IMG/VR virus record: IMGVR_UViG_3300009180_000162
Span: 1 to 29,073 of that record
DNA: 29,073 nucleotides
Strand: one strand, 5' to 3'
DNA from: a virus
Shown: positions 1-29,073 of the stretch, in pieces
How positions within the stretch are numbered: the first letter of the stretch is position 1
How the letters are laid out: each line of letters opens with the position of its first letter
Notes under the pieces: model-generated
The model's database searches: none
What the model saw: the letters and a program-made list of their open reading frames with translations, nothing else
Told to the model about the DNA's origin: nothing
Made by a program: the position numbers and the translations under genes

Positions 1-37
1 ACAAGAAGCCGCTAGAATTCCCGAATAAGGATAGAAA

Positions 38-1012
38 ATGACTCAGCCGATTGACATTATCACCAGAGCCATGAAGGACATTGGCGCTGTTGCCGCAGGT
101 GAAGTGCCTACGGCTGATGAGGCGCAAGATGCGCTTGATATGCTGAATGATATGTGCGCTCAGTGGTCGAATGAAAACATGATGGTTTTCTATCGGTCAG
201 AGATCATATTTCAAACCACTCAGAACCAAGTTCAATACACCATTGGCCCAAGCGGTCAAATGGGTGCAACTTTTACAGGTTCAATTTCGGGAACGACTTT
301 GACTGTGCCTGCTGATGGAGTAACAGCTGGTGGCATCAATATTGGTATGACTTTGAGTGGCGCAGGCATCACTGCTGGGACGCGCATAGTAGCCTTTAAA
401 ACGGGCGCTGGCGGCAATGTTAACGAGGGTGGCACATACACTGTCAGTCCAAGCCAAACGGCCTCAAGCACAACAATTACAGCCTACTATGAGCGTCCTT
501 TGACGATTGAGTCAGGCTTTGTTCGTGTGGCAACCATGCAAGGCGGCTCAAACATTGCGGGTGGTTACTTAGACTATCCTTTGACAATTTTTAGCCTCGA
601 AGAATACGAATCTATCGGCATCAAGCAATTGAATGGCCCTTGGGCTAAAGGCATTTACTATCAGCCTTCAGAGTTGTTGGGGACGATCTATGTTTACCCA
701 AACCCTTCTCAGGGTGAGTTGCATCTGTTCACTCAGACAATCTTTAGAGAATTCCAAAGCCTGAATGACACCATCCAACTGCCCCAAGGCTATAACATGG
801 CTTTGCGGTGGTGCTTGGCTGAAAGACTTTTGCCGATGTTTGGTAAGGTAAATCCAGTTCAGATCGGAATGATTAATGCCTATGCAGCTCAAGGCAAAGC
901 AACAATCAAGCGCACCAATATGAAGCCAGTGCAAGTCGCACGATACCCTGACAGCCTGATGACGGGTCGGGCCAGAGATGCTGGGTTCATTATGGACGGA
1001 GGCTTCCGATAA
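38..1012 (+). CDS. Tail accessory factor, P22 gp4-like, with inserted beta domain
   Basis: Head-tail connector ring protein that docks under the portal and starts tail assembly in P22-like phages. The N-terminal part (opening [18 protein letters not shown], then the region with AQWSNEN) and the C-terminal part (from about residue 150) match the gp4 type I recognise. P22 gp4 is about 166 aa, but this protein has 324 aa. Much of the excess is a Gly/Thr/Ser-rich beta-type segment at about residues 76-150 (motifs [23 protein letters not shown]), which splits the usual YTIGP...IESGFVRV stretch. A Shine-Dalgarno AAGGA precedes the ATG by 7 bases, and the stop overlaps the next start (TAATG). An upstream frame ends in TAG at 13-15, so another gene probably lies just outside the window. 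Family assignment is good; the insert's role is inferred. Confidence 0.85.
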
Positions 1013-2490
1013 TGGCAGACTTTGGCTTTGTCGGCACTTCATACACTACCCCATCGATCTATCAAAACGATCAGGAGTGCATTAATTTCTTTGCTGAAAT
1101 TGATCCTACCAAACAAGCTGGCGAACGTGGGATTGTGGCGCTGTACCCGACTCCAGGCTTACTGTTAAAAACTCAACTTGCTGCGGCTGAAGTTCGTGGA
1201 CTTCACACTTTGTCGGGCGGACAGATTCTGATTGCTGTTTCAGGATCAAATGTGTACTCAGTCGATACAAGCATGGTGGCAACCTTAATCGGCACGTTGT
1301 TGAGCACTGCTGGACAAGTTTCAATTAGCGACAACATTACGACAAACAACGGTTTAACTGCTTACATTGTTGATGGTGCAAATCGTTACACATGGGTTGT
1401 GGCAACAAATACTTTTGCAGCATTACCCAGCACTGATGGCCCCTGGCAAGGGGCAAGCGTCACAGAACAAGTAGATAATTATTTTCTGTACAACGAGCCA
1501 GGAACGCAAAATTGGGCTTGTAGCGACCTTGGTACTGCGTCATCATCTTTGGCTCTTTATGGTTCGGCTGATGGCTACAGTGACCTTTTGGTCAGCTTAA
1601 TTGTTAACAATAGGCAAGTTTATCTGTTGGGTGAAACAACCACCGAAGTCTGGACAGATGTTGGTAATGTTATTCAGGGAATTACAACCTTTCCATTTCA
1701 AAGAGTTCCTGGGACATCTTCCCAGAAAGGTCTTGGCGCACAATTTTCGGTGGCGCGGCTCGATGGAAGTTTTGTTTGCGTAACAAGAGACAATCGCGGT
1801 GATGGCACTATTGAAATGATGCAAGGCTACTCATGGGTACGTATTTCTACTCATGCGGTTGAGCAATCTTTGATTGACCAATATACAGGCGATGCAGTAG
1901 CTTACAGCTACCAGATTGAAGGCCATGAAATGTATGTCTGCACTTTCCCATCGGTGGGTGAGTATGGCCTGACATGGGTTTATGACCTGTCCACTAAGTC
2001 ATGGCATAAATGGCTTTATTGGGATGCAGACAACGCTGTTTATAAACGCCATCGTTCAAACTGCGGTGCTTTTTTCAACAATATGTACATCGTGGGTGAC
2101 TACGAAAACGGCAGGCTTTACAGCCTAGAGAACGAAGTTTATACAGACAATGGTGCAACCATCAGGCGTTTGCGTAGAGCGCCGCATTTGACCACTGACT
2201 TACAGCGACAGTATTTTGAGGAATTTCAAATCCAATTCCAACCTGGTGTTGGTTTGAATACTGGTCAAGGCGATGATCCGCAGGCGATGCTGAGATGGTC
2301 AAATGATGGCGGTTCTACATTTTCTAATGAACATTGGGTAAGCATTGGCAAGATTGGTCGATATTTGAACCGCGCTATTTGGAGACGGTTAGGATGGTCA
2401 AGGGATCGAATTTTTGAGGTAGTGCTTACCGACCCTATTAAAGCGGTCATTGTGTCTGCAAATCTAAAAGCAAGCGCAGGGGATAATTAA
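1012..2490 (+). CDS. Packaged DNA stabilisation / tail hub protein, P22 gp10-like
   Basis: 492 aa, close to the P22 gp10 length of about 472. gp10 forms the hexameric hub below the gp4 ring and closes the channel after packaging, keeping DNA in the head. The N-terminal region (FGFVGTSYTTPSIYQNDQEC, then NFFAEIDP) is typical of the Phage_stabilise family: a short opening followed by a beta-propeller-like body with regularly spaced aromatic and Gly turns. It overlaps the gp4-like gene at the stop/start and its own stop overlaps the fibre gene, giving the P22 order gp4-gp10-fibre. I see no signal peptide or membrane segment, as expected for a virion protein. Nothing looks truncated. Confidence 0.88.
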   Translation: MADFGFVGTSYTTPSIYQNDQECINFFAEIDPTKQAGERGIVALYPTPGLLLKTQLAAAEVRGLHTLSGGQILIAVSGSNVYSVDTSMVATLIGTLLSTAGQVSISDNITTNNGLTAYIVDGANRYTWVVATNTFAALPSTDGPWQGASVTEQVDNYFLYNEPGTQNWACSDLGTASSSLALYGSADGYSDLLVSLIVNNRQVYLLGETTTEVWTDVGNVIQGITTFPFQRVPGTSSQKGLGAQFSVARLDGSFVCVTRDNRGDGTIEMMQGYSWVRISTHAVEQSLIDQYTGDAVAYSYQIEGHEMYVCTFPSVGEYGLTWVYDLSTKSWHKWLYWDADNAVYKRHRSNCGAFFNNMYIVGDYENGRLYSLENEVYTDNGATIRRLRRAPHLTTDLQRQYFEEFQIQFQPGVGLNTGQGDDPQAMLRWSNDGGSTFSNEHWVSIGKIGRYLNRAIWRRLGWSRDRIFEVVLTDPIKAVIVSANLKASAGDN

Positions 2491-3788
2491 TGGCTACGGC
2501 TCCAAATGCCAACATTATTATTCCGTATTCACCTTTTTTGGATGAGAACACGGGACGTCCTTCTCAGCCGTGGCTGCAATGGTTATTAAATCCATCGGTT
2601 ATTTCTATAAATCTTGGCAGTGCGTTAGGTGTTACATCTGGAGGTACTGGCCTTACAACCATACCAACCAATGGTCAATTGCTAATTGGTAATGGTACTG
2701 GATACACGTTAAACACTTTAGGTTTTGGTGCTGGTATATCGGTTACAAATGGTTCAGGAACAATTAGCATTGCCAATACGGGTGTTTTAAGTTTTTCCGC
2801 TGGCACCACAGGGTTAACCCCAAGCGCCGCGACAACTGGTGTAGTTTCTTTGGCGGGGACTTTGATAGCCGTAAATGGCGGGACAGGGTTTTCTTCTTAC
2901 GCTGTGGGCGACTTGCTTTATGCCGACACCACAACTACTTTAGCCAAATTGCCTGACGTTGCTACGGGTAACGCTTTAATTTCAGGCGGTGTCAGCACGG
3001 CCCCAACGTGGGGAAAGATTGGCTTAACGACTCATGTAAGCGGCATTTTGCCTATTGCCAACGGCGGCACTGGCGCAACAACTAAGGCGGCAGCGTTTAA
3101 TGCCTTGTCGCCCATGTCCGCAGCGGGTGATGTAATCTATGGCGGCGTTAGTGGCGCAGGCACTGCATTGGCAATTGGTGCTGCTGGTCAAGTATTGACG
3201 GTCAACAGCGGTGCTACAGCACCACAATGGTCAACACCAACTACGGGAACTGTAACTAGCGTTTCGGCTTTAACACTTGGAACAAGCGGAACTGATCTTA
3301 GTTCAACGGTTGCAAATAGTACAACAACACCCGTAATTACTTTAAATGTACCAACAGCATCTGCCACTAATCGTGGTGTTTTAAGCTCTGCGGATTGGAC
3401 CACATTTAACGGCAAACAGCCTGCGGGTTCTTATATAACCGCATCTAGCACAGATACACTAACAAACAAGCGCATTACGCCAAGAGTTGCTACAGTCACT
3501 TCTAGTGCAACTCCAACGATTAACACAGATAATGTGGATGTTTATGGTTTGACGGCACAAGCAGTAGACATCACATCGTTTACGACCAACCTTTCAGGCA
3601 CTCCAACAAACGGGCAATTGTTGCGTATATATATTGTAGGTACGGCAGCCCGTGCAATCGCTTGGGGGTCTTCTTTTGAGGCATCAACTACTGCATTGCC
3701 AACTACTACCGTATTAACAAATAGGTTAGACGTTGGGTTTGTCTGGAATGCTGCAACTAGCAAATGGCGCTGTTTGGCGTATGCTTAA
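2490..3788 (+). CDS. Tail fibre or tail needle-type protein with GGTG repeats
   Basis: 432-aa fibrous structural protein. The N-terminus (ATAPNANIIIPYSPFLDE, followed by QPWLQWL) resembles virion-anchoring segments in tail fibres of environmental phages. The body is low-complexity Gly/Thr/Ser/Ala with recurrent GGTG motifs (SGGTGLT, NGGTGFSS, NGGTGATT) typical of trimeric fibre shafts, plus the common phrases TLTNKRITPRV and ATAPQWSTP. The last 100 residues form a compact beta-rich cap ending WNAATSKWRCLAYA. It directly follows the gp10 homologue, where P22 has its needle gene 26, so a needle/plug role is possible. Sequence style argues for a fibre shaft. An AGGGGA Shine-Dalgarno precedes the start. 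Confidence 0.75.
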   Translation: MATAPNANIIIPYSPFLDENTGRPSQPWLQWLLNPSVISINLGSALGVTSGGTGLTTIPTNGQLLIGNGTGYTLNTLGFGAGISVTNGSGTISIANTGVLSFSAGTTGLTPSAATTGVVSLAGTLIAVNGGTGFSSYAVGDLLYADTTTTLAKLPDVATGNALISGGVSTAPTWGKIGLTTHVSGILPIANGGTGATTKAAAFNALSPMSAAGDVIYGGVSGAGTALAIGAAGQVLTVNSGATAPQWSTPTTGTVTSVSALTLGTSGTDLSSTVANSTTTPVITLNVPTASATNRGVLSSADWTTFNGKQPAGSYITASSTDTLTNKRITPRVATVTSSATPTINTDNVDVYGLTAQAVDITSFTTNLSGTPTNGQLLRIYIVGTAARAIAWGSSFEASTTALPTTTVLTNRLDVGFVWNAATSKWRCLAYA

Positions 3789-3790
3789 AT

Positions 3791-4114
3791 ATGACAACAA
3801 TTACTTTAACAAATTCAAAAAAAGATGTAATTATGAATATTGCTAAACTTACATTTAGTTATAAATATAACAACACAAATAATGCAATATATAAAGCAAA
3901 TGTAGGCGAGGGACTTTTAAGGCATGAGCATACATTTGCCCACACCACCGTGTGCGTTCAAGGTAAAATTATTGTTCGTAAAGAAAACAAAGAAATAATA
4001 ATCAGCGAGGGTGAAAACCCGTTACTTCTTACTGAAAATGAATGGCATGAAATAGAAGCGCTTGAAGATAATACTATTTTTATAAACCAATTTCCATTTG
4101 GAATGAAGGAATAA
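3791..4114 (+). CDS. Small cupin-like protein in the tail cassette
   Basis: 107 aa counted from the first ATG after the fibre stop; a later ATG at 3833 is equally possible, and neither has a clear Shine-Dalgarno. The middle contains HEHTFAHTTVCVQGKIIVR and ENEWHEIEALED, the His-X-His plus downstream His spacing of a single-domain cupin barrel. Function is unknown. Proteins of this type sit beside fibre genes in other phages and may be minor tail parts or assembly aids; that is inference. The gene is far more AT-rich than its flanks (many AAT, ATA, TTA codons), which suggests acquisition with the neighbouring receptor-recognition genes. It is 2 bases upstream of the next gene. Confidence 0.6.
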   Translation: MTTITLTNSKKDVIMNIAKLTFSYKYNNTNNAIYKANVGEGLLRHEHTFAHTTVCVQGKIIVRKENKEIIISEGENPLLLTENEWHEIEALEDNTIFINQFPFGMKE

Positions 4115-4116
4115 TT

Positions 4117-4305
4117 ATGGCTATTCTTGCAGTTATTAACTCAACTACAAATGAATTAGTGTCCACAATCGTGGCAGAGTTAACTGATTATTGCCCTGAC
4201 GGATGTTACTTTGTAGAACTTCCTCCAGACCATACATGGGTTAAAGGTGAAATTGTTTCTTACGCTAGTTTAAAACCTGAATCAACACCATTGCAGGTAT
4301 TTTAA
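4117..4305 (+). CDS. Hypothetical 62-aa protein between fibre genes
   Basis: Short protein with no domain I recognise. It contains two Cys (DYCPDGCYF) and a central Trp (HTWVKGEIV). A GAAGGA Shine-Dalgarno sits 6 bases before the ATG, and the stop overlaps the next ATG (TAATG), so translation is probably coupled to the large adhesin gene. Position and coupling fit a small tail-fibre accessory or chaperone, but the sequence alone does not show this. It shares the AT-rich composition of its neighbours. Confidence 0.6.
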   Translation: MAILAVINSTTNELVSTIVAELTDYCPDGCYFVELPPDHTWVKGEIVSYASLKPESTPLQVF

Positions 4306-7067
4306 TGCCAGTAATTGTTCTTACATCGGGTACGCAATGGCTTGTCCCGCCAGATTGCAGAACAGCAACAATTGAAGCTGTTGGCGCTGGCAGCTATAAT
4401 GGCGGATCATATGCAAAATCTACCAATGTATCTTTTACTCCGGGATCATTTGTTAATATAAGTATTGCAGCAGGCGCAAGCGGTGGTAAAACTTGGTTGA
4501 ATACTAGTTCAACTCCAAGGTATATGCCAAAATATATAACTTGGTCTGGCACTCAATTTGTTGCACTTGACAACACAAATAATATTATTACAAGTCCCGA
4601 TGGTGTTACATGGACACAGAAGCCAGGGCTTACAAGCATTTTTAACACAGAGTATTTGTCTATTGCCGCCAATGGATCAAACATTGTTGTCTGTCCAGAA
4701 AGTAGCGCTTTTACCCAAGTTGCAATATCAAGCGGCACTAGCTGGTCCGCAGTTACATTACCAACTGGCGCTTATATTAAATATCCAGTGTGGTTTGTAA
4801 ACGGTACTTTTATTGTTAGTAGCATTAACAATTCCGCTTTTCCGCCAACTATTTATCAATTTGCAAGCACCGACAACGGCGCATCTTGGACAACCACAAG
4901 TACAAGAGTTACTAGTTCTGCACCAAATCGTATTGAATACAATGCAAGCCCAGTAATTTACGAAAATTCTTTATACACAACTGTAGGCTCTTATATTCCA
5001 ACTAGTGGACCAACACCATTTGGCGTAGGTTATTCTTCATCAGCAAGTGGAGCGCAAACTATTATTACACAGGCCACTTTAGGATTTACTGGTTATGTAG
5101 TAAGTGCTATTGCTTATGGCGCAGGTCTGTATGTTGTAGTCGGTGAAAATGGGCTTATATCCACAGCCCCAACTTTGACCTCCGCATGGACTCCAAGAAC
5201 ATCTGGTGTTACTGATGGTTTATCAAGTGTAATTTTTGATGGAACTAAATTTATTGTTGCTATTTCTGGTGGATTAACAGGTTCTAACTATTATCGAGTT
5301 TTAGTAAGCAGTGATGGCATTACTTGGACACTTTCCACAACAACATCACCAGTATCTGGACTTGTTCCCGCCAATTCACTATTTAATACTGGGTCTGGTA
5401 TATATGCAATAGCGGGTATTTCAATTTCAAAAACCATTAATAGTGGGACCAGTTGGAGTCAAATATTTATTGGAGACGGTAGTCCTCTTTCTGTGAGCAC
5501 CGGAGTTTCTGCTGCTGGCGGTGGTATTTCTCCATTAGTTCAATCCATAAATAGTATATATACATCTGGAGCCGGAAATTTTTACCAAGGCGGCACAGTA
5601 GGAGTTACCAGTATTGGTTGTTGTTTTGATGTTCAAGGTGGATTTGGCGGCGGCGCTGGACCCAATGGGCAAGGCGGCAATGGTGGAGATTACGGCGCTT
5701 ACGGTGCTGGCGGTGGTGGAGCGGCTAACTATGGTGGGAATGGAGCTGTTGGCGGCGGCTACGTTGGCGGCTTCGGTGGCACAAGTCGAACAGGTTCTTT
5801 GGGCGGTGCAGGAGGTACTATTTCCACTCCCGGTGGTAGTGGAACAAATGGTTCTGGGGGCGGTGGCGGTGTAGCCACTTATTCTGCTGGTGGAGCAGGT
5901 AGCCTTGAAACTATTACTGCATGGACAGATTTTGCGGGGGCAACTTATGGAGTTGGCTCGGGTGGTGGAGGGCAAAATGGACCGGCAGGCGGCCCCGGAG
6001 GCGGGGGCACTGGCACTTTAGGCCAAGGCATAATTGTTATTACATATACGTCACAGCCATTATCAGGCACGTATACGCAAGTAGTTACATCAACCCAAAA
6101 CATTTATGTCCCATCTGGTGTGACAAGTTTAGTTGCTAGAGCTATTGGCCCCGGATCACAAGGTGGTAGATACACGGGAGTTTTAGAAAACGGCGGTGGT
6201 GGCGGTGCATATGCAGAGTCAACTATAACAAGCCCAGCATCAGGTGCTGGATACGCCAATGTGCCAAGTGCAAGCGTTTGGGGTGCAACAGCGGACACTT
6301 GGTTTCGGGCATCGGGCAATACTGCCCCAACAACATCTGCAGAAGGAGCGCTTGCAAAAGGCGCATCTAACGGCACAGGTGGCGCTGCGTCACCGTCAAG
6401 CATTGGTAGCACAACATATGCTGGCGGCAACGGCGGCGCTTCAATCTTGCAAACCTCAACCACAAACAAGCAGCGTGGTGGCGGTGGTGGCGGTGCGGCT
6501 GGTCCTTCCGGTGTAGGCAGGAACGGCGGATCGGCTTCAACTGCTGCGGCAACTTCAGCAAACGGTGGTGGCGGTGGTGGTGGCGGCACAAATGCAGGAA
6601 GCTCAACCGTTGGCGGCACGCCTGTTATTACAACCACAACCGGAGGCGTGGGCGGCACTGGCCCAACAGGTACAGCAGGCGGGTCAGGCGGAACAACAAC
6701 TGTTGTTGCTGGCGCTGGTTCAAACGGTTCTGGTGGTGGTGGTGGTTCTGCATCTACCTCCACAACAAACATTGCATTGCGACATGGCGCGGCGGGTAGC
6801 CAATTTAATGTTTCTACACCCATCGCATGGGTGTCTAATGGTATAAATTACGGCCCTGGTTCTGGCGGTGGTGGCGGTGGTATTGGTGTATCCACCACTT
6901 TGTTTGGTAATGGCGGTGCTGCGGGAGGTTATGGCGGGGGAGGCGGTGCTGCTTCTGGAACTACTGCTGCGGCTGGCGTTCGCGGATCAGGCACTGGAGG
7001 ACTTGTTGTTCTTACTTACACTGTTGTTGGTGTTACAAACACCTCCAATTTTTTCTTAATGTTTTAA
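4305..7067 (+). CDS. Large Asp-box plus polyglycine tail adhesin
   Basis: 920-aa predicted receptor-binding tail protein. Residues 1-60 and about 588-680 are two copies of a glycine-rich domain (opening GTQWLVPPDCRTATIEAVGA and, in the second, VPSGVTSLVARAIGPGSQGG). Between them, roughly residues 70-400 carry Asp-box/BNR repeats (SPDGVTW, STDNGASW, SSDGITW, NSGTSW), which normally form a beta-propeller. Residues about 440-580 and 620-895 are almost pure Gly/Ser/Ala/Thr with GGGGG runs, reminiscent of the polyglycine-II helix bundles in phage adhesin tips such as S16 gp38. A final Gly-poor stretch ends NFFLMF. It is the last large tail gene before the ejection genes, where receptor-recognition proteins are common. 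The host-receptor role is inferred; the domain architecture is visible. Confidence 0.75.
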   Translation: MPVIVLTSGTQWLVPPDCRTATIEAVGAGSYNGGSYAKSTNVSFTPGSFVNISIAAGASGGKTWLNTSSTPRYMPKYITWSGTQFVALDNTNNIITSPDGVTWTQKPGLTSIFNTEYLSIAANGSNIVVCPESSAFTQVAISSGTSWSAVTLPTGAYIKYPVWFVNGTFIVSSINNSAFPPTIYQFASTDNGASWTTTSTRVTSSAPNRIEYNASPVIYENSLYTTVGSYIPTSGPTPFGVGYSSSASGAQTIITQATLGFTGYVVSAIAYGAGLYVVVGENGLISTAPTLTSAWTPRTSGVTDGLSSVIFDGTKFIVAISGGLTGSNYYRVLVSSDGITWTLSTTTSPVSGLVPANSLFNTGSGIYAIAGISISKTINSGTSWSQIFIGDGSPLSVSTGVSAAGGGISPLVQSINSIYTSGAGNFYQGGTVGVTSIGCCFDVQGGFGGGAGPNGQGGNGGDYGAYGAGGGGAANYGGNGAVGGGYVGGFGGTSRTGSLGGAGGTISTPGGSGTNGSGGGGGVATYSAGGAGSLETITAWTDFAGATYGVGSGGGGQNGPAGGPGGGGTGTLGQGIIVITYTSQPLSGTYTQVVTSTQNIYVPSGVTSLVARAIGPGSQGGRYTGVLENGGGGGAYAESTITSPASGAGYANVPSASVWGATADTWFRASGNTAPTTSAEGALAKGASNGTGGAASPSSIGSTTYAGGNGGASILQTSTTNKQRGGGGGGAAGPSGVGRNGGSASTAAATSANGGGGGGGGTNAGSSTVGGTPVITTTTGGVGGTGPTGTAGGSGGTTTVVAGAGSNGSGGGGGSASTSTTNIALRHGAAGSQFNVSTPIAWVSNGINYGPGSGGGGGGIGVSTTLFGNGGAAGGYGGGGGAASGTTAAAGVRGSGTGGLVVLTYTVVGVTNTSNFFLMF

Positions 7068-7077
7068 GGATATAAAC

Positions 7078-7137
7078 ATGGCACTCATCAAATCAATTGA
7101 TACTGACTACGGCATTCCAGCTCAATACTGGATTTGA
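7078..7137 (+). CDS. 19-codon ORF: leader peptide or truncated tail gene remnant
   Basis: ATG with a good Shine-Dalgarno (TTAAGGATATAAAC) encodes MALIKSIDTDYGIPAQYWI and then stops at TGA. The opening looks like the start of longer phage tail-region proteins I have seen (MALIKSIDT...YG...A.YW), so it may be the stump of a truncated gene. The next gene's TTG start overlaps this stop (TTGA), so ribosomes finishing here could reinitiate on it. Either a remnant or a translational-coupling leader; I cannot decide from sequence. Confidence 0.45.
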   Translation: MALIKSIDTDYGIPAQYWI

Positions 7138-7601
7138 CGGTGCACAGGACGCATAACGTGAACGATTTAAATTTGCCAACATTTGTATCCCGTGAGCAAG
7201 TTGAGCGATTGCAGGGTGAAATGGTAAAAATGCCACAGGTTGAATTGGCAACTGAGCATTGTTTTAGCCCGGGTATGTATATGAGAAAAGTCTTTCGTCC
7301 AGCTGGCACATTGATTGTGGGAAAAGTTCATAAAGAACCCCACTTTTTTTTATGTGCTAAAGGAGAGATAATTGCTTGGACAGAAAGCGGCATGAAACGG
7401 CTTCAGGCTGGAGACGTTGTGGAAAGCAGGCCAGGAACTAAGCGGGTGACGTTGGCTATGACGGATGCAATTGGCATCACCATACACAGAACTGACAAGA
7501 TCGATCTTGATGAAATTGAAGCTGAGTTGATTGAGCCAAATACAACCGCACTTTTTGATGCCAATAATGACATTAAAAAATTAAGAATTGAAGGGGAATA
7601 A
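7134..7601 (+). CDS. Cupin-fold phage protein
   Basis: 155 aa if it starts at the TTG overlapping the preceding TGA; in-frame GTG codons at 7140 and 7158 are alternatives, and no ATG occurs before codon 30. The central part (HKEPHFFLCAKGEIIAW, GMKRLQAGDVVESRPGTKRV, GITIHRTDK) has the pattern of a cupin barrel, with the conserved G-D-V turn. No catalytic role is evident. The last 35 residues are acidic. Its place between the adhesin and the ejection genes suggests a virion or assembly protein. It is the second cupin-like gene in this module. Confidence 0.65.
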   Translation: MTVHRTHNVNDLNLPTFVSREQVERLQGEMVKMPQVELATEHCFSPGMYMRKVFRPAGTLIVGKVHKEPHFFLCAKGEIIAWTESGMKRLQAGDVVESRPGTKRVTLAMTDAIGITIHRTDKIDLDEIEAELIEPNTTALFDANNDIKKLRIEGE

Positions 7602-7602
7602 T

Positions 7603-8340
7603 ATGACTTGGATTGCATCTGCAATATCATTTTTAGGGCCAGTTGGAACTGCCGTTGCTGGTTCTGCTTTATTAGGCGCCTATGGCTCTAGTCAACAAGC
7701 AAGTGCCGCAAACCGTGGCGCACAAATGCAGGCTGATGCAGCTGCACGGGCTGCCGCACTCCAGGAAAAGCAATATGCTGATTTGCAACCTTACCGCGAA
7801 TCAGGCCAGCTTGGATTAAATAAAATCCAAGATATGCTCCCTTACTTCACAAAAGAAGTAACGGCACAAGATTTGCGAAATATGCCAGGTTTTGAGTTTG
7901 GCTTAAACCAAGGCACAGGTGCAGCTGGTCAATCCATGAATGTTGGTGGCGGTGGGTCTAATGTAGATTTAGCAAGAACTAAATTTGCAACGGATTACGC
8001 CACTAACGTAGGTTTGCCTCAATACCTATCACAGCGAACTGGCATCTTTAACACGCTGGCAAGCATTGCGGGTATTGGTCAAAAAAGCCAAGAACAATCA
8101 GGCAACATTGCTTCTAACATTGGTCAGCTTGGCGTTGGTGGTGCTTCTGCTTTGGGCGCAGGTCAGATCGGTGCTGCTAATGCGATGGCGGGTGGATACG
8201 GACAAATTGGCAATGCTGCCACACTTGCCAGTTTACTAAGACCACAAACACAACCAGGTGCAGTAGGAAATTTTGTTGCGCCAACAGGCAATATGCCACC
8301 CGTTGATTATTCCCTTGGTGGCCTAAATCTAAAGACATAG
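7603..8340 (+). CDS. Putative ejection (DNA transfer) protein, P22 gp7/gp14-type position
   Basis: 245 aa. The start at 7603 is supported by an AAGGGGAAT Shine-Dalgarno; an upstream in-frame TTG is less likely. The N-terminal 30 residues are hydrophobic (WIASAISFLGPVGTAVAGSA), then comes an Ala/Gln-rich helical stretch (QMQADAAARAAALQEKQYAD), and a Gly/Ala-rich C-terminal half. Such proteins are small internal virion proteins released with DNA into the host envelope, and a hydrophobic N-terminus plus amphipathic helix fits membrane insertion. It opens a three-gene block at the P22 gp14-gp7-gp20-gp16 position. Exact orthology cannot be stated. Confidence 0.65.
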   Translation: MTWIASAISFLGPVGTAVAGSALLGAYGSSQQASAANRGAQMQADAAARAAALQEKQYADLQPYRESGQLGLNKIQDMLPYFTKEVTAQDLRNMPGFEFGLNQGTGAAGQSMNVGGGGSNVDLARTKFATDYATNVGLPQYLSQRTGIFNTLASIAGIGQKSQEQSGNIASNIGQLGVGGASALGAGQIGAANAMAGGYGQIGNAATLASLLRPQTQPGAVGNFVAPTGNMPPVDYSLGGLNLKT

Positions 8341-8347
8341 GAATATC

Positions 8348-9697
8348 ATGGCAGATTTTAATTTCAAACCAATTGGCACAGAAGTTCGGCCCGTTCAGGG
8401 TGCATCCCTTGGTGACATGATAAATGTTGCCCGTGGCGCACAGCAGTACCAGCAAGCGGCACAAGCCAACCCATTAGAACTTCAACGTCTTCAAGCGGAA
8501 ACTAATGTTGCAACTGGAACTGAACGTCCAAGAATTACAAGTTCAGAACAAGCGGCTCAAACGGCTCAAGTTGGAACCCAATCTGCACAATTGGATTTTG
8601 CCAACAAGCAAGTCAATGCTGTTGCTGGTCGTTTAACAAGTCTGATTAACAATCCTTTGATCATCACAGCGGAGCAGAATCCTCAAGCCGTTGACTCTGC
8701 TAGATTGATGGATATTGTAAAAAAATATGGTGAAGAACAGGCGTCTTCTTTGGGAATTCCCAAAGATAAAGCCGAACAGTTGTTGCAACCGTATTTGGAG
8801 CAAACTAAAAACCCTGCGGCAATTCGTCAGTTCTTGAAAGACAAATTGTTAAGCACTTTAGATCAAGGATCACGCCTCACCGCAATGCAACCCACTGGTA
8901 TTGGTATCAATACAGGTGCGGGTGGCTACACAGTTCAAACAGGTCAGTTTGGGCCATATGCGCCTGGTCAAGTCTTGCCTGGTACTACATTTGAGCAACA
9001 AATCCCACCAACACAACAAGTTGTTACCCCAACTGGCCAGACGCAACTTATTGGGCCAATGTCTCAGCGTGGCAACCAGCCTATGGTTACAGGTCTTGGC
9101 CCCGCTCAAACATCACTTTTGGGTGCTGGTGCTACAACCATGGCGACAGACTTGTCTGCAACTATTAAAGATGCAGCAGAAGCCCCAAGTCGTGTGGCTA
9201 TCTTCCAGAATATCAAAAAGTTCGCTCCTGATTCTTTCACAGGTGTTGGTGGTCAGCGCAAAGAATTGGCTGCTGGTATTCTTAACGCAATTGGCATCCC
9301 TGCTTATGAGGCCGAAAAAGTTAGCACTGAAGAATTAGCAAAGAACTCTGCTTTGTTGGCTTTAGCGGGTGGAAATACAGATGCGGCAAGGGCATTGGCT
9401 GAAGTTGCAACCCCTAACAAGAAGTTAAACGAAAAAGCCATTCTTGCTATTGCTGATCAAATGATCGGCATTGAGAACATGAAGGTTGCCAAGGCTAATT
9501 ATTTAACCCCTGCACAAAATGATGCAACGCAATATGGGCAGAGAAAGTTGCAGTTTGATCAGATTGCAGACCCTCGCATCTTCCAAGAAATGACTGCACA
9601 AGATGTAGCCAAATTAAAAACTTCTATGTCTGCGGCAGAACAGGCAGAATTGACCCGTAAGATTCGTTTGGCACGACAAATGGGGATCATTCGATAA
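8348..9697 (+). CDS. Putative internal virion / ejection protein
   Basis: 449 aa, no membrane segment. The N-terminal third is Gln/Ala-rich and predicted helical (GAQQYQQAAQANPLELQRLQ), the middle is Gly/Pro/Gln-rich, and the last 170 residues are helical and charged. The start follows GGAATATC weakly, and the stop overlaps the next start as TAATG. It is flanked by two other ejection-type proteins, so it probably forms part of the trans-envelope conduit. It could correspond to P22 gp20 by position. No enzymatic motif was seen. Confidence 0.6.
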   Translation: MADFNFKPIGTEVRPVQGASLGDMINVARGAQQYQQAAQANPLELQRLQAETNVATGTERPRITSSEQAAQTAQVGTQSAQLDFANKQVNAVAGRLTSLINNPLIITAEQNPQAVDSARLMDIVKKYGEEQASSLGIPKDKAEQLLQPYLEQTKNPAAIRQFLKDKLLSTLDQGSRLTAMQPTGIGINTGAGGYTVQTGQFGPYAPGQVLPGTTFEQQIPPTQQVVTPTGQTQLIGPMSQRGNQPMVTGLGPAQTSLLGAGATTMATDLSATIKDAAEAPSRVAIFQNIKKFAPDSFTGVGGQRKELAAGILNAIGIPAYEAEKVSTEELAKNSALLALAGGNTDAARALAEVATPNKKLNEKAILAIADQMIGIENMKVAKANYLTPAQNDATQYGQRKLQFDQIADPRIFQEMTAQDVAKLKTSMSAAEQAELTRKIRLARQMGIIR

Positions 9698-11901
9698 TGG
9701 CAACACTCGCTGAACTGTGGGAATCGGAAGCCCCTGCGCCAGTTAAAAGCGCCAAAGTTCCATCTCAAGATCAGGCCATGCGCGATCAAGGCCGAATGGA
9801 TATTCTCCAAAAGGAAATGGCATCGGCACAAGAGAGACTTTTAAAAGGTGATGTAAGGGCGCAGGGCGACATCAATGCGCTTACCCGTGAGATGGGTGGC
9901 AAGGTTGCCCGTACAGCGCCTGCTGCCCCATCTGTTGCTCCATCTGTGGCCCCTACAAGTGGAACATTGGCTGACTTGTGGGAATCAACCCCTGCGGCTA
10001 CAACCAAAGAACAAATTACAGAAGCAAAGCCAAAAGAAGAATCAAAAGTAAGAAGTCTAGTTGGTAGCATTTTGGGCCAAGGCTTAGAAATGCGTAAACA
10101 AGTTCCAGGCTTATTGGCATCTGCGGCTGATGTAGTTGCAAGCGCCCCTTCTGCTATTGCAAGCACTATTGGTTACGGAGCAGGTAGATTGTTTGGCCTA
10201 TCCCCTGAAGAAGCCACAAAAGCCTCACAAAAGGTAGGCGGTGCACTTGCGGAGCCTGTTGGTCGTATGACAGGCTTATCGCAGACTGAGGGTTATCGTC
10301 AAGCCTTGCCAACTCAAATCATGGAATACATTGGCAAGAACATTGGTGAGGGCGCACAATCAATTTCGCAAAAATTTGGTGTTCCCGTTGCCGATGTTGA
10401 AAACGCAATAAATGCGGCTTTGATGGCGGGTGGTGCGGCTGTTCCTAAAGTTGTTAAAGGAATAAAATCTGCGGCTGCTGAACTTACGTCCACGCCAGCT
10501 GCTGCGCCTTCTGCTGCCCCATCTTCAACTATTGCCAAGCCTGGAATGGTCAGTGCTGGAGCAGCGGTCGTTCCTGATGCCACCACAATTAAGCAAGCCT
10601 TGTCTGTGGCAACTCCAGAATTGCAACAAGCAATTTCCTCAATCCCTGTTGAAAAAGTTAATTTGCCAACTTTGCAACGGCACATTGAAGCCGACACTTT
10701 GCCTGTTCCTATTCGCTTAACAGAAGGCCAAGCTACTGGTGATGTGATCAAGTTGTCTAATGAGCAAAATAGGCGCGGCAGAGATTCTGAATTGGCTCAA
10801 CGATTTAATGAGCAAAATGGTCAGTTAGTTGAAAATCTTGGTTTGATTCGTGACAAAGCTGCCCCTGATGTTTATGGCACTAAAAAGATTGAAAACAGCC
10901 AAGGCATTATTGATGCGTACAAAGAAATCGATACCAATCTAAACAAAGGAATCAACTTAGATTACCAAGCCTTGCGTGACGCAGCTGGTGGTCAGTTTCC
11001 TGTTGATGCTCCTCAGTTGCTTAAGAACATAGAAACAAAACTTAAAAAAGAATTGTTGTCTAACGAAGCGCCAGCTGGTCAGTTTAAAGAACTCCAGCGT
11101 TTGGCTGACAGCAACGTTATGACCTTTGAGGATTACTTGTCTTTGAGGCGAAATCTTGGTGATGTGGCAAGGACAAATGCTGATGGCAGTATTCGCAAAG
11201 CCGCTGGTTACATGATTGAAGAATTGGAAAAGTTGCCACTTCAAAAAGAAGCCGCTGCGCTAAAGCCTTTGGCTGATAAAGCTAGAGCATCTGCCAAAGC
11301 AAGATTTCAAATGCTTGAAAAAGACCCCGCTATGAAAGCAGCGGTGGATGACTCTGTTCCCGCAGACAAGTTTATTGACAAGTTTGTGGTCAATGGCGTA
11401 AACAAAAACATCAATACGATGGTTGAAAATTTAGGCAAAGACTCTGCCGCACATCAGCACATGGCTGCTGGAACTGTTAACTGGCTTACAGACAAAGCGG
11501 GTATTGTTGATGGCAATGGCAACTTTAGCCAAGCTGGTTACAACAAAGCTTTAAAGAAATTGGATGACGTTCAAAACCTAAACGCCATCTTTAACCAAGA
11601 AGCTGCATCCCAACTTAAGACTTTGGGAAATGTTGCCCGTTATACGCAAGCACAGCCCCGTGGCGCGTTTGTAAATAACTCCAATACATTGGTAGGTTCA
11701 TTAGCTGAAAAAGCGGCTAGAGGCGTTTCTATGGGCGTTGAAAAGGGTTTGAACGTGGCTGTTCCAGGTTTGCAACTCGGAACATCTGTGATTGAAATGA
11801 GAGCAAGACGAGCCGCAGAAGCTGAAACTCGTAAAGCTCTTGAAACTGGTGCTGGAACTCAGCAAACTGGCAAAAACAAAATTCAGGATTTAGGCAAATA
11901 A
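9697..11901 (+). CDS. Large putative ejection protein, P22 gp16/gp20-type
   Basis: 734 aa, the largest of the ejection block. The N-terminus carries a short repeated peptide: ATLAELWES at residues 2-10 and GTLADLWES at about residues 87-95, separated by an Ala/Pro/Ser-rich linker. A hydrophobic Ala/Gly-rich segment (VPGLLASAADVVASAPSAIA) follows near residues 135-160, then another at about 240-265. The rest is long charged helices. This matches large injected proteins of podoviruses that interact with the envelope. No transglycosylase Glu motif was recognised. Coupled by TAATG on both sides. Confidence 0.62.
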   Translation: MATLAELWESEAPAPVKSAKVPSQDQAMRDQGRMDILQKEMASAQERLLKGDVRAQGDINALTREMGGKVARTAPAAPSVAPSVAPTSGTLADLWESTPAATTKEQITEAKPKEESKVRSLVGSILGQGLEMRKQVPGLLASAADVVASAPSAIASTIGYGAGRLFGLSPEEATKASQKVGGALAEPVGRMTGLSQTEGYRQALPTQIMEYIGKNIGEGAQSISQKFGVPVADVENAINAALMAGGAAVPKVVKGIKSAAAELTSTPAAAPSAAPSSTIAKPGMVSAGAAVVPDATTIKQALSVATPELQQAISSIPVEKVNLPTLQRHIEADTLPVPIRLTEGQATGDVIKLSNEQNRRGRDSELAQRFNEQNGQLVENLGLIRDKAAPDVYGTKKIENSQGIIDAYKEIDTNLNKGINLDYQALRDAAGGQFPVDAPQLLKNIETKLKKELLSNEAPAGQFKELQRLADSNVMTFEDYLSLRRNLGDVARTNADGSIRKAAGYMIEELEKLPLQKEAAALKPLADKARASAKARFQMLEKDPAMKAAVDDSVPADKFIDKFVVNGVNKNINTMVENLGKDSAAHQHMAAGTVNWLTDKAGIVDGNGNFSQAGYNKALKKLDDVQNLNAIFNQEAASQLKTLGNVARYTQAQPRGAFVNNSNTLVGSLAEKAARGVSMGVEKGLNVAVPGLQLGTSVIEMRARRAAEAETRKALETGAGTQQTGKNKIQDLGK

Positions 11902-12122
11902 TGGAAACCCAACAAATCATTAACGTTGCACTTGGTTTCGTTGCTTTCCTTGGCGGCTGGGTGCTTAACAATATTACCAAAGCCATTGAACGCTTAGATA
12001 CGGATGTAAGGGCTATGCCTACCAGTTACGTTTCTAAAGACGATTACCGCCATGACATTTACGAAGTTAAAGAAATGCTTGGCAAGATTTTTGACAAACT
12101 TGACGCTAAAGTAGATAAGTAA
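11901..12122 (+). CDS. Small membrane protein with coiled coil (XhlA-like), lysis cassette
   Basis: 73 aa. Residues 7-25 (INVALGFVAFLGGWVLNNI) form one transmembrane helix; the remainder is charged and probably coiled coil (KAIERLDTDVRAM ... VKEMLGKIFDKLDAKVDK). This layout resembles XhlA-type haemolysin/holin helper proteins of phage lysis regions. Coupled by TAATG at both ends to the last ejection gene and to the next membrane protein, and just upstream of a holin and endolysin. Role in lysis is inferred from context. Confidence 0.65.
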   Translation: METQQIINVALGFVAFLGGWVLNNITKAIERLDTDVRAMPTSYVSKDDYRHDIYEVKEMLGKIFDKLDAKVDK

Positions 12123-12610
12123 TGTTGGACCCCATAACAATCAGTGCTGCGTTTGCCCTTGCGAAAAGCACTATTGCCGGGGTCCAAGAAGCCATCCAGA
12201 TGGGCAAAGACTTGCAGGAATGCTCTGGCGACCTGATAAAGTTCTTTGAGATGCGCGATACCGTGGCGCGAGCCGCTACGGAGGACAAGGGCAAGAAACG
12301 CTCAGACATGGGCCAAGCCCTTGACACTGTCATGCAGGCCAAGGCGCTCAGAGATGCCGAGAAGAAGCTTAAAGAGCAACTGATCTACTCTGGGCAGGGC
12401 GACGTGTGGGAGGCCATCCAAGCCGAATACAACATGATTGTGGCTACCCGCAAACGTGAAGAGCGAGAAGCTGAAGCCGCCGCCAAGAACAGACGTGAAA
12501 AAATGGCTGAGATGGTGGAAACGATATTTTATGGCTTGGCTGGTTGCATTGTTGGTGGCCTGATTTGCTGGGGCACTTTTGAATTTATTGTGTACAAAAT
12601 GAAAGGTTGA
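12122..12610 (+). CDS. C-terminally membrane-anchored phage protein, lysis cassette
   Basis: 162 aa of a family widespread in environmental phages but without assigned function. Residues 1-30 are a mildly hydrophobic helix (LDPITISAAFALAKSTIAG), residues 40-125 are charged helices with a long Glu/Arg/Lys coiled-coil stretch (RKREEREAEAAAKNRREKM), and about 132-156 is a transmembrane helix rich in Gly and Cys ending in FIVYKMKG. It could act as an inner-membrane spanin-like or holin-modulating protein, but the topology is opposite to classic i-spanins, which have an N-terminal anchor. No second spanin gene was found. Confidence 0.6.
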   Translation: MLDPITISAAFALAKSTIAGVQEAIQMGKDLQECSGDLIKFFEMRDTVARAATEDKGKKRSDMGQALDTVMQAKALRDAEKKLKEQLIYSGQGDVWEAIQAEYNMIVATRKREEREAEAAAKNRREKMAEMVETIFYGLAGCIVGGLICWGTFEFIVYKMKG

Positions 12611-12611
12611 T

Positions 12612-13073
12612 ATGAATGAATTACTTTCTCTCCTCAAGGGCGCTGCACCTACTCTGGCTACCATTGTTGCTGGTCCTTTGGGTGGTGCTGCTGTGTCTGC
12701 TATTGCTGGCAAATTTGGTGTTGCCGACAGCGTGGAAGCCGTAGCCAAAGCCATCGCTGGCGACCCACAGGCAGCGCAGAAACTGGCTGACTTAGAGCTG
12801 GAATACGCCAAGTTGGACGCCGCCGACCGTGACAGCGCACGCAAGCGCGAATCCGAAATTGCTATTAGTGCAACAGCGCCTTGGTACAGCAAAATGGTTA
12901 CACCAACCCTTGCAATTGGCATGTTTGTGCTCTGGGGTGTGGTCAACATCATGCTGCTCAACAGCGCAATCCCTGACCCCATGCGCGAGATCGTTATCCG
13001 TATGCTCGGCTCACTTGATGCAGCAAACATGTTGATCTTGAGCTATTACTTTGGAAACTCACATAAGCACTAA
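12612..13073 (+). CDS. Holin, GTA 3-TM holin family
   Basis: 153 aa. Hydrophobic segments lie at about residues 11-33 (PTLATIVAGPLGGAAVSAIA), 96-117 (TPTLAIGMFVLWGVVNIMLL) and 133-148. The soluble part between the first two holds the typical LADLELEYAKLDAADRDSAR stretch just before the second helix, as in GTA_holin_3TM proteins. Holins form the inner-membrane lesion that times lysis and releases the endolysin. AAAGG Shine-Dalgarno upstream; the endolysin gene begins 2 bases after the stop. Confidence 0.8.
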   Translation: MNELLSLLKGAAPTLATIVAGPLGGAAVSAIAGKFGVADSVEAVAKAIAGDPQAAQKLADLELEYAKLDAADRDSARKRESEIAISATAPWYSKMVTPTLAIGMFVLWGVVNIMLLNSAIPDPMREIVIRMLGSLDAANMLILSYYFGNSHKH

Positions 13074-13075
13074 TT

Positions 13076-13504
13076 ATGAACCTCTCTGAACATTTCACTT
13101 TCGAAGAACTTACTCATACGGACCACCGTGAACTTGATAACACGCCCAATGAATCAGAAACTGCAAACCTTAAACGCCTTGCTGCTTTCCTTGAGGAAGT
13201 TAAAACCGTCTTGGGCGGCAAACCGATTATGGTCAATTCGGCTTTCCGATCAAAAGCTGTCAATGATGCTGTGGGCAGCAAAGACACTTCTCAGCATCGC
13301 GTCGGCTGCGCTGCTGACATTCGGATTCCGGGCATGACACCAGATGAAGTCGTCAAGACCATCATTGCCAGCAACTTGGGTTATGACCAGATCATCCGTG
13401 AGTTTGACCGTTGGACCCATATCAGCGTGCCCAACGTGGCTGGCGCTATTCCACGCAAAAGCAAACTGATCATTGACAAATTGGGCACACGCCCCTACGC
13501 ATAA
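13076..13504 (+). CDS. Endolysin, peptidase M15 (D-Ala carboxypeptidase-like)
   Basis: 142-aa single-domain endolysin that cuts peptide bonds in peptidoglycan. M15 landmarks visible: NSAFRS at residues 54-59, zinc ligands His74 and Asp81 within SQHRVGCAADI, and the third ligand His115 in DRWTHISV; Glu109 is a likely catalytic base. No signal peptide, so export depends on the holin upstream. Full length for the compact M15A phage type. The start lacks a good Shine-Dalgarno and may rely on coupling to the holin. Its last bases overlap the end of a convergent leftward mini-gene. Confidence 0.9.
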   Translation: MNLSEHFTFEELTHTDHRELDNTPNESETANLKRLAAFLEEVKTVLGGKPIMVNSAFRSKAVNDAVGSKDTSQHRVGCAADIRIPGMTPDEVVKTIIASNLGYDQIIREFDRWTHISVPNVAGAIPRKSKLIIDKLGTRPYA

Positions 13505-13584
13505 GTGTGCAGCCACAACGCCAACAACGAAAAAATTACAATACCGACAACGCCAGTAAACAGCCACCATAAAAAATTATTCAT
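13495..13584 (-). CDS. 29-aa single-pass membrane peptide
   Basis: Tiny gene at the end of the leftward operon encoding MNNFLWWLFTGVVGIV and then IFSLLALWLHTYA, almost entirely one transmembrane helix. A consensus GGAGG Shine-Dalgarno lies 4 bases before the ATG, stronger than most in this operon, and it starts 24 bases after the preceding stop. Its 3' end overlaps the convergent endolysin gene by 10 bases. Function unknown; small phage membrane peptides can affect the host envelope. Real by Shine-Dalgarno, position and composition, though very short. Confidence 0.5.
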   Translation of the reverse strand: MNNFLWWLFTGVVGIVIFSLLALWLHTYA

Positions 13585-13608
13585 ACGGCCTCCACAATAG
13601 GTCGGTAA

Positions 13609-13764
13609 TTACTTTTCTTCCGCATTTAACGCCTCCCATTCTTCTGCCGTGATTAACGGAATCAGGCTTGGCTCTTTAGCCTGCTGCATTGCATTGTGCA
13701 CAGCCATCTGGCGCAAACGGGATTCCATCTCTATCCGATTAAACTCATCGTCTTCGTCAGTCAT
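13609..13764 (-). CDS. Hypothetical 51-aa acidic protein, leftward operon
   Basis: Starts with MTDEDDEFNRIEMESRLRQM and ends ITAEEWEALNAEEK: an acidic, probably helical protein without a known domain. The ATG overlaps the previous stop (ATGA), and AAAAAGGAGC lies just upstream, so it belongs to the leftward operon. No function can be proposed. Confidence 0.6.
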   Translation of the reverse strand: MTDEDDEFNRIEMESRLRQMAVHNAMQQAKEPSLIPLITAEEWEALNAEEK

Positions 13765-14072
13765 GCTTGCTCCTTTTTATATTCAGCGCCGCACTTAGCA
13801 CAGTGCCATTGCGGTTTTGTGGTGGTAGCGTCAATCCATTCGTGAGTGCAGGGGGTTTGGCTTCTTGCTCGAATAGCTTTGGCTACAACAGTCCCGTAAA
13901 TTTTTATGCCAGTTGGTATATGCGTATCACAAATAGTAGCTGCCGCCAATTTTGCACACGCTTCACGCTCAACTTGTACAGCTTCAGCCACACACATAGG
14001 CCTATCGCAAAACGGGCTGCACGAATGGATTTCATCAGCAATCTGGCGTTTGCGCCAACCTGAATCAGTCAT
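13761..14072 (-). CDS. Hypothetical 103-aa protein with C-terminal zinc ribbon
   Basis: The start at 14072 gives MTDSGWRKRQIADEI and overlaps the previous gene by 8 bases. The N-terminal half has several Cys (CSPFCDRPMC) and a helix VEREACAKLAAA of a kind seen in many small phage proteins. The C-terminal CTHEW...HCAKCGAEYKK (Cys, His, Cys-X2-Cys) is a small zinc-ribbon-like motif. Function is unknown; nucleic-acid or protein binding is possible. ATGA coupling to the next gene. Confidence 0.65.
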   Translation of the reverse strand: MTDSGWRKRQIADEIHSCSPFCDRPMCVAEAVQVEREACAKLAAATICDTHIPTGIKIYGTVVAKAIRARSQTPCTHEWIDATTTKPQWHCAKCGAEYKKEQA

Positions 14073-14325
14073 GGTTTTGGTCCAATGCTGTAGTGGTAAT
14101 GTGGTCAACAAGGCTTTGCATCAACAAATGTCCAATGTCTATATCAGTGCCTGAAATGTAAGCATTGACTAAATCCATGCACTCGTCTTGATCTGGTTCA
14201 TAAGCCAAGCCCATTGAATCCTTAGACCCGAATTCAGCGGGGAAGTATTCCAAGAAGCAAACAAGGTCAACACCTTCAACCTCGCAAGCAAATTCAAAAA
14301 GCCCATTAGGGCATTCGGGGGTCAT
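14065..14325 (-). CDS. Hypothetical 86-aa acidic protein
   Basis: Start chosen at 14325 because the ATG overlaps the upstream stop (ATGA); longer versions would run through the preceding gene. The protein (MTPECPNGLFEFACEVEG ... DIDIGHLLMQSLVDHI) is acidic, with no recognised motif. It is the second gene after promoter copy A, so its expression should follow the operator there. Confidence 0.55.
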   Translation of the reverse strand: MTPECPNGLFEFACEVEGVDLVCFLEYFPAEFGSKDSMGLAYEPDQDECMDLVNAYISGTDIDIGHLLMQSLVDHITTTALDQNHD

Positions 14326-14480
14326 ACCGACCACCATGCGACCAACAGACAGGCCATGCCTGCGCCAATAACAAAAGCCAGCACATACCCCGCAACTTGC
14401 TCCCAAAGCGGTTCTGGTTGACCGTGGCCTTGCACATAAATGCACTCAGCGGATGTTCTAGGTGTTTGCAGATTTTTCAT
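14322..14480 (-). CDS. 52-aa single-pass membrane protein, first gene after promoter copy A
   Basis: Begins MKNLQTPRTSAECIYVQGHG; residues 30-50 (AGYVLAFVIGAGMACLLVAW) form one transmembrane helix, giving a likely cytoplasmic N-terminus. An AAGGAAATCAAA Shine-Dalgarno precedes the ATG. A longer in-frame version starts at ATG 14519, the predicted transcription start of promoter A, and would add 13 residues translated from a leaderless end through the leader hairpin. Function unknown; phage membrane proteins in this position can be superinfection-exclusion factors, but there is no direct evidence. Confidence 0.6.
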   Translation of the reverse strand: MKNLQTPRTSAECIYVQGHGQPEPLWEQVAGYVLAFVIGAGMACLLVAWWSV

Positions 14481-14499
14481 TTTGATTTCCTTAAAAAGA

Positions 14500-14516
14500 C
14501 CCCAAGAGGTTTGGGG
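14500..14516 (-). promoter_or_regulatory. 5' leader hairpin, copy A, followed by U-tract
   Basis: Read leftward: CCCCAA, loop ACCTC, TTGGGG, then TCTTTTTAAGGAAATC and the ATG at 14480. The perfect 6-bp stem plus T-run looks like a small terminator or attenuator, but it begins about 2 bases from the predicted transcription start. It could instead cap and stabilise the mRNA or act on RNA polymerase. Copy B at 17486-17502 has the same geometry with compensatory stem changes. Confidence 0.6.
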
Positions 14517-14525
14517 CATGGCTGA

Positions 14526-14553
14526 ATAATATCACAATTGTGAAGTCTGTAAA
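14526..14553 (-). promoter_or_regulatory. Promoter copy A with palindromic operator
   Basis: Read leftward: -35 TTTACA (14553-14548), 16-base spacer, -10 TATTAT (14531-14526). The spacer contains the perfect palindrome TCACAATTGTGA (14532-14543), so a bound repressor would block RNA polymerase. The -35 lies inside the 3' end of the upstream winged-helix gene, whose stop codon is part of the palindrome. An ATG begins exactly six bases after the -10. Predicted to drive the five small genes from 14480 to 13495. Confidence 0.65.
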
Positions 14554-14759
14554 GCTTTTTCCAATTTATAAAACCATTTGTCGGCTCGGCGCTGGCAGTC
14601 AATGTCAAAACCGTTCTGCCTCAACTCAGAAATGATGCTGTTTACGGCGCAGACGTTTGCTTCTTTGATGATGTCCAGGGTAGTAAATTCACCACCCTGA
14701 GACAGCAGTTCAAGCACACGGTTTAATCGGTCGCTGTTTTCAATGCTGGCTGCGTTCAT
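14532..14759 (-). CDS. Winged helix-turn-helix protein, 75 aa
   Basis: Small DNA-binding protein: NRVLELLSQGGEFTTLDIIKEANVC..AVNSIISELRQNGFDI.. followed by a Trp/Tyr wing (KWFYKLE). This is the HTH-then-wing layout of phage HTH_39-like proteins. The start at 14759 is chosen because TAGGAG lies 5 bases upstream; an ATG at 14789 has no Shine-Dalgarno. The stop codon sits inside operator A. Target unknown. It could regulate the promoter embedded in its own 3' end, although the 59-aa Cro-like protein is the better candidate for that operator. Confidence 0.7.
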   Translation of the reverse strand: MNAASIENSDRLNRVLELLSQGGEFTTLDIIKEANVCAVNSIISELRQNGFDIDCQRRADKWFYKLEKALQTSQL

Positions 14760-14798
14760 TTCAACTCCTAGAAAGGTAAATGTTTCCATATTAATGAT

Positions 14799-15269
14799 TC
14801 AAAATTTTGGCTTGTTTTGCCTGTGCCATTTCTTGTGGCAAACCTCGCAAAGCCATCTAACATCAAATGGTTTTGAGTAATCATCGTGGTGGCCTTCTAT
14901 TTTTTTAGTTGATCCACAATCAGAACAAAATTCTTGTCTCTTGATCTTTCCATCTCGAACTGCATTACCAAACAAGTAACGAGTGGCTTTTTTAAGCGGA
15001 TATCGCACGTTGTATATCTGCATGGCTTTTTTATGAGACAACTTCCCCGCTTCGGTTTTTGCATACTCTTTTTGAGCCGCAATTCGATCAGAATTTTTTG
15101 CTCTATTTGCGTCATACTTTTTAATGCGGTCAATGTTTTCATCTCGGTGTTTTTTGACTCTGGACTTAACACATTCAATGCACTTATTAAGATGTCCATC
15201 GACCATCTCGCTGTGCTTGTAATATTTATCCAGAGGCTTTTCAACTCCACAATCTCGGCAGATTTTCAT
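14799..15269 (-). CDS. HNH-type zinc protein, possible homing-like endonuclease
   Basis: 156 aa. Residues 3-36 form a treble-clef/zinc-ribbon module (CRDCGVEKPLDKYYK ... NKCIEC). A basic helical linker of about 60 residues follows, then an HNH-like module: CSDCGSTKKIEGHHDDY and LCEVCHKKWH (paired CxxC, a His-His-Asp core, final His). Such proteins are often free-standing HNH nucleases inserted in phage operons; some are packaging or recombination helpers. The ATG at 15269 is supported by AGGAG, which lies in a hairpin. It is more AT- and Lys-rich than its neighbours, consistent with an insertion between the SSB-like and winged-helix genes. Nuclease activity is inferred. Confidence 0.7.
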   Translation of the reverse strand: MKICRDCGVEKPLDKYYKHSEMVDGHLNKCIECVKSRVKKHRDENIDRIKKYDANRAKNSDRIAAQKEYAKTEAGKLSHKKAMQIYNVRYPLKKATRYLFGNAVRDGKIKRQEFCSDCGSTKKIEGHHDDYSKPFDVRWLCEVCHKKWHRQNKPKF

Positions 15270-15272
15270 GGT

Positions 15273-15290
15273 CACTCCTAAAATGGAGTG
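15273..15290 (-). promoter_or_regulatory. Hairpin over the ribosome-binding site of the HNH gene
   Basis: CACTCC and GGAGTG are perfect inverted repeats separated by six bases. In the leftward transcript the AGGAG Shine-Dalgarno for the ATG at 15269 lies in the 3' arm, so the stem would hide it. It could also be a DNA operator; no -35/-10 pair is obvious beside it. Confidence 0.45.
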
Positions 15291-15306
15291 TTCATTATAT
15301 ACCGTT

Positions 15307-15567
15307 TTAGAATGGAATATCGTCTAAGTTTGAATCTTCAAACGATGCTGACTTGCGCTCTTGGCGCTCTTCTTGCGGCCTTGGGTCATTGATGTATGCC
15401 CAACCATCCCAACCGCCCTCACGCAGTGGAATGACATCGAGCTTGAGCATCGGGCCATTCTTTGTCTCTATGATTGATCCGATACGCTGATAACGCTTTT
15501 TGCGTTCACCAACTGCGTTTGTGTACTCACCTGTAATGCACGAGATTTCTTTGCTAACTTTTGACAT
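15307..15567 (-). CDS. SSB-like protein with DDIPF C-terminal tip
   Basis: 86 aa. The body (EISCITGEYTNAVGERKKRYQRIGSIIE then GPMLKLDVIPL) looks like a short OB-fold, and the tail SNLDDIPF is the classic acidic SSB tip that recruits exonucleases, helicases and recombinases. It lies directly downstream of the exonuclease and Erf genes, forming an exonuclease-annealase-SSB recombination set. About half the length of bacterial SSB, as is usual for small phage versions. It probably coats single-stranded DNA during replication and recombination. Confidence 0.72.
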   Translation of the reverse strand: MSKVSKEISCITGEYTNAVGERKKRYQRIGSIIETKNGPMLKLDVIPLREGGWDGWAYINDPRPQEERQERKSASFEDSNLDDIPF

Positions 15568-15569
15568 TT

Positions 15570-16202
15570 TTATTCTCCAATAATGGTTTTGAGGAATTTC
15601 ACTTTGGCATCAACTTCTGCCAAAAACTTTAAGACTTCATCTTCAGCGATTTTGAGCCAATCGTCATTGCGCTCAACACGAAAAATAAACAACTGCGCTT
15701 TGCTTGGCATACGAGGATCAAAAACAACGTAATCGCACCAGGCCCGATCAGCGCAGCGCATTTGCCACTGCATCTGTGCGTAATACTTGGCATCAACTGG
15801 ATTGTTGCCTTGAGAATGAGTAAGCCAAACCTCGAGGGCAGTGCTAGATGATGGGCATTTAATCTCTACCATTCCATCACCTACCAAGCCATCGGGAGAG
15901 GCTCCAGCGGCCTCAATCGTTGGGTGAGGCATGAACCCTACTTCCTCAACCATTTGCCCCGTGTGTGCCTCATATGCTGCTCTGGCAAAGGGTTCTTGTT
16001 CAGTACCCCAGGCCATTGCTGCATTAGAAAAAGACTCAGCTCGGGTCTGGGTGATCCGTTCCAGTACCAACTGCGTCATGTAATTGGCACGGCTTGCGCT
16101 ATAACCTGTTTTAGTTTTGGCAAGCACATCAGCCAATCGGCTGGCGGTAACCTTGCCTAAACGGTTTGCAAACCAGCTGTCGGTTCCTTGTTCTTCATTC
16201 AT
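15570..16202 (-). CDS. YqaJ/lambda-exonuclease-type recombination nuclease
   Basis: 210 aa, PD-(D/E)XK fold of the YqaJ viral recombinase family. Conserved features: SWFANRLGKVTASR near the N-terminus (substrate-binding Arg/Ser), GTEQEP at residues 66-71, and the catalytic core with Asp104 (SPDGLVGD), Glu113 and Lys115 (VEIKCPS), then the helix YYAQMQWQMRCADR. It should resect double-stranded ends to give single strands for the Erf protein encoded immediately upstream. ATGA overlap with erf; a strong AAAGGAAACATC Shine-Dalgarno precedes it, identical in core to that of the gene at 17177. Confidence 0.9.
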   Translation of the reverse strand: MNEEQGTDSWFANRLGKVTASRLADVLAKTKTGYSASRANYMTQLVLERITQTRAESFSNAAMAWGTEQEPFARAAYEAHTGQMVEEVGFMPHPTIEAAGASPDGLVGDGMVEIKCPSSSTALEVWLTHSQGNNPVDAKYYAQMQWQMRCADRAWCDYVVFDPRMPSKAQLFIFRVERNDDWLKIAEDEVLKFLAEVDAKVKFLKTIIGE

Positions 16203-16756
16203 GATGTTTCCTTTTTTGCTCGTTCAATTCGTGCTTTCTTTGCTTGAATAACTTTGGCCTGTAATGCTTGGTTGCCTTGACAGGCTTCCAGTGCATCTTT
16301 GTAAACCTTTGCAAGTTCATCACTGTTACCGCTGGCCTCGATTGCAGCCAAGTGATCGGTAATATCTGGGGTCGGTACAGATTTGCGTGTAGCTGCATTT
16401 CCGTCATCGTCTTCAGGAGCAATGCCGCAAGCTGCCATCAGGCTGTAGCGCCTTGCGTATGTCAGCGCAGACCCGTATCCCTGCGGGTCTTGCTTGGATG
16501 CTGGAACATGAAGTTTGCCGCACTCCAGCATTTCTCCAGATTCATGGATAAATACAGTTTCCACCGTAACCCCAGTGGTGTCCTCGCTGGTGCGCTGTAC
16601 AAGGGCAATGCCTGCCCCGTTTAGACCCTCAATTACTGCCTCAACGCAAGCAGAAAGGTCTGCATAGCGTGATTTGAAGTGAGGGTTAGTGCTGCTTTTA
16701 AGAGCAGGGCCAAAAGCCTTTTGTGCCTGGACTAAGGCAGTTGCTATCAGTTTCAT
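16199..16756 (-). CDS. erf: Erf-family single-strand annealing recombinase
   Basis: 185 aa, similar in size to P22 Erf (204 aa). The N-terminal domain reads like the ERF family: VQAQKAFGPALKSSTNPHFK, then SRYADLSACVEAVIEGLNGAG, and QDPQGYGSALTYARRYSL. The last 60 residues are a poorly conserved Ala-rich helical tail, as in other Erf proteins. It anneals complementary strands, circularising or recombining phage DNA. ATGA overlap with both the upstream gene and the exonuclease, so stoichiometry is probably coupled. Very likely correct. Confidence 0.9.
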   Translation of the reverse strand: MKLIATALVQAQKAFGPALKSSTNPHFKSRYADLSACVEAVIEGLNGAGIALVQRTSEDTTGVTVETVFIHESGEMLECGKLHVPASKQDPQGYGSALTYARRYSLMAACGIAPEDDDGNAATRKSVPTPDITDHLAAIEASGNSDELAKVYKDALEACQGNQALQAKVIQAKKARIERAKKETS

Positions 16757-17031
16757 TCCGTGTACTCCAGTGCTTGCAGTTTGCTGATTTGATCGTTGAT
16801 TGCTTCTATTGACTTTTGAAAGTCAACCATCACCTTTTGCCTTTTTTCTTTTAGTGCAACGATCTGCTGTGCACGTGGATCGTAGTTGTCAGGCACTTCC
16901 ATCTCAATGTCTTGCTCACAGACAAAGGTGTAATGATCTGAATCATGCTGGTAAGCAAAAGGAACAAACTTGCCTTCAGTTTCCCAAACGTATTTGCAAA
17001 AATATATGTAGAGTTTGGTTTGGATTTTCAT
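16753..17031 (-). CDS. Hypothetical 92-aa protein with C-terminal coiled coil
   Basis: Start at 17031 (MKIQTKLYIYFCKYVWE); a longer frame exists but lacks a ribosome-binding site. The first 50 residues are beta-like and aromatic; the last 40 (QIVALKEKRQKVMVDFQKSI..INDQISKLQAL) are a predicted coiled coil. It ends in an ATGA overlap with erf, so it may assist recombination, but no domain is recognised. Confidence 0.6.
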   Translation of the reverse strand: MKIQTKLYIYFCKYVWETEGKFVPFAYQHDSDHYTFVCEQDIEMEVPDNYDPRAQQIVALKEKRQKVMVDFQKSIEAINDQISKLQALEYTE

Positions 17032-17039
17032 GATGTTCT

Positions 17040-17177
17040 TTAATGAGGGTTGCAATTGTTGAGAGCTGTGGTGCATTCAGCTTCCGTGCCAATGAACAAA
17101 GGCTTGACGTTGCCCATCTGAGGGACGGGGCGAACAATGTATTTGTCGTAAAAAACTGACCAAATAATTTCGTACAT
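17040..17177 (-). CDS. Hypothetical 45-aa protein
   Basis: MYEIIWSVFYDKYIVRP followed by a C-terminal TEAECTTALNNCNPH. Supported by an excellent Shine-Dalgarno (TTTAAAGGAAACATC) and by its place in the operon. No known domain. The upstream gap holds two small hairpins ending in a T-run. Confidence 0.5.
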   Translation of the reverse strand: MYEIIWSVFYDKYIVRPVPQMGNVKPLFIGTEAECTTALNNCNPH

Positions 17178-17194
17178 GATGTTTCCTTTAAAAA

Positions 17195-17224
17195 CCCTTG
17201 CGGGATTGATGGGGCCGAAGCCCC
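17195..17224 (-). terminator. UUCG hairpin plus weak hairpin and U-tract (attenuator-like)
   Basis: In the leftward transcript GGGGC-UUCG-GCCCC (17224-17211) is an extra-stable tetraloop hairpin. It is followed six bases later by CCC-GCAA-GGG and UUUUU (17204-17190). It lies six bases after the stop of the first operon gene and just before the Shine-Dalgarno of the next, so it may reduce readthrough to downstream genes or act as an RNA-processing barrier. The second stem has only 3 bp, so full termination is doubtful. Confidence 0.5.
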
Positions 17225-17229
17225 GTTGA

Positions 17230-17466
17230 TTAGTTTTGAGAAAAGTCGTATTCAAGAGCTTCAGAAAAAGAACCGTAGGCAGGGCCAAGTTCTTCGTCTT
17301 CATCTTCATGGAAATACATTTCAATGTCTTTATAGCCCTCATTGATGGCTTCTTCTGCAACTTGTTCAGCCTGTGAATAAGTTTTGCAATTGTTTGAAAT
17401 AGTGCTGCGAGATACACGATTTCCAAAGTGACGATTGCCACTAACTATCCAAAATCCGTTGTTCAT
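17230..17466 (-). CDS. Hypothetical 78-aa protein, first gene of the leftward operon
   Basis: MNNGFWIVSGNRHFGNRV with a central helix (AEQVAEEAINEGYKDIEMY) and an acidic Glu/Asp run. No recognised domain. As the first gene after promoter B it would be among the earliest products; early phage proteins here are often host-takeover or anti-defence factors, which is only a positional argument. AAGAAAG is its ribosome-binding site. Confidence 0.6.
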   Translation of the reverse strand: MNNGFWIVSGNRHFGNRVSRSTISNNCKTYSQAEQVAEEAINEGYKDIEMYFHEDEDEELGPAYGSFSEALEYDFSQN

Positions 17467-17485
17467 GATTTGCTTTCTTAAAAGA

Positions 17486-17502
17486 CCCTGAGAAGTTCAA
17501 GG
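17486..17502 (-). promoter_or_regulatory. 5' leader hairpin, copy B
   Basis: Read leftward: CCTTGA, loop ACTTC, TCAGGG, then TCTTTTAAG. The six pairs form with one G-U. Compared with copy A, two stem pairs have changed on both sides (C-G to U-A, A-U to G-C), which indicates selection for the RNA structure. The stem begins three bases from the predicted transcription start. Confidence 0.6.
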
Positions 17503-17511
17503 CATGGCTAG

Positions 17512-17539
17512 ATCATATCACGTTTGTGAAGTCTGCAAG
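17512..17539 (-). promoter_or_regulatory. Leftward early promoter (copy B) with operator
   Basis: Leftward -10 TATGAT (17517-17512), 16-base spacer and weak -35 CTTGCA (17539-17534). The operator TCACGTTTGTGA (17518-17529) fills the spacer as in copy A. An ATG begins six bases after the -10 and encodes only Met-Pro before TGA. Predicted to drive the whole recombination operon; the weak -35 suggests activation or modest strength. Confidence 0.65.
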
Positions 17540-17583
17540 CTTTTTTTAACTTATTTTTATAGGTGATTTCCCTAATCTTTACG

Positions 17584-17602
17584 ATCACAACTGTGATATA
17601 GT
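17584..17602 (+). promoter_or_regulatory. Rightward promoter of the Cro-like gene with third operator
   Basis: ATCACAACTGTGAT (17584-17597) is a near-perfect palindrome matching the operators in promoters A and B; its last base is the first base of -10 TATAGT (17597-17602). The ATG of the Cro-like gene starts six bases later, so the mRNA is predicted to be leaderless. No convincing -35 at 16-18 bases; TTTACG lies too close. Confidence 0.6.
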
Positions 17603-17608
17603 CAGCGG

Positions 17609-17788
17609 ATGGACATCTTAGAAATTGCAATCAAGGAAGCAGGCGGCACAGGTCGCTTGGCCTATCTTTTAGACTTAAAGCAGAACGTGGTGAGCAACTG
17701 GCGGCAACGTGGTGTACCAAAAGGATGGGAACAAGTGCTGCGAATTAAATTTAAAAAGCAGATTGCATCTGCTGGGAAAGTGGTATAG
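17609..17788 (+). CDS. Cro/YdaS-like HTH regulator, 59 aa
   Basis: Small helix-turn-helix protein of the P22 Cro / YdaS type: MDILEIAIKEAGGTGRLAYL, then LDLKQNVVSNWRQRGVPKGW. The helices around GRLAYLLDL and NVVSNWRQRG fit a Cro HTH, and the VSNW...GVP motif is characteristic. It sits at the divergent control region, beside three matching palindromes, so it is the prime candidate to bind them and shut down early promoters. No Shine-Dalgarno is evident; the predicted transcript begins at its ATG. Its final GTA-TAG also forms the -10 of a second promoter. No CI-type repressor partner was found. Confidence 0.78.
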   Translation: MDILEIAIKEAGGTGRLAYLLDLKQNVVSNWRQRGVPKGWEQVLRIKFKKQIASAGKVV

Positions 17789-17789
17789 T
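17763..17789 (+). promoter_or_regulatory. Candidate promoter at the end of the Cro-like gene
   Basis: TTGCAT (17763-17768) and TATAGT (17784-17789) with a short 15-base spacer; the TAG stop of the Cro-like gene is inside the -10. The 9-mer GGTATAGTG is shared exactly with the strong promoter at 20223-20252. Predicted start near 17796, giving a 92-base leader for the replication gene. Weaker support than the other promoters. Confidence 0.4.
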
Positions 17790-17795
17790 GTTTTG

Positions 17796-17887
17796 AAACC
17801 CGGCTAGGGTGGGCCTGATCTCCCAACCGAAAAGCGTACTCCCCGCCTGCCGAAGTTTCTTTTTGGGAGAGTTGCGGAGTTGCTTTA
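17796..17887 (+). ncRNA. Candidate structured leader RNA before the replication gene
   Basis: GC-rich 92-base intergenic stretch between the Cro-like and DUF1376 genes. ACCC-GGCTA-GGGT could form at the very start. TCTCCCAA (17819-17826) pairs perfectly with TTGGGAGA (17863-17870) around a 36-base loop. In an alternative fold ACTCC (17838-17842) pairs with GGAGT (17876-17880), which holds the Shine-Dalgarno of the next gene. Suggests a regulatory 5' UTR or small RNA; no known Rfam family is asserted. Confidence 0.4.
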
Positions 17888-18589
17888 ATGCACTATTATC
17901 AATTTAACATAGGTGACTATGTTAGTCACACACGGCATTTGTCTCCAATCGAGGACATTGCTTATCGCCGACTTCTTGATGCTTACTATCTTTCTGAACG
18001 ACCGTTGAACAGCGGTTTAACGTCCGTTGCGCGTCAGATTGGTATGCGAGAACATGAAGAAGAAGTTGGCTTAGTACTTCAAGAGTTTTTTGTTCTTGGC
18101 GAAGATGGCTGGACAAGCAATCGTGCTGACAAAGAAATTGCTCATTACAAATCAAAAATTGAACAAGCGTCAAAGGCTGGTAAAGCATCCGCAGAACGCA
18201 GGTCTAGCGCCCGTTCAACGGACGTTCAACCAACCAATAACCAAGAACCAATAACCAATAACCATAAACCAATAGTAGAGAAGAAGCAGCGCGGTTCCCG
18301 CTTGCCAACAGATTTTGAACTTCCAAACGATTGGATTGTTTTTTGCAACCAAGAACGACCAGACCTTCAGCCTTACAAAGTTTTTGACAACTTTAAAGAT
18401 TACTGGATGTCGGCTCCTAAAGGAACAAAGCTGGATTGGTCAGCAACTTGGCGCAATTGGGTTCGCAGTCAGAAAGCTGATAAGCAAAACGAGCTTTCCA
18501 AAACTGGAAAAATCAATCAAACGGTTCAGTCAGGTTTAACCCGTGGTCTTATTGGAGGACTTCACAATGTCAAATTACTCGGAAACTGA
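17888..18589 (+). CDS. Replication initiation protein, DUF1376 (phage O-like)
   Basis: 233 aa. Residues 1-90 are a DUF1376 domain: HYYQFNIGDYVSHTRHLSPI, EDIAYRRLLDAYYLSERPL, then VLGEDGWTSNRADKEIAHYK. The Lys/Asn/Pro-rich linker (residues about 100-135) contains a 7-aa repeat, TNNQEP / TNNHKP, encoded by tandem DNA repeats that resemble iterons. The C-terminal part (LPNDWIVFCNQERPDL, WSATWRNWVRSQK) is typical of the family, which binds the phage origin in a lambda-O-like way. Next to it is a possible helicase loader. Shine-Dalgarno CGGAG is present but can be paired in the upstream leader. Confidence 0.82.
   Translation: MHYYQFNIGDYVSHTRHLSPIEDIAYRRLLDAYYLSERPLNSGLTSVARQIGMREHEEEVGLVLQEFFVLGEDGWTSNRADKEIAHYKSKIEQASKAGKASAERRSSARSTDVQPTNNQEPITNNHKPIVEKKQRGSRLPTDFELPNDWIVFCNQERPDLQPYKVFDNFKDYWMSAPKGTKLDWSATWRNWVRSQKADKQNELSKTGKINQTVQSGLTRGLIGGLHNVKLLGN
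18232..18273 (+). repeat. Six tandem 7-bp repeats (AACCAAT), possible replication origin iterons
   Basis: Six 7-bp units start at 18232, 18239, 18246, 18253, 18260 and 18267; four are exactly AACCAAT, one is AACCAAG and one AACCATA. They lie inside the initiator gene, the place where lambdoid phages keep the O-protein iterons. Locally AT-rich and strongly strand-asymmetric. Origin function is inference. Confidence 0.5.
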
Positions 18590-18959
18590 TTTTTGCACTA
18601 AAGACGATGGCTTGGATTACATCTTTGCCGTTATGGGGGCAACTTACGGCGCAGCATTTAGCCGACATTTTGAAGGCATGGATTTAGATTTAGTTCGAAA
18701 TGTCTGGGCTAACCAGCTTGGAAACTTTCTGACTTACAAGCCATCGCTGTATCACGCCATTAGATTGTTGCCGCCTGACTTTCCACCAAGCGCAGTTAAG
18801 TTTAGAGACTTTTGCAATTCAGGGCCGCACATTCCTGTTAAGCCTGTTTTAAAAATTGAACGACAGCCAACATTGCATGAACAAATGGCGACACAGAAAG
18901 CCAAGCACGAAGCCTTGCAAAAACTTGCCCAATTACGGAAAGAATACGGTTACAAATGA
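18567..18959 (+). CDS. Putative replication protein, lambda P-like helicase loader
   Basis: 130 aa, start chosen for the GGAGG Shine-Dalgarno 8 bases before the ATG; it overlaps the end of the DUF1376 gene. The region ending MDLDLVRNVWANQLGNFL.., ..LYHAIRLLPPDFPPSAVKF, RDFCNSG resembles the domain of lambda-P-like proteins (acidic helix, W, then PP-P-S-P-x-F.FC). The C-terminal third is basic helix. Directly downstream of the initiator, as P follows O in lambda. Recruits the host replicative helicase if correct. Moderate confidence in the family. Confidence 0.55.
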   Translation: MSNYSETDFCTKDDGLDYIFAVMGATYGAAFSRHFEGMDLDLVRNVWANQLGNFLTYKPSLYHAIRLLPPDFPPSAVKFRDFCNSGPHIPVKPVLKIERQPTLHEQMATQKAKHEALQKLAQLRKEYGYK

Positions 18960-19180
18960 ATTATGACCAAGCAAACCAAATCCTTGACCGAGCCAAAGAA
19001 GGCCAGCAATTTAGCTCTTTTGTCATCGACCGAGCTTTGTGCCTTACGGGAGACATTGACCCAGACCGAAGCCCAGGAATGGGTGAGGCGCTACAAGACG
19101 AAATTAAAGGAGGCTGGGAAAAAAGAAGCGTTTTATTGGTGGCAAACCACATTGGAAGACATAACCAAGCGGCGGGGTGA
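18956..19180 (+). CDS. Hypothetical 74-aa protein overlapping another frame
   Basis: ATGA overlap with the previous gene. MNYDQANQILDRAKEGQQFS followed by SFVIDRALCLTGDI is an opening I associate with small conserved proteins of betaproteobacterial phages. Its whole length except the first 7 bases is shared with a second open frame (18963-19232). Either both are translated or one is a remnant. No function known. Confidence 0.5.
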   Translation: MNYDQANQILDRAKEGQQFSSFVIDRALCLTGDIDPDRSPGMGEALQDEIKGGWEKRSVLLVANHIGRHNQAAG

Positions 19181-19232
19181 AGCTGCTGCCACTAATCTCA
19201 GAAACAGAATGAACCTAGAAAGATCAAAATGA
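18963..19232 (+). CDS. Hypothetical 89-aa protein in an overlapping frame
   Basis: The C-terminal half (EAQEWVRRYKTKLKEAGKKE, AFYWWQTTLEDITKRRGEAA, NLRNRMNLERSK) looks like a genuine helical phage protein with conserved Trp pairs and an R-R-G motif. The N-terminal half is less convincing, so the true start may be internal, for example GTG 19083 after AGGA. The stop overlaps the next ATG (ATGA), supporting its place in the operon. Confidence 0.5.
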   Translation: MTKQTKSLTEPKKASNLALLSSTELCALRETLTQTEAQEWVRRYKTKLKEAGKKEAFYWWQTTLEDITKRRGEAAATNLRNRMNLERSK

Positions 19233-19339
19233 AAATTGATGTACAAAAAATGCACAGTGTTGGCTTTGGGGTCTTGTTTTTTCCAAATTACGGCATTGGA
19301 ATTCAAATCGGCAGACGTTGGTTTGGTATCAAAAAATGA
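19229..19339 (+). CDS. 36-aa mini-protein with ATGA overlaps on both sides
   Basis: MKIDVQKMHSVGFGVLFFPN then YGIGIQIGRRWFGIKK: hydrophobic, Gly-rich, basic end. The start overlaps the previous stop and its stop overlaps the start of the nuclease gene, the same ATGA junction used through the operon, which argues for a real coupled gene. Unknown function; might be membrane-associated. Confidence 0.55.
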   Translation: MKIDVQKMHSVGFGVLFFPNYGIGIQIGRRWFGIKK

Positions 19340-19602
19340 GATACGCTGCCCGAGTGGATAAAAATCAAAGTGAAATTGTTGCAGCACTGCGAGCCGCTGG
19401 CGCTTACGTTTGGATTATTGGTCTTCCTGTTGACCTTTTGGTTGGATTCAGGAACCACACCTTTCTTGTAGAGATCAAAGATGGCTCTAAAAAGCGTTTA
19501 ACGCCCCTACAAGAGGACTTTTTTAAGTTTTGGTCTGGTAGTACGTTGGCAAGGGTTGATGGCCCTGAAGCGGCTTTACGAATGATTGGGGTCATCAAGT
19601 GA
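19336..19602 (+). CDS. VRR-NUC domain nuclease
   Basis: 88 aa, single-domain PD-(D/E)XK nuclease. Visible core: Gln11/Glu13 in the first helix, Asp33 in GLPVDLLVG, Glu46 and Lys48 in FLVEIKDGSKKR, then LTPLQEDFFKFW. Stand-alone VRR-NUC proteins act as structure-specific nucleases, some as Holliday-junction resolvases; in phages they may replace RuvC/RusA. Here it would resolve recombination intermediates made by the Erf/YqaJ system. ATGA start and GTGA end overlaps. Confidence 0.85.
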   Translation: MRYAARVDKNQSEIVAALRAAGAYVWIIGLPVDLLVGFRNHTFLVEIKDGSKKRLTPLQEDFFKFWSGSTLARVDGPEAALRMIGVIK

Positions 19603-19931
19603 GCAGCCTTGACAAAGCCGTTGATTATTTGCGCGACCATGCGGGTGACTATGCTGTAGCCGAAGCGCAGTTGGTCTACATGACGGAAATGCGGAAAACA
19701 GTTAAAGCGCAATTAATGCGAGATTTTGAGATACAAGGCCACAAAACCACTGCTGCCCAAGAACGCGAAGCCTACGCCGACCCAAAATATATCCAGCATC
19801 TGGTAGCATTGCAGGGAGCTGTGGAGCAAAGAGAGCGCACCCGCTGGCTGATGATTGCAGCCCAGGCGAGAATTGAAGCAGAAAAAGCCAATATTTACGC
19901 TGGTAATAGAACTGACAGGGCAATGCGGTGA
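19599..19931 (+). CDS. Conserved helical phage protein, 110 aa
   Basis: GTG start overlaps the nuclease stop (GTGA). All-helical and charged: KAVDYLRDHAGDYAVAEAQL, QEREAYADPKYIQHLVALQG, ending AEKANIYAGNRTDRAMR. This pattern (TxxERExxA...YxxxL) is common in small phage proteins beside recombination nucleases, function unknown. Its stop overlaps the next GTG, so three genes are tightly coupled. Confidence 0.6.
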   Translation: MSSLDKAVDYLRDHAGDYAVAEAQLVYMTEMRKTVKAQLMRDFEIQGHKTTAAQEREAYADPKYIQHLVALQGAVEQRERTRWLMIAAQARIEAEKANIYAGNRTDRAMR

Positions 19932-20251
19932 GTTACGAAAAACACAAGTACATCAGAAGCAAGAAACTTTTAAAGCTGGTGGCAAGCCTTGATTGCCAAT
20001 TGTGTGGATCTGGAGTATGCGTCCAGGCGGCACACACAAACTGGGGCGGCGGCAAAGGCCGTGGCATAAAGGCTGATGACAATCTTACAGCTGCACTGTG
20101 CATGAGTTGCCACCACAACATTGACCAAGGCACAAAATGGTCAAAAACCGAAAGACAGCAGGCTTGGAACGTGGCGCACTACAAAACCGTCCAGACCCTT
20201 ACCGACAATGGGCAATGGCCTGTTGACATTCCCGTTCCCAAATTGGTATAG
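19928..20251 (+). CDS. HNH-like nuclease protein, YbcO/DUF1364-type
   Basis: 107 aa, GTG start overlapping the previous TGA. Core: CQLCGSGVCVQAAHTNW, GGGKGRGIKADDNLTAALC, MSCHHNIDQG. The arrangement of CxxC, AH, GxG-K and CxxCH resembles the YbcO/DUF1364 family of lambdoid phages, a compact HNH-like nuclease. May work with the VRR-NUC protein on branched DNA. The final VPKLV-stop overlaps the -10 of the next promoter. Activity is inferred. Confidence 0.68.
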   Translation: MSYEKHKYIRSKKLLKLVASLDCQLCGSGVCVQAAHTNWGGGKGRGIKADDNLTAALCMSCHHNIDQGTKWSKTERQQAWNVAHYKTVQTLTDNGQWPVDIPVPKLV

Positions 20252-20252
20252 T
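20223..20252 (+). promoter_or_regulatory. Strong sigma70-type promoter, leaderless geometry
   Basis: Consensus -35 TTGACA (20223-20228), 18-base spacer, -10 TATAGT (20247-20252). The ATG of the next gene begins six bases after the -10, the normal start point of transcription, and no Shine-Dalgarno is present. Lies within the 3' end of the HNH-like gene, whose TAG stop is part of the -10. Confidence 0.7.
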
Positions 20253-20258
20253 GCATAA

Positions 20259-20627
20259 ATGGATAAAAATGCCGAAGTTGCCGAGTTCGTAGCCACTCTG
20301 TTTCACAGTGGCACGATTACTCATTTTCAGCATTTGCAGACACGGGAATACGCTACCCACAAAGCATTGGGCAAGTTTTACCCTAAGATTGTTGACTTAG
20401 CAGACTCATTGGCTGAGAGCTATCAGGGCCGATACAACTCCAGGATGAATAAGTTTCCTGACGAGCTGCATCAGCCAAAAGAAACGCCAACCGAATACCT
20501 GACACAATTAAAAGCGTTTGTTCAGGAAGCTCGAATAGAAATCCCTCAAGATACAGAACTGCAAAACATCGTGGATGAAATTGCCGATCTGATCAATTCA
20601 ACCTTGTATTTACTCACCCTTAAATAG
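20259..20627 (+). CDS. DUF5856-like ferritin-fold phage protein
   Basis: 122 aa, four-helix style protein: VATLFHSGTITHFQHLQTRE, THKALGKFYPKIVDLADSLA, ESYQGRYN. These motifs match a family common in large phages (DUF5856), with His/Glu-rich helices like small ferritin or Dps proteins. Metal or redox function is unproven. Predicted leaderless transcript from the consensus promoter just upstream; this starts a new block of small genes that may be morons. Confidence 0.65.
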   Translation: MDKNAEVAEFVATLFHSGTITHFQHLQTREYATHKALGKFYPKIVDLADSLAESYQGRYNSRMNKFPDELHQPKETPTEYLTQLKAFVQEARIEIPQDTELQNIVDEIADLINSTLYLLTLK

Positions 20628-20635
20628 GAATCATC

Positions 20636-20839
20636 ATGCAAAAATTGTCTAAAGACATGGCTGGCTACGGCAACACCGCAAAAATGGCAGGCAACCCAAC
20701 CCCTGACATGAAATCCAAGGGTAGCGTTAAAAACAACATCCCTAATGCAATGAGCAACAAAATGGGCGCAGACAACAAATGCGAAGGCGGCAAATCAATG
20801 GGTGTTTGCTACACTCACGACCGCAAATCTAGCCAGTAA
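20636..20839 (+). CDS. Hypothetical 67-aa Lys/Asn/Gly-rich protein
   Basis: MQKLSKDMAGYGNTAKMAGN with an unusual composition (Lys, Asn, Gly, Met, Ser) and two Cys near the C-terminus; probably disordered. GGAATCATC precedes the ATG. Followed by a strong imperfect hairpin. No domain known; similar small basic proteins recur at 21503 and 21661. Confidence 0.55.
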   Translation: MQKLSKDMAGYGNTAKMAGNPTPDMKSKGSVKNNIPNAMSNKMGADNKCEGGKSMGVCYTHDRKSSQ

Positions 20840-20842
20840 AGC

Positions 20843-20877
20843 GAAACGCCCTTAGACGGAGAATCTAGGGGCGCTTC
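20843..20877 (+). terminator. Imperfect 14-bp hairpin after a short gene; terminator-like but without T-run
   Basis: GAAACGCCCTTAGA and TCTAGGGGCGCTTC pair over 14 positions with one mismatch and one G-U, loop CGGAGAA. It lies 3 bases after the stop at 20839 and 25 bases before the next start. There is no downstream T-run, so it may instead be a factor-assisted terminator, an RNA-processing site or an mRNA 3'-end stabiliser. Confidence 0.45.
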
Positions 20878-20902
20878 TAACCAAACAATAGAAAGGTATT
20901 GA

Positions 20903-21133
20903 ATGGCTGAATCAGATTCTAATTGTGGAAACTGCAAATTCTTCAAGAATATGCAGATCATGGGCCTTTGTCGCCACAGTCCACAGCAGCAGAACAAGCA
21001 CCATAGTGATTGGTGCGGTCAACACCAGGCGCAAGAGGCAGGCATCATTAAACTGCCCGTTTACGACATCATGACGGACAAAACCACTGAAGTTTCTGTT
21101 CGCAAAAAGCCTGGAAGACCAAAAAAATGTTAA
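20903..21133 (+). CDS. Small Cys/His protein with C-terminal AT-hook
   Basis: 76 aa. CGNCKFF near residue 8, then GLCRHSP and DWCGQHQ, gives a four-Cys pattern likely to bind zinc or an iron-sulphur cluster. The C-terminus RKKPGRPKK is an AT-hook core (GRP flanked by Lys/Arg) for AT-rich DNA minor groove. Such a combination suggests a small DNA-binding regulator. The last 7 bases overlap the co-chaperonin gene. Ribosome-binding site AAAGG. Confidence 0.62.
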   Translation: MAESDSNCGNCKFFKNMQIMGLCRHSPQQQNKHHSDWCGQHQAQEAGIIKLPVYDIMTDKTTEVSVRKKPGRPKKC

Positions 21134-21387
21134 GCCCATTGCATGATCGTGTTGTGGTAAAGCCACAAGTTCGAAATCTATCCGACATTATTTATGTCAA
21201 CAACAAAGAAGCCTTCAACGAGGGGACTATTGTCGCCATCGGCCCAAAGGTTTACGATGTGAAGGTGGGAGACTTTATCAAATATGGGAATGGGGATTAC
21301 CTTAATTGGCCCACCCATAAAATTGAAGGTCAAGATTATCAAATCATTCAACTAGCCGACATTTGCGCGGTTGTGGAACCAACATGA
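21127..21387 (+). CDS. Phage co-chaperonin, GroES-like
   Basis: 86 aa. MLSPLHDRVVVKP is the GroES signature start. Residues 16-26 take the place of the mobile loop (RNLSDIIYVNN, with IIYV in the position of the IVL that contacts GroEL), then EAFNEGTIVAIGP and DVKVGDFIKYG match the GroES beta-barrel. Shorter than E. coli GroES (97 aa), partly through a reduced roof loop. Like T4 gp31, it may help host GroEL fold the capsid protein. No groEL gene in the window. Overlaps the genes on both sides. Confidence 0.88.
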   Translation: MLSPLHDRVVVKPQVRNLSDIIYVNNKEAFNEGTIVAIGPKVYDVKVGDFIKYGNGDYLNWPTHKIEGQDYQIIQLADICAVVEPT

Positions 21388-21506
21388 GCAAATTTTGTTG
21401 CCCTAAATGCAAGAAATTTGAATTGAAATTTGCTGATTCAGATGAAATGTATGTTTGCGATAATTGCTATTATTGGTGGTATTTAGATGAATTGGAGCCA
21501 AAATGA
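21384..21506 (+). CDS. 40-aa zinc ribbon protein
   Basis: MSKFCCPKCKKFELKFADSD followed by EMYVCDNCYYWWYLDELEPK: two Cys pairs (CPKC, CDNC) make a rubredoxin/zinc-ribbon knuckle. ATGA overlap with the GroES gene and with the next gene. Function unknown. Confidence 0.6.
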   Translation: MSKFCCPKCKKFELKFADSDEMYVCDNCYYWWYLDELEPK

Positions 21507-21664
21507 AAACTGGACTTTACGCTAACATTCATGCGAAGCAAGAACGCATCAAGAGTGAAAAGGCAACTGGTAAACCTGTAGAGCGCATGAGGTCGCCAGG
21601 TGCAAAGGGCGCACCGACTGCTCAAGCCTTTAAGCAATCTGCTAAGACTGCGAAGAAGAAATGA
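21503..21664 (+). CDS. Small basic protein, 53 aa, conserved in tailed phages
   Basis: MKTGLYANIHAKQERIKSEK, then VERMRSPGAKGAPTAQAF. The phrase M-R-x-P-G-x-K-G-A-P-T recurs in tiny phage proteins beside structural or moron genes. Highly basic (many Lys) with little hydrophobic content; perhaps a virion or nucleic-acid-binding peptide. ATGA overlaps on both sides. Confidence 0.6.
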   Translation: MKTGLYANIHAKQERIKSEKATGKPVERMRSPGAKGAPTAQAFKQSAKTAKKK

Positions 21665-21933
21665 CAAAGCACGACAAGCCTATTCCCCACAAGACCACAG
21701 GCAAGGGGAAAACATACAACCCGACTGAAAAAGGTGCGGGGATGACAGCCAAAGGTCGTGCAGAATACAATGCCAAGAACGGCTCAAATTTAAAGCCCCC
21801 TGCCCCAAATCCTAAGACAAAAGCAGATGCAGGCCGTAAAGCATCATTTTGCGCTAGGATGGAGGGTGTAGTAAAAAACGCCAAAGGCCCAGCAGAACGA
21901 GCCAAGGCATCCCTTAAAAACTGGAACTGTTAA
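21661..21933 (+). CDS. DUF6321-like small basic protein
   Basis: 90 aa. YNPTEKGAGMTAKGRAEYNA, KNGSNLKPPAPNPKTK and the end ASFCARMEGV...ASLKNWNC match the DUF6321 type found in many environmental phages. Basic, two Cys. Function unknown; neighbours suggest a small virion-associated or host-interaction protein. Coupled by ATGA to the gene before it. Confidence 0.72.
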   Translation: MTKHDKPIPHKTTGKGKTYNPTEKGAGMTAKGRAEYNAKNGSNLKPPAPNPKTKADAGRKASFCARMEGVVKNAKGPAERAKASLKNWNC

Positions 21934-21942
21934 AGGAACATC

Positions 21943-22359
21943 ATGTCAAACTCAGTAGCAACAGGCGTAGCCTACCAAGACCCCGAATTTACAACCTGCT
22001 ATGCAAGCGCAGAGATTGGTTACTCAGCAGCTGGACAAGGCGCTGTGACCCAGTTGACAGATAAGTCTACAGGCGTGACTTTAAACAAATCTGCTGGTCG
22101 CATCACAATGAATAACGCTGCTTTGGCTGGAGCCACTGCTGTGTCGTTTATCCTGACCAACAGCTTGATTTCAATCAATGACACGATCATTGTGTGCGTG
22201 TCTAGCAACACCACTGGTAGTGCTGCTGGCGCTTATACGACCTATGTTTCTTACTTGGCTGCTGGTTCTGCTTTGATTACATTGCGTAACTTGACCGCAT
22301 CGACTTCTTATTCTGAAGCCGTGATCATTAACTTTTCAATCATTCACGGTGCATCGTAA
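21943..22359 (+). CDS. Putative beta-rich virion surface protein
   Basis: 138 aa, Ala/Thr/Ser-rich, no charged stretches: DPEFTTCYASAEIGYSAAGQ, LTDKSTGVTLNKSAGRITMN, then GATAVSFILTNSLISINDTI. This pattern resembles small beta-sandwich proteins on phage capsids or fibres that I have seen in marine and freshwater phages; decoration or spike are both possible. AGGAACATC precedes the ATG, TAATG couples it to the next gene. Transcribed with morons, not with the tail genes. Confidence 0.55.
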   Translation: MSNSVATGVAYQDPEFTTCYASAEIGYSAAGQGAVTQLTDKSTGVTLNKSAGRITMNNAALAGATAVSFILTNSLISINDTIIVCVSSNTTGSAAGAYTTYVSYLAAGSALITLRNLTASTSYSEAVIINFSIIHGAS

Positions 22360-22511
22360 TGCCTTTAATTGCATCAATGACGCCAAAGGCATTGAAGGCC
22401 AACATTAAGGCAGAGATAGAAGCAGGCAAGCCGCCTAAACAAGCGGTTGCCATTGCTTACTCTGTAAAGCGTGAAGCCGAGAAAAAAGCCAAACCAAAGC
22501 CCAAAAAGTGA
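22359..22511 (+). CDS. 50-aa basic protein (DUF6496-like)
   Basis: MPLIASMTPKALKANIKAEI, then EAGKPPKQAVAIAYSVKREA and a Lys/Pro tail. The A-N-I-K-x-E-I-x-A-G-K-P-x-K-Q-A-V-A-I-A pattern is recurrent in small phage proteins. TAATG coupling upstream and GTGA overlap with the methyltransferase downstream. Unknown role. Confidence 0.65.
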   Translation: MPLIASMTPKALKANIKAEIEAGKPPKQAVAIAYSVKREAEKKAKPKPKK

Positions 22512-23638
22512 AAATAACCCAAAAGAAAGTCACAGAGCTAATTCCTTATGTAAACAACAGCCGCACCCACTCAGATGAACAAGTGGCACAGATCGCGGCA
22601 AGCATCAAAGAATTTGGCTGGACTAACCCAATCCTGGTAGATGGATCAAACGGCATCATTGCTGGGCATGGTCGCCTCATGGCTGCGCGTAAGTTGGGCT
22701 TTAAAGAAGTACCTACCATCGAGCTGGCAGATCTGACCGACACGCAGCGTAAGGCATACATCATTGCTGACAACCGCCTTGCCCTGAACGCAGGGTGGGA
22801 CAATGAAATGCTCACCATCGAGTTGAACGACTTGCTGGCAGACGGGTTTGCGTTAGAAATCTTGGGTTTTGACACCAAAGAACTAGACGCACTGCTAGAG
22901 CCTGAAGTTGTGGAAGGGTTGACAGACGAGGATGCCGTTCCTGATATGCCTGAAGAGCCAATTACTAAGCTGGGCGACATTTACCAATTGGGCAAGCACC
23001 GCCTAATGTGTGGTGATTCAACATTTATTGATGATGTTGAAAAATTGATGCAAGGAACATATCCAGATCTTGTTCATACAGATCCACCTTATGGCATGAA
23101 CGCTGTAAGCAAATCGTCAGTATTAAAAAAGAATTACAAAATTGATATTCTTGGTGATGACACGCCTGATGCGGCAAAGGATGCCTTTAATCTGATTTAT
23201 GGTCTGTATCCTGAGGCTAAACACATTTGGTGGGGAGCAAATTACTATTGTTCCGCATTACCAGATAGTGAATGTTGGCTTGTATGGGATAAGAACAATG
23301 GTCAATCTGACCAAACAGATTGTGAGCTTGCATGGGCAAATTTCCGCAGTGTTGTTCGCCAGTTTACACAAGCGTCAGAAAAGACCAACCGTGTTCACCC
23401 AACACAAAAGCCCGTGTCGCTTATGGAATGGATTATCAAGCGGTTTAAATTGTCATCTAAGACAATTGCTGATTTCTTTGGTGGATCTGGTAGCACATTA
23501 ATTGCCGCAGAAAAGCATGGAATTCAAGCATTCATAATGGAATTCGACCCTAAATTCTGCGATGTTATTGTAAAGCGTTGGGAAGATTTCACAGGAAAGA
23601 AAGCCATTCTTTTGACACAAACTGTAGAAACTGCTTAA
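22508..23638 (+). CDS. ParB domain - DNA methyltransferase fusion
   Basis: 376 aa, GTG start overlapping the previous stop. Residues 1-110 are a ParB/Srx-like domain: NNSRTHS at 16-22 and GIIAGHGRLMAARKLG at 49-64. Residues 150-376 are an amino-methyltransferase of the class with motif IV first: CGDS, DPPYG at 192-196, then the SAM-binding DFFGGSGSTLIAAEK at 322-336, with HPTQKP before it. It methylates an adenine or cytosine amino group in an unknown site, probably protecting phage DNA from host restriction or altering gene control. Base use becomes more AT-rich after about 23,010, inside the gene. No restriction enzyme partner was found. Confidence 0.87.
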   Translation: MKITQKKVTELIPYVNNSRTHSDEQVAQIAASIKEFGWTNPILVDGSNGIIAGHGRLMAARKLGFKEVPTIELADLTDTQRKAYIIADNRLALNAGWDNEMLTIELNDLLADGFALEILGFDTKELDALLEPEVVEGLTDEDAVPDMPEEPITKLGDIYQLGKHRLMCGDSTFIDDVEKLMQGTYPDLVHTDPPYGMNAVSKSSVLKKNYKIDILGDDTPDAAKDAFNLIYGLYPEAKHIWWGANYYCSALPDSECWLVWDKNNGQSDQTDCELAWANFRSVVRQFTQASEKTNRVHPTQKPVSLMEWIIKRFKLSSKTIADFFGGSGSTLIAAEKHGIQAFIMEFDPKFCDVIVKRWEDFTGKKAILLTQTVETA

Positions 23639-23666
23639 AATTTAAGCGAGTTCCCCCATATAAAAG

Positions 23667-24017
23667 ATGCCAGTAATTCCACAAGAGGCTCATAAGCCAA
23701 CCGATGAGAGTAAAAGGCTGGTTGAATCCAGCAGCGGGTTAGGCTTGCCGCACGAATCTATTGCCGTTTTGGTGGGTATTGATGACAAGACCCTCCGCAA
23801 GTATTACCGCCATGAATTAGACATGGGAAAGGCCAAAGCCAACGGGCAGATTGCTAAGACGTTATTTCAAAAGGCCACCGCAGGTGATACGACAAGCCTG
23901 ATCTGGTGGACTAAAAGCCAAATGCGCTGGTCTGAAACGGTTAAGGCCGAAGTCACAGGCGCAGATGGTGAGCCACTTCAGGGCATCCAGGTCACCTTTG
24001 TAAAGCCAAATGAGTGA
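23667..24017 (+). CDS. Terminase small subunit
   Basis: 116 aa. Helix-turn-helix at residues 20-55 (GLPHESIAVLVGIDDKTLRK) for recognising the packaging site, an oligomerising helix (GQIAKTLFQKATAGDTTSLI), and a C-terminal tail (GEPLQGIQVTFVKP) of the type that docks on the large subunit. Overlaps the large-subunit gene by 8 bases. The start has no strong Shine-Dalgarno. Confidence 0.8.
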   Translation: MPVIPQEAHKPTDESKRLVESSSGLGLPHESIAVLVGIDDKTLRKYYRHELDMGKAKANGQIAKTLFQKATAGDTTSLIWWTKSQMRWSETVKAEVTGADGEPLQGIQVTFVKPNE

Positions 24018-25284
24018 AGTTCAAAACGCTATTGCAAGGGCAGAATTCCCTGTAAAGCTGGAAGGTCTGTTTAAGAAAAGCCGCTACAAGGTGGCCTATG
24101 GCGGCAGGGGCGGCGCTAAGTCTTGGGGAATAGCCAGGGCGTTGCTAATACTTGGCGCAAAAAGCCCTTTGCGGATCTTGTGCGCGAGGGAGTTTATGAC
24201 CTCTATGCGGGATTCGGTGCATAAGCTGCTTTGCGACCAGATAGAGGCACTTAGCTTGTTTGGCTTTTATGAGATAACGCAGGCCAGCATCAAGGGTAAG
24301 AACGGAACAGAGTTTTCATTTGTTGGCCTGAAAAACAACATTGCCAATGTCAAGTCTTATGAAGGCGTGGACATTTGTTGGGTGGAAGAAGCTCAAACGG
24401 TGAGCCGACTTAGTTGGAATGTGCTTATCCCGACCATTCGCAAAGAGGGCAGCGAGATATGGGTTTCGTTTAACCCTGAGTTGGAAACAGACGAGACTTA
24501 CCAGCGTTTTGTCGCAATTCCCCCAGCAGACTGCATCACCATGAAAGTTAACTGGTCGGACAACCCTTGGTTTCCCGAAACGCTCAAACTTGAGAAAGAT
24601 TCTCTCAAGGTAAGGGATGAAGAAGCCTACAACCAGGTCTGGGAAGGATTATGCCGCCAAACAGTGGACGGGGCTATCTTTGCCAAAGAGATGCAGCAGG
24701 CCGAGAAGGAAGGGCGCATCTGCCGAGTGGCGTATGACGCAACAAAGCCCGTACACGCTGTTTTTGATTTAGGATGGTCTGACAGTACAGCCATCTGGTT
24801 TTTGCAGTTTGTAGGCATGGAAACAAGGCTCATTCGGTACATTGAGGACAGCCAGAAGACGATTAGTTATTACCTGGCTACCATGCAGACATTTGGGTAT
24901 GTGTACGACACCATTTGGCTTCCGCACGATGCAGAGAACAAGACATTGGCAGCAGCTGGTCGCACCATTGATGACATCGTAAGGGCGGCAGGCTACAAGA
25001 CTAGGATCATGCCAAGAGTGCCAATTCTTGATTCGATAAATGCCGCTAGGACAATTTTCCCGACCTGTTACTTTGATAGGGAACAAACTGCGGATGGCTT
25101 GGCCTGCCTAAGACATTATCGATACGAGGTTGACCCTGACACAGGGCAGTTCAGCCGAAACCCCTTGCATGATCACTATTCACACGGGGCAGACGCATTT
25201 AGATACATTGCTCTTATGATAAAAGAACCTGTTAAACCCAAAAAGTCAGCACAGATTGCCACTGTTGGCAATTGGATGGGATAA
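24010..25284 (+). CDS. Terminase large subunit
   Basis: 424 aa ATPase-nuclease that packages DNA into the prohead. Walker A GGRGGAKS at residues 31-38, Walker B ICWVEEA at about 122-128, and the coupling motif SFNPE near 157. The nuclease half holds FDLGWSDSTAIW (first Asp), LPHDAENKTL, and DHYSHGADAFRYIAL (last Asp). Length is usual for the PBSX-like terminase group. The stop overlaps a tiny ATG frame before the portal gene. Headful packaging is expected for P22-like phages but not proven here. Confidence 0.92.
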   Translation: MSEVQNAIARAEFPVKLEGLFKKSRYKVAYGGRGGAKSWGIARALLILGAKSPLRILCAREFMTSMRDSVHKLLCDQIEALSLFGFYEITQASIKGKNGTEFSFVGLKNNIANVKSYEGVDICWVEEAQTVSRLSWNVLIPTIRKEGSEIWVSFNPELETDETYQRFVAIPPADCITMKVNWSDNPWFPETLKLEKDSLKVRDEEAYNQVWEGLCRQTVDGAIFAKEMQQAEKEGRICRVAYDATKPVHAVFDLGWSDSTAIWFLQFVGMETRLIRYIEDSQKTISYYLATMQTFGYVYDTIWLPHDAENKTLAAAGRTIDDIVRAAGYKTRIMPRVPILDSINAARTIFPTCYFDREQTADGLACLRHYRYEVDPDTGQFSRNPLHDHYSHGADAFRYIALMIKEPVKPKKSAQIATVGNWMG

Positions 25285-25309
25285 TGAAGCACGAAATAAA
25301 GGGCTGAAC

Positions 25310-27436
25310 ATGGCTTACCAAGACGAAACAGGCAATAAAGACAAGATCAACGATGCCATTAAATTTTGGCGTTTGGTCAACGATTCCGACTCCAATAATC
25401 GGGCAGAAGCCCTGAATGACATTAAGTTTGCCGCTGGTGATCAATGGCCTGTGGAGATTCAGAACAGCCGAAACCTTGAATCGCGTCCATGCCTGACGAT
25501 CAACAAGATTGATGCCTACATTCGCCAGGTGACCAATCAGCAGCGGATGCAGCGCCCCCGCATCAAGGTTCACCCTGTTAATAACCTGGCTGATTACAAG
25601 ATTGCCCAAGTTATCGAGGGCATTACCCGCCACATCGAGGTGAATTCAAACGCTGATACTGCCTACGACACCGCATTTGACTATGCCGTTCGCATGGGAT
25701 GGGGCTATTGGCGCGTCAACACACGATATGTGAGCGAGGATTCCTTTGACCAAGAAATCTTCATCGACACCATCGACAACCCGTTTACGGTCTATTTTGA
25801 TCCTAATTCCATCCTTCCTGATGGCTCAGACGCAGAACGCTGCCTGATAACCACAGTGATGGACAAGAAGGTTTTTAAAGAATACTACCCAGACGCTGAT
25901 GATGGTGCTAACTTCCAACAACGGTCTACTGGTGATGACACAGCTGCATGGATCACCAAAGAGGACATTCGGATTGCAGAATTCTTTTATGTTGAGCGTG
26001 AACGAGCCAAACTGTATTTGCTGAGTGATGGCACTTCAGGCTTTGCGGACTCAGAAAACTTTTTTGCCCGTGTAGAGGCATCTGGTTTGACCGTGGTGGA
26101 TGAGCGTGATAGCTTCCGCAAAGTAGTCAAATGGATGAAATGCACCTCATTAGAGATTCTTGAAGAAAAGACAATGGCGGGTAAATACATCCCCGTTGTG
26201 CCGTGTTATGGCGCTCAAGTGATCATTGACGATAAGCGCAAGAAATACGGCCTGGTGCGGTTTGCTAAAGACCCGCAACGGATGTACAACTTCTGGCGCA
26301 CCAGCATGACCGAAAGCGTAGCCTTGGCTCCCAAAGCCAAATGGTTGCTTGCTGAAGGCCAGGACGAAGGTCACGAAAACGAATGGGCGCAAGCCAACAT
26401 CAAGTCAAGCCCCGTACTGCGGTACAAGCAAAAAGACATCGAGGGCGTACCAGCACCCGCACCAGTTCGACTACAGCCAGAGCCGCCACCTATGGGCATC
26501 ATGGAAGCCGCTGGCGCTATTTCGGCTGACTTGCAGATGGTTTTGGGTGTACTTGATCCAAACCAGCTGCCAAGCGGAAACATTTCAGGCAAGGCATTAC
26601 AAGGCCAACAAAATCAGGTTGACCTGTCAAACTTCCATTACTACGATAACTTGACCCGTTCAATCCGGCATACGGGCAAAATTATTTTGGATTTAATTCC
26701 CAAGATTTACGACACGCAAAGAGTGATGCGGATTATTGGCTCTGATGGTCAGCCCGACATGACCACCATTAACGAGCAAAACGAGATTGGCGAAGTGCTG
26801 AATGATGTGACCGTTGGTGAATACGACGTGGTGATGGACACAGGCCCAGGCTTCCAAACCAAACGCCAGCAGGCGGTTGAAAGCATGATGCCGCTAATGA
26901 CGGGCAACCCTGAGTTGTTTAACATTGCTGGTGATTTGGTCTTCAGAAACATGGACTTCCCTGGTGCTGATGTAATTGCAGATCGTCTGGCTGCGATGAA
27001 TCCGATGGCTAATATTGACGAAAAATCAGAAATACCACCGCAAGTTCAAATGCAGTTGGCTCAGTCTAAACAGGCCATTGAGCAGCTGCAACAGCAATTG
27101 CAGGCGGCTGGTTTAGAGATTAATAACAGGGCGCAGGTGGCTCAGATTCGTGAAGAAGGCGCAACCAAACGCAAACTCTTAGAAGTTACTGCTAAGGCGC
27201 ACAACACCGAGACAATGGCAGAGGTCAAGGTCAACGATCAAAACACCCGCAGCATTACTAGCCAGAACAAGACTGAAATTGATGCCTTGGTAAAAATGCT
27301 TATTGCAAGAATGTCGCCAAATCAATTATTGGCTGAGATTGACCGCCTAAATGCAGAACAGCAACAATATGCGATGGCGGCAGCAGCTGATATTAGCCAA
27401 GGTGCTAGTCCATTTACACAGCCAATGCAACAATAA
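25310..27436 (+). CDS. Portal protein, P22 gp1-like
   Basis: 708 aa, close to P22 portal (725 aa). Twelve copies form the ring at one capsid vertex through which DNA enters and leaves. N-terminal region: KINDAIKFWRLVNDSDSNNR, AAGDQWPVEIQNSR, MQRPRIKVHPVNN; middle YFDPNSILPDGSDAERC. The last 130 residues are long Gln/Ala-rich helices, like the P22 barrel. The start at 25310 is chosen for AGGG 7 bases upstream; an in-frame TTG at 25256 is less likely because it lies inside terL. Confidence 0.9.
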   Translation: MAYQDETGNKDKINDAIKFWRLVNDSDSNNRAEALNDIKFAAGDQWPVEIQNSRNLESRPCLTINKIDAYIRQVTNQQRMQRPRIKVHPVNNLADYKIAQVIEGITRHIEVNSNADTAYDTAFDYAVRMGWGYWRVNTRYVSEDSFDQEIFIDTIDNPFTVYFDPNSILPDGSDAERCLITTVMDKKVFKEYYPDADDGANFQQRSTGDDTAAWITKEDIRIAEFFYVERERAKLYLLSDGTSGFADSENFFARVEASGLTVVDERDSFRKVVKWMKCTSLEILEEKTMAGKYIPVVPCYGAQVIIDDKRKKYGLVRFAKDPQRMYNFWRTSMTESVALAPKAKWLLAEGQDEGHENEWAQANIKSSPVLRYKQKDIEGVPAPAPVRLQPEPPPMGIMEAAGAISADLQMVLGVLDPNQLPSGNISGKALQGQQNQVDLSNFHYYDNLTRSIRHTGKIILDLIPKIYDTQRVMRIIGSDGQPDMTTINEQNEIGEVLNDVTVGEYDVVMDTGPGFQTKRQQAVESMMPLMTGNPELFNIAGDLVFRNMDFPGADVIADRLAAMNPMANIDEKSEIPPQVQMQLAQSKQAIEQLQQQLQAAGLEINNRAQVAQIREEGATKRKLLEVTAKAHNTETMAEVKVNDQNTRSITSQNKTEIDALVKMLIARMSPNQLLAEIDRLNAEQQQYAMAAAADISQGASPFTQPMQQ

Positions 27437-27469
27437 TTGACAAACTAGAAATTAGGGTAAATAATTACC
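27437..27469 (+). promoter_or_regulatory. Promoter for scaffold/coat genes with overlapping palindrome
   Basis: TTGACA (27437-27442), 17-base spacer, AATAAT (27460-27465). A perfect inverted repeat GGTAA-ATAA-TTACC (27456-27469) covers the -10, suggesting regulation. It lies in the 81-base gap after the portal gene and would boost the highly needed scaffold and coat proteins. Confidence 0.6.
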
Positions 27470-27504
27470 AAAACCTTACCAGTGAGGCTCATTGGGAAAA
27501 TTCT

Positions 27505-27518
27505 TTGAGGAAACTCAA
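27505..27518 (+). promoter_or_regulatory. GAAA-tetraloop hairpin at the scaffold start codon
   Basis: TTGAG-GAAA-CTCAA: a 5-bp stem with a GNRA loop. The Shine-Dalgarno GAGG is split between stem and loop and the A of the ATG is the last paired base. It could tune or autoregulate scaffold translation, as P22 scaffold controls its own synthesis. Confidence 0.4.
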
Positions 27519-28438
27519 TGTCAGAAGTTCAGGAAGCATCACAAGTGCAACCAAAGGTAGCCGCTAACGTGGTTACAAGTGAAAATTTAGCTGAATTTAA
27601 CGCTAAAAGAATGGGTTTAGCTGATTCAAAGCCTAGCGAGGCTGCACCAGTTGCAGAGCCGCCAGAGGTTGATAATGGGCAGAGTGAACCAGTTGAAGCG
27701 TCAGAGGAAGCGACAACAACAGAGGATCGAAAACGAAATCCCAAGTTGGAGATTCGGTTTGAGAAGATAACCAAGCAACGTGAAGAAGCTAGGGAAGAAG
27801 CCCGTAAAGAGCGCGAAGCAAGGGAATCTTTGGAAGCCAAGGTTAGGGAACTGGAAAGCAGATCGCAGCCCCCAAAGGCTCAATCTTCTGAGGAACCCCG
27901 ACCAGAGCAGTTCACTGATATGTACGAATATGCGAAAGCATTAACGGACTATAAAGTGGATCAGCGATTAAGTGAAGAAAAGCAAAAAGTAGAACAGGCA
28001 AAGATTGAAGCGCAGCGCCAAGAAGTGATTAACACTTGGACTAAGCGGGTTCAGTCTGCGAAATCTGAGATACCAGACTTTGAGGAAATGGTTGGATCGG
28101 CTGACGTTACTGTCAGCAACGAAATTCGTGATGCAATCTTTGAATCAGATGTCGGGCCTCAACTGTTGTACCATCTTGCTGAGAATCCCGAAATTGCGGA
28201 AAAACTGCAAGGCATGACACTCACAACCGCATTGAGGACTATTGGGAAATTGGAGGCACAGTTTGAAAAGACCGAGCCTCAGACAAAGACTGTTGTTGGT
28301 AGAAGTAAAGCACCAGCGCCGATTAATCCTATCAGGTCGGCGGCAAACGGCAGAGATGTACCCCTTACCAGCGATGGTAAATTTGAAGGGTCATATCAAG
28401 CCTATAAAGCCGCACGAATGGCAGGGCGAATCCGCTAA
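27518..28438 (+). CDS. Scaffolding protein, P22 gp8-like
   Basis: 306 aa, same size as P22 scaffold (303 aa). Highly charged and helical: an acidic N-terminal third, a Glu/Arg coiled coil at residues 80-115 (EEAREEARKEREARESLE), and a short basic C-terminal helix-turn-helix (YQAYKAARMAGRIR) that in P22 binds the coat protein. Located between portal and coat genes as expected. Directs procapsid assembly and leaves before DNA enters. Confidence 0.85.
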   Translation: MSEVQEASQVQPKVAANVVTSENLAEFNAKRMGLADSKPSEAAPVAEPPEVDNGQSEPVEASEEATTTEDRKRNPKLEIRFEKITKQREEAREEARKEREARESLEAKVRELESRSQPPKAQSSEEPRPEQFTDMYEYAKALTDYKVDQRLSEEKQKVEQAKIEAQRQEVINTWTKRVQSAKSEIPDFEEMVGSADVTVSNEIRDAIFESDVGPQLLYHLAENPEIAEKLQGMTLTTALRTIGKLEAQFEKTEPQTKTVVGRSKAPAPINPIRSAANGRDVPLTSDGKFEGSYQAYKAARMAGRIR

Positions 28439-28462
28439 ACCCATTCTTTTTAAGGAAATAAA

Positions 28463-29073
28463 ATGAGCAATAACCTGCTTACCATCTCCATGATCACCAA
28501 CGAAGCGTTGATGGTTTTGGAAAACGAATTGACTTTTACATCTGAAGTCGAGCGCAACTATGATGATCAGTTTTCTGTCAGTGGCGCGAAAATTGGTAAT
28601 ACCTTAAATGTACGCCGTCCTGGTCGTTTCATCGGTACTACTGGCCCAGCTTTGAACGTTGAAGACTTCAACGAGACAAGCGTTCCAGTGACCTTGAGCA
28701 CTCAGTTTCACGTTGACACTCAGTTCACCACCGCTGACCTTACCTTGTCTCTTGACCAATTCTCTAATCGTGTGTTGAAGCCTGCTGTCGCAGCTGTTGC
28801 CAACAAGATCGATTTTGACGGTCTGACAATGGCTAAGAACAGCACCGCCAACATCGTTGGTACTGCTGGTACACCTCCCACATCTTTGCTCACCTACTTG
28901 ACCGCTGGTGCTTACTTGGATTCAGAGGGCGCACCCCGTGATGGTCGTAGGTCTTGCATCGTTGAGCCTTTCACAGGCGCAACCATTGTGGACAGCTTGA
29001 AAGGTTTGTTTGTTCCCTCCGATGTGATCGGCAAGCAATACCAAAAAGGCATGATGGGCCGTGACTCTGCTGG
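28463..29073 (+). CDS. Major capsid protein, P22 gp5-like (3' end outside the window)
   Basis: Open frame from ATG 28463 to the window end, about 203 residues of an expected 400-430. The opening NLLTISMITNEALMVLENEL and the segment RRPGRF, then FHVDTQFTTADLTLSLDQFS, match P22-type coat proteins with the HK97 fold (N-arm, then E-loop region). A TAAGGAAATAAA ribosome-binding site and the promoter at 27437 predict strong expression. The rest of the gene should lie beyond base 29073. Confidence 0.88.
   Translation, partial: MSNNLLTISMITNEALMVLENELTFTSEVERNYDDQFSVSGAKIGNTLNVRRPGRFIGTTGPALNVEDFNETSVPVTLSTQFHVDTQFTTADLTLSLDQFSNRVLKPAVAAVANKIDFDGLTMAKNSTANIVGTAGTPPTSLLTYLTAGAYLDSEGAPRDGRRSCIVEPFTGATIVDSLKGLFVPSDVIGKQYQKGMMGRDSA

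Follow-up and report, generated by a model that had tools for sequence, protein, structure and literature searches.

The locus described here raises the question of how a viral protein comes to hold an Asp-box propeller between stretches of glycine-rich tip material, and how such a protein would be fixed to the virion. It lies in a window of 29,073 nucleotides, by which we mean the whole stretch of DNA analysed (positions 1 to 29,073 of IMG/VR virus record IMGVR_UViG_3300009180_000162). The genes of the window point to a short-tailed phage. Portal and terminase genes are present (named by eye), an SU10-adaptor-like protein is also encoded, and the head closure protein Hc3 (PHROG match) shares 67% identity with its counterpart in a Manatee Spring podovirus. 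The fibre trunk gene P0004 is followed by a cupin-like gene (3764-4114), by the small gene P0006 and then by P0001, with two genes between trunk and adhesin (Table 1).

Two side observations concern this neighbourhood. Cupin-like small proteins are encoded on both sides of the adhesin gene. For the second of them (7134-7601), PHROGs gives a short tail fibre protein as match, and relatives occur in phages of Vibrio and Bordetella. Residues 76-150 of the SU10-adaptor-like protein (38-1012) form a module of about 70 residues that PHROGs also detects in tail-fibre proteins; similar modules were seen by eye within both the adaptor and the head closure protein encoded at another locus (L091, 7055-8026 and 8036-10537).

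Table 1. Features of the fibre locus, in coordinates of the window
Feature	Coordinates	Residues	Strand	Remarks
P0004	2490..3788		+	fibre trunk
P0004 C-terminal domain, candidate socket	3420-3785	311-432	+	putative role
P0006	4117..4305		+	62 aa; small gene; family preceding glycine-rich adhesins
P0001, putative composite tip adhesin	4305..7067		+	920 aa, stop codon included
Domain A, N-terminal part	4305..4514	1-70	+	last residues GGKTWLNTSS
Nested Asp-box beta-propeller (predicted fold)	4515..5480	71-392	+	cut scan, motif counts, AlphaFold2/Foldseek/VIA
Domain A, glycine-rich continuation	5481..6053	393-583	+	alignments, cut scan
Domain B, second complete glycine-rich domain	6054..7040	584-912	+	alignments
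C-terminal tag NTSNFFLMF	7038..7064	912-920	+	shared C-terminal motif

Duplicated glycine-rich domains and their relation to known fibre tips

P0001 is intact, being one open frame, and it starts straight with a glycine-rich domain, having no N-terminal anchor. When the middle was left out of domain A (residues 1-64 joined to 390-585), the alignment with residues 585-915 ran end to end. The C-terminal parts of the two domains gave a local score of 299, compared with 172.7 ± 13.7 for 500 shuffles of the same composition (none as high), and the N-terminal parts scored 53 compared with 31.5 ± 6.0 (2 of 500 as high). Glycine makes up 38% of residues 396-583 and 32% of residues 651-900. The duplication proposed by the first-pass annotation is thus real, and only its limits had to be redrawn: the second copy, placed there at residues 588-680, is a whole domain from 584 to about 912, and the first, placed at 1-60, comprises 1-70 plus 393-583. 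The same annotation had described a composite adhesin, which agrees with a protein of one propeller and two glycine-rich domains that is probably a receptor-binding tip protein; the two recognition surfaces that it thought possible are plausible. It did not remark on the exact nesting within a single loop, nor on the C-terminal tag, the trunk gene upstream or the partner gene at 4117-4305.

P0001 itself had no Pfam match (E ≤ 1) and no PHROG family. Pattern searches of viral and genome contigs with P0001, and likewise with P0024, found no close relative, and tblastn of P0001 in phages returned propeller fragments only. A profile of the glycine-rich domain (A3, seven rows, one of them domain B) matched the Pam3 fibre tip (7YFW/7YPX, E 2.8e-7), and judged by this profile the glycine-rich domains of P0001 are related to that tip (PDB 7YFW). 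For Gly_rich_2 (PF21722), P0001 gave no match at E ≤ 1 and its tandem relative L351 gave E 0.011, below the cut-off.

In the Pam3 paper (PMC9608196), gp24 is described with a glycine-rich tip of TNF-like sandwich, glycine-rich motifs near beta-sheet in their dihedral angles, a single glycine-rich domain, its own N-terminal baseplate-docking helix and a partner chaperone gene. P0001 likewise has a small partner gene, P0006; unlike gp24, it has its glycine-rich domain twice in tandem, with a propeller nested in one copy and a tag at the C-terminus, and its trunk is encoded by a separate gene. Likeness extends to gp38 of T2, S16 and PP01, which PMC12892980 presents as a separate adhesin at the tip, mounted on a fibre and bearing glycine-rich motifs as well as variable loops (PGII being reported in S16 gp38). 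According to the same paper, gp38 is attached by its N-terminus, whereas the candidate attachment element of P0001 is C-terminal. The profile matches of the glycine-rich domain did not include gp38, which excludes nothing.

A C-terminal tag behind the fibre trunk

Relatives of the trunk adjoin adhesins of several unrelated folds that end in a common tag, with the consensus N-[TN]-[SG]-N-F-F-x-[ML]-[FM] and the core NFFx(M/L)F. Among 85 distinct trunk C-termini, 13 were left out for having too little sequence behind them, and a tagged ORF lay within 3 kb behind the trunk in 46 of the 72 evaluable ones; this count covered ORFs behind the trunk, and P19250A_0021, upstream of its trunk, is not included in it. 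The other 26 neighbourhoods had no tag; some hold near misses (NMLLMF, KFFFSF, GMLFLFGP), and in three of them the matched trunk domain is not C-terminal. In loci L062-L220, among ORFs with a length of 150 aa or more, the tag was carried by 46 of the 174 that lie downstream of a trunk and by 3 of the 1040 elsewhere (Fisher p 7e-38, which overstates independence, the counts including related sequences). Two of these three are chance-like, and the third is P19250A_0021, just upstream of its trunk. A reciprocal scan of DNA for the tag pattern gave at least 120 matching stretches. Among the matches listed, 11 end an ORF of at least 150 aa and 109 do not; 3 of the 11 run off the contig, and the trunk domain lies upstream in 7 of the 8 others, these matches being partly dependent (L258 and L337 are adhesins already found in the trunk searches, L249 and L327 are near-identical).

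Pfam searches with eight tagged proteins named LamG in three (L215, L204, L188) and CBM96 in one (L165), all four above the cut-off or nearly so, and left four without a name. The tag is common to LamG, CBM96, glycine-rich and unnamed folds, where adhesin kinds were counted by Pfam and by eye because multi-domain proteins bridge many families into one BLAST cluster. Its codons vary synonymously, both serine codon classes included, which indicates a constraint on the peptide and not on the DNA. In one case (L215) two tagged adhesins of 261 aa (3953-4735 and 4958-5740), the first of them LamG, stand in tandem behind one trunk. Mycobacterium cluster C phages have a relative of the trunk domain, and in phage Alice no tagged ORF was found downstream.

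Structure models were made for the trunk domain and the propeller separately. The C-terminal domain of P0004 was modelled as a confident beta fold with weak structural neighbours (Z 6-8), among them TSP4 of CBA120 (Foldseek E 2.5e-3, VIA Z 6.7) and, weaker still, T4 gp9 (Z 4.6). Both TSP4 and gp9 have docking roles, that of gp9 being given in the title of its structure entry as well. From the gene association we infer that the tag may dock interchangeable adhesins on a fibre of the P0004 type. We give about an even chance to the reading that trunk domain and tag form a widespread socket and plug for exchanging adhesins of unrelated folds on one kind of fibre and that the nesting turn of the glycine-rich domain takes up whole binding domains as a second module, both being realised in P0001.

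The tag could instead be an assembly element with no part in docking, for instance a peptide for trimerisation, chaperone recognition or capping of the fold, which would accompany this neighbourhood by chance. We regard this as the strongest of the alternatives, though a doubtful one. The tag is short and hydrophobic, the Pam3 fibre needs a chaperone (PMC9608196), and the space between trunk and adhesin is often occupied by a small partner gene, either a member of the P0006 family or some other small ORF. P0006 could be aligned with a family of small ORFs located ahead of glycine-rich adhesin genes; a Pfam search with P0006 gave no match, and the protein may be a chaperone. However, the folds that share the tag need no common fold cap, and tagged adhesins are also found directly behind the trunk at offsets of a few bases, leaving no space for a partner gene. 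Moreover, the tag stood behind 40 of 52 evaluable trunks ending in A vs 2 of 10 ending in V, as if the ends were matched. This difference is a hint of a trunk end fitted to the tag, and common descent could also give it. Behind trunks ending in GVA/GTC or V other tails recur, TSLSRxV and TSGSITF (L183, L190, L193 and L197, L201 being similar; L101, L212), which are perhaps other plug classes.

It is improbable that P0001 is a second fibre attached elsewhere on the virion, for instance through the cupin-like P0007, and not on P0004. P0004 and P0001 are separated by two genes and PHROGs places P0007 with the short tail fibre proteins, both of which would suit such an arrangement, but P0001 lacks an N-terminal anchor, the N-terminus of P0004 is common to the tailspike of MW202674 (by eye), and the association of tag and trunk genes speaks against it. 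Docking of P0001 on P0004 is the reading that we prefer.

The propeller and its nesting in domain A

Within residues 61-400 of P0001, the Asp-box regex gave five matches at four distinct sites (97, 188/189, 335, 377), where 0.015 were expected and none of 5000 shuffles reached five; the regex was composed after the sequence had been viewed. The AlphaFold2 model of the propeller (m84f9ad548209, 28 aligned sequences, single chain) has confident strands at roughly residues 70-345 and a mean pLDDT of 71.6. Its last 50 or so residues were not resolved, and the number of blades (seven blade-like units counted by eye) is thus provisional. With this model the top Foldseek matches were YCF48 structures (best E 4.7e-8), and VIA matched many propellers, sialidases among them (best Z 19.5, 271 aligned, rmsd 3.9). 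Motif counts and the three structural methods agree on an Asp-box propeller. The region of about 330 residues that had been reported to split the first glycine-rich copy is borne out, with an insert of 322 aa in the cut scan.

The description of this region as sialidase-like holds for the fold and not for sialidase features. Sialidases carry an R-I/V/L-P motif and an arginine triad, and YCF48 is not known to be an enzyme. No R[IVL]P motif was found in residues 63-400, the insert has five arginines in all, and it gave no Pfam sialidase or BNR match. Since the motif is absent, binding is likelier than catalysis, and on these sequence features the propeller is more likely a binding domain than an enzyme. 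A glycan-cleaving depolymerase would fit the sialidases and arabinanases among the VIA matches (Z 17-19), but the missing motif, the few arginines, the absent Pfam match and the YCF48 structures at the top of the Foldseek results make it quite unlikely. Asp-box units related to the insert also occur in tail-region proteins of Limnohabitans phage DC31 (XLZ15464.1) and Synechococcus phage S-CBWM1 (ATW62803.1), where, unlike in P0001, the propeller stands outside any glycine-rich domain (by eye).

A single loop of domain A holds the Asp-box propeller. In a cut scan against 11 relatives, the summed optimum placed the insert at residues 71-392, and cutting out about this segment increased the score with each of the 11 (best cuts per relative: start 67-73, end 376-394). 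Unsupervised global alignments did not put the gap there, and the explicit cut scan was required. The loop at this turn measures 11-18 residues in 18 of 19 distinct loops and 333 in P0001. Freed of its insert, domain A matches propeller-free relatives end to end. Neither L351 (748 aa) nor L352 (638 aa) has a propeller, and both are built as A-B tandems; domain A of P0001 is nearest to A of L351 (467 for the joined domain; shuffled 154.6 ± 15.0) and domain B to its B (525; shuffled 208.4 ± 15.3). A further propeller-free tandem, L310, also has the NFFLMF end and scored 621 with the cut and 542 with the uncut P0001.

A second nested case was found when 54 distinct glycine-rich ORFs were scanned. 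Nesting was strong in two, P0001 and P19250A_0021 (summed gains of 331 and 292, next best 23), and 47 had no candidate segment, a number that includes skipped ORFs of more than 2000 aa. P19250A_0021, annotated as 'PE family protein', belongs to the cultured Methylophilaceae phage P19250A. Like P0001, it has a foreign binding domain nested in a glycine-rich domain, it ends in a tag (NTGNFFFMF), and a gene nearby carries the same trunk C-terminal domain as P0004; it differs in the kind of nested domain, in a gene position upstream of the trunk and in extra N-terminal sequence. Its insert, at about residues 282-488, is related to stand-alone adhesins of other phages (e.g. L198, E 3e-6). The placement is less sharp than in P0001, with best cuts starting at 249-303 and ending at 460-490 and with a cut of 255-463 outscoring 282-488 in 12 of 12 relatives; possibly it is the same turn as in P0001.

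An assembly artefact, or a recent insertion without function, is a very improbable source of the nesting, for although the exact arrangement of P0001 was found in one sequence only, the frame is single and open, the joints are clean in the cut scan, the third-position GC of the insert (0.23) equals that of the N-terminal part of domain A and of P0006 (both 0.24) with no sign of recent foreign origin, and P19250A offers an independent nested case.

The first-pass annotation had called the combination of propeller and glycine-rich material unusual. The bare combination is not unique, since a tail protein of 2380 aa (L012:700-7842) holds Gly_rich_2, Asp-box propellers and LamG together; what is unusual is a propeller set inside the glycine-rich domain itself. 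In L012 it is LamG, in P0001 the glycine-rich domain, that holds a nested propeller. The first propeller of L012 splits a LamG match in two (profile 3-64 ahead, 68-115 behind), and for a second such nesting the C-terminal side was unsupported.

Proposed model and its meaning

We give a probability of roughly 0.72 to the reading that P0001 is a distal receptor-binding adhesin of tandem glycine-rich domains with a nested propeller, fixed to P0004 by its tag. P0001 would be built from two tandem domains of the Pam3 gp24 kind, with the propeller inserted into the short turn behind the conserved G-G-x-T-W-x-N strand of domain A. The glycine-rich domains would trimerise and display variable loops, and the propeller may give each chain another surface for ligand binding. 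Encoded apart from the trunk, the protein would be held on P0004 through its C-terminal NFFLMF, a putative plug common to unrelated adhesins in the same genomic slot. The architecture, the nesting site, the predicted propeller fold, the family of the glycine-rich domains and the link between tag and trunk genes come out of the computations, whereas adhesin role, trimer, second surface, docking and the function of P0006 are inferred. Every part of P0001 is of a known kind, and literature searches in open-licence papers found no report of either a tag common to unrelated adhesins or a glycine-rich tip with a propeller set into it.

Fibre tips determine which bacteria are hosts, and the exchange of unrelated tips between phages is poorly understood. 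If the model is true, the pairing of a short C-terminal tag with a single trunk domain would give a simple, testable rule of tip exchange, and the tag could serve as a marker for adhesins where viral genomes lack annotation. As the nested propeller indicates, a glycine-rich tip is able to hold a complete second binding domain, and the same kind of nesting in cultured phage P19250A opens both nesting and tag to experiment.

Follow-up and report, generated by a model that had tools for sequence, protein, structure and literature searches.

A promoter-coupled hairpin leader of conserved fold and free sequence on the early mRNAs of uncultured freshwater phages

A short leader with a hairpin of conserved fold stands on the early mRNAs of a family of uncultured freshwater phages, at a fixed distance from the -10 box and independent of both the operator and the gene behind it. 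The module was found as a duplicated control region in a 29,073-base linear virus record (the window, by which we mean this whole stretch), and comparison with related loci establishes it as a general leader used with many genes, beyond one duplicated control region. Selection on a structured RNA at the transcript 5' end is strongly supported by the covariation among its natural versions. We judge it probable that the module is a standard 5' leader of phage early mRNAs, combining a 5'-terminal stabilising stem-loop with a U-rich ribosome-loading site. Stem-loops of this kind have so far been studied gene by gene, and here one appears to be a standard part of the early promoters across a phage group.

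The strongest direct-repeat family of the region is a 67-nt sequence at 14494-14560 and 17480-17546, its copies 78% identical and 2986 apart. An earlier note had described a duplicated promoter-operator-hairpin module here, and the repeat itself was recovered as described, the coordinates of the note being off by about 3 nt. On the minus strand both copies (copy A, AAAAAGCTTGCAGACTTCACAAACGTGATATGATCTAGCCATG-CCTTGAACTTCTCAGGG-TCTTTTAAG; copy B, AAAAAGCTTTACAGACTTCACAATTGTGATATTATTCAGCCATG-CCCCAAACCTCTTGGGG-TCTTTTTAAGG) run in the order promoter, operator, CATG, hairpin, TCTTTT and SD (Table 1); the shared order of -35, operator, -10, hairpin and TCTTTT given in the note is present in each, with the correction that the -35 of copy A is weak. 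The copies differ at stem pairs 3, 4 and 5, exactly as had been noted, and pairing is kept at all three: C-G against U-G is a change on one side of the stem, while C-G against U-A and A-U against G-C are changes on both. The promoter-operator part of copy B overlaps the 3' end of an upstream winged-HTH gene (stop 14532-14534), and the gene that copy B drives belongs to a family with 5 members behind such leaders. In the window a covariance model of the module picked out these two copies and nothing else (E 1.4e-9 and 2.2e-9, the next match being at E 1.8), a result that is partly by construction because both window sequences are among the 52 on which the model was trained.

Table 1. Features of the two module copies and of the neighbouring genes in the window
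Feature	Position	Strand	Description
Copy A, -10	17517-17512	-	TATGAT
Copy A, operator	17516-17529		TATCACGTTTGTGA; overlaps -10
Copy A, leader	17486..17505	-	+1 A at 17505 (5'-AUG), predicted from 6-nt spacing to -10
Copy A, hairpin	17502-17486	-	CCTTGA-ACTTC-TCAGGG
Copy A, ribosome-binding region	17467..17485	-	UCUUUU (17485-17480), weak SD AAGAAAG, spacer up to ATG at 17466
Copy B, promoter	14526..14553	-	TTTACA-16-TATTAT
Copy B, operator	14530-14543		TATCACAATTGTGA
Copy B, leader	14500..14519	-	predicted +1 A at 14519 (5'-AUG)
Copy B, hairpin	14516-14500	-	CCCCAA-ACCTC-TTGGGG
Copy B, ribosome-binding region	14481..14499	-	UCUUUUU, SD AAGGA, spacer up to ATG at 14480
First gene of leftward operon	17230..17466	-	78 aa, no family
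Gene driven by copy B	14322..14480	-	MKNLQTP..., 52 aa, hydrophobic segment
ERF-type ssDNA annealing protein	16199..16756	-	same leftward operon
YqaJ exonuclease	15570..16202	-	same leftward operon
YdaS/Cro-like DNA-binding protein	17609..17788	+	59 aa; PF15943 below cut-off; phrog_8008
Promoter of divergent repressor-like gene	17585..17608	+	operator 17585-17598, -10 TATAGT 17597-17602, 6 nt, then ATG

Scans for ERF and YqaJ gave 152 IMG/VR loci, many of which open their leftward operon with the same layout (-10 box, 6 nt, 5'-AUG-hairpin-UCUUUU-AAGGA-AUG), the hairpin, and often the operator as well, differing from that of the window. Sites were selected on the -10, an ATG or AAT at the predicted start, TCTTT and an SD, pairing not being demanded, and the 237 raw sites so obtained were reduced to 227 by removing misplaced or unrelated ones by eye. 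These 227 hold 126 different hairpin bodies of about 9-22 nt, and nearly every one of them retains its pairing. The covariance model, trained on 52 diverse examples, recovered the module in 24 of 25 relatives (29-47 kb in length), each with 1-3 copies.

The fold is maintained far above expectation in these sites. A stem of at least 4 bp is present at 201 of the 237 raw anchored sites, compared with about 5 of 237 when the bodies are shuffled. Among 27 sequences of the same length 99.4% of cells are paired, two-sided changes are found at 4 of the 6 pairs and the covariation score is 0.366 versus 0.192 in shuffled sequences, all measures beating 500 of 500 shuffles; when the partner is slid by one base, pairing drops from 99% to 58-67%. 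The 52 diverse sequences, of all lengths, contain 38 two-sided cells versus 11.9 in shuffled sets (none of 500 shuffles as high), and their pair 3 is seen as C-G, G-C, U-G, A-U and U-A with no exception, these pair counts referring to distinct sequences and not to independent events. At stem pairs 3-4 of the distinct bodies G-U occurs 50 times and A-C 3 times, and the constraint therefore acts on the RNA of this strand; a DNA-level palindrome or second operator is ruled out by the same excess. That selection acts on a 5' RNA structure besides the promoter is thus borne out by the pairing kept across 126 bodies, by the covariation and by the tolerance of G-U and not of A-C. Relatives with the promoter and an unpaired stem, which the note had named among the observations that would count against it, have no genuine example in the roughly 227 sites: the apparent ones are misplaced -10 boxes or unrelated sites, and a single locus (L075) has a real single mismatch.

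The window holds the operator TATCACnnTTGTGA three times without a mismatch, once in each module promoter and once in the promoter of the divergent repressor-like gene, whose YdaS/Cro-like product of 59 aa is a candidate repressor of all three. Across the family the TCACnnnnGTGA operator is found at only 28 of the 227 leader sites, the others carrying different symmetric sequences in the same spacer, and the hairpin is therefore independent of the repressor. An operator-linked function of the hairpin is ruled out by the 199 sites without this operator.

The position of the hairpin is tied to the promoter. In 209 of the 237 sites the -10 lies exactly 6 nt before the A of the ATG, which C precedes, and 6 nt past the -10 is the usual sigma-70 start position, so that we place the putative +1 at this A. 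An unbiased set of leaders was assembled with -35, -10 and SD as the only criteria from loci fetched by protein only, 83 of them on the operon strand. The first paired base falls at the predicted +3 in 60 of these 83, versus 4.5 in shuffles, and at +4 in 4, versus 4.3. Structure is limited to positions between roughly -40 and -20 relative to the start codon (-7.2 kcal/mol in the hairpin window versus -1.8 in shuffles), the SD and start codon are less structured than shuffled sequence, and the other genes of these phages are without such a hairpin. Hairpin length, loop and inner stem are variable. The opening AUGCC and the GGUCU that follows the stem are almost invariant, also where the sites were selected on neither of them; RNAalifold predicts a possible G3-U wobble below the stem.

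The tight start of the hairpin at +3 and the fixed AUGCC from +1 to +5 could also reflect a structure that matters only in transcription initiation, where an early hairpin would aid promoter escape or prevent backtracking. The conserved distance from hairpin to SD and AUG and the depleted structure over the SD point to translation too, however, and similar hairpins occur between genes, where a few hairpin-U-SD units have no promoter; we regard an effect confined to initiation as very unlikely. A further alternative is that the 5'-terminal AUG is itself the element, its start codon at +1 capturing ribosomes in a leaderless-like manner or encoding a minimal ORF that tunes the downstream gene. 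ATG stands at +1 in 221 of the 237 raw sites, and about half of the sites have a stop as codon 3. In 15 of 17 distinct relatives the divergent repressor-like gene has its own start ATG at the same 6-nt spacing from the -10, and it lacks an SD, from which we infer that its mRNA is probably leaderless. The other half of the sites have no stop at codon 3, though, the reading frame keeps no constant relation to that of the gene, AAT replaces ATG in up to 16 sites, and a hairpin starting at the next base should block initiation at the 5' AUG, all of which makes this account highly improbable. A coding leader peptide read from the +1 AUG was rejected on the stop at codon 3 and the unconserved frame.

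On the reading that we favour, a stabilising and ribosome-loading leader, RNA polymerase would start at the A of CATG and the RNA, beginning 5'-AUG, would fold at once into the hairpin with 2-3 unpaired bases left at its 5' end, the U-rich stretch (usually UCUUUU) and the SD following directly and remaining mostly unpaired. The hairpin would most likely shield the 5' end from pyrophosphate removal and from 5'-end-dependent decay of the RNase E type, which is assumed to operate in the true host, and would keep the ribosome-binding site clear of upstream pairing, while the U-rich stretch may help ribosomes to load. The promoter operators would switch the unit off, the hairpin itself probably being unregulated.

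In mechanism the module most likely belongs with the 5'-terminal stabilising stem-loops. RNA in E. coli gains stability from a stem-loop that leaves its 5' end with no more than 2-4 single-stranded nucleotides (PMC2948425), and the 5' stem-loops of ompA and T7 gene 10 protect independently of sequence (PMC2254391). A 5' end of this kind is predicted for the leaders described here, with pairing from +3 in most of the unbiased set when +1 is placed from the -10, and their 126 bodies keep the fold irrespective of sequence, which speaks to conservation and not to effect. The ompA-type stem-loops, similar in their unpaired 5' nucleotides (PMC2948425), belong to single host genes, whereas here a cassette fused to the RBS is reused phage-wide. 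The T7 gene 10 leader likewise places a hairpin at a phage mRNA 5' end before a U/A-rich stretch, SD and AUG (PMC2254391, PMC6146998), but it has a fixed sequence and is made by a phage polymerase, in contrast to the host-type sigma-70 promoters, the smaller hairpin from +3 and the more than 100 sequence versions seen here. Placed ahead of the SD in the betaproteobacterium Cupriavidus necator, the T7 gene 10 stem-loop increased protein 1.5-3-fold and also mRNA abundance, an A/U-rich stretch having a smaller effect (PMC6146998); this is the closest functional test in a plausible host group.

Some properties of the leaders count against this stabilising role. Protection of the 5' end by itself does not call for the near-invariance of the AUG at +1 to +3, of the outer two C-G pairs or of the UCU after the stem. 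Hairpins at the short end of the range (3-4 bp, about -4 to -5 kcal/mol) would protect only weakly, and the promoterless intergenic units would have no 5' end at the hairpin unless the RNA were processed there.

The earlier note had left three roles for the RNA structure side by side, namely a stabilising cap, an attenuator and a put-like antitermination element, and the comparison favours the first over the other two. As an intrinsic terminator or promoter-proximal attenuator, the hairpin and U-rich stretch would release a short transcript, about 25-30 nt long, except when read-through was permitted by the conditions or by some factor. UCUUUU does lie directly behind the hairpin in most sites and a consensus scanner lists copy B as terminator-like, but UCUAAC, UCUAAGG, UCUUGA, UCUAUU and UCUCUU are also found behind intact hairpins, so that an uninterrupted U-tract is not a constant feature, and some hairpins are of 9-10 nt with 3 pairs. 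By terminator score (in the d'Aubenton Carafa form) all but one of 118 distinct hairpins, 117 in number, stay below threshold; the window copies score -27 and -9, and a UUCG hairpin with T8 elsewhere in these phages scores +43. A non-exhaustive look for an alternative antiterminator pairing saw none. The broken U-tracts, the small hairpins and the low scores together render an attenuator quite unlikely.

Processive antitermination or protein binding of the put or nut/boxB type, in which polymerase or a phage protein would recognise the leader and alter elongation or translation of the operon, fits the location of the leader at the 5' end of early operons, its recurrence inside them and the nearly invariant AUGCC...GGUCU. 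The HK022 put RNA is likewise a folded RNA close to where early phage transcripts begin, and it acts on RNA polymerase through a specific two-stem-loop sequence. No such sequence is conserved here: each leader has one hairpin only, its loop, stem sequence and length are free down to mini-hairpins such as CCGGAAACGG, and a scan of the window against Rfam matched no family. The freedom of loop and stem therefore argues against a put-like or boxB-like element, which we consider unlikely.

Repeated elements before phage genes have been described elsewhere. The PeSLs of T4-like phages (Arbiol 2010; Comeau 2014; PMC4503421) are small repeated units of a sigma-70-like early promoter and a stem-loop before small genes of unknown function, for which a role in gene shuffling was proposed. 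The junction of such a promoter with a stem-loop before small variable genes is found here as well; the PeSLs are described as promoter-terminator composites, however, whereas the present hairpin lies in the transcribed leader, is not an effective terminator by prediction and belongs to unrelated phages. The SAS/ESAS elements of Cluster K mycobacteriophages are also repeated at the translation starts of some non-structural genes, half of them with inverted repeats, but SAS is one conserved 13-bp sequence (PMC3203893), whereas here a promoter is included and the fold is conserved with free sequence, only CC..GGUCU and the SD being constant. The literature covered, largely without subscription papers and the primary PeSL papers, yielded no description of a phage-wide, start-site-coupled and freely evolving leader cassette.

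The leader behaves as a portable part, since its commonest hairpin sequence precedes 21 gene families unrelated to one another, and leaders of six different lengths occur within a single family (MTDFTFSP...). By BLASTP clustering the genes behind leaders fall into at least 81 families, mostly small and unknown. We tentatively suggest, as a possibility only, that promoter, capped leader, U-rich loader and SD form an insulated expression cassette for plugging new small genes into the early region, in which the hairpin would make output independent of the gene behind it, and the free sequence would make the copies less prone to recombine with one another, exchange still being possible through the short invariant ends. 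The more than 100 natural versions amount to a library in which one can ask what length, stability, number of unpaired 5' bases and U stretch a minimal protective 5' hairpin needs, and offer small promoter-leader parts for hosts such as Burkholderiales.

The covariance model also provides a computational means of locating the early promoters and transcript starts of uncultured phages. It gave no match on stretches of the nearest named records (MEP301, P19250A, MW202520 and MW202674), and a consensus leader query against 50,697 phage records returned only spurious 21-base matches at the RBS end. A host-borne motif was rejected, as 257 Gb of bacterial and archaeal genomes produced 63 matches, where roughly 100 are expected by our estimate of chance, and just one of the 63 has the promoter-hairpin layout. 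That one (L200), a phage contig carrying the module and binned in a Comamonadaceae MAG, gives the sole hint to the host.

Between two genes in the window, and without a promoter, lies a unit in which GGGGCTTCGGCCCC is followed by a short AT-rich spacer, the mini-hairpin CCCGCAAGGG, T(C)TTTT, an SD and an ATG, an intergenic arrangement also found at related phage loci (L005, L009, L038, L041, L224 and L260). This unit is the leader in promoterless form, placed behind a strong UUCG hairpin. The MNPAD.. gene, encoded on the strand opposite to the early operon in L006, L011, L030, L034, L041, L095 and L143, is preceded at these loci by GCTGACAAATGCAGTTGCCAGC (an imperfect hairpin), GGGGCTTCGGCCCC, T6-8, an SD and then the ATG; its ribosome-binding site is thus directly preceded by a strong terminator-like hairpin.

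The module is present on L200, a phage contig assigned to the bin of a lake-derived Comamonadaceae MAG, and since the terminase of L200 is unlike that of the window, the leader spans phage lineages. The -35/-10 spacer of modules in relatives carries several differing symmetric sequences (TCACnnnnGTGA, TAAGCnnGCTTA-like and TTTAGnnnnCTATA-like) at the same place, which suggests differing repressor specificities within one phage group.

At the start of the divergent YdaS/Cro-like gene, a candidate repressor, exactly 6 nt separate the -10 from the ATG and no SD precedes the latter, as is also the case in 15 of 17 relatives. The mRNA is apparently leaderless, resembling that of lambda cI from PRM.

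Leader-related features of the window
Feature	Position	Strand	Characteristics
Promoterless hairpin-U-SD unit	17184-17232	-	Intergenic
YdaS/Cro-like repressor gene start	17585-17609	+	-10 to ATG spacing, no SD
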